Below are positions 1-61,145 of a stretch of 61,145 nucleotides of DNA, piece by piece. The translations under genes and the position numbers were made by a program. The DNA is from an uncultured Granulosicoccaceae bacterium (GTDB taxonomy: Bacteria; Pseudomonadota; Gammaproteobacteria; Granulosicoccales; Granulosicoccaceae). The notes under the pieces were generated by a model. The model was given only the letters and a program-made list of their open reading frames with translations, ran no database searches and was not told the DNA's origin. Where the stretch lies: the NCBI GenBank assembly GCA_938003855.1, contig CALKXD010000010.1, positions 1-61,145 of the forward strand, given 5' to 3'. Every line of letters begins with the position of its first letter. Position 1 is the first letter of the stretch.

Positions 1-155
1 GGTGTATGTTCGGGCTGAGGAAAACGGTAATTGGAAATCTTCAACCACAACTTGTTTCACGCTACTTGCACAGACGCGTTAAATTTTCTTTTTCAAGGAA
101 AGTGACCAGAATTTGCAACTGACCTCTCTTGCTCAAGGGAATAGCAGCTGACTAG

Positions 156-473
156 ATACTAAAATACACCGGAAAATTACTGTCTCTGGACACCAATAAA
201 TCGATGACGACACCCGGACATACACCGGGACACGTATCTATTAAGATCACAAGCGGTAGCTGCGAGGCGATGATCACCGGGGATGCCCTGCACTCCACTG
301 CACCGTACTGGCACTTCAAGTTCGACGCCGATGCTGAAGTGACTGTCAATTCGCGCAAGCAATTGCTGGAGCGTGCCTCTGAAGCAACCTGCATAGTACT
401 TGGCAATCATTTCACACCACCCTCGATAGGCCGGGTAACATACCGGGGCAACGCATTTCGATGGATTGAATAG
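156..473 (+). pseudogene. C-terminal remnant of an MBL-fold metallohydrolase
   Basis: The frame is open from the stop at 153 and has a possible ATG at 204. It carries the later part of a metallo-beta-lactamase fold: TPGHTPGH (the third metal-binding region), an ITGDALH strand with the bridging Asp, and a late GNHFTPPSIGR segment. The N-terminal HxHxDH motif that every active member needs is absent, and no frame in bases 1-155 supplies it. With about 90 codons left of an expected 250-300, I read it as a decayed gene. The protein family call is strong; whether the stub is expressed is unknown. It sits in a stretch that also holds an IS remnant, which fits local decay. Confidence 0.6.
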
Positions 474-719
474 CCGACAAGATGTGCCTTTGATTTTTAA
501 CTTACCCCCTCACGGCAACCAGCGCCTTTTTGTCCAGAGTGCATTTGACTCTTATTGAATCCGACAGGCGTATCTGCGAAATTCCCTCTAAAGCCCCAGC
601 CGTTTGCGCTGATACCTGTCACCCGGTCAAACAAGTGCAATCAGATGCCCAGCCCGAACGTTTGAATAGAGTCCACAAACTTTTCTGAATTATGCTGGCT
701 TGTCAGGCACCCAATTGAA

Positions 720-1364
720 ATGAAATCATCAAACAACCACCTAAACACCCCCGCAGCCGCACCTCCGGACGATCCCGGTCGTCGACAGATGCTGACAAAA
801 ACGGCTGCCTGCATTGGCGCCGGGCTAAGTGCTACTGCTGCTTCCGCACAAACGTCCGGTGGCGTGAGGTGGGGAATCGAAGGACACGATGCGCCTGAGA
901 TCACGCTGGATTACTGGATTGATGCGGAGGGTAAACCGGGTCATTTCTCCGTTCTGGAATCACGCGGCAAATGGGTGTTTCTAAAGTGCTTTCAGGACTG
1001 GTGCCCGGGCTGCCACAGCAGCGGTTTCCCTACCCTACAGGCATTCTCAAAGCGCTTTCACGACCACCCCGGGGTGGCGATTGCGGCCATACAAACGGTT
1101 TTCGAGGGGCATCAGACAAATACGGTGGAGGACGTCCGCAAATTGCAGTTGCGCTATGAGTTACCCATAGTGATGGGACACGACCCGGGAGACCCCGAAA
1201 GAGACCAGCGCCCCGTCACGATGCGCGAATATTTTACCGGCGGCACGCCGTGGTTAATATTGATAAACCCGGAAGGGAAAGTTGTTTTCAATCACTATCA
1301 TGCCGACACGGACAAACTGATCGCCTACGTTGCCGAGCAGCTCGCCCCCCAGACAGAAGGATGA
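720..1364 (+). CDS. Tat-exported thioredoxin-like (TlpA/redoxin-type) protein
   Basis: 214 residues. Residues 20-43 look like a twin-arginine signal: GRRQMLTK, then a hydrophobic stretch ending ATAASA. Cleavage near residue 43 would release a periplasmic domain. The mature part is a thioredoxin-like fold with the redox motif WCPGC (Cys95, Cys98) after a beta strand, and the cis-Pro loop GGTPW near residue 180, followed by LINPEGKVV, typical of TlpA/ResA-type redoxins. It probably acts as a thiol-disulfide reductase or peroxidase in the periplasm; the substrate is unknown. The gene stands alone with about 245 bases of non-coding DNA upstream. An N-terminal segment of about 19 residues precedes the twin Arg, so the true start could be slightly downstream. 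Confidence 0.8.
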   Translation: MKSSNNHLNTPAAAPPDDPGRRQMLTKTAACIGAGLSATAASAQTSGGVRWGIEGHDAPEITLDYWIDAEGKPGHFSVLESRGKWVFLKCFQDWCPGCHSSGFPTLQAFSKRFHDHPGVAIAAIQTVFEGHQTNTVEDVRKLQLRYELPIVMGHDPGDPERDQRPVTMREYFTGGTPWLILINPEGKVVFNHYHADTDKLIAYVAEQLAPQTEG

Positions 1365-1619
1365 GGCTGGCCGCACACACCAGATCTCTGGCTTAATCCA
1401 GCGCAGCAACTATTACCGGAACAGACACTTTATACACAGTGCCAGTATGTTTTATAGAATCGCAGAACCAGGCGCGGAACGAACACAACGCGGGTTATCC
1501 CAGGTACGCCAGTTTCCCAATCAAACCTTTGTGTCACTCGACCTCAGCCAGTATTGAAGTCTTTTACCGAGGAAAGGCAATATTGGCCAGATCAACAACG
1601 CGGACGGTGTCACCAGCAG

Positions 1620-1910
1620 TGTAAAAATGACCCACTAACAACAACATAAAGTTGACCCACTTGTATTCTGGGACGCAATTCATATTGGAGCGTCCGAATG
1701 CTGGGAAGGGAGATTTTTGTGGAGATAAACGTTTTACATCGTCAAGGCACGAGCATCAGAGAGATAAGCCGTCGCCCCGGCATCAGTCGCAATACTGTCA
1801 GGCGTCGACTGCGTTCTGACAGTGTGCCCGTTGCTACCAACAGGTCACTCAAGGGAACCAAGCTTGATAATTACCGCGGTAATCTGCAGGCACGTATGAG
1901 ACTGTCCGAG
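1620..1910 (+). mobile_element. IS21-family left-end remnant
   Basis: From 1620 the sequence reads TGTAAAAATGACCCAC, the typical outer end of IS21-family elements, and the inner motif TGACCCAC recurs at 1628-1635 and 1653-1660, as the repeated transposase-binding sites of this family do. It is followed at once by the start of istA. Similarity fades around 1905-1915. No istB and no right end were found before the next gene, so this is an immobile relic. The left boundary is well supported; the right boundary is an estimate. Confidence 0.65.
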
Positions 1911-1967
1911 AATGTCCAGTTCACATTTTCAATTTCTGAAATTTTCCGCACCTGCCCGAGAAAGTAA
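1698..1967 (+). pseudogene. istA: Truncated IS21 transposase IstA (N-terminal HTH only)
   Basis: 89 codons remain of a protein that is normally 400-500 residues. Residues 1-40 match the IstA N-terminus: an ML-E-FVEINVLHRQG start, then SIREISRR-GISRNTVRR, a helix-turn-helix that binds the terminal repeats. The stretch KLDNYRGNLQARM (about residues 56-68) is still family-like, after which the frame runs into unrelated sequence to a stop at 1967. The DDE catalytic domain is missing, so it cannot transpose. It lies just inside the IS21-type left end. Confidence 0.7.
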
Positions 1968-2022
1968 TAATCTCTATAATGCACCCATGGCAGCATTAAC
2001 CGATGACTGAACCGGCAGGTAG

Positions 2023-2484
2023 TTACCCATTCAGCCCGGAGAGTTCCTCACTGGTGGGGCATTGTGTCTTTTTGAGGTAAAAACCGCTTTTACTATTTAC
2101 CGTGGGGTTTTGCCCTACACCTATAGATAGACTACTGCTTGGCGCTCCGAGAAGGCATAACACTTCACCTGGCTCAAGAGCAACTTCAACCTCGTCCGCA
2201 CCCAATTGCCCTTGTATCTTATAATTCAAAACATGGGTGCCCGCATCTATAGAAATAGTTGAATGACCGCCATTCGCTAACTCAAAAAAGTACTTATCCT
2301 GTGTGCCGACATACAAGGTTGCCCCTATCATGCGGAATTTCAGTTTTTCACGATACACCATCAGCGTCGCGGCCTTGGTGTTGTCCGTGACCAGGTTCAT
2401 CTTCGAATCCACGGTGACAGCACAGCCGCCAGTGAGCAGGGACAAACCCATTAGTACAAAAAGAACTCTGCACGGTCTATTCAT
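2023..2484 (-). CDS. Predicted lipoprotein, DUF2846-like
   Basis: 153 residues with a short basic start (MNRPCR), a hydrophobic helix and a lipobox-like LLTGGC, so probably lipid-anchored at Cys21. The mature part reads like a compact beta-sandwich: a LMVYREKLKFRM strand, an LYVGTQDKYFFEL strand, a SIDAGTHVLNYK turn, then LEPGEVLCL. This pattern (metabolite-like YRE, 'PG-H' turn) resembles the DUF2846 lipoproteins, but I assign that family by eye only. It is a single gene between the IS21 relic and a gene-free stretch. Function unknown. Confidence 0.65.
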   Translation of the reverse strand: MNRPCRVLFVLMGLSLLTGGCAVTVDSKMNLVTDNTKAATLMVYREKLKFRMIGATLYVGTQDKYFFELANGGHSTISIDAGTHVLNYKIQGQLGADEVEVALEPGEVLCLLGAPSSSLSIGVGQNPTVNSKSGFYLKKTQCPTSEELSGLNG

Positions 2485-3160
2485 CTGTAATCCTCTTTTT
2501 GTCTAGCTTCGATTAGTGCTGAGCAGCGTAAACAAGCAGGCACACAACGATATTCCTTTCGGCCACGTCCACTGGCTCATAGTATTTCTTCTAGCAGATG
2601 AAGAAAGTGCTCCAGCAAAAAACGGTAAGTTCATAGCTGCAAACACTATAGATTTGAAGTTTTCCGTCAATCACCCAAACGGATTATTCTCAGAATCACG
2701 GCCGTTTCTACATTGTCGCCTGCTTCCGACCCGCGGAGTTGAATTTTATCGGTCCTGAATTCCTGTATAGCAGGCCAACGACGGACCACTTGACCGGGCA
2801 GGTTTAGGTCAACGTTAGAGCGCCAAAAAAAAGTGCGTGCGCGATTATTGTTCCTGCGTTTTACACGATCCGGGGACGATCATTGTGGATCTCGTGCCAG
2901 TGCACGCAGAGGATTGTCAGATCTAACAGGTATATGCTGTTCACCACCGACGCCACAACGGTAGCTATCAGTGAACAGGAGCCGGTCAGCAGTTGCCACC
3001 ACCGCCCTCACCAGGCAACACTGGCTACTACAACGCCCTGTTCACCCCAAGCGGCATTCATTGCCTTTACGCAATGGCACCCTCAGGCTGTTTTGCTAAA
3101 TCCTGGATTTGAATCAGAACCAGTTTCCGCGTGGCGAACCGGCCGCACGCACAATACGCA
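2485..3160. other. Gene-free stretch of about 0.68 kb
   Basis: Only short frames occur here (for example an 80-codon frame at 2516-2758 and a 100-codon frame from 2883). They have no ribosome-binding site, no recognisable motif and erratic composition. An A-run follows GCGCC near 2820. I see no RNA gene or repeat. The stretch joins the IS21 remnant side and may be residue of past rearrangement. Confidence 0.4.
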
Positions 3161-4111
3161 TCAGCTAATCGACGCGAGTTCATGAATAAAAGGCAGATCT
3201 GCACCATTGCGGGTACAGGTAATCGCTGCCGCGTCTATCGCGTATTTCATGCAGGCTGCAACATCCACAGCACCTTCCAGTTTGCTACTGCCATTGAGAT
3301 GGCCGTGCACGGCCAGCCAGTGCAACAGCGTTGCCTGGAAGGTGTCGCCTGCGCCAACGGTATCAACGACATCAACACTGACACCTGCCACCTGAAAACT
3401 GCTTCCATCCGGTAAAAATCCGCTCGCACCATCGGGCCCACGGGTAATGAAGCACAGTTCGACACCGTGCCCGAAGCAGTCAGCCACAAAACGTTCTTCG
3501 CTGTTCTTCCCCAGCAGCGTTGCGATATCTTCATCGCTGGCTTTAATGACATTGGCATTGGACGCATAGGCATCAAAGGTCTCACGCCATTTGTCGATAT
3601 CGGGCTCGATGGTGGGGCGCAGGTTCGGGTCGTAACTGATGATTCGATTAGCGCTTTCCGTTCGAGCCAGTTGCGCAAGTGAACCGGCGGTGGGCTCGAC
3701 CGCTGTGGAATACGAACCAAAGTGCAACAGGCGGATATCTTGCGGGAGGCTTGCGGGCAACTCAGCGGCGGCAATACTGACATCTGCCGTGTTATCGGTG
3801 TAAAACACATAACTTGCCGAACCGTCGCTGCCGGTTTCAACAATCGCCAGCGTCGTATTGAGATCGGTATCGATAGACAGTGCTCTATCAAGCTTGTTCA
3901 CATCCAGATAGGCGCGCATGCGCTGGCCGAACAGATCTGAGGACAACTTGGTAAAATAACGTGAGTGGTGACCGAGACGCGCGAGTCCGATACCAACGTT
4001 CATCGGTGAACCACCTACATGCCCCAACAGACTGACTGATCCGGGCTTTGCAGTTTCAGATGTTCCGGCTTCGAACATATCGAAGAGGGCATCACCACAA
4101 CATAAAAACAT
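3161..4111 (-). CDS. PfkB-family carbohydrate kinase (fructokinase-like)
   Basis: 316 residues, full length for the ribokinase/PfkB family. The N-terminus MFLCCGDALFDMF corresponds to the family's first strand, GGSPMNVGIGLARLG is the sugar-binding glycine motif, and VDTVGAGDTF near residue 250 is the ATP-binding motif with the catalytic Asp. It should phosphorylate a sugar or 2-keto-3-deoxy sugar acid with ATP in the cytoplasm; fructose is the most common substrate of closest-looking members, but that is not provable here. A GGAG site lies 7 bases before the ATG. It is the last gene of the dehydrogenase operon, 54 bases behind the alpha/beta hydrolase. Confidence 0.85.
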   Translation of the reverse strand: MFLCCGDALFDMFEAGTSETAKPGSVSLLGHVGGSPMNVGIGLARLGHHSRYFTKLSSDLFGQRMRAYLDVNKLDRALSIDTDLNTTLAIVETGSDGSASYVFYTDNTADVSIAAAELPASLPQDIRLLHFGSYSTAVEPTAGSLAQLARTESANRIISYDPNLRPTIEPDIDKWRETFDAYASNANVIKASDEDIATLLGKNSEERFVADCFGHGVELCFITRGPDGASGFLPDGSSFQVAGVSVDVVDTVGAGDTFQATLLHWLAVHGHLNGSSKLEGAVDVAACMKYAIDAAAITCTRNGADLPFIHELASIS

Positions 4112-4165
4112 TTCTTTTCTCCGGCCTGAACTGCTGTTGCAAGTCGCAGTCAGGCATATCCTGAA

Positions 4166-4924
4166 TCAGTGGCTGTTGAGAAACTCGACCAGCCATTTGT
4201 TGCACGATGTACGGTGCTCTATCTGTGGTAAATGGCCGCATTGCTCAATCACTTGCCATTGCCCCCCGAATACCCCGGCAGCCGTCTCTGCCAGCGGATT
4301 AATTCTATCCTGCTGCCCCCAAATGACCAGTCGAGGCAAGTCTGATTGTGATACTTCCCTGACGATATCGGCAAGCTCATGCTGACCATTGATAATTGTG
4401 TCAGCGATTGACCGCAGAGAATCCCTGACCCCGCTACGGTTAAGCTGGCCCAGCACCAGCGGTGCAAACATCGGGCTGATGAACTGCGGTTTATGGACCA
4501 GCATCAACAGTGCAGCGTGGGTATCCGCCTCGGTGGACAAGGCCGGGAACCGGTTTAAAAAATCAGCATTGAGAGACGCGCCCAATCCTGCGGGTGCCAA
4601 CAGGGTAAGTGATGCGACACGCGCCGGCTGCAACACCACCAACGCCATCGCCAGCGCTCCACCGAGACTGTGACCGACCAGATGCACAGGACGTTCGTCC
4701 GCAAACACACACGCGGATAGCTGCACTGCCAGTGATTCAATACCAGCCACTGGCGCTATCGCACTCGATTGCCCGTGACCGGGGAGATCGATACACCAGA
4801 CCTCAAAGGTATCGAACAACGCCGGCGTATTACCAACCCAGGATTGCGAATCAGACCCGAAGCCGTGCAGAAAAACCACGGGCTTACCCTGCCCGCCAGC
4901 CTTTTTCATCCTCAACACAGCCAC
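4166..4924 (-). CDS. Alpha/beta hydrolase, AcoC-type acyltransferase half
   Basis: 252 residues from a GTG start, a classical alpha/beta hydrolase: VVFLHGFG (oxyanion hole), VGHSLGGA with the nucleophilic Ser, an Asp in IWGQQDRINP, and the late His in EQCGHLPQIEH. In acetoin dehydrogenase complexes the E2 subunit AcoC is a lipoyl domain followed by just such a hydrolase-like domain. Here the lipoyl part is a separate upstream gene in the same frame, separated by two in-frame stops (TAG at 4970-4972, TAA at 4949-4951). It is therefore probably the acyl-transferring half of a split E2 rather than a free esterase. That reading rests on context; a stand-alone hydrolase remains possible. Confidence 0.8.
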   Translation of the reverse strand: MAVLRMKKAGGQGKPVVFLHGFGSDSQSWVGNTPALFDTFEVWCIDLPGHGQSSAIAPVAGIESLAVQLSACVFADERPVHLVGHSLGGALAMALVVLQPARVASLTLLAPAGLGASLNADFLNRFPALSTEADTHAALLMLVHKPQFISPMFAPLVLGQLNRSGVRDSLRSIADTIINGQHELADIVREVSQSDLPRLVIWGQQDRINPLAETAAGVFGGQWQVIEQCGHLPQIEHRTSCNKWLVEFLNSH

Positions 4925-4969
4925 ACCAGCCCTGATCTGTAAAATTTAGCCGACAGCAAGCACATGACG

Positions 4970-5224
4970 CTAGATTGCCGATTCAATGATGCCCAGGACC
5001 TGCCCTTCCTCTGCGATGTCGTCGATCTCTACGGCCCGGCTCTTCAGCACGCCGGCCGCAGGTGCTTCGAGTTCCATAGCCACCTTGGGCGTGGTCACCA
5101 AGAGAATCTGCTCACCCTGCTCAACCGTATCCCCCACTTTCACCAGCCATTCATCGATCTGGGCTTCGGTCACTTCGTTGCCAAGACTCGGCATTAAAAT
5201 CGGAATCTCGCGGGAATCACTCAT
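4970..5224 (-). CDS. Stand-alone lipoyl-domain protein
   Basis: 84 residues making up a single biotinyl/lipoyl hammerhead domain: [28 protein letters not shown] at the start and [15 protein letters not shown] with the lipoylated Lys47. The usual E2 has this domain fused to a subunit-binding and a catalytic domain; here it ends at a TAG and is followed in the same frame by the hydrolase gene. It would carry the acyl group between the fused E1 chain (95 bases upstream) and the hydrolase-like protein. No E3 (lipoamide dehydrogenase) gene is present in the window, so the complex must borrow one encoded elsewhere. Confidence 0.85.
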
Positions 5225-5319
5225 CGGTCTGGGTATGCCTTGTAATGGTTTGGAAGAACGGGTCAGGGTTAGGCCCGCTGGCTATAGTCGTGTGCCTTGA
5301 ATGGCCCTGGCTCTGATTG

Positions 5320-7779
5320 TTACAAGCCACGGCGGGCAAGTTGCTGATCATCCCACTGACGAACACCGGTTCTGGGCGCGTTTAACTCAGGATAAAACTC
5401 ACCGGTAACCCGATCAAGTATATCGCTACTTTGCGGAAAGTAGGTGGCTTCCATTTCGACCCCCGGCACGATCCAGTTGGGCGCACCCAGTACCTGCACC
5501 GGTGCTTTCAGCGAGGCAAAAGCGTAGCGCGAGATATTTGCCGCCAGAGTCATCGCAAAGCTGCCGCGCTCACAGGCCTCGGTGACAATCACCAACCTGC
5601 CGGTTTTAATGACTGAATCGATAACCGGCTGATAGTTAAACGGCACAAGCGATCGGGCATCGATTACCTCGGCCAACAATCCATGCCTTTGCTGCAATTC
5701 AGCCGCAGCCTGCATCGCCGGATACAGGCACGGACCAATGGTCAACAGCGTCACCGCATCACCCTGCTGCTTGACATCGGGCTCGCCAAAAGGGATTTCG
5801 TAGTAGTCATCAGGGACGCCACCGCTGTGGAACTGCTCGGTGGTGTCGTACAAGCGCTGGCTTTCAAAAAACACCACCGGGTCGTTGCTCGACAACGCAC
5901 TGGCCATCAGCCCCTTGGCATCATACGGGGTTGCGGGATAGGCCACTTTCAGTCCGGGCACATGCGCCACCAGTGATGTCCAGTCCTGCGAATGCTGTGC
6001 GCCGTACTTGCTGCCAACAGAGCAACGCAACACCACCGGCACTGACAGGTCGCCGCCTGACATCGCCTGCCATTTTGACATCTGGTTGAGAATTTCATCG
6101 CCGGCGCGGCCGATGAAGTCAGCGTACATTAGCTCGACCAGTGCGCGCCCGCCTTCAATGGCGTAGCCGACAGCCGTGGCGACAATGGCCGCCTCTGATA
6201 TGGGTGAATTAAACAAACGGTGATGCGGGAAGATATCAGCAAGGCCACGGTACACACCAAACGCCCCGCCCCACTCACGACATTCTTCCCCGTAGGCAAC
6301 CAGGTTGTCATCACGCAACATGTGGTAAAGAATAGATTCAAACAAACCATCACGCAGCGTGATTGCGCGCATCGCTGACAAGGCTTTACCCTCATCATCA
6401 AAGCCGTGTCTGGACTTTTTACTGTTCTGCCGAATCCGGCTGCACGCCGTGAGATCGTGATCAGCTGACACCGGCAAGGCGGCAACATCAGCGGCGCTAT
6501 CGCTGAACATCAGATCACCAATAAGCGTCGGGTTGGCGGCAACATCAATAGAGGGTGCCAGTTCGGGATTACTGGCGGCCTCGGTGACCTTTACAATCTG
6601 CTCGTGCACTGCGGCTTGCATATCGTCAACGTCGCTCTCTGACATGACGGCATCATTAATCAACTCGGCGGCATAACGTTTGATTGGATCGTGCGCCTGC
6701 CAGGCTTTCATTTCATCGCGGGAACGATAAGCGTTGGCGTCAGACGTTGAGTGTCCGGAATAGCGATAGCATTCAACATCGAGCAGTGCCGGGCCGGAGC
6801 CTGTCATCAAATGCTGACGCTGACGCGCCACCGCATCGGCCACCGCAAGCGGGCGGGTACCATCGACCGTTTCAGCGTGCATGGCATCGGCATTGATTCC
6901 GGCGGCGATGCGCGACAGTCGCTCCCAGCCCATGGTCTCGCCATTGGTCTGCCCACCCATTGCATAAAAATTGTTGTTGAAGAAAAACAGTACCGGCAAG
7001 CCTCGGGAGTCAAGGTCATTCCACAACGTTTGAAACTGCGACATCGAGGCAAAGTTCATCGCCTCCCACACCGGACCACAGCCTGTGGAACCATCGCCGC
7101 TGATCGACACAGCAATACCGTCACCGGTGCGTCGTTTACGCATGGCGGCACCGGTGGCGATACCGGCCGAGCCCCCGACAATGGCATTATTCGGGTAAGC
7201 GCCGAAGGGCGGGAAAAAAGCGTGCATACTGCCACCCATGCCGCTGTTAAACCCCGTTGCCCGCATCAGTATTTCTGACAGAAATCCAAACAACAGAAAA
7301 TTCTCACTAAGCGTGCGACCTTCGCCTCCAAGCTGCTGCTCAACTACCTTCAGCATATGCCCGCCACGGTGCGACGCCATAAGCTCACCGAGTACGTTTT
7401 CATTCAGGGAATTGATTGCCGAGAAACCCTTGGCAAGAAAATCACCGTGGCTGCGATGGTTACCGTAGATATGGTCATCTACACAAAGCGCCAGCGCAGC
7501 CCCCACTGCCGACGCTTCCTGGCCGACAGATAAATGTGCCGGCCCACGGTAATGGCAGGTCACACCTGCAAATTCTCCCTTGCTGCGCAGTGAATTGAGC
7601 ATGGTTTCAAACTCACGCAGCAGCATCATATGTCGAAGCACCTCCCTAAGCTGCTGATCACCCCGCACACTTCGCTCTGCACTCAGTGTTGAGTGGTAGG
7701 TGAAAACGGGGATTTCCGGCATTGGCAATGCCCCCCCGTGCGATAATCGTTCAGGGTGTACTTCCAGCTGCTTTGGCAT
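5320..7779 (-). CDS. 2-Oxoacid/acetoin dehydrogenase E1, alpha and beta fused
   Basis: 819 residues. About residues 25-440 are an E1-alpha chain with the ThDP motif (GDGSTGCGP followed some 30 residues later by FFFNNNFYAM). About residues 475-819 are an E1-beta chain (LRDGLFESILYHML, NSPISEAAIVATAVG, LVIVTEAC-RGSFAMTLAA). These are normally two genes. The enzyme decarboxylates a 2-oxo acid, or cleaves acetoin, and passes the acyl group to the lipoyl protein encoded next. The acetoin-type reading comes from the AcoC-like hydrolase downstream. The start is uncertain: the ATG at 7779 has no clear ribosome site, while the ATG at 7722 follows a G-rich GGGGGG. It is divergent from the aldo/keto reductase. 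Confidence 0.88.
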   Translation of the reverse strand: MPKQLEVHPERLSHGGALPMPEIPVFTYHSTLSAERSVRGDQQLREVLRHMMLLREFETMLNSLRSKGEFAGVTCHYRGPAHLSVGQEASAVGAALALCVDDHIYGNHRSHGDFLAKGFSAINSLNENVLGELMASHRGGHMLKVVEQQLGGEGRTLSENFLLFGFLSEILMRATGFNSGMGGSMHAFFPPFGAYPNNAIVGGSAGIATGAAMRKRRTGDGIAVSISGDGSTGCGPVWEAMNFASMSQFQTLWNDLDSRGLPVLFFFNNNFYAMGGQTNGETMGWERLSRIAAGINADAMHAETVDGTRPLAVADAVARQRQHLMTGSGPALLDVECYRYSGHSTSDANAYRSRDEMKAWQAHDPIKRYAAELINDAVMSESDVDDMQAAVHEQIVKVTEAASNPELAPSIDVAANPTLIGDLMFSDSAADVAALPVSADHDLTACSRIRQNSKKSRHGFDDEGKALSAMRAITLRDGLFESILYHMLRDDNLVAYGEECREWGGAFGVYRGLADIFPHHRLFNSPISEAAIVATAVGYAIEGGRALVELMYADFIGRAGDEILNQMSKWQAMSGGDLSVPVVLRCSVGSKYGAQHSQDWTSLVAHVPGLKVAYPATPYDAKGLMASALSSNDPVVFFESQRLYDTTEQFHSGGVPDDYYEIPFGEPDVKQQGDAVTLLTIGPCLYPAMQAAAELQQRHGLLAEVIDARSLVPFNYQPVIDSVIKTGRLVIVTEACERGSFAMTLAANISRYAFASLKAPVQVLGAPNWIVPGVEMEATYFPQSSDILDRVTGEFYPELNAPRTGVRQWDDQQLARRGL

Positions 7780-7794
7780 ACGTTGCGTTGTGGT

Positions 7795-7823
7795 TTGCGC
7801 TTGAGAGGCGTCTAGTTTATAAC
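7795..7823 (+). promoter_or_regulatory. Possible sigma-70 promoter for the aldo/keto reductase
   Basis: TTGCGC at 7795-7800 and TATAAC at 7818-7823 are separated by 17 bases, lying about 80 bases before the reductase ATG in the 120-base gap shared with the divergent dehydrogenase operon. Each box has one or two mismatches to consensus, so this is a candidate only. Confidence 0.3.
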
Positions 7824-7901
7824 AAATACAGTAAACTATTCAGTGCCGGCTGACGGGTGAATAGACACCGGCGTATCGCAAACTTTTTCCAGGGCAATGC
7901 C

Positions 7902-8900
7902 ATGTCATATAAAACTCGCCAAATCGGCACCACGGATCTGCAGGTAACCGAGCTTGGACTGGGGACCGCGGCAATGGCCGGTAATCATCGCATGGTCGAC
8001 GAGGCTGATCACCGTGCAGCACTCGACGAAGGTCTTAACAGCGGTATCAATTTTGTCGATACCGCACCGTTCTACGGCTTTGGTCGCTCTGAACACTTTG
8101 CCGGTGATGCACTGCGGCGACGCCGCGACTGGATTTTATCTACCAAGGCCGGCCGGCTCTTTAAACCCGGACCCGCGCCACAACACGAAGCCGTCGAATG
8201 GCCGGGAAGCTTTCCTTTCAGACAAACCTACGACTACAGTTATGACGGCGTGATGCGCTCCTACGAAGACAGCCTGCAGCGCCTCGGACTTGATCACATC
8301 GATATCCTGTTACTGCACGATATTGGTGAAATGCAACATGGCGCCGACGCAAACAAATCGCTCCAGCATGACGCCATGACCGGTGGCTATAAAGCACTGG
8401 ACGAGTTGCGTCGCAATGGCGATATCAAAGCCATTGGGCTCGGGGTCAATGAACGTGAGGTATGCATCGAAGCAATGAAGCACGGCCACTGGGATACTTT
8501 CCTGCTGGCCGGACGTTACACCTTGCTGGAGCAGCACCCGCTGGACAATCTGCTGCCCGATTGCGAAAAAGCCGGTACCACTATTATCCTGGGTGGTCCG
8601 TTTAACTCCGGGATTCTCGCCGGTGGCGATACCTGGAATTACGCAAAAGCTCCGTCAGATGTTATCGATAAAGCCAAAGCCATTTCCAGCGTTTGCGATG
8701 AGCACAAAATCCCGCTGGCTGCCGCTGCGTTGCAATTCCCGATCACCCATCCATCCGTGTCCAGTGTGATTCCGGGCCCGCGCTCTAAAGCAGAAATGAG
8801 CACCATCATCGACTGGTGGAAACTCGATATCCCCAACGCACTCTGGTCTGATCTTAAGACGGCAGGGTTGCTGCACAGCGACGCTCCTGTGCCGGGCTGA
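7902..8900 (+). CDS. Aldo/keto reductase, D-threo-aldose 1-dehydrogenase type
   Basis: 332 residues from the ATG at 7902, chosen because AGGGCA precedes it and the protein then begins like its family (MSYKTRQIGTTDLQVTELG). An earlier in-frame ATG at 7857 adds 15 atypical residues. The AKR barrel carries the catalytic set: Asp in NFVDTAPFYG, Tyr in the same segment, Lys in ILSTKAGR and His in ILLLHDIG. The layout matches L-fucose/D-threo-aldose/L-galactose dehydrogenases, which oxidise an aldose at C1 to the lactone using NAD(P). It is followed by an MFS gene and sits a few kilobases from a sugar-acid dehydratase and a sugar kinase, so a role in oxidative sugar catabolism is plausible. Confidence 0.85.
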   Translation: MSYKTRQIGTTDLQVTELGLGTAAMAGNHRMVDEADHRAALDEGLNSGINFVDTAPFYGFGRSEHFAGDALRRRRDWILSTKAGRLFKPGPAPQHEAVEWPGSFPFRQTYDYSYDGVMRSYEDSLQRLGLDHIDILLLHDIGEMQHGADANKSLQHDAMTGGYKALDELRRNGDIKAIGLGVNEREVCIEAMKHGHWDTFLLAGRYTLLEQHPLDNLLPDCEKAGTTIILGGPFNSGILAGGDTWNYAKAPSDVIDKAKAISSVCDEHKIPLAAAALQFPITHPSVSSVIPGPRSKAEMSTIIDWWKLDIPNALWSDLKTAGLLHSDAPVPG

Positions 8901-9064
8901 GATGCAACACCATGTTATCTGACTCTCCGGTTGGACGACTGAAGCGAAACTTACGCTAAAATCGCAACCACTGAAAAACGCCTCCGTTAGCGATGCGTTG
9001 AGTAACGCGCCAGGCAACTACCCTACTGCGCGCCACTCACCACCTTCACACGTGCGGACGCTCT

Positions 9065-10327
9065 ATGCCCTCTTCACCGAAGACTGTATCCACCGTGCAA
9101 AAGGTGTGTGCCTACGGGCTCGGCACCTTTTTCTTCCTGTATGCGTTTATTCAACGCGTCTCCCCGAGTGTTATGACGGAGGACTTAATGCAGGAGTTTT
9201 CCATCAGTGCCGCTGGTGTCGGTGTGCTTTCCAGCATGTATTTCTATACCTATGCCTCTATGCAGCTACCGGTTGGCATGTTGGTCGACCGCTTCGGCCC
9301 GCGCAAGCTGATGGCAGTGGCCGCGCTGATATGCGTTGCTGCCTCACTCTGGTTTGCCTCCAGCACCACTTTGTTCACCGCTTCGGTCAGTCGCGCAATG
9401 ATTGGCGGTGCCGTAGCATTTCCGTTTGTCTGCACACTGGCGATTGCCGCCACCTTTTTTCACCCAAAACGCTTTGCGATGCTAACCGGTCTTTTACTGG
9501 CCATTGGAATGGTTGGCGCTATAGCCGGCCAGGCACCACTGAGGTTATTGATAGAAATAACCCATTGGCGAACCACCTATCACCTGCTCGCAGCGATTGC
9601 CCTTGTTCTGGCAGTTCTGCTGTTTATAGTGGTGCCAAGGCGACCGGAAAAAACCGTCAGCGAGCCACGTAAAGACAGCTCAATGTTCAAGGGTTTCAGT
9701 GCTGTTTGCAGCAACCGGCAAAGCTGGTGGAGTGCCGGAGTTGGCTTTGGCTTAACGACGGTGATGCTCGCGTTCGCGGGCCTGTGGGCGGTGCCCTGGC
9801 TAAGCAGCACACGTGGATTCAGTGCCACACAATCCGGGGCGGTGGCCTCATCCCTGTTTCTGGGCATGATGATCGGCTCGCCGGTTATGGGTTATGTCTC
9901 CGATGCAGTTCAAAAGAGACGGCCGATCCTGTTGGGCGGCAGCATCATTTGCTTTATCACCATAGGCTTCATCATTTATGGCAACAGCCAGTCCGCCGCC
10001 GGCCTTTCTGCATTGTTTTTTATCTACGGCCTGGGGGCCAGCTGTATGGTGACTTGCTTCGGGCTGACACGAGAGTGGAACAAACCGGAGAACAGTGCCA
10101 CCGCACTCGGGCTGGTGAATATGTGCGTCGTCGGATCAGGCGCGGTTATGCAACCGATGATCGGCTGGTTACTTGACCTGAGCTGGGACGGCACACTGTC
10201 TAACAACACCCGCAGCTACGATGCAACTGACTATCAAATAGCGCTATCCTCGTTGTTATTCACGACAGGCTTTGCCGTTATCTGCGCCACGCTGGTTAAA
10301 GAAACCCACTGCCAACAGCAGACTTAG
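9065..10327 (+). CDS. MFS transporter
   Basis: 420 residues with about 12 hydrophobic helices. The signature between helices 2 and 3 is present as GMLVDRFGPRKLM, and a second-half counterpart reads GYVSDAVQKRRPIL. The start YAFIQRVSPSVMTEDL, with SAAGVGVLSSMYFYTYA, resembles a common branch of bacterial MFS permeases annotated as anion or sugar/metabolite symporters; the substrate cannot be assigned. It lies 164 bases behind the aldo/keto reductase on the same strand, so it may import or export that pathway's compound. Confidence 0.85.
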   Translation: MPSSPKTVSTVQKVCAYGLGTFFFLYAFIQRVSPSVMTEDLMQEFSISAAGVGVLSSMYFYTYASMQLPVGMLVDRFGPRKLMAVAALICVAASLWFASSTTLFTASVSRAMIGGAVAFPFVCTLAIAATFFHPKRFAMLTGLLLAIGMVGAIAGQAPLRLLIEITHWRTTYHLLAAIALVLAVLLFIVVPRRPEKTVSEPRKDSSMFKGFSAVCSNRQSWWSAGVGFGLTTVMLAFAGLWAVPWLSSTRGFSATQSGAVASSLFLGMMIGSPVMGYVSDAVQKRRPILLGGSIICFITIGFIIYGNSQSAAGLSALFFIYGLGASCMVTCFGLTREWNKPENSATALGLVNMCVVGSGAVMQPMIGWLLDLSWDGTLSNNTRSYDATDYQIALSSLLFTTGFAVICATLVKETHCQQQT

Positions 10328-10350
10328 CGGTGGTAACCAGCACACTGTAT

Positions 10351-10725
10351 CTAGCGCAGCAGCCTTCTGTTTTTGTTGTGCCACCAATGCAACAACAGCT
10401 GAGTTACCAACCCGGTGGTTAACGTGAGTTGCAGTGACAGACGGGTTTGCTGATAGGCCAGTGCATGGCACTGCGGGTACCACTCGGCATTCAGAAACCA
10501 GTAACTACCCGCAGCACCAATCAGAAAACCACACACCGCCATAAGTCTCTTGTAGTCCGGCGCCAGCCAATAGCTGTAAACCACCACCGCGACCGCCGTC
10601 AGTGGACCGGCGATGGGTTCTTCCCGGCAGGCTATTCCCTGCAAAGACAGTAATAGGCACAGCGGTATACCGACCAGAACAACGAATAAGCCCGCAAAAT
10701 ACAACAGCCACTTCACAATTACCAT
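10351..10725 (-). CDS. Small hydrophobic membrane protein, unknown
   Basis: About 124 residues from the ATG at 10725 (a TTG four codons earlier is possible). Four hydrophobic segments are visible: around VKWLLYFAGLFVVLVGIPL, PLTAVAVVVYSYWLAP, LMAVCGFLIGAAGSYWF and LQLTLTTGLVTQLLLHW, ending in a basic tail (HNKNRRLLR). It has no family motif I recognise. It is convergent with the MFS gene, leaving only 23 bases between. Regular hydrophobic periodicity and length support a real gene, but no ribosome site is obvious. Confidence 0.5.
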   Translation of the reverse strand: MVIVKWLLYFAGLFVVLVGIPLCLLLSLQGIACREEPIAGPLTAVAVVVYSYWLAPDYKRLMAVCGFLIGAAGSYWFLNAEWYPQCHALAYQQTRLSLQLTLTTGLVTQLLLHWWHNKNRRLLR

Positions 10726-10967
10726 TATCAAGATCAACTGTTATTAAAAGACATACTGGCGGTAACAACAAAGATTTCGCTCTGCGGACTCAATTACACC
10801 GCATTAGTGTGCAGCATTCGCCAGAAGCCACCTCAGAATTAGAGGCAACGCACAAACCATCAGTCGCCGCTGTGGCAGACTCCGCGATCCTGAATCTGCG
10901 CACCGGTATACGTTATTTTTCTGCGATTGAACCGGCTCGAGTAACTGCCTGCTGGCTGGAGAACACG

Positions 10968-11612
10968 ATGTTCAACCCATTCACACTTACAGAAAGATAC
11001 CGGATTTTTCGAGCACACCACAAGTATTCCTACCCTTTTCTGTTCATGGTCATTGGCACTATCAAAGCGCTGGGTGAAATTGCTCTGGTCGCAGGCGTAC
11101 TCTGGATAACCTTCCCGATGGCCCATGATTTTTTCAATCCCAAACCAGAGGCATCCACGTCTACCTACACATCTGAAGTACAGTCGACGGAAAATCTACT
11201 TGCAATCAGCAGCGCACCGGAAGGAGTCATTGAAATAGAGATTCCCGCTGTCGCGCCACCCGATCCCACAACCGCAGCACCGGCCCTTAAGCGCATCCGC
11301 GAAGCCACATGGATGTTCAAACAGGATGCTGATAAATTTACCATTCAATTCGGCTCATCGGTGGACAAGGAGAAACTACGCATGAGCGCACTGGAATTGT
11401 CAGACGACTCGGTGATTATCCTGTTTCCATTTAAACGCAATGCAAATGATCGCACGGTTTATGGCTTCACATCCGGGATCTACGACACCGTCGATCAGGC
11501 TGCTCTGGCCATTGCCGGGATGCCAGCCAGCATCCGGGAGTTCAGCCCCTGGATCAGACCTGTCGATACACTGCAAAAGCAGATTGCACGGACTTTAGCT
11601 AATGAGGGCTAA
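10968..11612 (+). CDS. Inner-membrane SPOR-like domain protein
   Basis: 214 residues from the ATG at 10968, chosen for the GGAG 7 bases upstream; the frame stays open further upstream but that part looks non-coding. A short cytoplasmic start (RYRIFRAHHKYSYP) is followed by one membrane helix (about residues 25-50), a Ser/Thr/Pro-rich linker and a C-terminal domain from about residue 115. That domain reads FTIQFGSSVDKEKL, DSVIILFPFKR, VYGFTSGIYDTVDQAALAI and FSPWIRPVDTLQKQI. This order is the SPOR pattern (as in DamX), which binds glycan strands stripped of peptides at the division septum. A cell-division or envelope role is likely. Confidence 0.65.
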   Translation: MFNPFTLTERYRIFRAHHKYSYPFLFMVIGTIKALGEIALVAGVLWITFPMAHDFFNPKPEASTSTYTSEVQSTENLLAISSAPEGVIEIEIPAVAPPDPTTAAPALKRIREATWMFKQDADKFTIQFGSSVDKEKLRMSALELSDDSVIILFPFKRNANDRTVYGFTSGIYDTVDQAALAIAGMPASIREFSPWIRPVDTLQKQIARTLANEG

Positions 11613-11800
11613 CGCACTGGAACCCGCCACTACCCGGCGGACAATTGCCATATTCACTGTGCATGTCTGTACACGGTGTTTATAGACCGACGTTATAACA
11701 GGATATAGATCCGGATTGCTTATTGAAGCGCAGGTCTTGAAGCCCGGGCTACCTCACACACCAGATTCACGCACAGGGACGTGCGAGGCGCTGGCTCTCT

Positions 11801-13255
11801 CTACCAGGTTACCTCAGCGCACAGACCACCAGAATCCCGGTTTCGAAACGACAACTCTGCATTGAGTAACTGTGCTGCTCGCAAAGCAATCGACAAACCC
11901 AATCCGACACCGTCGACCTCAGTGCCACTGCTACTCGTCCGCGAGCGATAAAACCGCTCGGCGATATGTTTGAGGTCATGTTCACTGATTCCCGGACCAG
12001 TGTCCTCTACACGATAGCTGACCCGCCCCTGTGAATTATTTATAACGATGCCGATCTGACCGCCCACCGGGGTAAATTTAATGGCATTGCTCAGCAAGTT
12101 AGTGATGATAAGATAATGCAATCGCTGCACGCTGTTAACTTCGCAGTTTTCGTCAGGTACCAGACTGATCTCTATATCTCTGTCCAGGGCTAACACTGCG
12201 GTATCGGCCAGTATTTCTACCAGCAACTGGTGAAGATCAAAACGGGCCATTTCAAACACCCCACCTTCATGATCCAGGCGCGCGAGCGAGAGTAGATCGT
12301 CGACAAGGCGGGTCATCTGCACTGCAGCTTTATCCATTTGCGCAACCGCCACCTGCCGCTCGGACTCACTGCGGGCACTCTGCAGCACACCAATCTGGGC
12401 ACGCATGGCGGCAATCGGCGTGCGCAATTCATGCGAGGCATCCGCAGTAAAACGGCGCTCGCTTTGCAGCGTTTTTTTCAGGCGATGCAGCAGATCATTC
12501 AGCGCGTCGACCACCGGGCGGGTCTCCGCGGTCGCTAAACTCTGTGGCACATCAGCCAGGTTATCACTTTTGCGTAGTGCAATTTCTGTGGATAGTTCCT
12601 GCAGTGGGCGCATGCCGCGCCCGATTGCCCACCATAGTGCGTAGACTAACAAGGGCAGAATAAACAGCACCGGCGCGATGACCCCTTCTGATGCTTCATC
12701 GATAAGCTCGCTCCGATAATCCCCGCGCTGCCCCATGAAAAAACGCAGCTGACGTGTTTGATCATCGATGCCGAAAAACACCCATTGATGCGAACCCTCC
12801 TGCAAGGTAAAGAACCCGTTACCGGCGGTGGCAGGTAATTCAAGCGTATAGTCCAGCGAGGAGATCACGATATCCGCGCCAACATCGACCAGCCTTAAAT
12901 ACACTTGCCGCTGATACCCGACCAGTTCCAGCGCTTCCTCTTCATTCTCTGAAAGTTCGTCATCATGCTCCTGCAAGCCAGCGGGTAGTCCGGACTGAAA
13001 GTTACTGTATCGATCAATAATGTCCTGCAGTTGTGATGTGTTTTTTTCTGTTTCGCCACTTAAAACGGCGTAGACAGATCGGGCGCTCTGCGCCAGATTC
13101 GCGTTTAGGATTTCATCGAGTTCGTGAATCGAATGCCTGCTGACAAAATAACCGGCCAGGCATGCCGCCAGCACAAACAACGCAGCGACCAACAACATTA
13201 AGCGAAAGCGAAGCGTGTGGCGGGCACGCGACAGGGTTTCGATCAGTCGTCTCAC
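11801..13255 (-). CDS. Sensor histidine kinase, QseC/PmrB-like
   Basis: 484 residues. A first membrane helix at about 17-38, a periplasmic sensor of about 150 residues rich in Asp/Glu (HDDELSENEEEALE near 97-110), a second helix near 193-212, then the cytoplasmic kinase. The H box is FTADASHELRTP with phosphorylated His275; the N box reads NLLSNAIKFTP and the G boxes DTGPGIS and GVGLGLSIA. It overlaps its response regulator by 4 bases, so both are translated together. The acidic periplasmic loop might bind metal or cationic ligands, as in PmrB/QseC relatives, but the signal is unknown. Confidence 0.9.
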   Translation of the reverse strand: MRRLIETLSRARHTLRFRLMLLVAALFVLAACLAGYFVSRHSIHELDEILNANLAQSARSVYAVLSGETEKNTSQLQDIIDRYSNFQSGLPAGLQEHDDELSENEEEALELVGYQRQVYLRLVDVGADIVISSLDYTLELPATAGNGFFTLQEGSHQWVFFGIDDQTRQLRFFMGQRGDYRSELIDEASEGVIAPVLFILPLLVYALWWAIGRGMRPLQELSTEIALRKSDNLADVPQSLATAETRPVVDALNDLLHRLKKTLQSERRFTADASHELRTPIAAMRAQIGVLQSARSESERQVAVAQMDKAAVQMTRLVDDLLSLARLDHEGGVFEMARFDLHQLLVEILADTAVLALDRDIEISLVPDENCEVNSVQRLHYLIITNLLSNAIKFTPVGGQIGIVINNSQGRVSYRVEDTGPGISEHDLKHIAERFYRSRTSSSGTEVDGVGLGLSIALRAAQLLNAELSFRNRDSGGLCAEVTW

Positions 13256-13905
13256 GCGAGAATATACCCGACGCCTCGAACCGTTTTGATAAACGATTTT
13301 CCGAATTTGGCACGCAGACCGTGAATGTGAACCTCTATTGTGTTGCTGCGTGCGCCATCGTAGCCGTACAGCGTGCGCTCCAGATACTCGCGAGTCGACA
13401 CCCGACGGCCATGCTCCATCAGGGTTTGCAGTATTTTAAATTCAGCGCTAGGCAATGCGACCTCGGCCTCTCGCAAGCGCACAGTATGACCGATAGGGTC
13501 CAGCGTAACGCCCGCATGTTTAAGCTCGGATACCGGTGCACCACCCTTGCGTCTGTATACCGCCCGCACTCTGGCCACCAGTTCATCAATCGATACCGGC
13601 TTCACGACGTAGTCGTCAGCACCGTCGTCAAGCCCGCTAACACGATCAGAAATAGCGTCTCTGGCGGTAATTATCAGCACCGGGACGGTATTGCCGGACT
13701 TGCGCCATTCCCTGAGCAATTGCTCACCGTCCATGCCGGGCAATTGCAAATCCAGTAACACGCAATCGAAATTTCCGTGGCGCAATTGCCGGCGGGCCAC
13801 CAGTCCATCTTTAACCCATTCGACCAGAAAATCACGCTGCTGCAAGCCAATTTGCATGCCTTGCCCGAGGATAGGATCGTCTTCGATGAGTAATAAAGAT
13901 AACAT
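13252..13905 (-). CDS. OmpR-family response regulator, QseB/PmrA-like
   Basis: 217 residues. The receiver domain (1-120) has the acidic pair in LLIEDD, the phospho-acceptor Asp52 in LLDLQLPGMDG, a conserved Thr in IITARD and Lys in YVVKP. The C-terminal winged helix (about 125-217) shows LPSAEFKILQTLMEHGRRVSTREYL and ends RSNTIEVHIHGLRAKFG-FIKTVRGVGY, typical of the QseB/PmrA branch. It is the first gene of the pair with the kinase. A CTTAA-type direct repeat lies 114 bases upstream in the shared divergent promoter region, consistent with self-regulation and control of the membrane gene at 14292. Confidence 0.92.
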   Translation of the reverse strand: MLSLLLIEDDPILGQGMQIGLQQRDFLVEWVKDGLVARRQLRHGNFDCVLLDLQLPGMDGEQLLREWRKSGNTVPVLIITARDAISDRVSGLDDGADDYVVKPVSIDELVARVRAVYRRKGGAPVSELKHAGVTLDPIGHTVRLREAEVALPSAEFKILQTLMEHGRRVSTREYLERTLYGYDGARSNTIEVHIHGLRAKFGKSFIKTVRGVGYILA

Positions 13906-14018
13906 TTAAAACACTCAATAACAGCCATTGGAAACAGCAGCGCCGGCCTTACAAAGCTACCGGTGCATCTAGCTTGTCCGGTATTTCTAAAGCTGCAATG
14001 ATAGTGTCGCCTCCAAGC

Positions 14019-14035
14019 CTTAACATTTACTTAAG
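14019..14035 (+). promoter_or_regulatory. PmrA/QseB-type box (CTTAA-N6-CTTAA)
   Basis: CTTAACATTTACTTAAG forms two direct half-sites, CTTAA at 14019-14023 and CTTAA at 14030-14034, one helical turn apart. PmrA and QseB regulators are known to bind tandem (C/T)TTAA(G/T) half-sites with 5-6 bases between. It lies between a regulator of exactly this branch and a divergent membrane-protein gene. No footprint is available; the call rests on sequence and position. Confidence 0.5.
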
Positions 14036-14142
14036 GTTTAGCCGGATGACGGCGGCGTTAGAAATCAGCTTTCAACACAATACTGCCGCAGAAGCTTAGC
14101 TATAGTTTACCCCACTGACTACCACGACGTATTTGTTCATTG

Positions 14143-14159
14143 CTTAAGAAAGCACTAAG
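14143..14159 (+). promoter_or_regulatory. Second, weaker regulator box
   Basis: CTTAAG at 14143-14148 is followed 6 bases later by CTAAG at 14155-14159. It is a degraded version of the direct repeat at 14019 and stands about 130 bases before the GTG of the membrane protein at 14292. It could be the site controlling that gene. Only one half-site is perfect. Confidence 0.3.
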
Positions 14160-14291
14160 CTTTCAGCTCGACAATACCCCTATACGGGTGTCAGACAGCG
14201 TTTTAACACTAAGTAGAGCGCAATCCAATGTGTGCGCATCGGACCAAAAAGCGGTAACCCGGAACATCGTCAACAACCTGCGGAGTCACGT

Positions 14292-14840
14292 GTGACCAAG
14301 AACCAGCAACTCATCGCCTACACTCTGGGTATTACGACATTGTCGGTGGTCTATTTTGCTTATGCCTGGTTCAGCGCGCCACCACTGCAGGAACGGGAAA
14401 CTTTTCTCAGTGAAGTCGGTGAAGGGCTGGGCAATATCGCGATGTGGGCCATTTTATTTATCTATGCCCGCACCTTACTGAAACTGATCGTCGGTAAAGG
14501 CAAGTTGTCGGAGCGTCTGATACCGGAATACGCGCATCAGACAACCGTCTCCCTGTGGAGGCAGGCACTGCGCTACTTAAACAAAACACATGTGCATGTC
14601 GGGATTGCAACCACCGCTGTGGTGCTGCTGCACATCGCCTTTTCCGGTGGTATGTTGTCCAACTTGTTTTTCATTGCCGTACTAGCTCTCATATTATGGC
14701 AAGGCGTGTTTGGTATGTTCCTGCGCTGGAAATATTCACCGGTTGAACTAAAGCGTTTTTCCTATTTGGTTCACGCGCAATTTTTCACCGGCATCACGAT
14801 GGGTATATTTGCCTGGTTCGGCCATATGCTGATCGACTGA
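14292..14840 (+). CDS. Multi-pass membrane protein, cytochrome b561/ferric-reductase-like
   Basis: About 182 residues from the GTG at 14292 (an upstream in-frame ATG at 14232 adds a non-hydrophobic lead that looks spurious). Five or so hydrophobic helices are visible. Histidines sit in positions that could ligate haem: THVHVGIATTAVVLLHIAF in one helix, YLVHAQFF and WFGHML in the last two. The pattern resembles the ferric-reductase-like/cytochrome b561 membrane domain. It is divergent from the two-component regulator, with CTTAA-type boxes between, so it may be a target of that system. Electron transport to metals or quinone is an inference. Confidence 0.6.
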   Translation: MTKNQQLIAYTLGITTLSVVYFAYAWFSAPPLQERETFLSEVGEGLGNIAMWAILFIYARTLLKLIVGKGKLSERLIPEYAHQTTVSLWRQALRYLNKTHVHVGIATTAVVLLHIAFSGGMLSNLFFIAVLALILWQGVFGMFLRWKYSPVELKRFSYLVHAQFFTGITMGIFAWFGHMLID

Positions 14841-14843
14841 TCA

Positions 14844-14873
14844 GGTGCACCGCGAGATGACTCGCGGTGCACC
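14844..14873. terminator. Bidirectional terminator hairpin
   Basis: A perfect 13-base-pair stem, GGTGCACCGCGAG paired with CTCGCGGTGCACC around an ATGA loop, lies between two convergent genes ending at 14840 and 14893. A T-rich stretch (GATTTTATAC) follows on the plus strand. Geometry and position fit a shared intrinsic terminator. Confidence 0.8.
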
Positions 14874-14892
14874 AGCTGATTTTATACAAATT

Positions 14893-16680
14893 CTAGAAAA
14901 TTGCCGGTTCATCAACCGGATCACCGTGCGAGGTTTCCAGGAAGTCAAAGTCACAGCCGCTGTCTGCCTGCAGGATATGACGTGAAAACATCCAGCCGTA
15001 GCCGCGTTCATAGCGTGCTTTCGGTTGCTGCCAGTTATCACGACGACGCTGCAATTCGGCCTCGTCCACTTGCAGATCAATACTGCGCGCTGCAACGTCG
15101 ACCGCGATGATGTCACCTGTTTGCACCAGCGCCAGCGGACCACCGACATACGACTCCGGCGCCACGTGCAATATACATGCGCCGTAGCTGGTGCCACTCA
15201 TGCGCGCATCCGAAATACGCACCATGTCCCGCACACCCTGCTTCAACAATTTTTGCGGGATCGGTAACATACCCCACTCCGGCATACCCGGGCCACCCTT
15301 GGGACCAGCATTGCGCAACACCAGCACGGTATCGGCGGTGACATCGAGATCGGGGTCATCAATAGAAGCCTTCAGGTCTTCATAGCTGTCATAAACCAGT
15401 GCTGATCCCTTGTGCTTAAGCAATCTTTCCTCGCAGGCGGACGGCTTAATCACACAACCGTCCGGTGCCAGCGACCCTTTCAGTACCGCCAGTGCGCCCT
15501 CGGCATAAATCGGATTTTCGGTAGAGCGAATCACATCGTCATTATAGACCTCGGCACGCGCTACAACGTCACCCATGGTTTTACCGGACACGGTAATGCA
15601 GTCGGTGTGTAGCTCATCTTTGATTTGAGACAGCATCGCCGGCAGACCACCGGCATAGAAAAAATCTTCCATCAGGTATTCATCGCCGCTAGGCCTGACA
15701 TTGGCGATCACCGGTACACGCCGGCTTTTGAGTTCAAAGTCGTTAAGGCTTAAATCGACACCACTGCGTCGCGCCATGGCAATCAGATGAATGATTGCGT
15801 TAGTAGAACAGCCCATGGCCATTGCCGCCGACACGCCGTTTTCGTAGGCCTGGCGGGTGAGGATATCTGACGGTTTGAAATCATCCCATACCATCTCGAC
15901 AATACGCCGGCCGGACGCACTGCACATTCTGATGTGACCGGAATCTGCAGCGGGTATCGAGCTGGCACCGTTCAGGCACATCCCGATACTATCTGCGATA
16001 GACATCATGGTTGCTGCCGTGCCCATCGTCATGCAGGTTCCATAAGAGCGGGCAATACCGCCCATGACTTCGTTCCAGTCCTCGCGTTCGATTTCACCTG
16101 CGCGCAAATCATCCCAGTACTTCCATGAGTCCGAACCGGACCCCAGGGTTTTTCCACGCCAGTGACCGCGCAGCATCGGCCCGGCCGGAACATAGATAGC
16201 GGGGATATCCATGCTGATCGCCCCCATCAGCAGCGCAGGGGTGGTTTTATCACACCCGCCCATCAGTACTGCACCATCCACCGGATGGCTGCGCAGTAGT
16301 TCTTCGGTTTCCATCGCCAGAAAGTTTCGATACAACATAGCCGACGGTTTTACGATGGGTTCAGACAGGGATATGGCTGGCAGCTCGATGGGCAATCCAC
16401 CGGCCTGCAGAATGCCGCGTTTGATATCGTCGACCCGGTGCTTAAAGTGTGAATGGCACTGGTTGATGTCGGACCAGGTATTGACAATGGCTATCAGCGG
16501 TTTGCCGATCCAGTCTTCTTCAGCAAACCCGATTTGCATAAACCGCGAGCGATGACTCGACGAGCGCAAATCGTCCTCACCCAGCCAACGATAACTTCTC
16601 AGGTCTTTGGCAGTTTTTTTTCCACCGGCGGCAGCCGCCGATGTTGATTCTGCGTTTTTTGAAGTTTTGTCCTGCGTCAT
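14893..16680 (-). CDS. IlvD/Edd-family sugar-acid dehydratase
   Basis: 595 residues, preceded by a perfect GGAGGT site. The IlvD/Edd pattern is clear: NTWSDINQCHSHF near residue 68, VLMGGCDKTTPALLMGA (an Fe-S ligand Cys), SYGTCMTMGTAATMMS (second Cys), and the C-terminal DARMSGTSYGACILHVAPES. The DARMSG-S version with an RHLQ-like tail ending resembles L-arabinonate, D-xylonate and galactonate dehydratases more than the branched-chain enzyme IlvD. It should turn an aldonate into a 2-keto-3-deoxy acid using an Fe-S cluster and Mg. The first 25 residues are Ala/Lys-rich and atypical. The sugar-oxidising reductase and PfkB kinase upstream could serve the same route. Confidence 0.85.
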   Translation of the reverse strand: MTQDKTSKNAESTSAAAAGGKKTAKDLRSYRWLGEDDLRSSSHRSRFMQIGFAEEDWIGKPLIAIVNTWSDINQCHSHFKHRVDDIKRGILQAGGLPIELPAISLSEPIVKPSAMLYRNFLAMETEELLRSHPVDGAVLMGGCDKTTPALLMGAISMDIPAIYVPAGPMLRGHWRGKTLGSGSDSWKYWDDLRAGEIEREDWNEVMGGIARSYGTCMTMGTAATMMSIADSIGMCLNGASSIPAADSGHIRMCSASGRRIVEMVWDDFKPSDILTRQAYENGVSAAMAMGCSTNAIIHLIAMARRSGVDLSLNDFELKSRRVPVIANVRPSGDEYLMEDFFYAGGLPAMLSQIKDELHTDCITVSGKTMGDVVARAEVYNDDVIRSTENPIYAEGALAVLKGSLAPDGCVIKPSACEERLLKHKGSALVYDSYEDLKASIDDPDLDVTADTVLVLRNAGPKGGPGMPEWGMLPIPQKLLKQGVRDMVRISDARMSGTSYGACILHVAPESYVGGPLALVQTGDIIAVDVAARSIDLQVDEAELQRRRDNWQQPKARYERGYGWMFSRHILQADSGCDFDFLETSHGDPVDEPAIF

Positions 16681-16914
16681 ATCTGACCTCCGGTTAGCTA
16701 GGTTTGGCTGTGCTTATACTACCCGAAAGCCACCAGAGTATCCCGCCCGTCAAGGCAACGAAAGGAAGATACGGCACCGCGCCCGGACAGCCACTGCCGT
16801 TAGTCTGCGCCACTCACACGGCAGCGGCTGGCATTGGACAGACCCACTGCTATACCACTATGCTACTGGTCTCGAGTGCAAGCGCACTTATCTACCAATC
16901 AATGGAAACCGCAA

Positions 16915-17355
16915 ATGACCTGGCTTGTTTACCTCTCTGGTGAAATACATACTGATTGGCGGCTACAGATCGCCAAAGGCGCGGAGCACCACAACCTGCC
17001 CGTCTCGTTCTGCTCTGCCGTCACCGATCACGACGCCAGTGACGCCGCCGGTGATGTGCTGGGCGCAGAGACCAGCAATTTCTGGCGCGATCATAAGTCT
17101 TCTAAAGTCAACAGCATCAGAACCCGCAGCCTGATTGCAAAATGTGATATCGCGGTGGTGCGCTTCGGTGATAAATACAAGCAATGGAATGCCGCGTTCG
17201 ATGCCGGCCAGTTGGCCGCTCTCGACAAACCCTACATCACCTTGCACGATGAAGACATCATCCATCCACTGAAAGAAGTTGACGCCGCCGCGATGGGCTG
17301 GGCCAAAACGCCCGAGCAAGTCGTCGAAATTCTGCGGTATGTCACCACCGCATAA
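16915..17355 (+). CDS. YtoQ family protein
   Basis: 146 residues from the ATG at 16915. The sequence is a full match, by memory, to the YtoQ family: WLVYLSGEIHTDWR at the start, PVTDHxASD-type segment, FWRDHKSSKVNSIRTR, IAVVRFGDKYKQWNAAFDAG, and KEVDAAAMGWAKTPEQVVEILRYV at the end. The fold is expected to be like nucleoside 2-deoxyribosyltransferases, but no activity has been assigned as far as I know. An in-frame ATG at 16834 would add 27 residues unlike the family. It ends 17 bases from the convergent livF. Confidence 0.85.
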   Translation: MTWLVYLSGEIHTDWRLQIAKGAEHHNLPVSFCSAVTDHDASDAAGDVLGAETSNFWRDHKSSKVNSIRTRSLIAKCDIAVVRFGDKYKQWNAAFDAGQLAALDKPYITLHDEDIIHPLKEVDAAAMGWAKTPEQVVEILRYVTTA

Positions 17356-17372
17356 GCAGCCCTTTGCAACGG

Positions 17373-18074
17373 CTACACGGCAAGGTAGGTCGCCAGCACC
17401 TCGGGTTTACTGTCGAGTTCGGTGATCGAGCCGGAAAACCTCACACTGCCCTTTTCGATCACATAGGCCTGATCCGCCACCAGCCGGGCAAAATGCAAAT
17501 TCTGTTCGGAGAGCAGTATCGTCATTCCGCTCTCCTTGAGCTTGATTATTGTGTCCGCCATCTGCTCCACAATGCGGGGGGCTAAGCCTTCGGACGGCTC
17601 ATCAAGCAGGATTAACTGCGGATTGCCCATCAGGGTGCGAGCAATTGTCAGCATCTGCTGCTCGCCACCCGATAATTGCTTGCCCTGATTGTGTCGACGC
17701 TCAAGTAGATTAGGGAACAACTCAAACAACTGAGCCGGTGTCCAGGGCGGACGGGCGTCACGCGGTGGCTGCCGGCCAACTTCGAGATTTTCATCGACAG
17801 TGAGATCGGGAAAGACACGGCGATCCTCCGGCACGTAGCCCATACCCAACTGCGCGGTACGGTGACAGGGATAGCGCGTGATGTCCTCACCCTGAAACGT
17901 CACTTGCCCCGAGGTCACCGGCAGCAGGCCGATGACAGTTTTCATCGTAGTAGATTTACCAGCGCCGTTGCGCCCCAGTAACGCGACGACCTTACCTCGC
18001 TCGACCGTCAGACTGAGTTGATTGAGGATTCGCGCTTTGCCGTAGCCTGCATTGACCGAGTTGAGCTCAAGCAT
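17373..18074 (-). CDS. livF: Branched-chain-type ABC transporter ATPase LivF
   Basis: 233 residues from the ATG at 18074; an upstream in-frame start would only extend into livG. Walker A is GRNGAGKST, the Q loop region gives GMGYVPEDRRVFPDLTVDENL, the signature is LSGGEQQM and Walker B ILLDEPSEGLAP, all typical of LivF. It energises, with LivG, the permease encoded upstream. Its start overlaps the end of livG by 8 bases. It is the last gene of the 14-kb transport and catabolic block, so the transported compound is probably what that block degrades rather than leucine. Confidence 0.92.
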   Translation of the reverse strand: MLELNSVNAGYGKARILNQLSLTVERGKVVALLGRNGAGKSTTMKTVIGLLPVTSGQVTFQGEDITRYPCHRTAQLGMGYVPEDRRVFPDLTVDENLEVGRQPPRDARPPWTPAQLFELFPNLLERRHNQGKQLSGGEQQMLTIARTLMGNPQLILLDEPSEGLAPRIVEQMADTIIKLKESGMTILLSEQNLHFARLVADQAYVIEKGSVRFSGSITELDSKPEVLATYLAV

Positions 18075-18867
18075 GGTCAGAGCCCTCCGCTGCGAACATC
18101 GAACCACCGCCGAGATAGACATCCTGCACTTGCTTATCGTTGCGAATGGTATCGGCATCGCCCTGCGCGATAAGCTGACCACGATTCAATACCATGATCC
18201 GATCGGCGTGTCCGAATACCACATCCATATCGTGCTCGGTGAACAGCACCGACAATCCTCTCTCGGCGACAATGCCTGCGGTTAATTCCATCAATTCTGC
18301 GCGCTCACCGGGCGCCATCCCTGCGGTTGGCTCGTCCATCAGCAACAGCACCGGATCATGCGCCAGCGCGATGGCAAGCTCCAGTCGCTTTAGATCACCG
18401 TAGGCCAGAATGCCAGCGGATCTTTGCGCTTGTGATTGCATACCCACCAGCTCCAGCAGCGTTAAGGCCTCAGTGACGTAGAGGCGTGTCGCACGGCTGA
18501 ACAACGAAAACGTTTTTCGATGCCTGGCGATCAATGCCATCTGCACGTTTTCGGCTACGGTCATCGATGAATACGTAGCGGTAATTTGAAACGTTCTGCC
18601 AACTCCGCGTCGCCACACGCGACGCGGGTCCCAGCCGGTGATATTTTCGCCCATTAAGCTGACTGTGCCACGATCTGGTTTTAACTGACCGTTAAGCATG
18701 TTAAAGCACGTTGTTTTACCGGCACCGTTGGGGCCGATCAGCGCCAGCAACTCACTCTGCTGTACGGTGAAAGAGACATTATCAACCGCATCCACACCCC
18801 CGAACGATTTACACAGTGTGTCGACACGCAAAACTTCTGTAGTGGCCATGTTCACTTGCGCACTCAT
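18067..18867 (-). CDS. livG: Branched-chain-type ABC transporter ATPase LivG
   Basis: 266 residues. Walker A GPNGAGKTT, the LivG-specific GVGRTFQITATYSSMTVAENV segment, an LAYGDLKRLELA signature in place of LSGGQ (usual for LivG), Walker B LLLMDEPTAGMAPGE and the switch His in TEHDMDVVF. It pairs with LivF on the cytoplasmic face of the permease. It overlaps the fused permease gene upstream by 4 bases and livF downstream by 8, so the three are translationally coupled. Confidence 0.92.
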   Translation of the reverse strand: MSAQVNMATTEVLRVDTLCKSFGGVDAVDNVSFTVQQSELLALIGPNGAGKTTCFNMLNGQLKPDRGTVSLMGENITGWDPRRVWRRGVGRTFQITATYSSMTVAENVQMALIARHRKTFSLFSRATRLYVTEALTLLELVGMQSQAQRSAGILAYGDLKRLELAIALAHDPVLLLMDEPTAGMAPGERAELMELTAGIVAERGLSVLFTEHDMDVVFGHADRIMVLNRGQLIAQGDADTIRNDKQVQDVYLGGGSMFAAEGSDHA

Positions 18868-20726
18868 AATGACTCACGCCCTTTTGCTAAACCAAACCGG
18901 ATAGCAAGAGTATGGAAAAAACCGGCGATACCCTGTGGTGCCACCACCACCAGTACGATAATTATGGTACCTAGAATCGCGCGCCAGAAATCAAGTCTGG
19001 AGATCCAGTCCTCGAGTAAGCGGAACACACCGGCACCGACCAGCGGCCCGGCAAGCGTGTGTACACCGCCAAGCAGCACCATCACCAGCCCGTCAATGGA
19101 ACGGGGAATCGCCGCTTCATCGGGGAAAATACTGCCCTTGGAAAACACATAGATTGAGCCTGCGATGCCGGCAAATAAACCGGCCACAGCAAACCCGAAA
19201 TGACGATGCCGCAGTAAATGAATACCGATGGATTCAGTCCGTACTGATGAGTCCCGCCCGCCTCGCAGTACATAGCCAAACGGCGCGTGCGTTATTTTAC
19301 GCAGAATCAATACACCGCCGCCGCAAAGCACCAGTGTCAAATAATAAAAAACCGGTTTGCTACGCGCCCACTCCGAAGGCCAGATCCCGAGCATGCCATC
19401 ATCGCCGCCCGTCACATCGCCCCAGGAATAGGTGATCGACCAGATGATCTGCGCTGCAGCCAGTGTCAGCATCGCCAGATAGACGCCGGATAACCTTACA
19501 CAAAACCAACCGAACACCAATGCGCCGACCACCGCAGCAATCGGCCCGATCAGTAACGCCAGCTCCATTGATCCGCCCAGGTGGCGAAACACCAGCGCTG
19601 AGGCATAAGCGCCCAGCGCAAAATAGGCGGCATGCCCGAAAGACACCATACCGCTGTTGCCCATCAGAAAATGCAAACTCGCTGCAAACAAGGCAAAGAT
19701 GATGATATCCGTCGCCAGTACAATGCCGAAGTCATCGAGAACATACGGCACGGCTACCAATGCCGCGATCACCAGCAATCCGACCAGTTTGCCCGGCAAG
19801 CTCGCCTCGCGTAGTGGCATATCAATCTGATCACCGGCGTGCTGTATTGCATCGGGCTTACCGAGCAGCCCCCAGGGCCGGACGATCAACACGACAGCCA
19901 TCACCAGAAACGCCAGCACAATAGTGATTTGCGGCATTATTAAAATACCAAACGCGTTTAACTCACCGATCAGCACAGCGGCTAGAAATGCGCCGACAAT
20001 GCTGCCCATACCGCCGATCACCACCACCACGAATGCCTCGGCGATAATACTGAGATCCATCAGCAGATTGATTGATTCCCGCGGTACTTGCACCGCCCCT
20101 CCGAGCCCGGCCAGTGCCGATCCGAGAAAAAACACCGAGGTAAACAACCAGGCCTGGTTGACACCCAGTGCCGCCACCATATCGCGGTCCTGAGTGGCTG
20201 CCCTGACCAGCGTCCCCCAGCGGGTTTTATTTAACAAAAGCCACACTGAAATCAGTACCACCGGACCCAGTGCAATCAAGGCAAGATCATACTGCGGGAT
20301 AGGCTCATCAAAGATGCGCACCACGCCATTCAACCCGGGAGCACGTGAACCGAATTTATCTTCGCCGCCAAACAACGCAAAAATCGCGTCCTGCATCACC
20401 AGCACAATGCCAAAAGTAGCCACCAGCTGAAACAGTTCCGGCGCGTGATAGATACGCCGTAGAATAACCACCTCAACGATAACGCCGACAACGCCGACGA
20501 TCAGTGCAGCACAGATGACTGACCCCCAGAACGGCAGAATGCCGGTCGGCAACCATTCAATCAGGTGGTATGCGAGGTAGGCGCCAAGCATATAGAAACT
20601 GCCGTGCGCAAAATTGACAATACGGGTGACACCAAAAATAAGCGACAGGCCCGACGCCACCAGAAACAGAGAACTTGCGCTAGATAACCCAGTAAGAAAC
20701 TGTGCAAAGATAAACCCGGCGGTCAT
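18864..20726 (-). CDS. Fused LivH-LivM ABC transporter permease
   Basis: 620 residues, about the sum of LivH (near 290) and LivM (near 320). Residues 1-290 are LivH-like: GLSLIFGVTRIVNFAHGSFYMLGAYLAY and GLGGAVQVPRESIN, with a late VVVIGGMGSIVGAF. After a junction near residues 292-312 (RPWGLLGKPDAI and a short polar stretch), LivM-like sequence follows: LHFLMGNSGMVSFGHAAYFALGAYASAL and LAMLTLAAAQIIWSITY, ending VMVLLGGVHTLAGPLVGAG. Around 16-18 helices in all. The two halves would form the membrane pore in one chain. An AGGGT site precedes the ATG. Confidence 0.9.
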   Translation of the reverse strand: MTAGFIFAQFLTGLSSASSLFLVASGLSLIFGVTRIVNFAHGSFYMLGAYLAYHLIEWLPTGILPFWGSVICAALIVGVVGVIVEVVILRRIYHAPELFQLVATFGIVLVMQDAIFALFGGEDKFGSRAPGLNGVVRIFDEPIPQYDLALIALGPVVLISVWLLLNKTRWGTLVRAATQDRDMVAALGVNQAWLFTSVFFLGSALAGLGGAVQVPRESINLLMDLSIIAEAFVVVVIGGMGSIVGAFLAAVLIGELNAFGILIMPQITIVLAFLVMAVVLIVRPWGLLGKPDAIQHAGDQIDMPLREASLPGKLVGLLVIAALVAVPYVLDDFGIVLATDIIIFALFAASLHFLMGNSGMVSFGHAAYFALGAYASALVFRHLGGSMELALLIGPIAAVVGALVFGWFCVRLSGVYLAMLTLAAAQIIWSITYSWGDVTGGDDGMLGIWPSEWARSKPVFYYLTLVLCGGGVLILRKITHAPFGYVLRGGRDSSVRTESIGIHLLRHRHFGFAVAGLFAGIAGSIYVFSKGSIFPDEAAIPRSIDGLVMVLLGGVHTLAGPLVGAGVFRLLEDWISRLDFWRAILGTIIIVLVVVAPQGIAGFFHTLAIRFGLAKGRESL

Positions 20727-21156
20727 GCAAATACCCTAGTGTAGTGTTGCAGGCAAAAGACACCCGTGACCCGACAGATCAAAGTGCTTCACTTCTGTGG
20801 TAAAACTTCTGTAGATTGAGTTCAAATACTTTAAACTTTTTGTGCACCATAATCCGCCCCTTGGGTTTCCCCCCCCGTTGGCACCGCGATAACAATAAGC
20901 GCCTCACTCGAAACGCCCACCATCAGAACCGGCGATCAGTTCACACTTTGTAATTTCCTGCAACACATCGCAGGCCGTTAATCCTACCGTTTTCAGTCCT
21001 GACTTGTGTCGACTTAACACTTTTAACACACATACAGCGCCACCGACACGAAGTGTTGACCATGTCAACCAAAGATTCAGAGTCAATCTGTACACTGCAC
21101 CATTTCAGATAGCTCCGATCACAAATTGTGGTCCGTTGATCAGCGAGAACCCGCAG
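20727..21156. promoter_or_regulatory. Divergent intergenic region with palindrome GTTGAC-CAT-GTCAAC
   Basis: This 430-base stretch separates the minus-strand permease gene from the plus-strand repeat-protein gene. It holds a perfect 6-3-6 palindrome, GTTGACCATGTCAAC at 21055-21069, about 90 bases before the repeat-protein ATG; TTGACC within it could also be a -35 box, but I find no matching -10. A C-run (CCCCCCCC) lies near 20870. No other gene is seen; codons in frame before 21157 look non-coding. Confidence 0.35.
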
Positions 21157-21870
21157 ATGAATTATATTGACACATCCCATAGCGCAGAGGACCTCTATAA
21201 GCTTCTGTCGAGCGTAGTTTCCGAAAACAAAAAACAACACTGCAGCAGCACAAACTTTGGCACCGGGACAAACAGCGATCTGTTTGCGCAACTGCAACAG
21301 GTGCTCGTTTCCCTGACAAACTCACTGCAGTCCGATAAAGGACTAAATAGAGCAGCGTACAGTAACGCCGGTTACAACGACTCCGGCTACAACAACAGCG
21401 GCCACAGCAATGCACGACATGGCAGCAATGGCTACGGATCGGGTAACTCTAACCGCCCGGGCAATTGCTTTAGTGGCTGCCAGAACCACACAACCACCAG
21501 TAATTTTCAGTCCAATACCGCCGCTAACCGACAAAACTATAACCTCAGTGTCTCCTTGCAACTGAGCCTCGGTGAAACGGCACGCCAGGACTATAACTTC
21601 GGCGGCACCCTCAGCCTGAACATCGGTGAAAGCTATCGACCTGACTACAACCTCGGGAGTTACCAGAGTATTAATATCGGCGAGATCTACCGTCCGAATT
21701 ATAACCTCGGCAGTGGCCTGAGCATTGATATCGGCTCAAACGCCAGACCTAACTACAACCTTGGCAGTGATTTATCGATAAATATCGGCGACACCAGGCG
21801 CGTGACCGATTTTGGTTCGTTATTGAGTCTGAACTTCGGCAACTCCGGCAACCCGCATTTTTTCCACTAG
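21157..21870 (+). CDS. Unrecognised 18-residue-repeat protein
   Basis: 237 residues from the ATG at 21157 (GAGAAC 6-11 bases upstream; the frame is open further up but atypical). Three parts are visible. Residues 1-65 are a helical head (AEDLYKLLSSVVSENKK, DLFAQLQQVLVSLTNSLQ). Residues 68-105 are a Gly/Asn/Ser-rich linker with five-residue YN-SG repeats and a CFSGC pair. From residue 125 there are six 18-residue units of the form RP-YNLGS-LSINIGE--, probably a regular beta structure. There is no signal peptide or membrane segment. It is the only plus-strand gene inside the transport and catabolic block, between permease and binding protein. I do not recognise the family; a scaffold, adhesin-like or self-assembling protein are guesses. 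Confidence 0.6.
   Translation: MNYIDTSHSAEDLYKLLSSVVSENKKQHCSSTNFGTGTNSDLFAQLQQVLVSLTNSLQSDKGLNRAAYSNAGYNDSGYNNSGHSNARHGSNGYGSGNSNRPGNCFSGCQNHTTTSNFQSNTAANRQNYNLSVSLQLSLGETARQDYNFGGTLSLNIGESYRPDYNLGSYQSINIGEIYRPNYNLGSGLSIDIGSNARPNYNLGSDLSINIGDTRRVTDFGSLLSLNFGNSGNPHFFH
21529..21852 (+). repeat. Six in-frame 54-base coding repeats
   Basis: Units start at 21529, 21583, 21637, 21691, 21745 and 21799, exactly 54 bases apart. Each encodes 18 residues: Arg at position 1, a YN(L/F) core at 4-6 in the first five, Ser/Leu/Ile alternation at 9-14 and Gly at 15. DNA identity between units is moderate, with many third-base changes, so the protein pattern is under selection and the array is not recent. 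Confidence 0.85.
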
Positions 21871-21880
21871 TTTTCAGGTA

Positions 21881-21913
21881 ATGCACCGGCGGTACTTACA
21901 ACCGCCGGCGCTT
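21881..21913. terminator. Bidirectional terminator hairpin
   Basis: CCGGCGGT (21886-21893) pairs with ACCGCCGG (21901-21908) across a 7-base loop, and the stem continues with two more G-C pairs after one mismatch. It lies between convergent genes ending at 21870 and 21919. TTTT precedes it on the plus strand, which becomes a downstream A/T run for the minus-strand gene. Confidence 0.7.
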
Positions 21914-21918
21914 ACCAT

Positions 21919-23124
21919 TTACTGATCAGGACGCAACTTCAGGACTTCGTCGTCAGTGGGCTGAAAGTCGTTGCCGTCAGCATAAAACCAATCGACCATC
22001 TCGCCCTTGCCATCGACCACCGTCGTTTTGCCAACCCAGGTACCCATGGTCGATTGATGATCCTGTTTACGATAGATAAAATCACCAGACGGTGACGACA
22101 CCGACAGATTTTCCATGGTGTCGACCAGCGTTTCAGCATCATAAGCCGGCGCTTTTTCCAGCAGTGTGGCAATGGATGCGATCACGTTGTAGCCCACAAT
22201 AGACCCCAGCTTGGGGGCTTCATTCCACTTAGCCTCATAAGCGGCAAAAAACTTCTGATGTGCCGGATCGTCAATTGCACCCTGTGGATACCCTGTCACG
22301 ATCCAGCCTTCCGGCGCTTCATCTTTTAACGGCTCTAGATACTCGGGCTCACCGGATAGCAGGCTCACCACAGTGCGCCCTTCAAATAATCCACGCAAAT
22401 TGCCTTCGCGTACAAATTTGGCCAGATCACCGCCGAAGGTGACGTTGAAAATAGCTTCCGGTTTAGACGCTTCCAGTGCCCGCACTGTAGAACCTGCGTC
22501 AATTTTAAATACCGTAGGCCATTGCTCCTCTATAAATTCTGCGTCGGGCACCAGTTTCAACAACTCGCTTTTAAACGCCGCGACTGCATCTTTACCGTAG
22601 GCGTAGTTAGGTGCCACCGTAGCCCATTTTTTTGCGCCGGTTTTCTCAGCTTCTTTTGCCAGCATGGCCGCCTGCATGGTAGTCGATGGTCTCAGGCGGA
22701 AGGTGTAACGATTGCCACTCGACCACACAATTGCATCACTAAGTGGTTCGGCCGCCAGAAAAAAGGTTTTATTTTGTTTGGCGAAGTCGGTGACAGCGAG
22801 ACCGATGTTAGATAGAAAGGTCCCGGCTATCATCGTGACCTCGTCGCGGTTGACCAATTCTTCGGCAATTTTAACAGCATCCCCCGGTTTGCCGCCGTCA
22901 TCGCGCGCTATGATCTCAAGTTGCTTGCCTTTGATACCACCATTCGCGTTGACCTCTTCGACAGCGAGCTCCCAGCCTTTGCGATAGGGGTCGAGAAAGG
23001 CTGGCAACCGTGAATAGCTGTTAATTTCACCTACTTTAATCACGTCCGCGGCGTTTGCCGCCATAGACGCAATACCCGCCGCTGTCGCCAGTGCCACTGC
23101 TGCCACTGTTTGCGTAAATTTCAT
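21919..23124 (-). CDS. Periplasmic binding protein of the Liv-type ABC transporter
   Basis: 401 residues with a clear signal peptide (MKFTQTVAAVALATAAGIASMAANA, cut before ADVIK) and a GGGGGAG ribosome site. The mature protein is a type-I periplasmic-binding fold of the Leu/Ile/Val class: VIKVGEINSYSRLPAF, GWELAVEEVNANGGIKGKQLEII, DDGGKPGDAVKIAEELV and AGTFLSNIGLAV. Members of this class carry amino acids, amides, urea or aromatic acids. It is separated from its permease by the opposite-strand repeat gene and followed, upstream in transcription, by the Rieske oxygenase. The ligand is likely the substrate of the neighbouring enzymes. Confidence 0.9.
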   Translation of the reverse strand: MKFTQTVAAVALATAAGIASMAANAADVIKVGEINSYSRLPAFLDPYRKGWELAVEEVNANGGIKGKQLEIIARDDGGKPGDAVKIAEELVNRDEVTMIAGTFLSNIGLAVTDFAKQNKTFFLAAEPLSDAIVWSSGNRYTFRLRPSTTMQAAMLAKEAEKTGAKKWATVAPNYAYGKDAVAAFKSELLKLVPDAEFIEEQWPTVFKIDAGSTVRALEASKPEAIFNVTFGGDLAKFVREGNLRGLFEGRTVVSLLSGEPEYLEPLKDEAPEGWIVTGYPQGAIDDPAHQKFFAAYEAKWNEAPKLGSIVGYNVIASIATLLEKAPAYDAETLVDTMENLSVSSPSGDFIYRKQDHQSTMGTWVGKTTVVDGKGEMVDWFYADGNDFQPTDDEVLKLRPDQ

Positions 23125-23194
23125 ATTTTATCTCCCCCGTAGTCGTCCGGAATCGGACAACAGAAAATGTCTGCAGCCGGCAGGCGATCAGTGC

Positions 23195-24223
23195 CTAACC
23201 GTGCAGCAGGTGTTCTATGCGCTTTCTATATTCGTTCGGACCTTTGTCAATTGCAAGTCGAAGCGGCACCGGACCCGGGTTATCTGACTCTGCAATGCGC
23301 GTTTCCTGCTGCTGAATGGCTTCGAGAATGACTTTGTCTTCGTCAAAGGCAATGCGGAACAATTCATTCATGCGGTCACCGATGCTGGCATCGTCGATGG
23401 CGCGATTGCGTATATGCATCCAGCGGTCAATGGTGTGAGTGGCATTCACCGGCGTTAAAAAATGCAGCGCAAATATTCGCATGCCCTGCTCACGATCAGC
23501 CTCGGCAATTGCCAGTGACGCATCAGCACTGCCAAAATCGATAACGGCCGTGCTGGGCATATGCAGGTAATAATAGTGCCAGCGGTCAACGTGGCCTTTA
23601 AAACCGCCAAGCTGCTTGAAAAAACCCACCGGCGGGGCATCTCGAATCCAGCGCCAGGCGGTTATCTGTTCGCTGTCAGTGTTGACATGCACGGGTACAT
23701 CTTCGCTTTGCGCATTGCCGAGCGTCGTCGGGTGCACAAAGCTGACGTGCGCCGGGTCGACCAGGTTTTCGGCGACATTGAGATAGTTGCTTTCTATATG
23801 CAGCGCATCCCCCTGGTGAGCCTGCCAGTTGCTGTCATTAAATTGCGGTAAATCAAACACAGTATCGGTGTCGGCCAGGGCAGCGTCGCCCATCCAGACC
23901 CAGACAATATTATGTTGTTCAAACACCGGATAGGTATCGACGCACTGGCGTTTCGGGATTATCTCCTGCCCTGGAACCCTGACACAGTGGCCGGTCGCGT
24001 TGAACACCGTACCATGGTAACCGCACTGTATTGTGTCGCCCTCGACCCGTCCCATCGACAGCGGCAGAAGCTTGTGCGGGCACAGATCACGCAGGGCGCA
24101 GACACTGCCGTCAGTCAGCCGATACATGACCAACTCAGTTTCCAGCAGCGTGACCTTGAGCGGCTGGTCAGTAAACTCACTGGACCAGCCAGCCACATAC
24201 CAGGCATTTTCCACGTATTTCAT
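23195..24223 (-). CDS. Rieske non-haem iron oxygenase, VanA-like
   Basis: 342 residues. The Rieske 2Fe-2S ligands are Cys48-x-His50 and Cys67-x2-His70 (LCPHKLL and CGYHG). The mononuclear iron site follows at ENLVDPAHVSFVH, with His159 and His164 and a bridging Asp156. Length and the KYVENAWYVAGW start match the single-chain alpha-only group that includes vanillate O-demethylase oxygenase and related demethylases or hydroxylases. It needs a separate reductase, which is not encoded in the window. Placed between the binding protein and the DUF1185 pair, it probably hydroxylates or demethylates the imported compound. The exact substrate is open. Confidence 0.88.
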   Translation of the reverse strand: MKYVENAWYVAGWSSEFTDQPLKVTLLETELVMYRLTDGSVCALRDLCPHKLLPLSMGRVEGDTIQCGYHGTVFNATGHCVRVPGQEIIPKRQCVDTYPVFEQHNIVWVWMGDAALADTDTVFDLPQFNDSNWQAHQGDALHIESNYLNVAENLVDPAHVSFVHPTTLGNAQSEDVPVHVNTDSEQITAWRWIRDAPPVGFFKQLGGFKGHVDRWHYYYLHMPSTAVIDFGSADASLAIAEADREQGMRIFALHFLTPVNATHTIDRWMHIRNRAIDDASIGDRMNELFRIAFDEDKVILEAIQQQETRIAESDNPGPVPLRLAIDKGPNEYRKRIEHLLHG

Positions 24224-24425
24224 CAGTCTCTACTCGCCAATGATTTAATCATCCTGTGCATCGCAACCCCCGCAGGCATTGATCACCGGCTGAGCCGGCG
24301 TAACGCCCGTGCGACGCTCCAACAACCGGGGTGTCCAGTCTATTTGTGCCGTTATAACCGTAGTCGCTATACGACATCAGTCGCACCTGACGTCAGTCCC
24401 TGCCAGCCCCTTGTAACCCGAAGCA

Positions 24426-25004
24426 TCAGCGCAATCCATCATTACCTACAGCGTCGGCTGATTCCAGCCCGCCAACCCTTGGCAGCGGCCTGCCGGAATC
24501 AGTCACCGCAACAGCCACCAGTATTTCGTTAGCTCGCGGCGCATCCGTCAGACGTACTTCGATACCGTCAAAATGGCTGCGTACATAAGCGGCATCTTTA
24601 TGACCGAGCGGTACATCAAGTGTCTGTCCGCAGCCGCCCATTTTTTTTCCCGACGGCACCAATGCCGCGCCCTTTTCTACGGCGGCTCTCAGTGGCGCGC
24701 CGAGCGCAGGGTGCAGTATTGCGGCGGCATGCTCTAACTCACCGTTGCTGCCAACCATCGCAGCTTTGCCATAGCTTTCTATCTCCGCCGGCGACACGCC
24801 CAACGCTGCAACAGCCTTTTCACCAAGCAATTTGCCGAGCGCTGCACCGGTGTCTATCAACGCGGAGAGGTCCTCCTGATAGACGCCGGCAAACGGATTT
24901 TCTATCACCGCCACCGCTACCGCCTTACGCGTCGCCGGAGTGATTGATTTTTCCATCTCACGGTGGGTATCTTCAACCTGAGTGACTATCTTGCGAATAC
25001 GCAT
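24426..25004 (-). CDS. Amino acid synthesis (DUF1185) family protein, copy 2
   Basis: 192 residues of the family called 'amino acid synthesis protein' (PF06684/DUF1185), whose activity has not been established as far as I know. Family marks: RKIVTQVEDTHREMEK, AVIENPFAGVYQEDLS, YGKAAMVGSNGELEHAAA, LVPSGKKMGGCGQTLDVPLGH and YVRSHFDGIEVR-TDAPRANE. Its ATG follows the stop of copy 1 with no base between. Compared with copy 1 it lacks the residue spacer before ITPATR and has a GGCGQ insertion-like segment with two Cys-adjacent Gly, so the two have diverged well. They may form a heteromer. Confidence 0.85.
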   Translation of the reverse strand: MRIRKIVTQVEDTHREMEKSITPATRKAVAVAVIENPFAGVYQEDLSALIDTGAALGKLLGEKAVAALGVSPAEIESYGKAAMVGSNGELEHAAAILHPALGAPLRAAVEKGAALVPSGKKMGGCGQTLDVPLGHKDAAYVRSHFDGIEVRLTDAPRANEILVAVAVTDSGRPLPRVGGLESADAVGNDGLR

Positions 25005-25589
25005 TTATCGCAGCCCGTCTTCACCAACAATGGCATCGGCTTCCAGCCCACCGGCACGGTTATGCACCCTGGCTCCGGTCGACATCACCAGCGCCAACAC
25101 TATTTCACTGGCTCGCGGTGCGTCATTAATACCCACTTCCATCGCATCGAAGTGTGACCGCACATAGGAGGCATTGGTGTGAGTCATGGGGATATCGAGA
25201 CGGGTGCCCGGCGCGCCCACTTTTTTTGTCGACGGTACAATTGCCATGCTGTCTTTGATCAGTTCACGCATTGAATAGCCACCCGGCACATGCCAGAGCG
25301 CACCATGCTCGACTTCTCCTGCTTCGCCGACAATTGCCCCCTTGCCGTAACCCTGAATGGTGTCAGGATCACCACCGAGCGCATCGATGAGTTTCTGTGC
25401 CATCTGCACACCCAGAGGTTTGAGGTCTTCCATGAAGCCGGCAATGTCTTCTTCGTAGCGCCCTGCATACGGATTGGCGATTACCGCAAGGCAAGAAGCT
25501 TTGCGCAAGGGAGTGTCGGCAACAGGCCCACCTTCGTGCCAGGTCTCTTCAACAGAGACAATCATCTTTCTAATTATTACGTCAGGCAC
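25005..25589 (-). CDS. Amino acid synthesis (DUF1185) family protein, copy 1
   Basis: 194 residues, same family as the gene that follows it: RKMIVSVEETWHEGG, AVIANPYAGRYEEDIA, YGKGAIVGEAGEVEHGALWH, IVPSTKKVGAPGTRLDIPMTH and YVRSHFDAMEVGINDAPRASE. Strongly conserved His, Ser, Lys and Asp residues suggest an enzyme rather than a structural protein. The name is historical and should not be read as evidence for amino acid synthesis. Within this block, where ring hydroxylation and reduction enzymes are present but no classic ring-opening hydrolase, a hydrolytic or isomerising step by this pair is a reasonable guess, no more. Confidence 0.87.
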   Translation of the reverse strand: MPDVIIRKMIVSVEETWHEGGPVADTPLRKASCLAVIANPYAGRYEEDIAGFMEDLKPLGVQMAQKLIDALGGDPDTIQGYGKGAIVGEAGEVEHGALWHVPGGYSMRELIKDSMAIVPSTKKVGAPGTRLDIPMTHTNASYVRSHFDAMEVGINDAPRASEIVLALVMSTGARVHNRAGGLEADAIVGEDGLR

Positions 25590-25619
25590 TGTGTTTTCCC
25601 CCGGGTGGTTTGACCCGCG

Positions 25620-26477
25620 TTACTGAATAGGCAGATAGCGGTAAGCCCGGCTGTCTGTAGTTTTATGATAATCGCGCAGAGACAAATGTGCATCCACTAT
25701 ATGGCCATCGTGTTTCATTTGCTCCGCGACCGCCAGACCAGCGTTAAGCGCCGCTTTAATCTGCGCTTCAGACAGAGGCCCGACGGCGACGGTCACCTCC
25801 CGGTCGCCCAGATCACTGTCTGCGTCAAGCTCGCGTGCCTGACAACGCTCAATGGCTGCACAATCCGGCAGTGTCACGGCATTGGCGATCAGTGTGGCAG
25901 CAGCATCGGCAGTGGCCGCATTGGCGGCCAGCACGGTCACCGCATCGGCAATGCCCAGACTCAGACTGCGCCCGTGACAACCACTGGTGGCGATACCCCC
26001 GACACCATCATCGGGTGTGAGCCGGATGGTGGCTGCCAGCTTTCCCGACAACGGGTTGGCCACTACACCGATATCAGTGTGCTGCTGCGGCCCGAGATAA
26101 ATGGCTATATCGCCGCCATTGTTGACCAGCACCCGGGGTAATAACAGATCCCGCCTGAGACTTTGCAGCACTTCATCAGCGACCGCACCGGCAACCGCGA
26201 TCATCGGGGTCGTAAAATAGCGCGGAAACCGTGCAGTTGCCGTTTGCATACGCAGCGCGACTGTCCCGTGCAGCGATACCTGACTTCCAGCGGGCTGCCG
26301 CAGCGATGGTAATTCGGCAACCAACTCGGTCAGCACCGTCGCAAACCGGTCCACTGCCTGCTGGTAGGCCTGCTGTACAGCATCAGCACTGGCGCTGACT
26401 TCTATGATCAAATCAATAGGACCGTGCTGCAGGTGCAACCGCCGTCCATCGTTGATCAAGGCGGCCACAGCACTCAT
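25620..26477 (-). CDS. UPF0280 family protein (ApbE-like fold)
   Basis: 285 residues matching UPF0280: a start of HGPIDLIIEVSA, then RYFTTPMIAVAGAVADEVLQ, VLVNNGGDIAIYL, GGIATSGCHGRSLSLGIADAVTVLA and ATLIANAVTLPD. The VNNGGDIA and ATSG..GRS..LGIADAVTV motifs are shared with ApbE, the FAD-dependent flavin transferase, to which the family is distantly related. A covalent-flavin or cofactor role for the neighbouring redox enzymes is possible, though whether UPF0280 proteins bind flavin is not settled. It lies 22 bases behind the Fe-S reductase and 30 before the DUF1185 pair in the same operon. Confidence 0.85.
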   Translation of the reverse strand: MSAVAALINDGRRLHLQHGPIDLIIEVSASADAVQQAYQQAVDRFATVLTELVAELPSLRQPAGSQVSLHGTVALRMQTATARFPRYFTTPMIAVAGAVADEVLQSLRRDLLLPRVLVNNGGDIAIYLGPQQHTDIGVVANPLSGKLAATIRLTPDDGVGGIATSGCHGRSLSLGIADAVTVLAANAATADAAATLIANAVTLPDCAAIERCQARELDADSDLGDREVTVAVGPLSEAQIKAALNAGLAVAEQMKHDGHIVDAHLSLRDYHKTTDSRAYRYLPIQ

Positions 26478-26499
26478 CTTTGCATTGGCCGCAGAACTT

Positions 26500-28041
26500 T
26501 CAGGGCCACGAAAAATTATGCGTATCAGTCGGCCAGGGGTTTTCTTCTGCGCTGATCAATTGCTCGCTGCCGGCAAGTACATGATCATTCTGTGATCCGA
26601 GCCTGCCCGCCAGTACATCGTCAAGAGAGCTGACATAGTCCGCGTGACCGCCGAGCGCGATATAGTCGGTATAGCGCATGGTAAACTCCACGGGGGCGAC
26701 CAGCGCCGGGGTTGGCACATAACCAAATGAGCCAGCCGGCATACGCATGACATCGACCATTATCGTAATGCCACCGCCGGGCCAGACATAGACCGGCGCC
26801 CCGCCAGCGGTGACATGCGTCAGCATCTGCTTGACCGAGCGTGTAAGCTGCACCGGGTTTTCGGTAACCCCGGCGCGCAAGGAGCCGCCCGCCCCGCCCA
26901 TAAACAACACGGTGCACAGCGCGGGTTCGCAATTCTCGGCAATACGCTCAACCGATTGCTGCAGGCTTGCCGGTAACGGTTTGGCGACCGGTTGCAGATT
27001 GCTGTCGAGTTCAAAGTAGGCAAATTGCTCACCGGTGGTCGACACCATCAGCAGTGTCATGCCGGCGCGCGCATTTTTTTTGTTGAAAGCACCGAGTATA
27101 GTAAGAGGATCTGAGATATTGGTTCCGCCCCATCCGGTACCGGGTTCGGCGACCTGGAAGTATCGACCGGGTGTTGATTTGCGCCCCAGAACCTTAATCC
27201 CGGTTGGCTGCCAGTCGATCACCTTGCCGGCCTGATGCTCTGACACCACACCGGTTATATGATCATCAACCACAACGACTTCATCGACCAGGCCCTTCCA
27301 CTGCGAGGCAAACATGCCAATGGTGGCCGAGCCACACCCGACACGCATCTTTTCCTCGCGCACACCACTGACAATCGGCGCGCAACCGGCTTGCACCACA
27401 ACCGACAAACCGTCATCGATCTCCAGCTCTACCGCCTCACGGTTGCACAGCTTGAGCATGGTGTCACAAGTGACACGCCCTTCCTTTTTTGAACCGCCGG
27501 TCAGATGATGCACGCCGCCAAGCGACAGCATTTGCGAGCCGTACTCCCCGGTTGTGACATGTCCGACCGCCTCCCCCTGAGCACGCACCGGGCTTTGCTC
27601 CGGTCCCAGATGCCGATCGGTATCTATTTTTACTTTGACACCACAGTAGCTATAGATACCTTCTGTCACTACCGTCACCATATCGACCCCGGCGACTTCC
27701 TGCGAGACAATAAACGGCGCAGGCTTGTAGTCCGGGTAGGTGGTGCCAGCGCCCAGTGCCGTGACAAACATCTGCTTCGATGCCACTACATTGCCGTCCC
27801 ACCTGTCACTGTTGCCACTGTCGGTGTTTTCGGACGGTGCGAATGGCACAACCGCACCACCATCAGCAATCGCCCGGGTGATGACCCGGTGTGGATCAAG
27901 ACGCACCAGTGCGCCGGCCGTGTTAGCGTACCGGTCGCAGGCGCCTGACTTGCCGTCGGCGATGTAACACATCACCGGGCAGGCATCGCAGCGTATTTTC
28001 CCGGCATTTTTATCGCCGGCACGAGCGTTGTTGTCAGTCAC
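26500..28041 (-). CDS. 6-Hydroxynicotinate reductase-like Fe-S protein
   Basis: 513 residues from a GTG with a strong AGGAGAGGA site. The N-terminus has CDACPVMCYIADGKSGACD: Cys18, Cys21, Cys25 and Cys35, a likely 4Fe-4S site. The rest matches what I remember as the 6-hydroxynicotinate reductase (Hnr) group of Eubacterium barkeri and proteobacterial homologues: VTEGIYSYCGVKVKIDTD, VGHVTTGEYGSQMLSLGG, CNREAVELEIDDG, RVGCGSATIGMF and YVWPGGGITIMVDV. Hnr reduces a hydroxylated pyridine ring with ferredoxin. Many proteobacterial homologues carry that name by similarity only. The molybdenum hydroxylase directly upstream would be the natural partner that hydroxylates the ring first. Confidence 0.75.
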   Translation of the reverse strand: MTDNNARAGDKNAGKIRCDACPVMCYIADGKSGACDRYANTAGALVRLDPHRVITRAIADGGAVVPFAPSENTDSGNSDRWDGNVVASKQMFVTALGAGTTYPDYKPAPFIVSQEVAGVDMVTVVTEGIYSYCGVKVKIDTDRHLGPEQSPVRAQGEAVGHVTTGEYGSQMLSLGGVHHLTGGSKKEGRVTCDTMLKLCNREAVELEIDDGLSVVVQAGCAPIVSGVREEKMRVGCGSATIGMFASQWKGLVDEVVVVDDHITGVVSEHQAGKVIDWQPTGIKVLGRKSTPGRYFQVAEPGTGWGGTNISDPLTILGAFNKKNARAGMTLLMVSTTGEQFAYFELDSNLQPVAKPLPASLQQSVERIAENCEPALCTVLFMGGAGGSLRAGVTENPVQLTRSVKQMLTHVTAGGAPVYVWPGGGITIMVDVMRMPAGSFGYVPTPALVAPVEFTMRYTDYIALGGHADYVSSLDDVLAGRLGSQNDHVLAGSEQLISAEENPWPTDTHNFSWP

Positions 28042-28137
28042 TTATGTCCTCTCCTGGTCACGTGGTCTTACCACGCAATACCCTGCTGAAAATCTATAAC
28101 GACGGCGTTGCTATTAAATCCGGGTAACACGCAACGG

Positions 28138-30897
28138 CTACGACAACTGCCGAAGCGCCGCGAGTACCTTATCCGGTGTGGCGGGAAGATGATTAACCTC
28201 GGCACCGGTGGCATCGCGAATCGCGTTTAAAATTGCCGGCGCGGTCGGGATCAGTACGTGCTCCCCCAGCCCTTTGGCACCATAGGGGCCCACCGCATCA
28301 GCGACCTCTACAATGTGATGTTCAAACGATGGTATATCACCTATGGTGGGAATCAGGTAGTCGTGCAGATTCTCTGCAACCCCCGGGACAAAATCTTCCA
28401 TCAACGCCATCCCGATCCCCTGCGTCGCACCTCCCTCGATCTGCCCTTCGACCAGCTGCGGGTTTATCGCTATGCCCACATCATGTGCGGTGGTTAATCG
28501 ATCCAGCTTGACCGTACCAAGCTCAACATCTACGGTGAGTTCGATCAATTGCGCTCCGTAGCCGTACTGGGCATAGGGACTGCCTTGTCCATTGGCATCA
28601 AGCTCAGTGGTGGGCGGGTTGTATTGCTCTACGGCACAAAACACATAGCCTTCGCTGTCAGCCGGCCGGTCGGTCAGCGTTAGCACATGTGTCTGGTCGG
28701 CGTCCTTAATGGTTATCGTGCCAGCGGACATAACTACTACGGAGCGGTCCGAGGCATTGACTTCGCGCAGAATCAACTGCCGCAGCGATCGCGCCGCCAG
28801 CAGTGCTGCGTTACCACTGACAAAGGTCTGTCTCGACGCCGATGTTTTACCGGCATCGGGTGTCACTGCCGTATCAGCATCGACCAGTCGCAACTCAGAA
28901 AGTGCTACTCCCAACGTATCTGCCGCAATCTGCGCGACCACCGTATTAGCCCCCTGACCAATATCTATAGCCCCTTGATGCAGCACCACCTGCCCCTGCT
29001 GGTTGACGGCTATCTTGATGGTTGACGGATTCGGTAACGACGTGTTTCCACATCCGTACCAGCAAGTCGCTACGCCGCGGCCTTTGCGATAGCGGGTACT
29101 GTTTTCATTAAACACAGCGCACCGTTCACCTGCCGCAACCCACGCTTCCTGCAGCGTACTGAGGCATGCCTTGATGCCTACGCCCGAGGCAAATATCTGC
29201 CCGGTCACGGTAGGCTGATGATTATCGAGCGCGTTGTTCAAACGAAACTGCAATCGATCTATACCCGCATCATCGGCGAGTCTGTCGAGCAGTGATTCCA
29301 GCGCGATGGCGGCCTGCGGCACACCAAAGCCCCGAAACGCGCCCGCCGGCGCGGTATGAGTATGCACCGCCGTTGAACGAGCGCGATAGTTGGGAATATA
29401 AAATGGACCGGATGCATGGATCGGCACACGGTTCGCGACGGTCGGCCCCCAACTCGCATACGCACCGGTGTTGAAAATACCGTTGAAGTCGATGGCGGTC
29501 AGTTTGCCGTTGGCATCGCAGGCAATGTGCAGATCAATCTGAGACGGGTGGCGCTTGGTGGTTGACTGCATAGACTCACGGCGACTGTAGACAGCGGCCA
29601 CCGGCAGGCCAAGTTTCAACGCAGCCAGACACAGATAAGGCTGCAGGGACAGATCGAGCTTCGAACCGAAGCCACCACCAACAGAGGTCGGTCGCACGCG
29701 GATATTTTCTTCCGGCATACCAAGTATGCCGGCAAGTTCTTCACGGGTCATCCCTGCAGTCTGTGTGCAGGTATGGATTTCTATAGTATCGTCGACGACA
29801 ACCGCACAGCCTGCTTCAGGCTCGATATAGGCATGCTCGATAAACGGCGTGCTAAAGCTTCCACGGCGGGAAAAGCGCGATTGTTGCAGACCGGATTCTA
29901 TATCTCCGCGTTGCACCAGCCCACGTACCAGAACGTTGTCCGGTCGCCCGGCATGCACCGGCATAGCGCCATCGAGCAGCGCCTGATCCGGCAGCAGGTG
30001 TGGATCCAGCACTGTCCACTGCACCGGGAATGTCTCTGCATCGAGGCGTGCGATTGCCTCTGCGCTGCCAACAACCGCGGCAATCGCCTCACCACGAAAC
30101 CGGGCACGCTGCTCTGCGAACACCGGTTGATCGGCAAACGGCGGAATAACCCCGAATCGATTTTCCCCGGGGATGTCAACGCTGGTCAGGACCAGATCTA
30201 GCCCGTGGTCCGTCAGCCACTGACCGGTATCGCCAATGATAAAGTCAGCACAATGGTGCGGACTTCTGATTACCGCCAGGCGCAACGCATCCGTGGGGAT
30301 AACATCAGCGCCAAACTGATCGCGCCCGTTAACCTTGGCAACACCATCAAGCCGTTGCACCCGCGCGCCAATAGCGGCTCCCGATGGCGGGCTGCCCGGC
30401 ACATCGCGAAGCGACGCTGTATTTACCACCGCATCTATAATTTTCCGGTAACCGGTACACCGGCACAACACACCGCCGAGAGCATCTTCTACTTGTTGGG
30501 CATCGGGGGTCGGGTTGTGCCGCAACAAATGCGTAGCAGCCATCAGCATCCCCGGAGTACAAATACCGCACTGCGCCGCACCGTGCTGTAAAAAAGACTG
30601 TTGCAGCGCATTGAGGTTTTCACCATCCTCACCGGGCCCTGCAAGACCCTCGACGGTCTCGACCACACTGCCTTCCAGCTGGCCAATTGCCACCAGACAA
30701 CTGCAGGCAGGCTCACCATCGATCAGTACCGTACAGGCACCACAATCACCGGCATCGCAACCCACCTTAGTGCCAGTCAGCCCTTGCTTGCGCAGTACCT
30801 CTGACAAGCGCTGCAAGGGCATTTCATCACTATGTATCGCGCGCCCATTGACACTGAAACCTATGCCATTGATAAGCTCGCCCGGTGCATCGCTCAT
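28138..30897 (-). CDS. Molybdenum hydroxylase, fused 2Fe-2S and Mo-binding chain
   Basis: 919 residues. Residues 1-165 are the small subunit with two 2Fe-2S clusters: VGCDAGDCGACTVLIDGEPAC and QCGICTPGMLM with GVLCRCTGY. From about 175 on it is the molybdopterin subunit: RLDGVAKVNGRDQFGADV, VGGGFGSKLDL, APAGAFRGFGVPQAA, GQGANTVVAQIAADTLG and PYGAKGLGEHVLIPTAPA, with the active-site Glu in GLGE. In xanthine dehydrogenase relatives these parts are often separate. The FAD chain is encoded upstream with a 4-base overlap. It inserts a hydroxyl from water next to a ring nitrogen or aldehyde; nicotinate-, purine- or other N-heterocycle dehydrogenase are all possible. Confidence 0.88.
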   Translation of the reverse strand: MSDAPGELINGIGFSVNGRAIHSDEMPLQRLSEVLRKQGLTGTKVGCDAGDCGACTVLIDGEPACSCLVAIGQLEGSVVETVEGLAGPGEDGENLNALQQSFLQHGAAQCGICTPGMLMAATHLLRHNPTPDAQQVEDALGGVLCRCTGYRKIIDAVVNTASLRDVPGSPPSGAAIGARVQRLDGVAKVNGRDQFGADVIPTDALRLAVIRSPHHCADFIIGDTGQWLTDHGLDLVLTSVDIPGENRFGVIPPFADQPVFAEQRARFRGEAIAAVVGSAEAIARLDAETFPVQWTVLDPHLLPDQALLDGAMPVHAGRPDNVLVRGLVQRGDIESGLQQSRFSRRGSFSTPFIEHAYIEPEAGCAVVVDDTIEIHTCTQTAGMTREELAGILGMPEENIRVRPTSVGGGFGSKLDLSLQPYLCLAALKLGLPVAAVYSRRESMQSTTKRHPSQIDLHIACDANGKLTAIDFNGIFNTGAYASWGPTVANRVPIHASGPFYIPNYRARSTAVHTHTAPAGAFRGFGVPQAAIALESLLDRLADDAGIDRLQFRLNNALDNHQPTVTGQIFASGVGIKACLSTLQEAWVAAGERCAVFNENSTRYRKGRGVATCWYGCGNTSLPNPSTIKIAVNQQGQVVLHQGAIDIGQGANTVVAQIAADTLGVALSELRLVDADTAVTPDAGKTSASRQTFVSGNAALLAARSLRQLILREVNASDRSVVVMSAGTITIKDADQTHVLTLTDRPADSEGYVFCAVEQYNPPTTELDANGQGSPYAQYGYGAQLIELTVDVELGTVKLDRLTTAHDVGIAINPQLVEGQIEGGATQGIGMALMEDFVPGVAENLHDYLIPTIGDIPSFEHHIVEVADAVGPYGAKGLGEHVLIPTAPAILNAIRDATGAEVNHLPATPDKVLAALRQLS

Positions 30898-31760
30898 GTT
30901 GTTGCCCCCGCTGTCTTGGCCGCAACGACCGCATCTGCCACGGTCCGCCGCAGCAACTGCAAGGCCGCCTCCTGACGGTACCCGGCCGGGGCGCGTATAT
31001 CATCAATAGGCTGCAATGCAGCCAGATGCTGCGCCTGCAGCAGTTGCTCTACGCCCGTCTCTGCCTGCTGACCCTGCAATGATGTTTCAGCCGTGGTCAG
31101 CCGCGTTGCGACCTCGGAACAGGACCCCACGGCTATGGAGATTGACTCGATACGGTTATCGTTGCTCAGTACCAGGCGAACGGCCACCATCGCAATTGAT
31201 ATCACCAGATAGCGACGCGCACCGAGCTTGCGAAAAGCGCTGCTGCCAGTGCTGGCAGCACGCGGGATGACGATCGCGCTGAGTAGTTCATCTTCGGCAA
31301 GCTGTGTCCGGCGATTGCCCAGAATATAGTCGCCAAGCGGCAGTTGTCGGGTACCCCGATGCGACATGAGCTCGACCTGCGCGTCGAGACACAGCAACGG
31401 TGGCACCCCGTCTGCCGCCGGTGATGCATTACATAAGTTGCCCGCCACCGTTGCACGGTTCTGAATCTGTACCGAGCCCACCTCAACAGCGGCCAGCTTC
31501 AAGGCATCAAAGGCTGCTGGCAGCCCGGCCCGGACCACGTCAGTCCAGGTTGCCAGTGCACCAATACGGACGCCATCCGGGGTTGTAGCTACCTTGCCAA
31601 GGTCAGACAGTGCGGTGATATCGAGCACGGGTGTTGAGGGGCGCTGCCCCTGTAGTGCGGGGTAGAAGTCAGTACCGCCAGCTAATATTGTCCAGCGATT
31701 GTTACGCAGTAAATCAAGCGCAGCCCCCAGTTGCAACGGTCTGACATAGCTCAATGGCAT
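30894..31760 (-). CDS. Molybdenum hydroxylase FAD-binding chain
   Basis: 288 residues of the CoxM/XdhB type. FAD-contact segments: ILAGGTDFYPALQG near residue 25 and ATVAGNLCNASPAADGVPPLLCLDA near residue 105, followed by DELLSAIVIPRAAS and the C-terminal CoxM-like domain (GARRYLVISIAMVAVRLVL). It takes electrons from the 2Fe-2S clusters of the fused partner and passes them to NAD or another acceptor. Its TGA overlaps the partner's ATG. It is the first gene of the minus-strand block, so the block's main promoter should lie in the 86 bases between 31760 and the dbpA end. Confidence 0.9.
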   Translation of the reverse strand: MPLSYVRPLQLGAALDLLRNNRWTILAGGTDFYPALQGQRPSTPVLDITALSDLGKVATTPDGVRIGALATWTDVVRAGLPAAFDALKLAAVEVGSVQIQNRATVAGNLCNASPAADGVPPLLCLDAQVELMSHRGTRQLPLGDYILGNRRTQLAEDELLSAIVIPRAASTGSSAFRKLGARRYLVISIAMVAVRLVLSNDNRIESISIAVGSCSEVATRLTTAETSLQGQQAETGVEQLLQAQHLAALQPIDDIRAPAGYRQEAALQLLRRTVADAVVAAKTAGATT

Positions 31761-31846
31761 TAAACTCTCTGCATTAACGATTCAACAACCGCCGGCACTT
31801 GTCACCAAAGCAAGTACGCAGCAGCGTGTGCGTAGTGGTTACCTCT

Positions 31847-33229
31847 TTATATTACCCGCACACGAAAAGATCGTCCCTTCATTTTTCCCTGCGTTAATTT
31901 TTCCATGGCAACTTTCAGCGCAGTCCGGTTGACGGCCACATACGCACGCGTGGCAAATACTTTAATTTTGCCGATCTGCTCGCTATTCACCCCATTGTCG
32001 CCAGTCAATGCACCGACAATGTCGCCGGGTCGAAGCTTTTGTTTTTTGCCGCCATTGATGAGCAGCGTGATCATTTCCGGACGGGTTGGTGGCAGCTTCA
32101 AGACACTGGCGGGCGGCAGAGATTCGTCGGTGATTTTTTTTGCCAGCGCATCCTGCAGCACAGACATGCGGTAATCGTCAGAGGCATCGTAGAACGACCA
32201 GGCCTCGCCACTGTCACCTGCCCGGCCGGTGCGGCCGACGCGATGCACATGCACTTCGGGATCGCGCGCGAGGCGGTAATTTACCACCACATCCAGCGCT
32301 TCAATGTCCAGTCCGCGGGCAGCAACATCGGTGGCTACCAGCACACTGGCGCTTTTGTTGGCAAAGCGGATCAGGGTCTGATCACGATCACGCTGATCGA
32401 GGTCGCCGTGCAGATCAAGTGCGGCAAAGCTATTTTCCTTGAGAAATGCAACGACTTCGGCAACGTCAATTTTAGTGTTGCAAAACACCAGTGCTGATTC
32501 CGGCCTATGCTGCAACAACAACAACTGCAGTGCCTTGCGACGGGCATGGTCGTCATCAACTCGGAAAAAACGCTGATGGATACTTGAGTCGTCGTGCGAC
32601 TCATCAATTTTCACCATCACCGGTTCGCGCATGATTCGCCTGGCAACCGCCTGAATTTCATCCGGGTAAGTGGCGCTGAGAAGCAGTGTTTGACGGTCTT
32701 GCGGCACCCGATCAATGATCTTGTCCATTGACTCCTGAAAGCCCATTTGCAACATGCGATCGGCTTCGTCCAGCACCAGCATTCGTACATCCTGCAGTTT
32801 AAGCGTATTGCGGTGCAGGTGATCTTCGATACGCCCCGGGGTGCCAACCACGATGTGCACGCCCTGCTCCAGTGACCCGACTTGCGGACCGAGCGGGGTC
32901 CCCCCGCACAGGGTCACTACTTTCACATTCGAGGTGGCTCTGGCAAGGCGGCGTATTTCACCGGCAACCTGGTCGGCCAGTTCCCGTGTCGGACAGAGCA
33001 CCAGCGCCTGGGCGCAAAAGCGTTTGGGCTCAAGCCGCGACAATATCCCCAATCCAAACGCGGCGGTCTTGCCGGAGCCGGTCTTGCCCTGTGCGATGAC
33101 ATCCTGCCCCTGCAGCACAGGCGGCAGGCTCTGCGCCTGTATTGGTGTCATCTCCGTGTAGCCGAGCGACTCCAGGTTGCCAAGTAATTCATCTGACAGG
33201 TCGAGCGCGCTGAAAGCAGACTGACTCAC
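31847..33229 (-). CDS. dbpA: ATP-dependent RNA helicase DbpA
   Basis: 460 residues from a GTG with AGGAAT 9 bases upstream. All DEAD-box motifs are present: the Q motif MTPIQAQSLP, AQGKTGSGKTAAFG, PTRELADQ, GTPGRI, VLDEADRML, SATYP, LVFCNTK, VATDVAARGLDIE and HRVGRTGRAG. The C-terminal domain, LLINGGKKQKLRPGDIVGALTG to GKMKGRSFRVRVI, is the RNA-binding domain that directs DbpA to hairpin 92 of 23S rRNA during large-subunit assembly. It is a housekeeping gene that marks the edge of the catabolic block. Confidence 0.93.
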   Translation of the reverse strand: MSQSAFSALDLSDELLGNLESLGYTEMTPIQAQSLPPVLQGQDVIAQGKTGSGKTAAFGLGILSRLEPKRFCAQALVLCPTRELADQVAGEIRRLARATSNVKVVTLCGGTPLGPQVGSLEQGVHIVVGTPGRIEDHLHRNTLKLQDVRMLVLDEADRMLQMGFQESMDKIIDRVPQDRQTLLLSATYPDEIQAVARRIMREPVMVKIDESHDDSSIHQRFFRVDDDHARRKALQLLLLQHRPESALVFCNTKIDVAEVVAFLKENSFAALDLHGDLDQRDRDQTLIRFANKSASVLVATDVAARGLDIEALDVVVNYRLARDPEVHVHRVGRTGRAGDSGEAWSFYDASDDYRMSVLQDALAKKITDESLPPASVLKLPPTRPEMITLLINGGKKQKLRPGDIVGALTGDNGVNSEQIGKIKVFATRAYVAVNRTALKVAMEKLTQGKMKGRSFRVRVI

Positions 33230-33414
33230 GGTGGGGATTCCTGATTGATCTTGATTTTTAGGGGATGCTTGCCGGTGGCACTTATCTTAAGCACCGGTAC
33301 AGCGGGCCACGCAGGGTGTTGGAGCGCATAGCCTACAGCAATGCACCGACCAGCGCAGCGACGCCGGACCTGGACGGCCGGCGTCTCCTGCCTCGGGCAT
33401 CAGTCCCCCTGTCG

Positions 33415-35856
33415 CTACATCAGGTTGTAGGGCAGATTCAATATCAGGCTTTCGGGTGCCAGACAGATCTCATCACTGCAGGCCTGTACTTGCAGCACAA
33501 CCGTGGGAACCAGTTGCGTGTCTTGCACGGTCGGCAACGCAGCGCTGATCGTGACATCACCCTCGTACAGCGATAGCGCCGAACGCTGAAAGCCAAGCGT
33601 GCGGATTTCAGGCTCCGGAAAGACGACATCGGCCAGTGGCGAATCATCAGGCTGAGTCACTGCGGTACCGATCAGGTAGTCCTGTAGAGGTTCAGCGGCG
33701 TTGATGTGCCAGCCCGGTGCCATGTTGATGTCGATCTCTACCCGATTGCCGTCGGCGACGCGCGCTGACGCACGTACTTTGCCGCGCGCCGCGAAGCGGG
33801 AGTTGCCGACCTCGCCTTGCAGCAATTCATTGACTCCGGTGAGCAGGTAGCCAAAACCGGAAGGATCAATTTCGATGTACGATGAAAACGCCGCCAGCAC
33901 CGCCTGAGCACGGTCACGATACGCGTCTTCGCCGGTGCGATACCAAAGCCGCGACAACACTCGCAGAGCCACCGAATTGCCAGTCGGGGTGGCGCTGTCG
34001 AACATATCCTTGGGACGGTTCGGCAGAGCGGCGCCGCGGGTGCTCTCCAACCCGATGAAATAGCCGCCGTTGTCGTCGTCCCAGAAACGCTCGTGCATCG
34101 CATCGACCAGCTCTATCGAACGGGTCAGCCATAATTTATCGCCGGTGGCATCGAACAGGGCAACATAGGCTTCAGCAAGAAACGCGTAGTCGGCCTGACT
34201 GGCGTCCACTGACGAATTCTCTCTGAAGCGTGCCCGCCACAGACTGCCGTCTTCCCGGCGGTTGCTCTGCCAGATAAATTCACCGGCGCGCAATGCTGCC
34301 TGCAGGTAGTCGGGTTTGTCGAGAATCACGGATGCCTGTGCATAAGCCGTTATCATCATGCCGTTCCACTCGGTGATGATTTTATCGTCAGTCAGCGGTG
34401 GCTCGCGCTTTATCCGCTCGGCCAGCAGCACTTCAGAGAAGCCATCGAGTCGAGCTTCAAGCGCCTCTGGCGACAAACCATGCTGAGGGGCGACCTGAGC
34501 CAGCGTGCCCAGGGTATGCAGGATATTGCGGCCCTCGAAATTACCACGGGCACTGACTCCCCAGACTTCCTGCGCCAGTTTAGCGTCTTCTTCGCCCAGT
34601 ACCTCGACGAGTTGCTCGGGGGTCCAGGTAAAAAAGATTCCCTCTTCACCTTCTGAGTCAGCATCGGTGGCCGAGTAAAAGCCGCCGTCGGGTGAGGTCA
34701 TTTCACGTAGAACGTAGTCGAGCAGCCGGCGGGCGGTACGGCGATGCTCATTGTCACCGGTTAACTGATAAGCCTGCAGATAAACTCTGGACAGCGCAGC
34801 CTGGCTGTAGAGCATTTTTTCGAAGTGCGGCGTTAGCCAATCTTCATCCACCGCATAGCGATGAAACCCGCCACCGACATGGTCATGAATGCCACCCGCC
34901 GCCATTCGCTCCAGAGTGAAATCAACCGCGTCGAGGGCCTCCGTATCGGCGTTGCGCAGCGCTAGATCAAGAAGGAAAAACAACGTCGGTTCACGGGTAA
35001 ATTTAGGGGCAGGACCAAAACCGCCCTGAAAATCATCATAGGTGCTGAGTGCCGCATTTCGGGCAACCGCGATATCACGCTCGCCAATATCACGCGCCTC
35101 ACTGCTGAGCCGGCTGCTCTCGGCAATCGCTGCCGACAACTGACCGGCAACATCAGTGATTCTGGGTCGGTCGTCTGCCCACACCTGAAAGATATTGGTC
35201 AGCGTATCGCTAAACACGGACGGCGGCATGTAAGTTCCGGCGTGGAAGGGCTTGCCGTCCGCCTGCAGAAAGGTAGACAGCGGCCATCCACCGCTGCCGG
35301 TCAGCAGTTGCACGCCGGTCATGTAAGTGGCATCGACATCGGGCAATTGCTCTCTGTCGACTTTTATCGAAATATAGTGCTCATTCATTTGCTCGGCAAT
35401 TGCTTCACTTTCAAAACTTTCACGCTCCATGACATGACACCAATGGCAGGTGGCGTAACCGATCGATAAAAAAATCGGCTTGTCTTCGGCTTCGGCTTTT
35501 TTGAAGGCCTCATCGCCCCACGGATACCAGTTAACCGGATTGTGGGCATGCTGCAGTAAATAGGGGGACGCTTCATGCACCAGGCGATTGATATAGACCG
35601 GAGTGCCATCGTCTTTCAAATGCTCGGTACGCGGCTTGTAGTCAGGACCCAGCGCACGGTAGGCCTCGACCAAACCCGCTTCGAAAGCGGCGTTTTCAGC
35701 ATCGGTGACTGGCTCGTCTGCCGCAACAGCCAGGTTGGCCGACAACACGACCCCAACCATCAGACCTAAAAAGCCTGACCCGCAATAACCGAACGCACCA
35801 CCGGTATTCGCACCCGGTACAACCCGCTGTACGCGAAGCGCTGAAATATTAAGCAT
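33415..35856 (-). CDS. DUF255 thioredoxin-like protein with DsbD-like C-terminus
   Basis: About 813 residues from the ATG at 35856 (an ATG at 35919 adds 21). A signal-like helix ([19 protein letters not shown]) precedes the YyaL/SSP411 pattern: [38 protein letters not shown] with a CxxC thioredoxin motif, and GGWPLSTFL, followed by a six-hairpin-type glycosidase-like domain of about 450 residues ([27 protein letters not shown]). The last 120 residues resemble the DsbD alpha domain: [19 protein letters not shown] and [13 protein letters not shown] with two Cys. A periplasmic thiol-redox protein is likely; the DsbD-like tail could receive electrons from a DsbD. Confidence 0.82.
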
Positions 35857-35923
35857 AAGCACCAACCGTGAAATTAAAGCTTTAAGACAGAACGCAATCG
35901 TCAGGCAGACCTGTGCCAAGACA

Positions 35924-38281
35924 TTACACCGCGTCTTGTGGACCGCTCAATCGCGAATCGGTTCCTCGATCGATGCGCAACAACACAGCAGGCAGGAAAA
36001 AAAAGTCTGCGATCAATGCAATAACTATAGTGACCGCACTCAGCAGGCCCATTTCGGAATTGACCTTAAACCCGGAAAAATACAGCACGGCAAAACCCGC
36101 CATCAATGCCATAGAGGTGATCACCAGAGCCACTCCCACGGTTTCAAAGGTGTTTTTTACCGCCTCAGCCGGTTGCATATGCTGCTCGCGGCGGGCGCGC
36201 AGATACTTACTGAGAAAGTGCACGGTATCGTCGACCACAATACCCAGCGTGATCGCTACGACCACCGCTACCGACAAGCCGACTTCACCGACCAGATACC
36301 CCCAGATACCAAGCGCCATGCCGGCAGGCACCAGGTTAGGCAGCAAACTCACCAGCCCTATCTTCACGCTGCGCAGCGCCAGTATCAGCATGAACGAGAT
36401 CGCCACCAGCGCGATCAGTGATCCAAACAACATCGAATTGATATTGCGTTCCGAAATGTAGGCAAAAATCATCGACAGGCCACTGCCCTGCGTCGCTCGC
36501 CCGGCGGTGTTTTCCTGCAACCAGAGTTCTGCCCTGGAGTTCAACTCACGCATCTCGGCCGACGATGCGCCGCGGATCAGCGCAATAACACGACTCTGCG
36601 ATTTTGCAACATCAATGGTGTTGTTGAGATCGAGCCCATACGGCAACGACATCTCGTACATCAGCAGATACTGCGCGGCAAGCTCTCTGGACTCCGGTAT
36701 ACGATAGTAGGCAGGATCATCGCCGTGCATGCTTTGGTTGAGCTCTTTCATGACATGCGAGATTGCCCCCACATTAGTCACTGCGGGTTGCGCGTTAAGC
36801 CATTCGACAAAGTTGTCCACATCCGCCAGGTATTGCGGATCACTGACACCGCCATCGTCATCTGCAGGCAATGAGTACTCAATCGCATTGAGGCCGGTGA
36901 GGCGCTCTTCTATAAAATTGGTATGGCGGGTGATCTCAAATTTGTCACTGAAATACTCAAGAAAATTATCGTCCAGTACGATTCTGGTGGTACCCAGCAT
37001 CAGCACCACGATCAACCCGCCCATCACCCACAACAATGGCCGATGCAGGCGTACGACAAATTCGCCTAAGCTTCCCATAAAGCCTGCCAGCGCTGGCCTG
37101 CGATTGAGTTTTTTTAATCTGACGCAAGTAAGCAAAGCCGGCAGTAGAGTCAGCGCCAGCACACAGCCCGTCAACACACCAAATGCAACAATATTGCCGA
37201 GCAACCTGAATGGCGGAGCGTCAGAGAAATTCAGGCTTAAAAACCCGATGGCGGTAGTAATACTGGTGATGGCAATCGGCGCGGTGTTGACTCGCAGCGA
37301 TTCAACAATGGCATCACGCTGTAGGTAACCATTGGCCATTCGCTGCCTGATCGTCACCATCAGATGCACACAATGCGCAACGCACAGCGTCGGGATAATC
37401 ACCGGCGCTCCAGCGGTGCCGGCATTGAGTACAGCCCCGACCCAACCGGTCATTCCCATCGCTACCCCCACCGACGCGGCGATCAGCACCAGTACCGCTA
37501 CGGTTGCCCACAGCGTCCGCAGTGCAAGGCCGACGATCATCAGAATCAAACCAAACATGACGGGCACCAGCACCGCATTTTCGGCGGCTGGTAAATCTGA
37601 AAATGCCACATCATAGAGGGTCCCACCGGTCAGGTAAAAATCAATCTCCGGGTGGTTGGCTGAAAATTCTTCCAGCATCGCTCTGGCAGACGCTGCCACC
37701 TCGTAAACCACAGACTGATCCCCTTCGGGCTTGAGAATAGTTACGTTCAACCCGGCCACGGCCGCATCAGCGGAAATGAGCCGGTTGACCAGAAACGCTT
37801 TACTCAAGGCCACCTGCTTGATGGTGTCGGCGTAATCCTGCGTTAGCTCGCGCTCCTGATCGACCAGATCCGACACGATCAGATCATCACCATCGGCACG
37901 GGTATATTGAAAATTTGATAGTGAATCGACCCGGCTCGAAAAAGGAATCTGCCAGGCAGCCTCGGTGAGTTCGACAATGGTCTGTAGTGTCTGCGGTGTG
38001 AAGATCTGCCCGGAGGACGGTGCCACCGCGATAAATACGTTGTCAGTACGGCTGTAGGTTTGCTCGAGATTTTCCAGCGCCTGCAGCTGAGGGTTGTCCT
38101 TACCGAAAAACACCCGGTTGTCCGGATTGTTCTGCAGTTTCGACATGCCGGCCATCGCCGCCAGCGACAGAATCACCATCACCACGGCAACCAATCCGGC
38201 ATGCCCGACAATCCACTCGCCGTAGCCAAAGCGCACTCTGTTCTCTGGCGAATGCCCACTGCTGGCTGAGCGTTCAGTCAT
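35924..38281 (-). CDS. RND/MMPL-family exporter
   Basis: About 785 residues from the ATG at 38281, chosen for the GGAG 6 bases upstream; the frame continues 95 codons further up but that part lacks coding character and would overlap the divergent gene. Two halves each have a lone helix, a large periplasmic loop and a five-helix bundle (sterol-sensing-like): [34 protein letters not shown] starts half one, [20 protein letters not shown] and [15 protein letters not shown] are the central helices with acidic residues of the proton relay. This family exports lipids, hopanoids or hydrophobic compounds. No adaptor or outer-membrane gene is next to it. Confidence 0.85.
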
Positions 38282-38521
38282 TTTAACTCTCCAGGGCAAA
38301 ATCCGGTGCCCGATATCCGGTACCCGCCGTTCAGCCGTCGGCGACAGGCGCTGGCGAATTTCACGGCTGAAGTTCAATGACCCGGCTGTCCGGCACACAC
38401 CATAATACAACCGCAGATGACTTGTGATGACCCGCGGTTTTGCGAGACAATCAATGGCCCAGGAGAGACCGACAACCTGCTCCAGCATTTTGCCAAAAAA
38501 CTGAAGACCCGGAGAAGTTTG

Positions 38522-38848
38522 ATGAGAGACGAACGCGATCAGATCGATTACCGAAGGGAGACCCATGCCGACCCACGCCGCTACGACTACGATGATCGTC
38601 CGCCGCTTAACTACGACTCACACTATGACGAAGGCGAAGACGTGGTCGGCTTCGTCAATGTTATCGATATGGACATTCCATTCTTTCAGCTGGTCTGGCT
38701 GATTTTTAAGATTCTGTTAGCCACCATTGTTGCAGCCAGCATTGTGTCAGCGCTGGGCATGCTGGTCTACTGGATATTGTCACTGCCTGTGGTACAGAAC
38801 ATTCTGCCAGACGGCCAGATGTGGCTGGATAAATTACTACAGCGCTAG
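38522..38848 (+). CDS. Small single-helix membrane protein, unknown
   Basis: 108 residues from the ATG at 38522 (GGAG 8 bases before). The first 50 residues are very polar, rich in Asp, Arg and Tyr (RDERDQIDYRRETHADPRRY, DYDDRPPLNYDSHYDEGED). Then come a VGFVNVIDMDIPFFQLVWLIFKILLATIVAASIVSALG helix-rich segment and a second helix, ending LDKLLQR. The DIPF-LVWLIFK-L-A-IPA arrangement resembles small DUF4282-like proteins, but I would not insist on it. It is divergent from the exporter gene. Confidence 0.6.
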   Translation: MRDERDQIDYRRETHADPRRYDYDDRPPLNYDSHYDEGEDVVGFVNVIDMDIPFFQLVWLIFKILLATIVAASIVSALGMLVYWILSLPVVQNILPDGQMWLDKLLQR

Positions 38849-38873
38849 TATTCCCGCAGCGTATCCGCCATGA

Positions 38874-38957
38874 CGAGCCAGTTTTTCGGTCGTGACCGCG
38901 CATAGCGTTTACTACGCTATGCGCCTGATCGTAACGACGACTCGCCAGGCTGGCTCG
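38874..38957. repeat. Long imperfect inverted repeat between convergent genes
   Basis: A perfect 11-base-pair inner stem, GCGCATAGCGT (38898-38908) with ACGCTATGCGC (38914-38924) around TTACT, is nested in outer arms CGAGCCAG (38874-38881) and CTGGCTCG (38950-38957), with partial pairing (GTCGT/ACGAC) between. It lies between genes ending at 38848 and 39021. No T-run follows, so it may be a REP-like element or a structured 3' end rather than a simple terminator. Confidence 0.55.
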
Positions 38958-39020
38958 CAGTAACCACCTAACAACTCGTCCACAAAAGCGTTTAGTGCTT
39001 TGCGGCCTCGGCAGCCAGAG

Positions 39021-39971
39021 TCATTTCAACAAAGCCAGCCGCTCGGTGATCAATGCAAAAAATCGATCTGCATCACCCTTGGTAATCACCATGGCATTCG
39101 GCTCTGCGTCAGTGACACCAAACCAGTCAGTCACCGTTCGACCTAACGACGGTCCTTCATTGGTGTCGACGGCTACATGCATGGCGCGTCCTTCAAACAG
39201 AGTCGGGTCAATCAACCAGGCAATGGTACAGGGATCGTGTAGCGGTGCTCCGTCCCAGCCATATTTGCCGATATCGTACTGATTGAAAAAATCCAGCAAA
39301 TCGGCCACAACCTCGCCGACCCGACCGCCATTTTCAGCAATGTTTTTCAACCGCGGCGGGGTGATAAGCATCTGATGCGTCACATCAAGGCCAAACATAG
39401 TCAGCTTCACGCCGCTTTCAAACACTGCCCGTGCAGCATGTGGATCAACAAAAATATTGAATTCAGCCGCCGGAGTGATGTTGCCGGGCTCAAACCCCGC
39501 GCCCCCCATAACCACCAACTCGTGCAAGCGGTCGATAATATCCGGCGCCATCGCAAAAGCGACGGCAACGTTAGTCAACGGCCCGGTGGCGACCAGCGTA
39601 ATTTCGCCAGCCGGAGCCTGCCGGATCGTATCGATCAGTAAACTCACGGCATGCTGATTAGCGACAGGGGTGTCCGGCTCGGGTAATTCGCGACCGCTGC
39701 CGCTGTCCAGGCCGGTATCACCGTGCACGTGCTCCGCTGTCACCATTTCGCGTAGCATCGGACGCGGACAACCGGCATACACCGGAATATCCTCGCGCCC
39801 GGCCAGTGCCAGCAACTTGCGAGCGTTCAGCACCGTTGCATCGAGCTTCACATTTCCGCCCACCACGCACAGCCCAAGCAGCTCAAGCTCTGCCGGAGAT
39901 GCCAAGGCAAGCAAAATTGCGACAGCATCATCGTGTCCCGGGTCACAGTCGAGTAAAATTCTCCTGGCCAC
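39021..39971 (-). CDS. Nucleoside hydrolase (inosine-uridine preferring family)
   Basis: 316 residues. The calcium-binding aspartate cluster is at the N-terminus: LLDCDPGHDDAVAILLAL. Other family marks are VGGNVKLDATVLNARKLLALAG, VYAGCPRPML, HVHGDTGLDS, LVATGPLTNVA, VMGGAGFEPGNITPAAEFNIFVDP and LHDPCTIAWLIDP. It cuts the N-glycosidic bond of nucleosides to free base and ribose in the cytoplasm. Subtype (purine or pyrimidine) cannot be read. It is a single gene. Confidence 0.92.
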   Translation of the reverse strand: MARRILLDCDPGHDDAVAILLALASPAELELLGLCVVGGNVKLDATVLNARKLLALAGREDIPVYAGCPRPMLREMVTAEHVHGDTGLDSGSGRELPEPDTPVANQHAVSLLIDTIRQAPAGEITLVATGPLTNVAVAFAMAPDIIDRLHELVVMGGAGFEPGNITPAAEFNIFVDPHAARAVFESGVKLTMFGLDVTHQMLITPPRLKNIAENGGRVGEVVADLLDFFNQYDIGKYGWDGAPLHDPCTIAWLIDPTLFEGRAMHVAVDTNEGPSLGRTVTDWFGVTDAEPNAMVITKGDADRFFALITERLALLK

Positions 39972-40025
39972 TTCATCGTCTCAGTTTGTTAACATGTACT
40001 TACTTTACCAGCCCCGACCCAGCTT

Positions 40026-40349
40026 ATGATACGTAATGCGAAATTTGGCATCGGCCAGATAGTCAAACACCGGATTTATCCGTTCCGGGGAGTAATCTTC
40101 GACGTAGATCCGGAGTTCGCCAACACTGACGAATGGTATGAGTCGATACCGGAAAAATCACGGCCGCACAAAGATCAGCCGTTTTACCACCTGTACGCCG
40201 AAAACGACGATACCGAGTACGTCGCCTACGTGTCTGAGCAAAACCTGCTGCCGGACGACTCCGAAGAACCGATCCGGCATCCACTGGTTGATGAAATGTT
40301 CGACTTCGACGATACCGGCTACACGGCCAAGGATCATGTCAGCCACTAA
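40026..40349 (+). CDS. hspQ: Heat shock protein HspQ
   Basis: 107 residues with the HspQ pattern: AKFGIGQIVKHRIYPFRGVIFDVDPEFANTDEWYESIP, then PHKDQPFYHLYAENDDTEYVAYVSEQNLLPDDS and HPLVDEMFD. It is a small hemimethylated-DNA-binding/YccV-like protein; in enterobacteria it helps Lon protease recognise substrates and its gene is heat inducible. Length and order match the family end to end. It is convergent with the CobW-like GTPase gene, 24 bases apart. Confidence 0.93.
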   Translation: MIRNAKFGIGQIVKHRIYPFRGVIFDVDPEFANTDEWYESIPEKSRPHKDQPFYHLYAENDDTEYVAYVSEQNLLPDDSEEPIRHPLVDEMFDFDDTGYTAKDHVSH

Positions 40350-40373
40350 CAACCGGGGTTTCGTGCACGCCCG

Positions 40374-41291
40374 CTAGCGGGCACTAAACACTTCGTTAAC
40401 TGCTGCAATGGTAGCGGTGATATCACCACTGCCAATGAACACAGCCTGCGACGTGTTGTCGCTCACACCCGACCATTTTTCAAGCGTATCTCTCAGACCC
40501 GTGCGCTGCCACAACCAGGCGGTGTCAGGGTTATCACTAAAGTGAAGCACACCTTTGGCTCGGACAATATTCACGGCCAGTGCGTCGCGCAACCGGTCAA
40601 ACTGCGCCCGATTAATCGCGTGGTAAGTTTCAGCACTGTGACTGACAAACGGGTTACTACCCTCAGACAATGCGGGGATTTTCTGCGGCATCGCGTGGCC
40701 GAATAACAACGCTATCGGCACCGATGCATTCTGGCATTGGACCAGTGCTGCACTGTCATTGTGGACACGTAGCCGCGTGTTTAACGCTGGCAGCTGCATT
40801 GCATCAAGTTGATCAACTTTATTGAGCAGCAGTATCGATGCAGACTTGAGCTGCGCCACGACCACGTTTTCAATACGGGCATCGGCCAGACGCGATTCGA
40901 TATCTGCTGCATCGACTAGAACGATGATTCCCTCGGGCATCAATGCGGGGTCTATGCGTGCGAAATCCATAATCCTGTCGGGCTCGGCCACACCACTGGC
41001 TTCCACCACGATGTGATCAAACCGGTCTGACTGCTGCATGAGTTCCAGCATCGTGCTGACAAATCCGCCCACCATCGAGCAACAGATGCAACCGTTGGAC
41101 AGCGCCAGGGTCTGCCCGTTATGTTGCTCAATCAGTTGCTCGTCTATATTGATCGCGCCAAAATCATTCACTAAAACCGCATAGCGAACACCACTGCTGT
41201 TGTGCAGCAAATGATTCAGCAAGGTAGTTTTACCAGCGCCGAGAAACCCGCCAATTACCGTGAATGGCTTTACCGGTGTGGCTTCAGACAA
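40374..41291 (-). CDS. COG0523 (CobW/ZigA-type) GTPase, metallochaperone candidate
   Basis: 305 residues. Walker A GGFLGAGKTTLLN (residues 14-26), the family's metal-binding GCICC (Cys68, Cys70, Cys71), VEASGVAEP as Walker B region, NKVDQLD as the base-specificity motif, and a C-terminal CobW_C domain (RAQFDRLRDALAV, KGVLHFSDNPDTAWLWQRTG). The family delivers zinc, cobalt or iron to client enzymes. It follows the amidohydrolase gene by 32 bases in the same direction, and amidohydrolases use zinc, so that enzyme is the likely client. No Zur site was recognised upstream. Confidence 0.9.
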   Translation of the reverse strand: MSEATPVKPFTVIGGFLGAGKTTLLNHLLHNSSGVRYAVLVNDFGAINIDEQLIEQHNGQTLALSNGCICCSMVGGFVSTMLELMQQSDRFDHIVVEASGVAEPDRIMDFARIDPALMPEGIIVLVDAADIESRLADARIENVVVAQLKSASILLLNKVDQLDAMQLPALNTRLRVHNDSAALVQCQNASVPIALLFGHAMPQKIPALSEGSNPFVSHSAETYHAINRAQFDRLRDALAVNIVRAKGVLHFSDNPDTAWLWQRTGLRDTLEKWSGVSDNTSQAVFIGSGDITATIAAVNEVFSAR

Positions 41292-41323
41292 CTAACCACC
41301 CCTGAGATTTTCCGCATGGTCGA

Positions 41324-42997
41324 TCAGCTTTCACGTGGCGCTGCCCGGGTAACGACGCCGCCGACAATCGTGCCCCACACACCGATGTCTTTAAGCGTTA
41401 CGGGGTCGACGCTCTGGGGATCATCTTCCAGCACCGCAAAATCTGCGTATTTACCCGGCTCGATACTGCCGGTGAGGTGATCCATTTTAATGGTATAGGC
41501 CGCCCCTAGTGTGATCGCATGCAACGCTTCATCAACGCTGATGCGCTCGTTCTCGCCAAGTACACGGCCGGACTCGGTCAACCGGTTAACCGCACACCAG
41601 GCGGTAAATAACGGTGCCAGCGGCGTCACCGGTGCATCAGAATGAATGGCGAAGTGCACGCCATGCCGCTGCGCAGTATTGCAGGCATCCATGCGCGCGG
41701 CGCGGTCCGGCCCCATTGTGATCGCGTAGTGCTGATCTCCCCAGTAATAGATGTGGTTGGCAAACAGATTGGCGCAGATGCCGAGTTTCGCCATACGTCT
41801 GAATTGCGCTTCATCGGCCATCTGACAGTGCTGCAAGGTGTGCCGATGGTCGTCGCGAGGTGCTTCCTGCAGAGATTTCTCGAGCGCATCGATCATCAGT
41901 TCAGAGGCTTCGTCACCGTTGGTATGTATGTGCAAATGCATACCAGCCCGGTGATACGCCTGCACCAGATCCGCTAACTGCTCCGGAGCCATGTTCCACA
42001 CGCCGTTTGGCGCACCGTTGTGGTAGCCCGGCCATTTCATGCGACCCGTGAATCCCTGGATAGAGCCATCAGTCATCACCTTGCACAACCCGAAGTGTAA
42101 TTTATCGGTGCTGTGCTCACAGGCTGCTTTAACCGCGGCAATGCCGTCTGCCGGTGGCATGTCGAGTGTGTTCATCGCAGGCAGAATTCGCAACGGGTAA
42201 TTGTCCTGCCCGGTCGCCTCTTTATAGGCCGCCAGGTTCGAGTCATTAAAAGTAGCGAACAAATCGGTGGCGGTGGTAACGCCGCTGTTCACCGCCGACT
42301 TGCCAAAACCGTTCAGGGAGCTGACATCCAGGCTTTTCAGGAACGGACTGCCAGCTACCTTATAGGCCATATAGTGCGCTGCCATTTCCATTAATTCACC
42401 GGTAGGCTCTCCATCATCCCCCTTCAGTACGCCGTGGACATCCGTAGTACGATCAATTCCCGCCAGCGACAGCACTTTTGAATTGACGTTAAGCAGGTGG
42501 CCGTTGGAATGCAGTATAAGCACTCTGCGAGTGGTAGATATCTGATCAATATGCTTCGTCGACATGCGGTCGCCGCCGAAATAGATAGGATCAAACCCCC
42601 AGGCAAACAGAGGGGTGTCGGGATCGTCGATTGCCGCTTCTTCCCGGACAAGCACATCAATAACTGCTTGCAGGCTTTCAGCTCCACGCCACAGCTTGCC
42701 GTCCGGATCGTATCGATCCTGATAGCCGACATAGGGATGTTTCCAGGCGCCGCCCTCCATTGCGTGACAATGCCCTTCAACAAAGCCGGGCATCAGTATT
42801 TTGTCGGCAAATTGCTCATCCAGCTGGTAGTCGCCAAACGCCGCACAGGTCTCGAGATCACCAACGCCGAGCACACGGCCGTCGCGAATCGCCACGTGCG
42901 TCGCACCCGGTCGATAGGAGTTCATGGTGATTATTTTTTTTGCCCTGATTACCGTGATACCCAAGCGATATTCCCCGCTGTTAGTGACCCTAGGCAC
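41324..42997 (-). CDS. Amidohydrolase, YtcJ-like
   Basis: 557 residues of the YtcJ/metal-dependent amidohydrolase family: VIRAKKIITMN and a small beta domain at the start, MPGFVEGHCHAMEGGAW with a metal-binding His-x-His, FGLCKVMTDGSIQGFTGRM with the carboxylated-Lys region, MHLHIHTNGDEASELMIDAL, CQMADEAQFRRMAKLG and FAIHSDAPVTPLAPLFTAWCAV with the catalytic Asp. The first 10-15 residues are uncertain. It hydrolyses an amide or cyclic imide bond of unknown identity. It could supply a ring-opening step to the catabolic block at 17-32 kb, though it lies 10 kb away. Confidence 0.88.
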   Translation of the reverse strand: MPRVTNSGEYRLGITVIRAKKIITMNSYRPGATHVAIRDGRVLGVGDLETCAAFGDYQLDEQFADKILMPGFVEGHCHAMEGGAWKHPYVGYQDRYDPDGKLWRGAESLQAVIDVLVREEAAIDDPDTPLFAWGFDPIYFGGDRMSTKHIDQISTTRRVLILHSNGHLLNVNSKVLSLAGIDRTTDVHGVLKGDDGEPTGELMEMAAHYMAYKVAGSPFLKSLDVSSLNGFGKSAVNSGVTTATDLFATFNDSNLAAYKEATGQDNYPLRILPAMNTLDMPPADGIAAVKAACEHSTDKLHFGLCKVMTDGSIQGFTGRMKWPGYHNGAPNGVWNMAPEQLADLVQAYHRAGMHLHIHTNGDEASELMIDALEKSLQEAPRDDHRHTLQHCQMADEAQFRRMAKLGICANLFANHIYYWGDQHYAITMGPDRAARMDACNTAQRHGVHFAIHSDAPVTPLAPLFTAWCAVNRLTESGRVLGENERISVDEALHAITLGAAYTIKMDHLTGSIEPGKYADFAVLEDDPQSVDPVTLKDIGVWGTIVGGVVTRAAPRES

Positions 42998-43188
42998 GCA
43001 GTGTCAGGTATCTTGCCTGCACCGGTCAACTGTTGCGGACAATCAGTGACAATGCCGCCCGGCCTTCCATCCGCTATTGTGCGACAGGTTAAACCGGCAC
43101 GGCAATAAGGTGTCGTTCCTGATACCATTTTGCCGGTAACCTCCTCGATCAATCGCTTTGCGACACTAACTCAGGTGATAGCACCCTC

Positions 43189-44346
43189 ATGCGCTGGTAT
43201 TTTGATTTCATCTCGCCTTTTGCGTATCTGCAAAGTACCCGACTGGACCGATTCGCCGAGCACGACAGCGTCGAATGTGTGCCTGTTCTGTTCGCCGGTC
43301 TGCTCGGCCACTGGGGCAATGTGGGCCCGGCCGAAATCGCACCAAAGCGCCAATGGACATTTAAAAACGTCACCTGGCTTGCGCACCGGGACGGCATCCC
43401 GCTCAGCCTGCCATCGCAGCACCCTTTCAACCCGCTACCACTGCTGCGCTTGAGTATTGCACTCAACAACGACCTTGCAGCGGTGCAAAGGTTATTTCGT
43501 TTTGTCTGGCAGGAAGGCCATTTACCGCAGGACGAAGACGCTTTTCAGCAATTGCTGGCCGAGTATCAACTCACACCGGATGCACTTACCACACCCCAAG
43601 TGAAAAACACCCTTCGCACAAACGGCAGCCGCGCTATTGCCGATAATATTTTCGGCGTACCGGCAATTGAAATTGGCGACGAGCACTTCTGGGGCTATGA
43701 AGCCACTGACATGGCACTGGCGAGTTACCAGAAAAATAACTGGCCGACCGAAGCCCTGCAAGCCGCTGAAAATCTGCCCGAAGGGCCCGCGCGTAACCCC
43801 CCCGCGGCAGTATCAACTGAGCCGCGTATTCCCTATCTGCCCATCGATCTCAACGAACCAGCCGATGTCGTCACCGCTATACGCCAGCGACGCGGCGGTG
43901 CATTGATCGAACTCGACCGTTTACTGCTCTACAGCGCGCCACTGGCCACCGGTTGGAATCACTTTCTCGGTAATGTACGCACTGAATTTTCCGTCAGTCA
44001 CAAGTTACGGGAACTGGCGATGTGCACTGTGGCCGTGGTGAATCGTGCCGAATACGAATTTTCCCATCATGCACCTATCTATATCGCCGCCGGCGGCAGC
44101 ACCGCGAAAACAATGGCACTGAGGCAACCAGACAAAGCTGCAATCGATGATCAGTTTGACCGCGAAGAACAGGCAACTATAAAACTGGCCACGCAGATGA
44201 CCCGGGACGTGCAGGTCGACGAAAACACCTTCAGCCACTGCCGGGCTTTGTTCAGCGACCAGCACCTGGTTGAGCTAATCGCAACCATCGCGGCCTATAA
44301 TATGGTGTCGCGATTTCTAGTTGCGCTCAACGTGCAACCGCACTAG
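43189..44346 (+). CDS. DsbA-like HCCA isomerase fused to AhpD-like domain
   Basis: 385 residues in two domains. Residues 1-195 are a 2-hydroxychromene-2-carboxylate isomerase-type DsbA fold: RWYFDFISPFAYLQSTRL at the start, HPFNPLPLLRLSIAL in the middle and FGVPAIEIGDEHFWGYEATDMAL at the end. Residues 215-385 look like a carboxymuconolactone decarboxylase/AhpD helical domain: TGWNHFLGNVRTEFSVSHKLRELAMCTVAVVNRAEYEFSHHAPI and LVELIATIAAYNMVSRFLVAL. The first domain would act on glutathione-linked aromatic intermediates; the second lacks an obvious CxxC, so peroxidase activity is doubtful. Confidence 0.82.
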   Translation: MRWYFDFISPFAYLQSTRLDRFAEHDSVECVPVLFAGLLGHWGNVGPAEIAPKRQWTFKNVTWLAHRDGIPLSLPSQHPFNPLPLLRLSIALNNDLAAVQRLFRFVWQEGHLPQDEDAFQQLLAEYQLTPDALTTPQVKNTLRTNGSRAIADNIFGVPAIEIGDEHFWGYEATDMALASYQKNNWPTEALQAAENLPEGPARNPPAAVSTEPRIPYLPIDLNEPADVVTAIRQRRGGALIELDRLLLYSAPLATGWNHFLGNVRTEFSVSHKLRELAMCTVAVVNRAEYEFSHHAPIYIAAGGSTAKTMALRQPDKAAIDDQFDREEQATIKLATQMTRDVQVDENTFSHCRALFSDQHLVELIATIAAYNMVSRFLVALNVQPH

Positions 44347-44475
44347 CGATTGTGCTCCCGGGAGCGCTGCTCGGGATCAGTGTGTTCCCTCTCACCGTCC
44401 AGTCGACGGGCAAAGTGCACCTTAAGTATCGCCGGTTAAACAGCGCCGCGGGCACTGGACAACAGTTCAACGTGC

Positions 44476-44527
44476 GGCACTGACTCAGTGCCGGTGGCGC
44501 ACATCTCTGCGCCTGCTATGCCACCGG
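44476..44527. repeat. Two short palindromes at a convergent junction
   Basis: GGCACTGA-C-TCAGTGCC at 44476-44492 is a perfect 17-base palindrome. It overlaps a second pair, CCGGTGGC (44491-44498) with GCCACCGG (44520-44527), which runs into the 3' end of the VOC gene. One may act as its terminator, but no T-run is present. Confidence 0.3.
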
Positions 44528-44932
44528 TTGATCACTATGAAACACCAGGTGCACTTTGTTGCCATCCGGGTCTCTAAGGTAGGCGCCGTAATATCCGGGG
44601 CCGTATTGCGGCCGCAGGCCCGGGGGGCCCTCGTCACAACCTGCGATCGCCAGAGCTGCATGATAGCCACGATCAACCTGCTGAACCGATCCCGCCGCAA
44701 ACGCCACCATGCTGCCATTACCGGCACCGGGCGGTTTATCGTCATATGGCAGTACCACAAAAAACAGCGGGCCGCGGCCTGTCTCAGGCACCCAGCAAAC
44801 ATGTGTTGCGCTGGCCTGATTATCATCAGATTCAGAGTCTCTGCGAAAAATATGCAGTGGATTAAGGAGCGCGTCGTAAAACCTGATAGCCAGAGGCATA
44901 TCACTGCACCCTAGCGTAATGTGAGCGAACAT
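44516..44932 (-). CDS. VOC-family (glyoxalase-like) protein
   Basis: 138 residues from the ATG at 44932, the point where the family pattern begins: MFAHITLGCSDMPLAIRFYDALL. Further marks are HVCWVPETGRGPLFFVVLPYDD, HVAFAA-like GSMVAFAAG and the closing YYGAYLRDPDGNKVHLVFH with the metal-binding Glu replaced region near the end. It is a small dimeric enzyme or binding protein of the glyoxalase/bleomycin-resistance/dioxygenase superfamily; substrate unknown. A frame upstream to 45022 lacks the family character. It is convergent with the isomerase fusion. Confidence 0.85.
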   Translation of the reverse strand: MFAHITLGCSDMPLAIRFYDALLNPLHIFRRDSESDDNQASATHVCWVPETGRGPLFFVVLPYDDKPPGAGNGSMVAFAAGSVQQVDRGYHAALAIAGCDEGPPGLRPQYGPGYYGAYLRDPDGNKVHLVFHSDQPVA

Positions 44933-45101
44933 TGTCGATATCCCGGGTGGTGTGTGAGAAAAAGCACGATAACATTTCCGACGCTGATGAAGGTGCTTAC
45001 AAGAGCTTCCCGGAAAACACACATCACAACCAAGCCACTATTGTGTCGATACGCCGGCGAATACAGTAAACTCGGCACTCATCACTACTCTTGGAGCATC
45101 C

Positions 45102-46016
45102 GTGGCGAAGAAGAAAAACAAGCGTAAAAACGACAGTATTCCCGAAATAGATACCAGCGCCCTGCTCTACGATGGTCGCGAGTCGTTCTCTCTGGATAAC
45201 ATTAATACACGTATAGACCCGGTATACTCGTCCAAGAGCAACTATAAATCGATGCTTGCTGCGATGGTAAAGCGCATCGACGAGCTACAGGCAATAATGA
45301 ATGCTCAAAACCGTCACGGTATTCTGCTGGTATTCCAGGCTATGGATGCCGCCGGTAAAGATGGCACCATCCGGCGCTTGCTTACCGGCGTAAATCCGGC
45401 TGGAGTACAGGTGTATTCATTTAAAAAACCCAGTGCTGAAGAGCTTGATCATGGCTATCTATGGCGGGTTATTCAACGCATGCCAGAGCGCGGACGAATA
45501 GGCGTATTTAATCGCAGCTACTATGAGGAAGTGCTGGTCGTGAGAGTACATCCGGAGATTCTAACCCGCTATCAGCAAATCCCGCACGAGCTGATCAGCG
45601 ACACCGAAGTGGTATTTCAGAATCGCTTCGCGGAAATAAGAAACTTCGAAGACTACGCGGTCAACAACGGCATCAAGGTGATTAAGTTTTTCCTGAATGT
45701 ATCCAGAGAAGAGCAGCGACAACGATTATTAGCACGACTCGATGAGCCACAAAAACACTGGAAATTCTCGTTTGCCGACGTTGACGAACGAGAACACTGG
45801 GACAGCTATATGCAGGCATTTAGCGATTGCATCAATGAAACAGCCACTGTAAAAGCCCCCTGGGCTGTAATACCCGCCGACGACAAACTCAACATGCGGC
45901 TACTTGTTACCAGTCTGGTTTTACAGGAGATGGAAAAAATGAACCTCCAGTGGCCAACGGCGGATGAGCGCCTTGCAAACGAAATGGATGATGTGCGCGC
46001 ACGGCTTAAGGACTGA
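45102..46016 (+). CDS. ppk2: Polyphosphate kinase 2 (PPK2)
   Basis: 304 residues from a GTG start with GGAG 6 bases upstream (TTGGAGCATCC). The start is a lysine-rich tail (AKKKNKRKN). The kinase core shows Walker A VFQAMDAAGKDGTIRRLL, then FKKPSAEELDHGYLWRVIQRMPERGRIGVFNRSYYEEVLVVRVHP with Walker B and lid, and FFLNVSREEQRQRLLARLDEP-KHWKF. Single-domain PPK2 enzymes make nucleoside di- or triphosphates from polyphosphate, or run the reverse. Whether it prefers AMP, ADP or guanine nucleotides cannot be read with certainty. No ppk1 or ppx is nearby. Confidence 0.92.
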   Translation: MAKKKNKRKNDSIPEIDTSALLYDGRESFSLDNINTRIDPVYSSKSNYKSMLAAMVKRIDELQAIMNAQNRHGILLVFQAMDAAGKDGTIRRLLTGVNPAGVQVYSFKKPSAEELDHGYLWRVIQRMPERGRIGVFNRSYYEEVLVVRVHPEILTRYQQIPHELISDTEVVFQNRFAEIRNFEDYAVNNGIKVIKFFLNVSREEQRQRLLARLDEPQKHWKFSFADVDEREHWDSYMQAFSDCINETATVKAPWAVIPADDKLNMRLLVTSLVLQEMEKMNLQWPTADERLANEMDDVRARLKD

Positions 46017-46284
46017 ACACTTGCCCGGCAACCCGTCTGCGGCCTAAATTAGTGCCTATCCGGAAACAGGGCGTCGCGAGGATCATTCAGGTGCGTGAGA
46101 TTTTGCCTGCCACATGGAGGCGCTTAGTTGTTCTTAAGTAACTACCTGTGGTCGGTAAAAGATTGCGTGCCTGAGTGGTACGCAGTAGCGCTTGTTTCTG
46201 GATGGGCACTAATTAGCCCCTGAACGTACCCATTAATTAACACGCAATTTCATCCACAAACCAGAGAACAGACAGCGGAACAAC

Positions 46285-47070
46285 ATGCCAGACAGTTTTT
46301 TTACCACCGAAGACAACGAATGGTTTCATCCCACCAGCCATAGCCGTGGCCCATGGGATGCCAACCACTGCCATGCCGGACCACCCACGGGAATGATTGC
46401 GCGGGCACTCGAACAGGCACTGCCGAAGCAGCGTCTAACACGCCTAACCGTCAACCTGACACGGCCAGTGCCCTATAGCGGATTTCGCATCAGCACAGAG
46501 GTAGTACGCACTGGTCGTATAGTCTCTATAAGTAACGCTACCCTGATAAACCTGGAGGGCAAAATCTGTGTGTCTGCGACAGCGCTGCACATGACACCGC
46601 AACCTGATACTCCCTTGCCCACCTTTGAGGATGACATCATCTATAAACCCGACGATGCCGCTGTCGGGAAGTTTCCCATTGAGGAGACTCTGCACAGCGA
46701 AGACGCCTTTAATGGTGACGGTGTCACCGTAAAGTATCCACATGGGCAGACAAACTCCCCGGGCCATACCATCGCATGGATGCGTACCGTGCCATTGCTG
46801 GCCAACGAAAGGCCATCACCGTTTCAGCGTATTTGTCCTCTGGCAGACTGTGGAAACGCCTTTGGCAGAAACGCCGATCCCGCCGACATTAACTTCATGA
46901 ATCCGGATCTCACTCTGCTTCTACATCGCGACCCGGTGGGTGACTGGCTCGGCACTGAAGCACTCGGTCACTGGCACCCTAACGGGATTGGAATGGCCGA
47001 TGCGCGGTTATTTGATCAACACGGTAGCGTTGGGCGCGCCCTGCAGACTTTGCTGTTGCGGCCGTCATAA
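46285..47070 (+). CDS. Acyl-CoA thioesterase family protein (TesB/hot-dog type)
   Basis: 261 residues. The first half has DANHCHAGPPTGMIARALEQAL, the hot-dog central helix with its 'HGGPP-G' like turn, followed by RLTVNLTRPVPYSGFRISTEVVRTGRIVSISNATLIN. The second half has PLLANERPSPFQRICPLADCGNAFG and FMNPDLTLLLHRDPVGDWLGTEALGHWHPNGIGMADARLFDQHGSVGRALQTL, the second hot-dog with a late Asp. This is the double-hot-dog thioesterase family that cleaves acyl-CoA. It is preceded by 268 bases with no gene. Confidence 0.83.
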   Translation: MPDSFFTTEDNEWFHPTSHSRGPWDANHCHAGPPTGMIARALEQALPKQRLTRLTVNLTRPVPYSGFRISTEVVRTGRIVSISNATLINLEGKICVSATALHMTPQPDTPLPTFEDDIIYKPDDAAVGKFPIEETLHSEDAFNGDGVTVKYPHGQTNSPGHTIAWMRTVPLLANERPSPFQRICPLADCGNAFGRNADPADINFMNPDLTLLLHRDPVGDWLGTEALGHWHPNGIGMADARLFDQHGSVGRALQTLLLRPS

Positions 47071-47273
47071 TCGGTACCAGCAGCACACAGAAACAGAAAA
47101 TAGTAAGAATCTGTTGCTTTGTGTTCACTTTATATTGATGTTTTAAGCTGCTGTAAAAAAAGCTAATTCAGCCCAAGGGCGGACAATAAGCAATCAAAAG
47201 CACATTAAAGAAATTGTGATCCTTGACGATCCTGCACCAAGGTAAATTTATAATAGCCAAAGTGAGGACAAAC

Positions 47274-47555
47274 ATGCATACAAACAGAATCGCTACCTGC
47301 GTAGCTGCCTGTGCATTAGTGGCCAGTAGTCTGGTGGGTGTAGCACAGGCTGGTCAGCCGCTTGGTGTCAACCTCGCGCCCAGCTACCCGGATCGCCCGA
47401 TACCGCAGCGCGGTGAAGACCGTCAGCAGGTGCTCGATACCGTCGGCAAACCAGCTGCCAAGCAAGCCGGAATCGGTGACTCAGAGGTTTGGGACTACGG
47501 CACTTTCCGGGTCTTCTTCAAAGGTGACACTGTCGCATTTACACGCGTGTGGTAA
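47274..47555 (+). CDS. Small exported protein, BamE/SmpA-like fold candidate
   Basis: 93 residues from the ATG at 47274 (GTGAGG upstream). Signal peptide: MHTNRIATCVAACALVASSLVGVAQA, then a mature 67 residues. The core reads RGEDRQQVLDTVGKPAAKQAGIGDSEVWDYGTFRVFFKGDTVAFTRVW, which has the turn-strand order of the SmpA/OmlA (BamE) fold: a 'V-x-x-x-GKP' helix end, 'WDYG' strand and 'FF-GD-V' strand. There is no lipobox, so it is probably periplasmic. A TATAAT lies at 47249-47254 with a TTGACG 20 bases earlier, a slightly long spacer for a promoter. Confidence 0.65.
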   Translation: MHTNRIATCVAACALVASSLVGVAQAGQPLGVNLAPSYPDRPIPQRGEDRQQVLDTVGKPAAKQAGIGDSEVWDYGTFRVFFKGDTVAFTRVW

Positions 47556-47826
47556 CCCCGGCCACCCGATAGTCGGCGGCCGGCTCAAGGCTGCCGTTAC
47601 CGGGTCTCCCGGCAGGCCCGCAACACCGTGGTTCAGGCTCGCGATCCGGCGCGACAAGACCGCGTGATGCCAACGCATAAAACACGCTGGCAACCCTCAG
47701 TGAAACATAACACCATTTGGTGGCATCGCTTCAACTTCAGTGGGAAAATGCGGTACTCTTGGGACCTTCAGTGATACGCCATTCCGTCGATCACCTGTCC
47801 CTCTGAATCACAGCCGGAACTCTATT

Positions 47827-48507
47827 GTGCTAAGCCCGATGATCGCCCCCTCCATACTCTCCGCCAACTTTGCACGGCTTGGCGAAGAGGTCGACTCCGT
47901 GCTTGAGGCCGGCGCTGACATTGTGCACTTTGACGTCATGGACAACCACTATGTGCCCAACCTGACTATCGGTCCGCTGGTGTGCGAAGCGCTGCGCAAG
48001 CATGGTGTGTCTGCGCCGATTGATGTACACCTGATGGTCAAGCCTGTTGACCGCATGATCAACGATTTCGCTGACGCCGGCGCCAGCTATATCACCTTCC
48101 ACCCTGAAGCCTCGGAACACATCGACCGCTCACTGCAACTGATTGAGAGCAAGGGTTGCAAGGCTGGCCTGGTGTTCAATCCCTCTACCAGCCTGTCCTA
48201 CCTGGACCACGTGATGGATCGCATCGACATGATACTACTGATGTCGGTCAACCCCGGGTTCGGCGGTCAGAGCTTTATTCCGTCCACGCTGCCAAAGCTT
48301 GCGCAGGCCAGAGAGCGCATTGACAAAAGCGGCCGCGAGATACGTCTGGAAGTAGACGGTGGCGTGAAGATCAACAACATTGCACAGATCGCTGCCGCTG
48401 GCGCTGATACATTTGTTGCAGGGTCAGCTATTTTCGGCACCGACGATTACGCGGCCACTATCGCAGGCATGCGCGATGAAATTGCCAGCGTCACGCACCG
48501 CGATTAA
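47827..48507 (+). CDS. rpe: Ribulose-phosphate 3-epimerase
   Basis: 226 residues from a GTG at 47827 (GGA 8 bases upstream), which gives the usual short lead before [15 protein letters not shown]. Family marks: [19 protein letters not shown], with metal-binding His and catalytic Asp; [36 protein letters not shown]; and [29 protein letters not shown] with the second catalytic Asp. It interconverts ribulose-5-phosphate and xylulose-5-phosphate in the pentose phosphate pathway. In many gammaproteobacteria gph follows rpe directly; here two sensor genes on the other strand separate them. Confidence 0.93.
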
Positions 48508-48520
48508 CACGCGGTAGCGT

Positions 48521-49852
48521 TTATTCGGTCGAGTTGATCGTGATCATCTGACCGCGACGACGCAGACGCTCACCGCGCAACACGCCATCAAACGCTGTCA
48601 CGGCATCGGCAATCGTTGCAAACTTCCCGGTAAACAGCTTGGATGCCGTTGTTTCAATCTGCGCTTGAAAAGCACCGTCTCCAAAGCTCGCAAAGGGCGC
48701 AATTACCGATGCGGTATCATTCAGTAGCTCTTTAGCGCCGAGACTGCAGTGATCCATCACTGAGGGCTCAATTTCCCGGAACGGCGCAAGCGACCCTTTA
48801 ATCTGATTAAACCGCTGACTCGTGTCGCGATCCTGCAGCACCTCCAGCAATAATGCCTGGCCTTTCATCTCCGCTTCACTGGACACCTTACCCAACATAA
48901 AAACATCCAGTACCAGCATGTAACTGGATTGAGTACCCGGTGCCAGCACACAGCCAAAGTCGGTACCCAGTTTTTGTTCAAGGCGTAAAAACTGTCCCTT
49001 CGCCCAGTCACCCAGCAATGCCGCCGCCGCATCTCCACGGGACACTGCAGCTACCTGATCCTCCCAGCTGCCACTGCCGAAACTGCGCGCATGCGGAATC
49101 AATCGTCGGGTAGTTTCCAATGCTGTTAAAAATGCATCTGTCTGTAGAACCGATTTATCAAGGTTATGGTAAAACGCGTTAAATAGGTCAGGACCGGCAA
49201 CGCCTAGAAATACATTGTTGAAGATAACCCGGTGTTGCCACGCTTCGTTACCGACAGCAAGTGCTGTTATCTCTTTGCTTTTCAGTGCTTCGAGCAGTGC
49301 AACAAAAGCAGACCAGCTTATCTCACTACCCAACGCCTCCTGTGAGATCAGATCAGCGTTGTACCAAAGCCAGTTCTCACCGTGCACACTGACGGGCACC
49401 GCGACTATCTCTTCGCCCCGGGTGATCACATCGATAACGGCGTCGCTGTAGAGTGCTGTCAGCGCTTCAACCTGCGCGGGATCTGTGAAGGTTTTGAGCA
49501 ATCCCAGTTCCGCAAATTGCCTGACCTCAGCGCCACCATTCCATTGCAGTGCGGTAGGCGGGTACCCTTTAGCCATTCGTGAGACTGCACTCTCGCGCGT
49601 TGCCTGGTGATCAATCTCGACAGAATTGAACCACTGGCCACCACGCCTGGTGTATTCATTGATGATAACCTGCACTGCAGCCGCATCCGACCCTTTCGAC
49701 CACCAATGCACCACTTCGGCTTCGGGGGCTACCGCAATATCCTGCGCGTACAATTGACCATCGGGGCCGGGCAATGTCAGCAGCACCAGCAACGCTGTCA
49801 CTGCGGTGCGAGTAAGTTCCTTTGGATTAAACATACGAGCGTTTGCAGTCAC
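48521..49852 (-). CDS. Extracellular solute-binding protein, sugar family
   Basis: 443 residues from the GTG at 49852 or the ATG at 49834. A signal peptide (TAVTALLVLLTLPGPDGQLYAQ) leads to a family 1 (maltose/glucose-type) binding fold: AEVVHWWSKGSDAAAVQVIINEYTRRGGQWF, YPPTALQWNGGAEVRQFAELGLL, VPVSVHGENWLWYNADLI and ALLGDWAKGQFL. This pattern is close to glucose/mannose-binding proteins. No ABC permease or ATPase lies beside it. Its start directly abuts the stop of the membrane GGDEF-EAL gene, so the two are co-expressed. It may be the sugar-sensing partner of that protein rather than a transporter component. Confidence 0.87.
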   Translation of the reverse strand: MTANARMFNPKELTRTAVTALLVLLTLPGPDGQLYAQDIAVAPEAEVVHWWSKGSDAAAVQVIINEYTRRGGQWFNSVEIDHQATRESAVSRMAKGYPPTALQWNGGAEVRQFAELGLLKTFTDPAQVEALTALYSDAVIDVITRGEEIVAVPVSVHGENWLWYNADLISQEALGSEISWSAFVALLEALKSKEITALAVGNEAWQHRVIFNNVFLGVAGPDLFNAFYHNLDKSVLQTDAFLTALETTRRLIPHARSFGSGSWEDQVAAVSRGDAAAALLGDWAKGQFLRLEQKLGTDFGCVLAPGTQSSYMLVLDVFMLGKVSSEAEMKGQALLLEVLQDRDTSQRFNQIKGSLAPFREIEPSVMDHCSLGAKELLNDTASVIAPFASFGDGAFQAQIETTASKLFTGKFATIADAVTAFDGVLRGERLRRRGQMITINSTE

Positions 49853-52009
49853 TTACCCTGCCTTTCGGAGATTTTGCGCAGCAGACAGCTGATCTGCAAC
49901 CGTGTCAGCATCTGACGGTTTATAGAAATAATAACCCTGGAGAATTTCACAGCCCATTTCCCTGAGTGCGTCACCCTGCTCTTGCGTTTCAACACCTTCG
50001 GCAACACAGGTCTTGTTCATTGTCTTGCACATTCCAACCACTGCTTCAACAACACCGCGACTGACTGAACTGTGCGCCAGATCCTTCACAAAAGACTGGT
50101 CAATTTTGACAACATCCACGTTGATCTCCAGCAACGAACTCAACGACGCGTAACCGGTACCAAAGTCATCGAGAGCAAGCTTGTAACCGAGACTGCGAAG
50201 CCTGGCCAGAACATCAGTGGCATGATCGCCCATTTCTGACAAAGCGATATTTTCGGTGATCTCTACTTCAAACACGGGTTCGACTGGATCAATCGAATTA
50301 CTCGCCACGGTTAATCGTTCAATAAATTCAGGGTCAATCAGCGATAGAGAGCCGACATTGAACGCAATAGTGCCTGGTTTCAGTCCCCGCGCCAGCCAGC
50401 GTTTATAGTCTTCAACCATGTGATCGAGCAAAGACCAGGTAAGCTCGACGATCAACCCGGACTTCTCCGCCACAGGGATAAAGTCAGACGGAGAAACAAC
50501 CCCACCGTCGGCCTTGTGCCATCGACACAATGCTTCCATGCCGCTGGGAGCATTGGTCTGTGAGTCGATCTGGATCTGATAGTACGGCACAAATTCATTC
50601 GCGGCGATACCGAGTCGGATTTCTTCAATCAGATCATTCTCAATCTCAGCCGCATCACTCATCGACAATTCGAACAGGGGAATGGTCGCTTCGGTGCTCT
50701 GATACCTGCGACTGGCCAGTCTCGCATTGAGTAACTGATCCATGAATTGCACCGGCTTGTCGCTTGCCAGACTGGCACCGAGAACCGTGACCGGGAATAT
50801 CTGAATATTGCCTAGTGTCAGTTTGGCATCGAGTGCCTTGTGCAACGGATCACGATTTTCAGCGGCCTGTTGCAGATAATCACGGTCGAGCAAGACAGTG
50901 AACTCTTCATCGCCGGTACGAGCAATATCAGTTTCGGCAGGGAAAATCGACACCAGCCGGTCAGCAAAGCAATGGAAGAACTCATCGGTTTGCCCTGGGC
51001 CGATCAAGTTACTGATCACGGTGAAGTTCTGAATACGGATAACCAGCAGCGAGTGCGACAGCGATTTGACCAGACTCCCCTCTGTTGGTCGCTCTGCCAG
51101 ACTTTTTGCCAACCCGGCCGCATTCGGCAGTTTGGTGGCTGGATCAAAATAGGCCTGCACCGAAAGCTCACGCTGGGCTTTCACTACCCGCTTCTGCACC
51201 CGCTTAAACGCTGCCAGTAGCGGAATAAATATAAGAACCGTTACCAACACCAGCACCAGAATGATCAGCGCTGACAATGTCGAGTGCAGTGTATGCAGGC
51301 GAGCGGTATTTTCTGTCATCTCTACCTGAATCGCATTGAAAACCTCAGCGTAGCCGGTTTCCAGTAAGCCTTTGTCGCCAGCCGTTGCGTCCACCGGCAG
51401 CCAGGTGTTTTTAGTTTGCTCCGAGCTTTCAACCGATTGGGCAACCAGTTCGCGCAAGCGTGTCTGGTATTGCTCGACTTTAGCGTTGAGTGCAAACGGC
51501 GGCTCTAGAAACATCGCTTCCAGTGCCGCATTGGAAGAGCGTTCACCCAGTTTACCGGTCAATGCTCTGACTTCCCCATGCAGATTACCAATTTGCACGG
51601 TGTCCCCCTCCAGACTTTGCTGAATCTTCTGCACCAGCCGTTCGTTTATCTCCTCCGCTGACAGGACGTTTTTCAGATCTGCGGTTCGAACCGACGAATC
51701 ACGGATTGCGCGCTGCATTGCACTGATCACAACATAACTGCGGCTCAGCGTTGCCTGCTCGGCAAGCGTGCGTTGCAATGCGATATAACTGAACGCAATC
51801 ACAGCGGTCACAACCACCAGCGCTACCACGTAGCCCTGCATCATTCGACGCGACTGGATACGAAGATCGTTGTCGACCACGTCTGCCCTGCCCGCCACGG
51901 CATCCATACTTGCGCGTGTGGCGCGCAAGTTTGTACCCGACGTCAACGCCGACGTCGTATCTGGCAGGTTTGTGCCGGTTTTGCGGTGCGGTTGAAGGTC
52001 GTTTGACAT
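49853..52009 (-). CDS. Membrane GGDEF-EAL c-di-GMP phosphodiesterase
   Basis: 718 residues. Two membrane helices (about 59-78 and 246-268) flank a periplasmic sensor of some 165 residues rich in helix. After the second helix come a degenerate GGDEF domain (284-430), where the motif reads RTGDEEF (residues 364-370), so the second Gly is replaced by Asp, and a complete EAL domain (455-705): MEALCRW (Glu492), EITENIAL, DDFGTGYASLSSL, VVKIDQSFVKDL and AEGVETQEQGD. It should hydrolyse c-di-GMP, with the GGDEF part possibly regulatory. The sugar-binding protein begins at its stop codon. The pair recalls Vibrio MbaA with the binding protein NspS. Confidence 0.9.
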   Translation of the reverse strand: MSNDLQPHRKTGTNLPDTTSALTSGTNLRATRASMDAVAGRADVVDNDLRIQSRRMMQGYVVALVVVTAVIAFSYIALQRTLAEQATLSRSYVVISAMQRAIRDSSVRTADLKNVLSAEEINERLVQKIQQSLEGDTVQIGNLHGEVRALTGKLGERSSNAALEAMFLEPPFALNAKVEQYQTRLRELVAQSVESSEQTKNTWLPVDATAGDKGLLETGYAEVFNAIQVEMTENTARLHTLHSTLSALIILVLVLVTVLIFIPLLAAFKRVQKRVVKAQRELSVQAYFDPATKLPNAAGLAKSLAERPTEGSLVKSLSHSLLVIRIQNFTVISNLIGPGQTDEFFHCFADRLVSIFPAETDIARTGDEEFTVLLDRDYLQQAAENRDPLHKALDAKLTLGNIQIFPVTVLGASLASDKPVQFMDQLLNARLASRRYQSTEATIPLFELSMSDAAEIENDLIEEIRLGIAANEFVPYYQIQIDSQTNAPSGMEALCRWHKADGGVVSPSDFIPVAEKSGLIVELTWSLLDHMVEDYKRWLARGLKPGTIAFNVGSLSLIDPEFIERLTVASNSIDPVEPVFEVEITENIALSEMGDHATDVLARLRSLGYKLALDDFGTGYASLSSLLEINVDVVKIDQSFVKDLAHSSVSRGVVEAVVGMCKTMNKTCVAEGVETQEQGDALREMGCEILQGYYFYKPSDADTVADQLSAAQNLRKAG

Positions 52010-52387
52010 CGCCTATCGACTCCGCCAAAGCATGATTTCAACAGCGCAACTTTTCGAATTCACACCCATATCCTGATGATGCCCTTTAACTCAACACAGA
52101 CGTCCGGTTGACGTCAGTTGTATGGTCCAGGTCGTTTTTACTCAAAGTTGCAATGTCGGCCGAATACCGTATTTCACCAGCCTGATGGTTCAGGGACAGC
52201 TATCCAGAACACACACTGCCAGTCGCAAACTCATTTACGGTATTACACGCCTACCCCACTGCTGTGGAGGCAAGGAGCAAGCCACCGTTCGCCGGCATCC
52301 GGTACCGGGGTGGCGCTGATTAGAGAGATTGTGATGCGTCGCATCGAACCGCTTTCCAGAATGATAACCAGACAGCAACTCTTGTAA
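52010..52387. other. Gene-free stretch upstream of the GGDEF-EAL gene
   Basis: 378 bases between two minus-strand genes. Frames here (for example 52118-52387 plus) have no family motif and no ribosome site. I see no hairpin or repeat of note. It should contain the promoter of the GGDEF-EAL/solute-binding pair and the 3' end of gph is at 52388. Confidence 0.35.
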
Positions 52388-53164
52388 TTAACCGCCTCTC
52401 TGCGAGTGTCGCAGGCAGGCCACCAGCGCATCCGCGTTTTCCGCCACCCTATCAGCGTTCAGATCGGCGATGTCTTCATTGCGATAACCCCACGGCAGCA
52501 CAATCACCGGAATTCCGGCTGCCCGCGCAACCCCAACGTCGGCGGCGGAGTCGCCAATCATCACAGCCTCAGTGGTTTTTGCACCCATTAACGACAGACA
52601 GTGCTGCAACGGTGCGGCATGTGGTTTGCGAAATTCTGTGGTGTCGCCACCAACGATCACTTCAAAATGATGATCAATCGCGAGTTGCTGCACCACGGAA
52701 CGTGCGATCGCCTCAGGCTTGTTGGTGCAGATAGCATGGCGATAACCGTCGACAGATAAACCCGCCAGAGCCTCAGACACCCGGGGATACAGCTGCGATT
52801 CCTCACAACTGTGCTGCGTGTAATAGTCGATAAATCTCTGATATGCCTCGTCGCGTTGATACACAGCCTGCCCGTTCACTGCAGCAAAAGCCCGGTCCAG
52901 TAGTTTGCCTGCACCAGCGCCGATCATGCTGCGCGATTGAGCAAGGCTCAGCGAGGACAGCTTGTAATCAATCAATACGTGGTTCAGCGCTTGATGAATG
53001 TCGGCAATGCTGTCTACCAGCGTGCCATCCAGATCCCACACAAGCACGCTGGTTTTTTCAGTAACAACAGACACCGGATTAGATACTCTCTCTGTGACTC
53101 GATCAATGACTGTCTGTCGACAGGCGTTACCGGGAAGGATCTTCGCTGTTGTTATTTTGCGCAA
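52388..53164 (-). CDS. gph: Phosphoglycolate phosphatase (HAD superfamily)
   Basis: Up to 258 residues; the first 30 or so are atypical, and a GTG at 53074 would give the usual length near 228. The HAD motifs are present: LVWDLDGTLVDS with the nucleophilic Asp, CTNKPEAIARSVVQQL with the Thr of motif II, FRKPHAAPLQHCLSLMG with the Lys, and VMIGDSAADVGVARAAGIPVIVLPWGYR with the metal-binding Asp pair. It dephosphorylates 2-phosphoglycolate, a by-product of DNA repair and oxidative damage. GWGYR near the end is characteristic of Gph. The start is the only uncertain part. Confidence 0.88.
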   Translation of the reverse strand: MRKITTAKILPGNACRQTVIDRVTERVSNPVSVVTEKTSVLVWDLDGTLVDSIADIHQALNHVLIDYKLSSLSLAQSRSMIGAGAGKLLDRAFAAVNGQAVYQRDEAYQRFIDYYTQHSCEESQLYPRVSEALAGLSVDGYRHAICTNKPEAIARSVVQQLAIDHHFEVIVGGDTTEFRKPHAAPLQHCLSLMGAKTTEAVMIGDSAADVGVARAAGIPVIVLPWGYRNEDIADLNADRVAENADALVACLRHSQRGG

Positions 53165-53335
53165 TCACTGCTGGTTATTCAACCAGACCTCGGTATCACG
53201 ACAGAACACCCTGTCATATGCATGTCACACAACGGCTAACCGGCAACAATTTGGCGGCAGAAGGCTCGACTGAGACACAATAGTTTCTGAACATTGCCAA
53301 TAACATGACTGTTTTCGCTCGAGTTGTTCATCTAA

Positions 53336-54907
53336 ATGAATCGATCGCTCCGAGGCATGGCACTGGCAGTTATCGCCCTGCTGGTATTTCAGCCCGATAC
53401 CGGGCAGTCAGCGGCAGCGAAAATCACGTCCAATGAAGTTCTGCACGCATCAACATTCGAACGCCGGATACAGCTTAGTCTCAATGGTGAGACACTGAGC
53501 TTGCTGTTGCAACCGAGTTACGTCACCGCCAGCGTCACCACACTCGGAGAACAGGGAGACCTGCTCGGCGGTCCACAGATCAGAACCTATACCGGCATCG
53601 TCGAAGGAGATGCGCAGTCCTGGGTTCGCCTGACGCTGGGTCAGTCAGCCATCAGAGGCGTGGTGTCACATTACGGGCAGCGCTATGAAGTAGACACCAC
53701 CGACTCCGGCGACATCACCGTTGAACCACTGACGGCAACCGACCGGCAATTTGTCACTAAAAACACCAATGGCGGAGTTTTACGTCGGCAAAACCTGTCA
53801 CTGACGGATGATCAAAACCTAACTGCCAAGGGCGTAACCCGCGTGGCAAAAATCGCCATCGTGGTAGACAGCCGCTACAACGACAACTACAACGGCAAAG
53901 GGGTTGAAAAAGCCTTGTCGATTATCAACTCGGTGGACGGAATCTACCGGGAGGAGTTCGGACTGGCGCTGGAAGTCCGGACAATCATCAGTTACACCGA
54001 TGCCAGTTCCGACCCATTGATCTATGGCCCGGTTCCTATTGAGACAATGCTGCGCGACTTTCGCGAGTACCGGATACACAACAACAATCTGCAAGACGTC
54101 AGCATGGTGCACTTGTTTACCGGCAATGAAAATTCCGACGAACCGGTTGGCCTGGCCTGGATCGATACCGCCTGTCGCGACGATGGCTATGACGTCGGGA
54201 TATCCACAGACTACCATCACGATATACTGCTGGCTGCTCATGAAATTGCGCATAACCTGGGGGCCCACCACGACACCGAAACCGCCTGCGCCGCCGAAAC
54301 AAATCGACTTATGTGGCCCTATATATCATCACAGACGTCGCAGCAGTTCTCACGCTGCACCCACGAGGCGATTCAACTGTCTCTTGAATCAAGCTGCCAT
54401 GCTCCGGCAATTGATTTGCAACTCGACCTTGTCGCGCTCGACATAAATATATTGAATATACGCGTGATCAACAACGACCCGGTGCAAACCAACCACTCAG
54501 CCAAAGTTACTTTCGATCTACCACCAGGCGTGATTACCACTGCATTGAAAGGGGTTTGCACTTATTTGAAGGATCAGATCCAGTGCCTCGTAGGCACCCT
54601 GTTGCCGGGCGCTGAACGTAATATCGTTTTGGATCTGCAACCAAACGATGAGGCCGTCGCCACTGCATCGCAGGTTCTCAATGCCAGCCTCGAACTCAAC
54701 GGTGCCATTGATGTAGTGTCCGAAAACAACCGCAGCGCCGCCGAACTGATCTATGGCAGGCTGGACATGACAGCCGCCGTAAACCCTGATATTTCAGAGG
54801 CTGCACCACCACGTGGCGGCAATAGCGGTACCGGTGCTATCTTACCTGTCTGGCTATTCGCTTTGTTGGTCGGCGTATGGGCTATACGCCGCAGGGTGCG
54901 ATTTTGA
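53336..54907 (+). CDS. Secreted reprolysin-like zinc metalloprotease with C-terminal anchor
   Basis: 523 residues. A signal peptide (GMALAVIALLVFQPDTGQSAAA), then a propeptide-like beta-rich region (GETLSLLLQPSYVTA, GDAQSWVRLTLGQSAIRGVVSHYG) found ahead of reprolysins. From about residue 170 comes the protease: VAKIAIVVDSRYNDNYNGK, VSMVHLFTGNE and HEIAHNLGAHHD (residues 302-313) with His302, Glu303, His306 and His312 as zinc and catalytic residues, and Cys pairs typical of M12B. The last 30 residues, GGNSGTGAILPVWLFALLVGVWAIRRRVRF, are a Gly-rich turn, one helix and an Arg-rich end, similar to GlyGly-CTERM sorting tails. The target is unknown. Confidence 0.85.
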   Translation: MNRSLRGMALAVIALLVFQPDTGQSAAAKITSNEVLHASTFERRIQLSLNGETLSLLLQPSYVTASVTTLGEQGDLLGGPQIRTYTGIVEGDAQSWVRLTLGQSAIRGVVSHYGQRYEVDTTDSGDITVEPLTATDRQFVTKNTNGGVLRRQNLSLTDDQNLTAKGVTRVAKIAIVVDSRYNDNYNGKGVEKALSIINSVDGIYREEFGLALEVRTIISYTDASSDPLIYGPVPIETMLRDFREYRIHNNNLQDVSMVHLFTGNENSDEPVGLAWIDTACRDDGYDVGISTDYHHDILLAAHEIAHNLGAHHDTETACAAETNRLMWPYISSQTSQQFSRCTHEAIQLSLESSCHAPAIDLQLDLVALDINILNIRVINNDPVQTNHSAKVTFDLPPGVITTALKGVCTYLKDQIQCLVGTLLPGAERNIVLDLQPNDEAVATASQVLNASLELNGAIDVVSENNRSAAELIYGRLDMTAAVNPDISEAAPPRGGNSGTGAILPVWLFALLVGVWAIRRRVRF

Positions 54908-54999
54908 CCAGACGATAACTGGAAAACAAACTCATGATCGCGGTATCGGCTGATCACTAACCGGTCGCTAAAAAATCACTCCGATAACACAAGTACTGG

Positions 55000-55353
55000 C
55001 TACGAGACAGAATGGTGAATAGCCGCGCTGTCTTCAGGCACTTCCGCGCGGTCGTCTTTGCCATAGTCACGGATCACGCTGCATACACGTAGTCGATAGT
55101 GACTAAAATAGTCTCCACGGCCAGCCCGCTGTGCTTCCCGGTGCGCCTGCAACTCACGCCATCGCTGCACCGCCTGCTCACTCTCGAAAAAGCTCAGCGA
55201 CAGCATTTTACCCGCCTCGGTAATACTCTCGAATCGCTCCACCGAGATAAATCCATCGATATGCTCAAGCTCAGCGCGCAGGCTTGCCGCATGCGCCAGA
55301 TAAGCCTCTTTTTTGTCGGCTTTCGGCCAGACTTCGAAGATTACTGCGATCAT
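55000..55353 (-). CDS. Antibiotic biosynthesis monooxygenase (ABM) domain protein
   Basis: 117 residues from the ATG at 55353 (GGGGA upstream); the upstream frame to 55431 is not family-like. The ABM fold is visible: MIAVIFEVWPKADKKEAYLAHAASLRAELEHIDGFISVERFESITEAGKMLSLSFFESEQAVQRW, and RAGRGDYFSHYRLRVCSVIRDYG. These small dimeric ferredoxin-like proteins include heme-degrading and quinol-oxidising enzymes and many of unknown role. It overlaps nothing and lies 64 bases behind dusC. Confidence 0.8.
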   Translation of the reverse strand: MIAVIFEVWPKADKKEAYLAHAASLRAELEHIDGFISVERFESITEAGKMLSLSFFESEQAVQRWRELQAHREAQRAGRGDYFSHYRLRVCSVIRDYGKDDRAEVPEDSAAIHHSVS

Positions 55354-55417
55354 GGTTGTCCCCGTTAATCGTATAAACCCAATGGGCAATAATAACATCG
55401 CGGGGAACGCGCCGCCG

Positions 55418-56407
55418 TCACACCGGCACACCGCCGGGTGTCAGATTGTTCTGCACCACCGACGTATAGTGTTGATTGATTTCCCGGCTTATCTCATCAA
55501 AGCTGCGCAGTCGCTTGACGCGCTCAAACAACTCCTGCGCTGACGGGTACTCACGACGCAGATAGGTCAGCCATTGCTTGGTCCGGTTGCCTGCATATTT
55601 TTCAGGCAAATCGGCGGCCGTCGCCAGCAACTCCTGCAACAGCTCAACCACCTCTGGCCACTGCATCACGCGATGGTCAGTCTGTCCGGCGCTCTTGCAC
55701 AACTGCACCGCCAGATCCGGTCTGGACAAGGCCCCACGTCCGAGCATCACATCACGGCAGCCACTGTCGTGCCGTGCTTGATGTGAATTGCTGTCGCTCC
55801 AGATTTCGCCATTGATAATCACCGGTATCGCAAGGCTCTGCCGGACCGCTTCCACCTGGTGCCAATGGGCAGGTGGTTTATAGCCGTCGTTGCGGGTTCG
55901 GGCGTGGACACATAATTCAGTGGCGCCAGCCGCCTCAATCTGCCTAGCGGTGTCGAGAAACAAACTGCTGTCATCAAAACCGAGGCGCATTTTCACAGTC
56001 ACTGGAATCGATGCGTCCACCGCGTCACGCACAGCGGTGACAATCTCAACAATGACGTCCGGTGTGCGCAGCAGTGAAGATCCACCACCATGCCGGTTTA
56101 CCGTTTTAGCCGGACACCCGAAATTGAGATCAATTCCCGGAGCGCCAAGCGCCACCGCACGCTGTGCATTTTGCGCCAGCGCCTGAGGGTTGCTGCCCAG
56201 CAACTGCAGATACACCGGAGTCCCTGAACGCGTACACCCGCCAGACTCAAGCTCCGGACAACAGCGGCGAAATACACGATCAGGATAAAGATGATCGGTG
56301 ACACGCAGAAACTCAGTGACGCAACGGTTGTAGCCACCAATAGCCGTTAGAATCCGACGCATGTGGAAGTCGGTAACACCTTCCATCGGCGCAAGCATGA
56401 TGCGCAC
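55418..56407 (-). CDS. dusC: tRNA-dihydrouridine(16) synthase DusC
   Basis: About 329 residues from the GTG at 56407, which gives VRIMLAPMEGVTD, like other DusC starts; an ATG at 56446 would overlap znuA by 16 bases. FMN barrel marks: LAPMEGVTDFHMRRIL, CVTEFLRVTDHLYP, GTPVYLQLLGSNPQALAQNAQRAV, GIDLNFGCPAKTVNRHGGGSSLL with the catalytic Cys, VTVKMRLGFDD, ELCVHARTRNDGYKPPAHWH and VIINGEIW, and DVMLGRGALSRPDLAVQL. The DLNFGCPAKTVN-HGGG block and the RVTDHLYP segment are those of the DusC subgroup, which reduces U16. It reads away from znuA on the same strand. Confidence 0.9.
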   Translation of the reverse strand: MRIMLAPMEGVTDFHMRRILTAIGGYNRCVTEFLRVTDHLYPDRVFRRCCPELESGGCTRSGTPVYLQLLGSNPQALAQNAQRAVALGAPGIDLNFGCPAKTVNRHGGGSSLLRTPDVIVEIVTAVRDAVDASIPVTVKMRLGFDDSSLFLDTARQIEAAGATELCVHARTRNDGYKPPAHWHQVEAVRQSLAIPVIINGEIWSDSNSHQARHDSGCRDVMLGRGALSRPDLAVQLCKSAGQTDHRVMQWPEVVELLQELLATAADLPEKYAGNRTKQWLTYLRREYPSAQELFERVKRLRSFDEISREINQHYTSVVQNNLTPGGVPV

Positions 56408-56430
56408 GTTACAATCGCAAACCAGATGAC

Positions 56431-57348
56431 TCAACCACGAAGGCAATCACCGATGAGCGCTGCAGTATCGCGCAGCCAGTCTGGATACATTGACGGCCCG
56501 CTCTGATACTGACTACCGAGCGGATCCAGCGTCCCGACCCGGATACCCGATTCGCTGACAATCATGGTGACAACCCGTGACGGAAACTGCCTTTCCGAAA
56601 ACAGGCACTGAACCTGTTGCTCGGTGATCTTTTCCAGTACCCGTTGTAGCCCGCTGGCTCCCGGCTGCACTTCTGGCTGCCAGGCGACAACCCCGTTGTC
56701 ATGCAAACCATAGCGATGGGAAAAATACTGAAAGGAATCGTGATACACCATAAAAGCGACTTCCCGGACCTCGGCTAGCTGTTGTTCAATTTCCAGATTC
56801 AGGCTCTCAAGTCGACGATTGTACGCGGAAGCATTGGTTCTATAGCGTTCAGCGTTGTCTGGATCAAGAAGGCCGAGCTGCAGTGCCAGGTAGTCGACCA
56901 TGACACTGGCCAGTTGTGGATCAGTCCATATGTGGGTGTCAAAGGCAGCATCGTCGCTGTGACCGTGATTGTGGGCTTTGTGTTCTGCTGACGTGCGCAA
57001 TTCCAGTAAAGCCAGATCCGGGGTATCAATCAACTCGATCACTTTGACCGCCTGATCCAGTCTGGCCAGCGGGTTGTTCAGAAACCCTTCCAACCCCGGC
57101 CCGACGCGCACCACGACATCGGCATTATTCAATGCGCGGATACCGGATGGCTTTAGCTGTGCCTGATGCGGCGAGACCAACCCATCGAGCAACAGGTACG
57201 GTTCAACGATGCCTTCGGTCACGGCCGCGAGCAAGCTATGGACGGGCTTGATGGTTGCCACCAGACTGATCGGCACATCTGCCGCCAGCGGACGCAGCAA
57301 ACCGAGTAGCAACGCCGTTGCAATGAACCAGAGACGGGGGCGAGCCAT
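56431..57348 (-). CDS. znuA: Zinc ABC transporter binding protein ZnuA
   Basis: 305 residues. The signal peptide is MARPRLWFIATALLLGLLRPLAA. Cluster A-I fold: TIKPVHSLLAAVTEGI, LVSPHQAQLKPSGIRALNNADVVVRVG with a metal-binding His at 61, a short His-rich loop AEHKAHNHGHSDD (121-133), FDTHIWTDPQ with His139, MVYHDSFQYF with a third His, and LFSERQFPSRVV near the end with an acidic ligand in RVGTLDPLG. It captures zinc in the periplasm for ZnuB and ZnuC. It is transcribed away from znuCB, with the GH18-like gene between. Confidence 0.9.
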   Translation of the reverse strand: MARPRLWFIATALLLGLLRPLAADVPISLVATIKPVHSLLAAVTEGIVEPYLLLDGLVSPHQAQLKPSGIRALNNADVVVRVGPGLEGFLNNPLARLDQAVKVIELIDTPDLALLELRTSAEHKAHNHGHSDDAAFDTHIWTDPQLASVMVDYLALQLGLLDPDNAERYRTNASAYNRRLESLNLEIEQQLAEVREVAFMVYHDSFQYFSHRYGLHDNGVVAWQPEVQPGASGLQRVLEKITEQQVQCLFSERQFPSRVVTMIVSESGIRVGTLDPLGSQYQSGPSMYPDWLRDTAALIGDCLRG

Positions 57349-57374
57349 AACGCATTCCAGGGAAATAACGCATC

Positions 57375-57382
57375 ATTATAAT
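57375..57382. promoter_or_regulatory. ATTATAAT palindrome upstream of znuA, possible Zur site
   Basis: A perfect ATTATAAT core, within GCATCATTATAATACAA, lies about 30 bases upstream of the znuA start in the znuA/GH18 divergent region. Zur sites in gammaproteobacteria have an AT-rich palindrome of similar kind (TGTTATA-TATAACA), but the flanks here match poorly. A promoter -10 box is an alternative. Weak candidate. Confidence 0.3.
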
Positions 57383-57505
57383 ACAAAGAACCGCGGCAGA
57401 TCGGCATCGGCTGGCAGACAGCGCAGAAGAGACACTTTTGCCGTATCCACACCGCAGCCGACTACCCGCTATACTGTTTATGAGAAATAAGAAAACAACA
57501 AAAAC

Positions 57506-57527
57506 TTTACACTTCGGCGGGTGTAAA
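57506..57527. promoter_or_regulatory. Inverted repeat TTTACAC-N8-GTGTAAA upstream of the GH18-like gene
   Basis: TTTACAC (57506-57512) and GTGTAAA (57521-57527) are perfect 7-base arms around TTCGGCGG, about 60 bases before the ATG at 57589. It could be an operator for a dimeric regulator. No regulator gene is adjacent. Confidence 0.35.
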
Positions 57528-57588
57528 AGCTGAACTACGCCCTGTACATTTTTGTCTACCGCCCAATATTTTCCCCAACTGGTTGCTC

Positions 57589-58491
57589 ATGGCATTTTAT
57601 TCTGTGAAGTTCCCAAGCAGGCGTTTTGCGCGCTTGTTCGCAACGGCCGCGGTGGCCTTGACGCTGCTGGCGAATTGCGTGTCCAATGACATGTCTGTAT
57701 TTTCGTCAAAACCCGTGATGCTCGATCCCGTTGAAAACCCCGGCAGCTGGGTAATCGGTTCATACCCCGGTTGGGTGCAAAAAAACCTGACGCCGATGGA
57801 AGTGCCCTATGAGCACTTCACTCACATCATGCACTTTGCCATGTACCCGACCGACGACGGGCGCCTGGACATCGGCGATATATTCACCGACCGCAACGCG
57901 GACAAAGCCGTGGAGGCGGCGCACGCCTTCAACACCCCGATCATCCTGGTGGTTGGCGGCGAGGGTGAAGGGCATCATTTTGTGGGTGCTACCAACGAAT
58001 CCAACCTGCCCTCATTTGTCGACGCCATAGTCAATCGCCTGCAGCAACATGGCTACGATGGCGTCAGTATCGACTGGGAGGAATCCGTCGTCGATACACA
58101 ATTGATCAACCTCATGCGGGAACTCCACACTGCGTTCGACGCATTGCCGGTCAGGCCTCTGCTAATGGTCGACATCATGACCAATTACGTCAAATCGAAA
58201 ACTGCAGCAGCGGTCGAGCCTTACGTGGATACGCTCAACATTATGAGTTATTACCAGTACAACAAAATCGAGAACGAATACAACTACTATCGCAGAGCCG
58301 GCGTCCCGGCTGAAAAAGTCATCATGGGAGTTGGCGTTTTTCCGGGTGCCGACGACCTGTCTCCCAATCGACTGCTGACAAAAATGCAGTACGCCCGCTC
58401 GAAGAATTTTCGAGGCACCGAACTGTGGAGCTTCGAATTCACTGACTGGGACAGCGAGATTATTCAGCAGTACAACAGTTTGCGCTGGTAA
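57589..58491 (+). CDS. GH18-like exported protein
   Basis: 300 residues from the ATG at 57589. An N-terminal hydrophobic segment (LFATAAVALTLLANC) suggests export; a Cys there is preceded by Asn, not a good lipobox. The barrel resembles family 18 glycoside hydrolases: WVIGSYPGWVQKNL, FTHIMHFAMYPTDDG, PIILVVGGEGEGHHF, GYDGVSIDWEES and LNIMSYYQYNK, ending AEKVIMGVGVFPGAD and RGTELWSFEFTDWDSEI. The DxxDxDxE motif reads DGVSIDWE: the second Asp is Ser but the last Asp and Glu remain. Chitinase, peptidoglycan-type or even a binding-only protein are possible. It sits in the zinc-uptake locus. Confidence 0.7.
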   Translation: MAFYSVKFPSRRFARLFATAAVALTLLANCVSNDMSVFSSKPVMLDPVENPGSWVIGSYPGWVQKNLTPMEVPYEHFTHIMHFAMYPTDDGRLDIGDIFTDRNADKAVEAAHAFNTPIILVVGGEGEGHHFVGATNESNLPSFVDAIVNRLQQHGYDGVSIDWEESVVDTQLINLMRELHTAFDALPVRPLLMVDIMTNYVKSKTAAAVEPYVDTLNIMSYYQYNKIENEYNYYRRAGVPAEKVIMGVGVFPGADDLSPNRLLTKMQYARSKNFRGTELWSFEFTDWDSEIIQQYNSLRW

Positions 58492-58614
58492 CTGCGCGGC
58501 AGAGCGGGCTGCTGGACGGATACCCGACAACCGCCCGCATAACCGGATAAAGCACGTACTGCCGGGGGCGTGCATAGGTTATGATGCGCTATTGCGTGCC
58601 GCCAGATCAGAGCC

Positions 58615-59412
58615 TTGAACACACCCGCGCCCTCCCCGTCCCCCGAAACACTCATCAGCGTACACGACCTTACCGTCATGAACGGCAGCCGACGATTGGT
58701 GCATGGCGTCAATCTGTCAGTCAGCCGGGGGGAGATTGTCACCATCGTCGGCCCCAACGGCAGCGGCAAAAGCACCACGATCAAAGCGATCCTCGGCATT
58801 CTCAAGCCCCAGACGGGCTATGTATCGATCGCCAGCGGAGTGAAGATCGGCTATGTGCCACAAAAGCTCGAGATCAATGACTCCATGCCGCTGACGGTAG
58901 ATCGCTTCATGCGACTGACGTACCGCCATGCCGATGCGGAAATCGACGCAGCCCTGGCAACCACCGGCGTGCTGCATCTGAAAAAACGCGAGTTATCACG
59001 GCTATCGGGCGGCGAATTCCAGCGTGTACTGATCGCCCGGGCCATGGCCGCAAAACCCGATGTTCTGGTACTCGATGAGCCTGTTCAAGGGGTCGATTTC
59101 AACGCCGAACTGGAAATCTATCACTTGATTGGAGAATTGCGCCGCTCGCATCAATGTGGCGTGCTGCTGGTCTCCCACGATCTACACATAGTGATGGCTG
59201 AAACCGATACTGTTATCTGCATGAACGGCCACGTCTGTTGCTCAGGCTCTCCGCAGGTTGTCACCAACAGCCCCGAGTTCAGAGATCTGTTCGGCGCTCG
59301 CGGTGCAGAAGCGCTTGCGGTATACCGTCATCATCACGACCACAATCATGGCCCGGACGGCCGGGTTATCCCGAACACAGAAACTGAAGCGGAAAACCAC
59401 CACTGTGTTTGA
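58615..59412 (+). CDS. znuC: Zinc ABC transporter ATPase ZnuC
   Basis: 265 residues from a TTG start. Walker A GPNGSGKST, then IGYVPQKLEINDSMPLTVDRFM (the Q loop region, typical of ZnuC), signature LSGGEFQRV, Walker B VLVLDEPVQGVDFN and switch His in VSHDLHIVM. The end is unusually rich in His: VYRHHHDHNHGPDG and a final ENHHCV. These may bind zinc. Its stop overlaps the start of znuB by 8 bases. It energises ZnuB; ZnuA is encoded on the opposite strand, 1.3 kb away. Confidence 0.93.
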   Translation: MNTPAPSPSPETLISVHDLTVMNGSRRLVHGVNLSVSRGEIVTIVGPNGSGKSTTIKAILGILKPQTGYVSIASGVKIGYVPQKLEINDSMPLTVDRFMRLTYRHADAEIDAALATTGVLHLKKRELSRLSGGEFQRVLIARAMAAKPDVLVLDEPVQGVDFNAELEIYHLIGELRRSHQCGVLLVSHDLHIVMAETDTVICMNGHVCCSGSPQVVTNSPEFRDLFGARGAEALAVYRHHHDHNHGPDGRVIPNTETEAENHHCV

Positions 59413-60196
59413 AGCTTTTTTTCTGCGTGCTCTGATTGCCGGCATCGGTGTGGCACTACTGGCCGGCCCGTTTGGCTGTTTTATTATCTGGCGCCGGATG
59501 GCTTACTTTGGCGACACCATGGCACACTCGGCACTGCTCGGTATCACGCTGTCGCTGATGCTGGAAATCAACACCAGCATCGGTGTCTTTGTGATCGCCT
59601 CAGCGCTGGCGCTGGCGCTGGTCTTTCTGCAGGCGCGCGCAGATCTGCCGAGCGACACCATTCTCGGAATCCTGTCGCACTCGACGTTAGCCGCCGGACT
59701 GATCGTGATCGGACTCATGACCAGCAATCGTGTCGACATGATGGCCTATCTGTTCGGGGATGTACTGGCTGTCGATCAGCAGGACTTGTGGGTTATCTGG
59801 ATCGGTGGCGCGCTGGCGCTGCTGGTGCTCGTTCTAATCTGGAGGCCATTGCTGGCCGGCACCGTGAATGCGGAACTGGCTAGCGCCGAAGGTCAGCGCC
59901 CGCAGACAGCCCGTCTGGTATTTCTGATTCTGCTTGCCGCGGTTATTGCTATCGCCATCAAGATCGTCGGTATCCTGCTGATCACCGCACTGCTGGTGAT
60001 TCCGGCAGCAAGCGCCCGGCGGTTCGCCACCAGCCCGGAATCGATGGCCGTACTTGCGGCCGCTCTCGGTAGTATCGCCGTGGCGTCTGGTTTATCCGCA
60101 TCAATGCAATGGGACACCCCGGCGGGTCCGGCCATTGTGGTGGCAGCACTGCTGTTGTTTTTGATCAGTATTGTGTTGCCACTGCGAAAAAGCTGA
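59405..60196 (+). CDS. znuB: Zinc ABC transporter permease ZnuB
   Basis: 263 residues from the GTG at 59405, which is the point where the family pattern begins and overlaps znuC by 8 bases; the open frame upstream to 59258 only shadows znuC. About seven to eight helices: FFLRALIAGIGVALLAGPFGCFIIWRRMAYFGDTMAHSALLGITLSLML, then ARADLPSDTILGILSHSTLAAGLI, VDMMAYLFGDVLAV, AIKIVGILLITALLVIPAASARRFA and ILLPL-like ends. The WRRMAYFGDTMAHSALLG and VGILLITALLVIPAA segments are diagnostic of the ZnuB/manganese-zinc permease family. It forms the inner-membrane channel. Confidence 0.93.
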   Translation: MFEAFFLRALIAGIGVALLAGPFGCFIIWRRMAYFGDTMAHSALLGITLSLMLEINTSIGVFVIASALALALVFLQARADLPSDTILGILSHSTLAAGLIVIGLMTSNRVDMMAYLFGDVLAVDQQDLWVIWIGGALALLVLVLIWRPLLAGTVNAELASAEGQRPQTARLVFLILLAAVIAIAIKIVGILLITALLVIPAASARRFATSPESMAVLAAALGSIAVASGLSASMQWDTPAGPAIVVAALLLFLISIVLPLRKS

Positions 60197-60254
60197 GCGC
60201 ACTCACCTGTCGGCGCGATCAGCCATCCGGCGATTCGCAAGCACCTGCTCGCCG

Positions 60255-61073
60255 TTACTTCTCTGCGACGATATAAGCAATCCAGCATTCGTGATCGACG
60301 ACTTCGCGAGTCTCCTCGAACTCATCAAGCGCTTCTTCGGTCTCGTCGTCAAATTTCTGAACATAAAAGCGAACGCCGCTAAAGCCGGCCTCCCGCAACA
60401 GATCTTCGATTTCCGAACCGCCCCACAACCGCCATGTGTAGCTGAACGCCTTGTCCAAGCGGGACTTATCAGGGAAGCGGAAATGGATGTAGCAGCTCAT
60501 TTCCTGTGTCAGTGCATTGTATTTGTTTTGATCCCACAGGTAGGTAAATCCGTCTAGCTTGTGTTTTTCAACCTGGGTGGTGTGTGCCTGCGAACCACCA
60601 AAGGCATCAAGAAACATCAGGCCATCGTCGTTGAGTGAGCGATGAACGCTCTGGAAATAAGCCAGCAGATCTTTTCTGTTCTTAAGTATCCAATAGCTGA
60701 AATTGAACGCCAGTACCACGTCCACCGACGGCGTATCGACCGTCAGCACATCTGATTCTATCAGCGCTACCCGCGCCTGTTGCTTCGGTTTTAGTTTTTT
60801 CAGGTTGTGCGCTCTGCCCCAGTCCAACACCTCTTTGTCAAAATCAACCGCCCATGACTGATTGCTTTTGCCACGTTTGGTCCACACGCAGGCGCTGCGT
60901 GCCGTGCCGGCAAAATCTTCTCTCAGCTTGACCGGTTTTTTGTTGCGGATAGCCTTGTAGGTGTCTTCGACAAAATCCAGTTCGAACTCTGAGTCCTGCA
61001 CCGAGTCCTGATATAACGCGTGCCGGTCAGCACGCTCTGCCATGGTCTGTTTTTTCTTATTCTTTTTGGCCAA
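60255..61073 (-). CDS. Class I SAM-dependent methyltransferase
   Basis: 272 residues. A lysine-rich start (MAKKNKKKQTMAERADRH), then a Rossmann core: VKLREDFAGTARSACVWTKRGKSNQSWAVDFDKEVLDWGRAHNL with the SAM-binding loop and acidic Asp, VALIESDVLTVDTPSVDVVLAFNFSYWIL and SLNDDGLMFLDAFGG, plus a C-terminal beta section (YIHFRFPDKSRLDKAFSYTWRLWGGSEIEDLLREAGFSGVRFYVQKFDDETEE). The pattern EDFAGT and the 'FNFSYWILK' segment recur in a bacterial methyltransferase group of unknown substrate. It lies convergent to znuB, near the window edge. Confidence 0.85.
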   Translation of the reverse strand: MAKKNKKKQTMAERADRHALYQDSVQDSEFELDFVEDTYKAIRNKKPVKLREDFAGTARSACVWTKRGKSNQSWAVDFDKEVLDWGRAHNLKKLKPKQQARVALIESDVLTVDTPSVDVVLAFNFSYWILKNRKDLLAYFQSVHRSLNDDGLMFLDAFGGSQAHTTQVEKHKLDGFTYLWDQNKYNALTQEMSCYIHFRFPDKSRLDKAFSYTWRLWGGSEIEDLLREAGFSGVRFYVQKFDDETEEALDEFEETREVVDHECWIAYIVAEK

Positions 61074-61145
61074 AAGGCACTCTCCTGTGTATCAGCTTTT
61101 TATGCCGACACCCTTGTTCAATAAATGCAGTGCAATGGTCGCGAG

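Follow-up and report, generated by a model that had tools for sequence, protein, structure and literature searches.

Genes and features at the locus

The window (the whole 61,145-nucleotide stretch of DNA analysed here, from an uncultured Granulosicoccaceae bacterium) contains a plus-strand reading frame for 237 residues, complete with its stop codon, that is flanked on either side by minus-strand genes for the permease and the substrate-binding protein of a branched-chain-type importer (Table 1). This arrangement, a plus-strand gene within a minus-strand importer locus, had been described in a sequence-only reading of the same DNA and was confirmed. The fused permease adjoins a probable catabolic operon (14893–31760) with molybdenum hydroxylase, Rieske oxygenase, and AA_synth-type proteins; within this operon, a 513-aa protein (26500–28041) is without a Pfam or NCBIfam match.

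If the operon is interrupted by the 237-aa gene, the permease promoter must be within the divergent intergenic region, in which no consensus sigma-70 site was found. Upstream of the start, the sequence reads GCGAGAACCCGCAGATG in the window and GCGAGACCCATGATG in the single relative described below (AB1), with GCGAGA near the ATG common to both. At its other end, the gene is convergent with that for the substrate-binding protein, and the hairpin between them is likely a transcription barrier; given this hairpin between convergent genes, the two would not be co-transcribed. AB1 also has a strong hairpin at the equivalent place between both stops, unrelated to that of the window.

At 46044–46216 the window carries a MITE-like element, about 170 bp long, whose inverted ends are of the type TAATTAGTGCCCATCC. 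In AB1 (L009 8612–8751), a further copy lies directly upstream of the homologous gene, and a single end of the element was seen at L036 110–126.

Table 1. Features of the importer locus and of the 237-aa gene, in window coordinates
Feature	Position	Strand	Remarks
Fused branched-chain-type permease (BPD_transp_2, two stretches, 620 aa), flanking gene	18864..20726	-	
Divergent intergenic region, 430 bp, permease start (-) to 237-aa gene (+)	20727..21156	.	
Probable ribosome-binding region	21140..21156	+	GCGAGA just before ATG, both species
Orphan gene, 237 aa (P0001)	21157..21870	+	Repeats; AB1 orthologue at same locus, dN/dS about 0.23
N-terminal head, residues about 1–59, two predicted helices	21157..21333	+	Low-confidence models
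Asn/Gly/Ser-rich linker, residues about 60–126	21334..21534	+	N-x-S-G-Y type pentapeptides; CFSGC (C104, C108)
Repeat units 1–5, residues 128–216	21538..21804	+	Starts Y128, Y146, Y164, Y182, Y200; consensus YNLGSxLSINIGExxRPx
Sixth unit, divergent C-terminal cap TDFGSLLSLNFGNSGNPHFFH	21805..21867	+	Starts T217, 17 from unit 5; 61% identical to AB1 cap
GC-rich hairpin between convergent genes, without T run	21876..21917	.	-26.1 kcal/mol, z -6.5
Importer substrate-binding protein (Peripla_BP_6), flanking gene	21919..23124	-	

Architecture of the encoded protein

Two helices are predicted in the N-terminal head, at residues 7–26 and 40–58, with one Cys (C29) between them; the same two helices appear in the low-confidence models of both the window and AB1 proteins, and the NSDL..QL of the head is conserved between the two. 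The linker of the AB1 protein holds a Cys pair too (C66, C68), giving three Cys in each protein. The helical head (at low model confidence) and the Gly/Asn/Ser linker, with its pentapeptides and CxxxC pair, had both been proposed from the sequence and were recovered here. The same reading had reported neither signal peptide nor membrane segment; judged by eye, none is visible in the 237-aa protein or in the upstream-extended frame, and neither MNYIDTSHSAEDLYKLL nor the extended frame has a hydrophobic signal core.

The periodicity of the C-terminal part is pronounced, with 44 identities at lag 18 across residues 121–237, whereas the highest count at any lag among 5000 shuffled sequences was 22. 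Six repeat units of exactly 18 residues had been claimed. The number of units held, but their exact length did not: successive starts are spaced 18, 18, 18, 18, and 17 residues apart, and the sixth, a divergent unit, forms the cap. Within the 12-residue core YNLGSxLSINIG, positions 1, 3, 7, 9, and 11 are hydrophobic in 28 of 30 instances, against 2 of 36 for the even positions. Each unit contains two phi-N-phi-G half-motifs in both species, with spacings of 8 and 10 residues for the window protein and 7 and 10 for that of AB1, where the unit is 17 rather than 18 residues long. Such pairs, together with the strict alternation, could be the pattern of a two-stranded solenoid coil. The alternation from which a stacked beta structure had earlier been deduced is thus present and is consistent with stacking, for which the AlphaFold support is of low confidence.

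The AB1 relative and selection on the frame

The sole clear relative was found in “Chromatiales bacterium (ex Bugula neritina AB1)” (MDLA01000109.1). It encodes 260 aa, shares 40% identity with the window protein, is built from 17-residue units, and occupies the same operon slot in the same orientation. Asking whether homologues sit beside the same transporter, a check that had been proposed beforehand, therefore gave one positive from the one homologue found.

Comparison of the two genes gave a saturated dS of about 2.8 and a dN of 0.65 (dN/dS about 0.23), whereas dN for the neighbouring genes was 0.04–0.12. For the repeats alone, dN was 0.43 and dN/dS was 0.14. The frame is free of stops in both carriers, the C-terminal end matches, and the start context is similar. 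Because the frame has been kept, with dN/dS at about 0.23 despite saturated synonymous sites, it reads as a real coding gene under purifying selection that evolves much faster than its neighbours. Conservation, the absence of which had been named as a reason to doubt translation of the frame, is seen in the AB1 orthologue. Protein-level selection had previously been argued from third-base divergence between the units; selection is upheld by the orthologue, but the within-array argument is weak, as differences at codon positions 1, 2, and 3 number 146, 134, and 162, in a comparison blurred by the off-by-one sixth unit.

Internal units are more alike within a species than across the two (neighbouring AB1 units are up to 89% identical), and one across-species pair of internal units, w2-a4, stands at 61%. 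Judged from these identities, homogenisation of the array has probably proceeded independently in the two lineages, with the array end kept. Homogenisation within species combined with an orthologous cap suits a stacking array.

Distribution and origin

Profile searches did not find the gene in 12 other genomes of the genus. Five of these 12 (G002, G006, G007, G008, and G013) have the same importer, with the permease and substrate-binding genes adjacent and the slot empty. In the window the two genes are separated by 1192 bp and in AB1 by about 1320 bp, against less than about 200 bp in the five relatives. As the slot is empty in these five, the gene is not a regular part of the importer. The importer proteins of the two carriers are 89–94% identical to each other and 57–60% identical to the rest. 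Profile searches of sampled genomes of the class (about 370) and phylum (about 400) detected no further member, and neither did tblastn against phages and plasmids or a scan of viral contigs. Most simply, the gene came into, or originated within, an operon that was still intact in the ancestor of the two closely related carriers; loss from the other genus members is a less simple alternative.

A number of weak matches were set aside on inspection. These comprised a chance frame over DNA tandem repeats (G170), a frame antisense to a coiled-coil TolA-like gene (G028), a PKD-type protease tail (G729), and two frames with internal stops (G015 and G049). A toxin-coregulated pilin matched the head only (E 0.1), and xylanases matched at E about 1.

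Comparison with known families and folds

Searches of Pfam, NCBIfam, PHROGs, and PADLOC returned no family above cut-off, and in Pfam neither the 237-aa protein (up to E 10) nor the AB1 protein had a match. Searching the literature for repeat families with 18-residue units yielded nothing relevant. These results agree with the earlier statement that no named family with this pattern was known, and the gene is a bacterial gene previously unnamed.

The 18-residue turn of the RTX beta-roll equals the window unit in length, but neither its GGxGxD calcium motif nor GGxGxDxLx nonapeptides were found in the 237-aa protein. NSVAIG-type repeats of a YadA-like head were likewise not found, nor was there a Pfam match, including to the YadA anchor. 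The triple-stranded spikes of VgrG and T4 gp5 came into consideration through a weak match to the NVGxxQSxNVG spike of an other-family VgrG (G056), which was read and set aside: the repeat period there is much shorter, VgrG domains are missing here, and the resemblance is most likely convergence.

With curli CsgA, the protein shares short tandem repeats, each of two strand-forming halves, with alternating inward hydrophobic residues and Asn. The curli unit is, however, about 23 residues long, as against 17–18 here; the Q-x10-Q kernel and N-x5-Q-x-G are missing from the repeats; the Sec signal is missing; and the helical head and Cys have no curli counterpart. Curlin repeats consist of N-x-phi-x-phi-x-Q halves with the Q-x10-Q kernel. 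A published motif description of curlin repeats, with expressions that extract them (PMC10192328), was applied; none of the expressions occurs in the repeats, and one chance Q-x10-Q falls in the helical head. No csg genes, including CsgG, lie beside the gene at this locus. Since those expressions are absent from the repeats, Pfam curlin is unmatched, and a Sec signal is not visible, the protein is on sequence grounds not a curlin; as no Sec signal was seen by eye, curli-type export is not expected. Pseudomonas FapC, a functional amyloid with imperfect repeats and linkers, appeared in the Foldseek list (9u4u), but its E value of 7.3 is not significant, no sequence match was found, and no fap operon lies beside the gene.

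AlphaFold was run on a two-sequence alignment of the window protein and its AB1 relative, and the resulting models were of low confidence (pLDDT 30.7 and 37.9, respectively). In the low-confidence AB1 model, strands are regularly spaced across residues 144–250. The first Foldseek match was the E. coli CsgA fibril, at an E value of 2.3 that is not significant and with a low-confidence query model. When these matches were re-examined, CsgA had Z 9.4 and rmsd 2.1 over 89 residues, and other solenoids reached Z 8–9 at rmsd values above 3. The CsgA match is a hint of the fold and neither proof nor evidence of kinship; because other solenoids reach Z 8–9, it may mean merely “beta-solenoid.” At such model confidence, the missing of further folds in the structural search proves nothing.

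Possible functions

We tentatively favour, at somewhat under an even chance, a self-stacking structural protein composed of a head, a linker, and a two-stranded beta-solenoid array, acting much as curli or Fap subunits do but without curlin sequence. A young, fast-evolving gene would here encode a modular structural protein, whose N-terminal helical head provides oligomerisation or anchoring and whose flexible linker serves as a spacer. The C-terminal array would fold as a two-stranded beta-solenoid, with one coil per 17- or 18-residue unit; each coil would pair two strand-turn halves of the phi-N-phi-G type, and ladders of Asn and of hydrophobic residues would be stacked along the axis. Through their exposed ends, molecules could then stack into rods or fibres, as curli or Fap subunits do, and a surface or matrix role may be supposed along with this fold.

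Equally solenoidal, but monomeric or oligomeric through its head alone, the protein might instead be a binding rod (adhesin-like or ligand-binding) and not a fibre. The divergent cap unit kept in both species could block end-to-end stacking, the helical head of the low-confidence models suits oligomerisation, and soluble solenoids score almost as high as CsgA; no ligand-binding or anchoring domain was found, however, and a signal peptide for the surface is absent, so that such a rod is possible but rather unlikely. That the product remains in the cytoplasm as a structural or low-complexity assembly protein, an Asn/Ser/Gly-rich internal scaffold or storage body with a Cys pair, would agree with the three Cys of both proteins, with the Sec signal and membrane segment not being seen, and with there being no adjoining exporter gene. 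It is nevertheless unlikely, as, apart from the importer operon, which relatives possess without the gene, the neighbourhood offers no cargo, shell, or enzyme partner. The binding rod and the internal assembly protein are both serious rivals of the stacking reading. A partner or regulator of that importer would explain the identical slot in both carriers, but is improbable, given that the five genus members have adjacent importer genes and no such gene and that the gene is convergent with the substrate-binding gene across a hairpin and not co-transcribed with it; because related operons are without the gene, an integral importer role is unlikely. Finally, although just two species carry the gene and no known family includes it, a frame left open by chance, or repeat DNA that does not code, is scarcely credible when, at saturated dS, both species lack stops, share the start context and C-terminal end, and show the low dN/dS values given above for the whole gene and for the repeats.

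In its composition and in the head pattern NSDL..QL...L.SL...LQ, the protein recalls harpins, as a lead only, and a harpin-like substrate of type III secretion (with a small helical head, rich in Gly/Ser/Asn, and without a Sec signal) came under consideration when type III-like secretin pieces were found at first look. The pieces form an isolated three-gene cassette, and no FHIPEP protein, hence neither SctV nor FlhA, was found in the window genome, which is 98% complete; control genomes and AB1 matched in the same FHIPEP search. The harpin reading was accordingly dropped as very improbable. The cassette itself encodes, besides a secretin and a TPR protein, a small protein with a match to the N-domain of the type III secretin model, that is, a split secretin, and lies at L034 15533–18532 (G000:C132) in the window genome, despite the missing FHIPEP, and at L036 12601–15521 (G012:C88) in AB1. 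Its co-occurrence with the 237-aa gene is uninformative because the two carriers are close relatives with much shared by descent. AB1, whose genome is listed with 6% contamination, has two FHIPEP proteins (G012:C147 22955–24931 and G012:C123 1477–3429) and may possess a type III system as well as a flagellum.

Returning to the stacking solenoid, the broader proposition of a new functional-amyloid-like beta-solenoid family, with a double phi-N-phi-G kernel of 17–18 residues in place of the N/Q kernel of curlin, an N-terminal helical head, a Sec-independent route, and an origin within one genus, must be regarded as doubtful. If the fold is true, a stacking beta-solenoid would have been born within one genus, with a kernel unlike that of curli or Fap. 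Orthologous arrays with units of 18 versus 17 residues throughout and the same cap would then make homogenisation directly testable, and the minimal requirements of a stacking unit would become testable as well.
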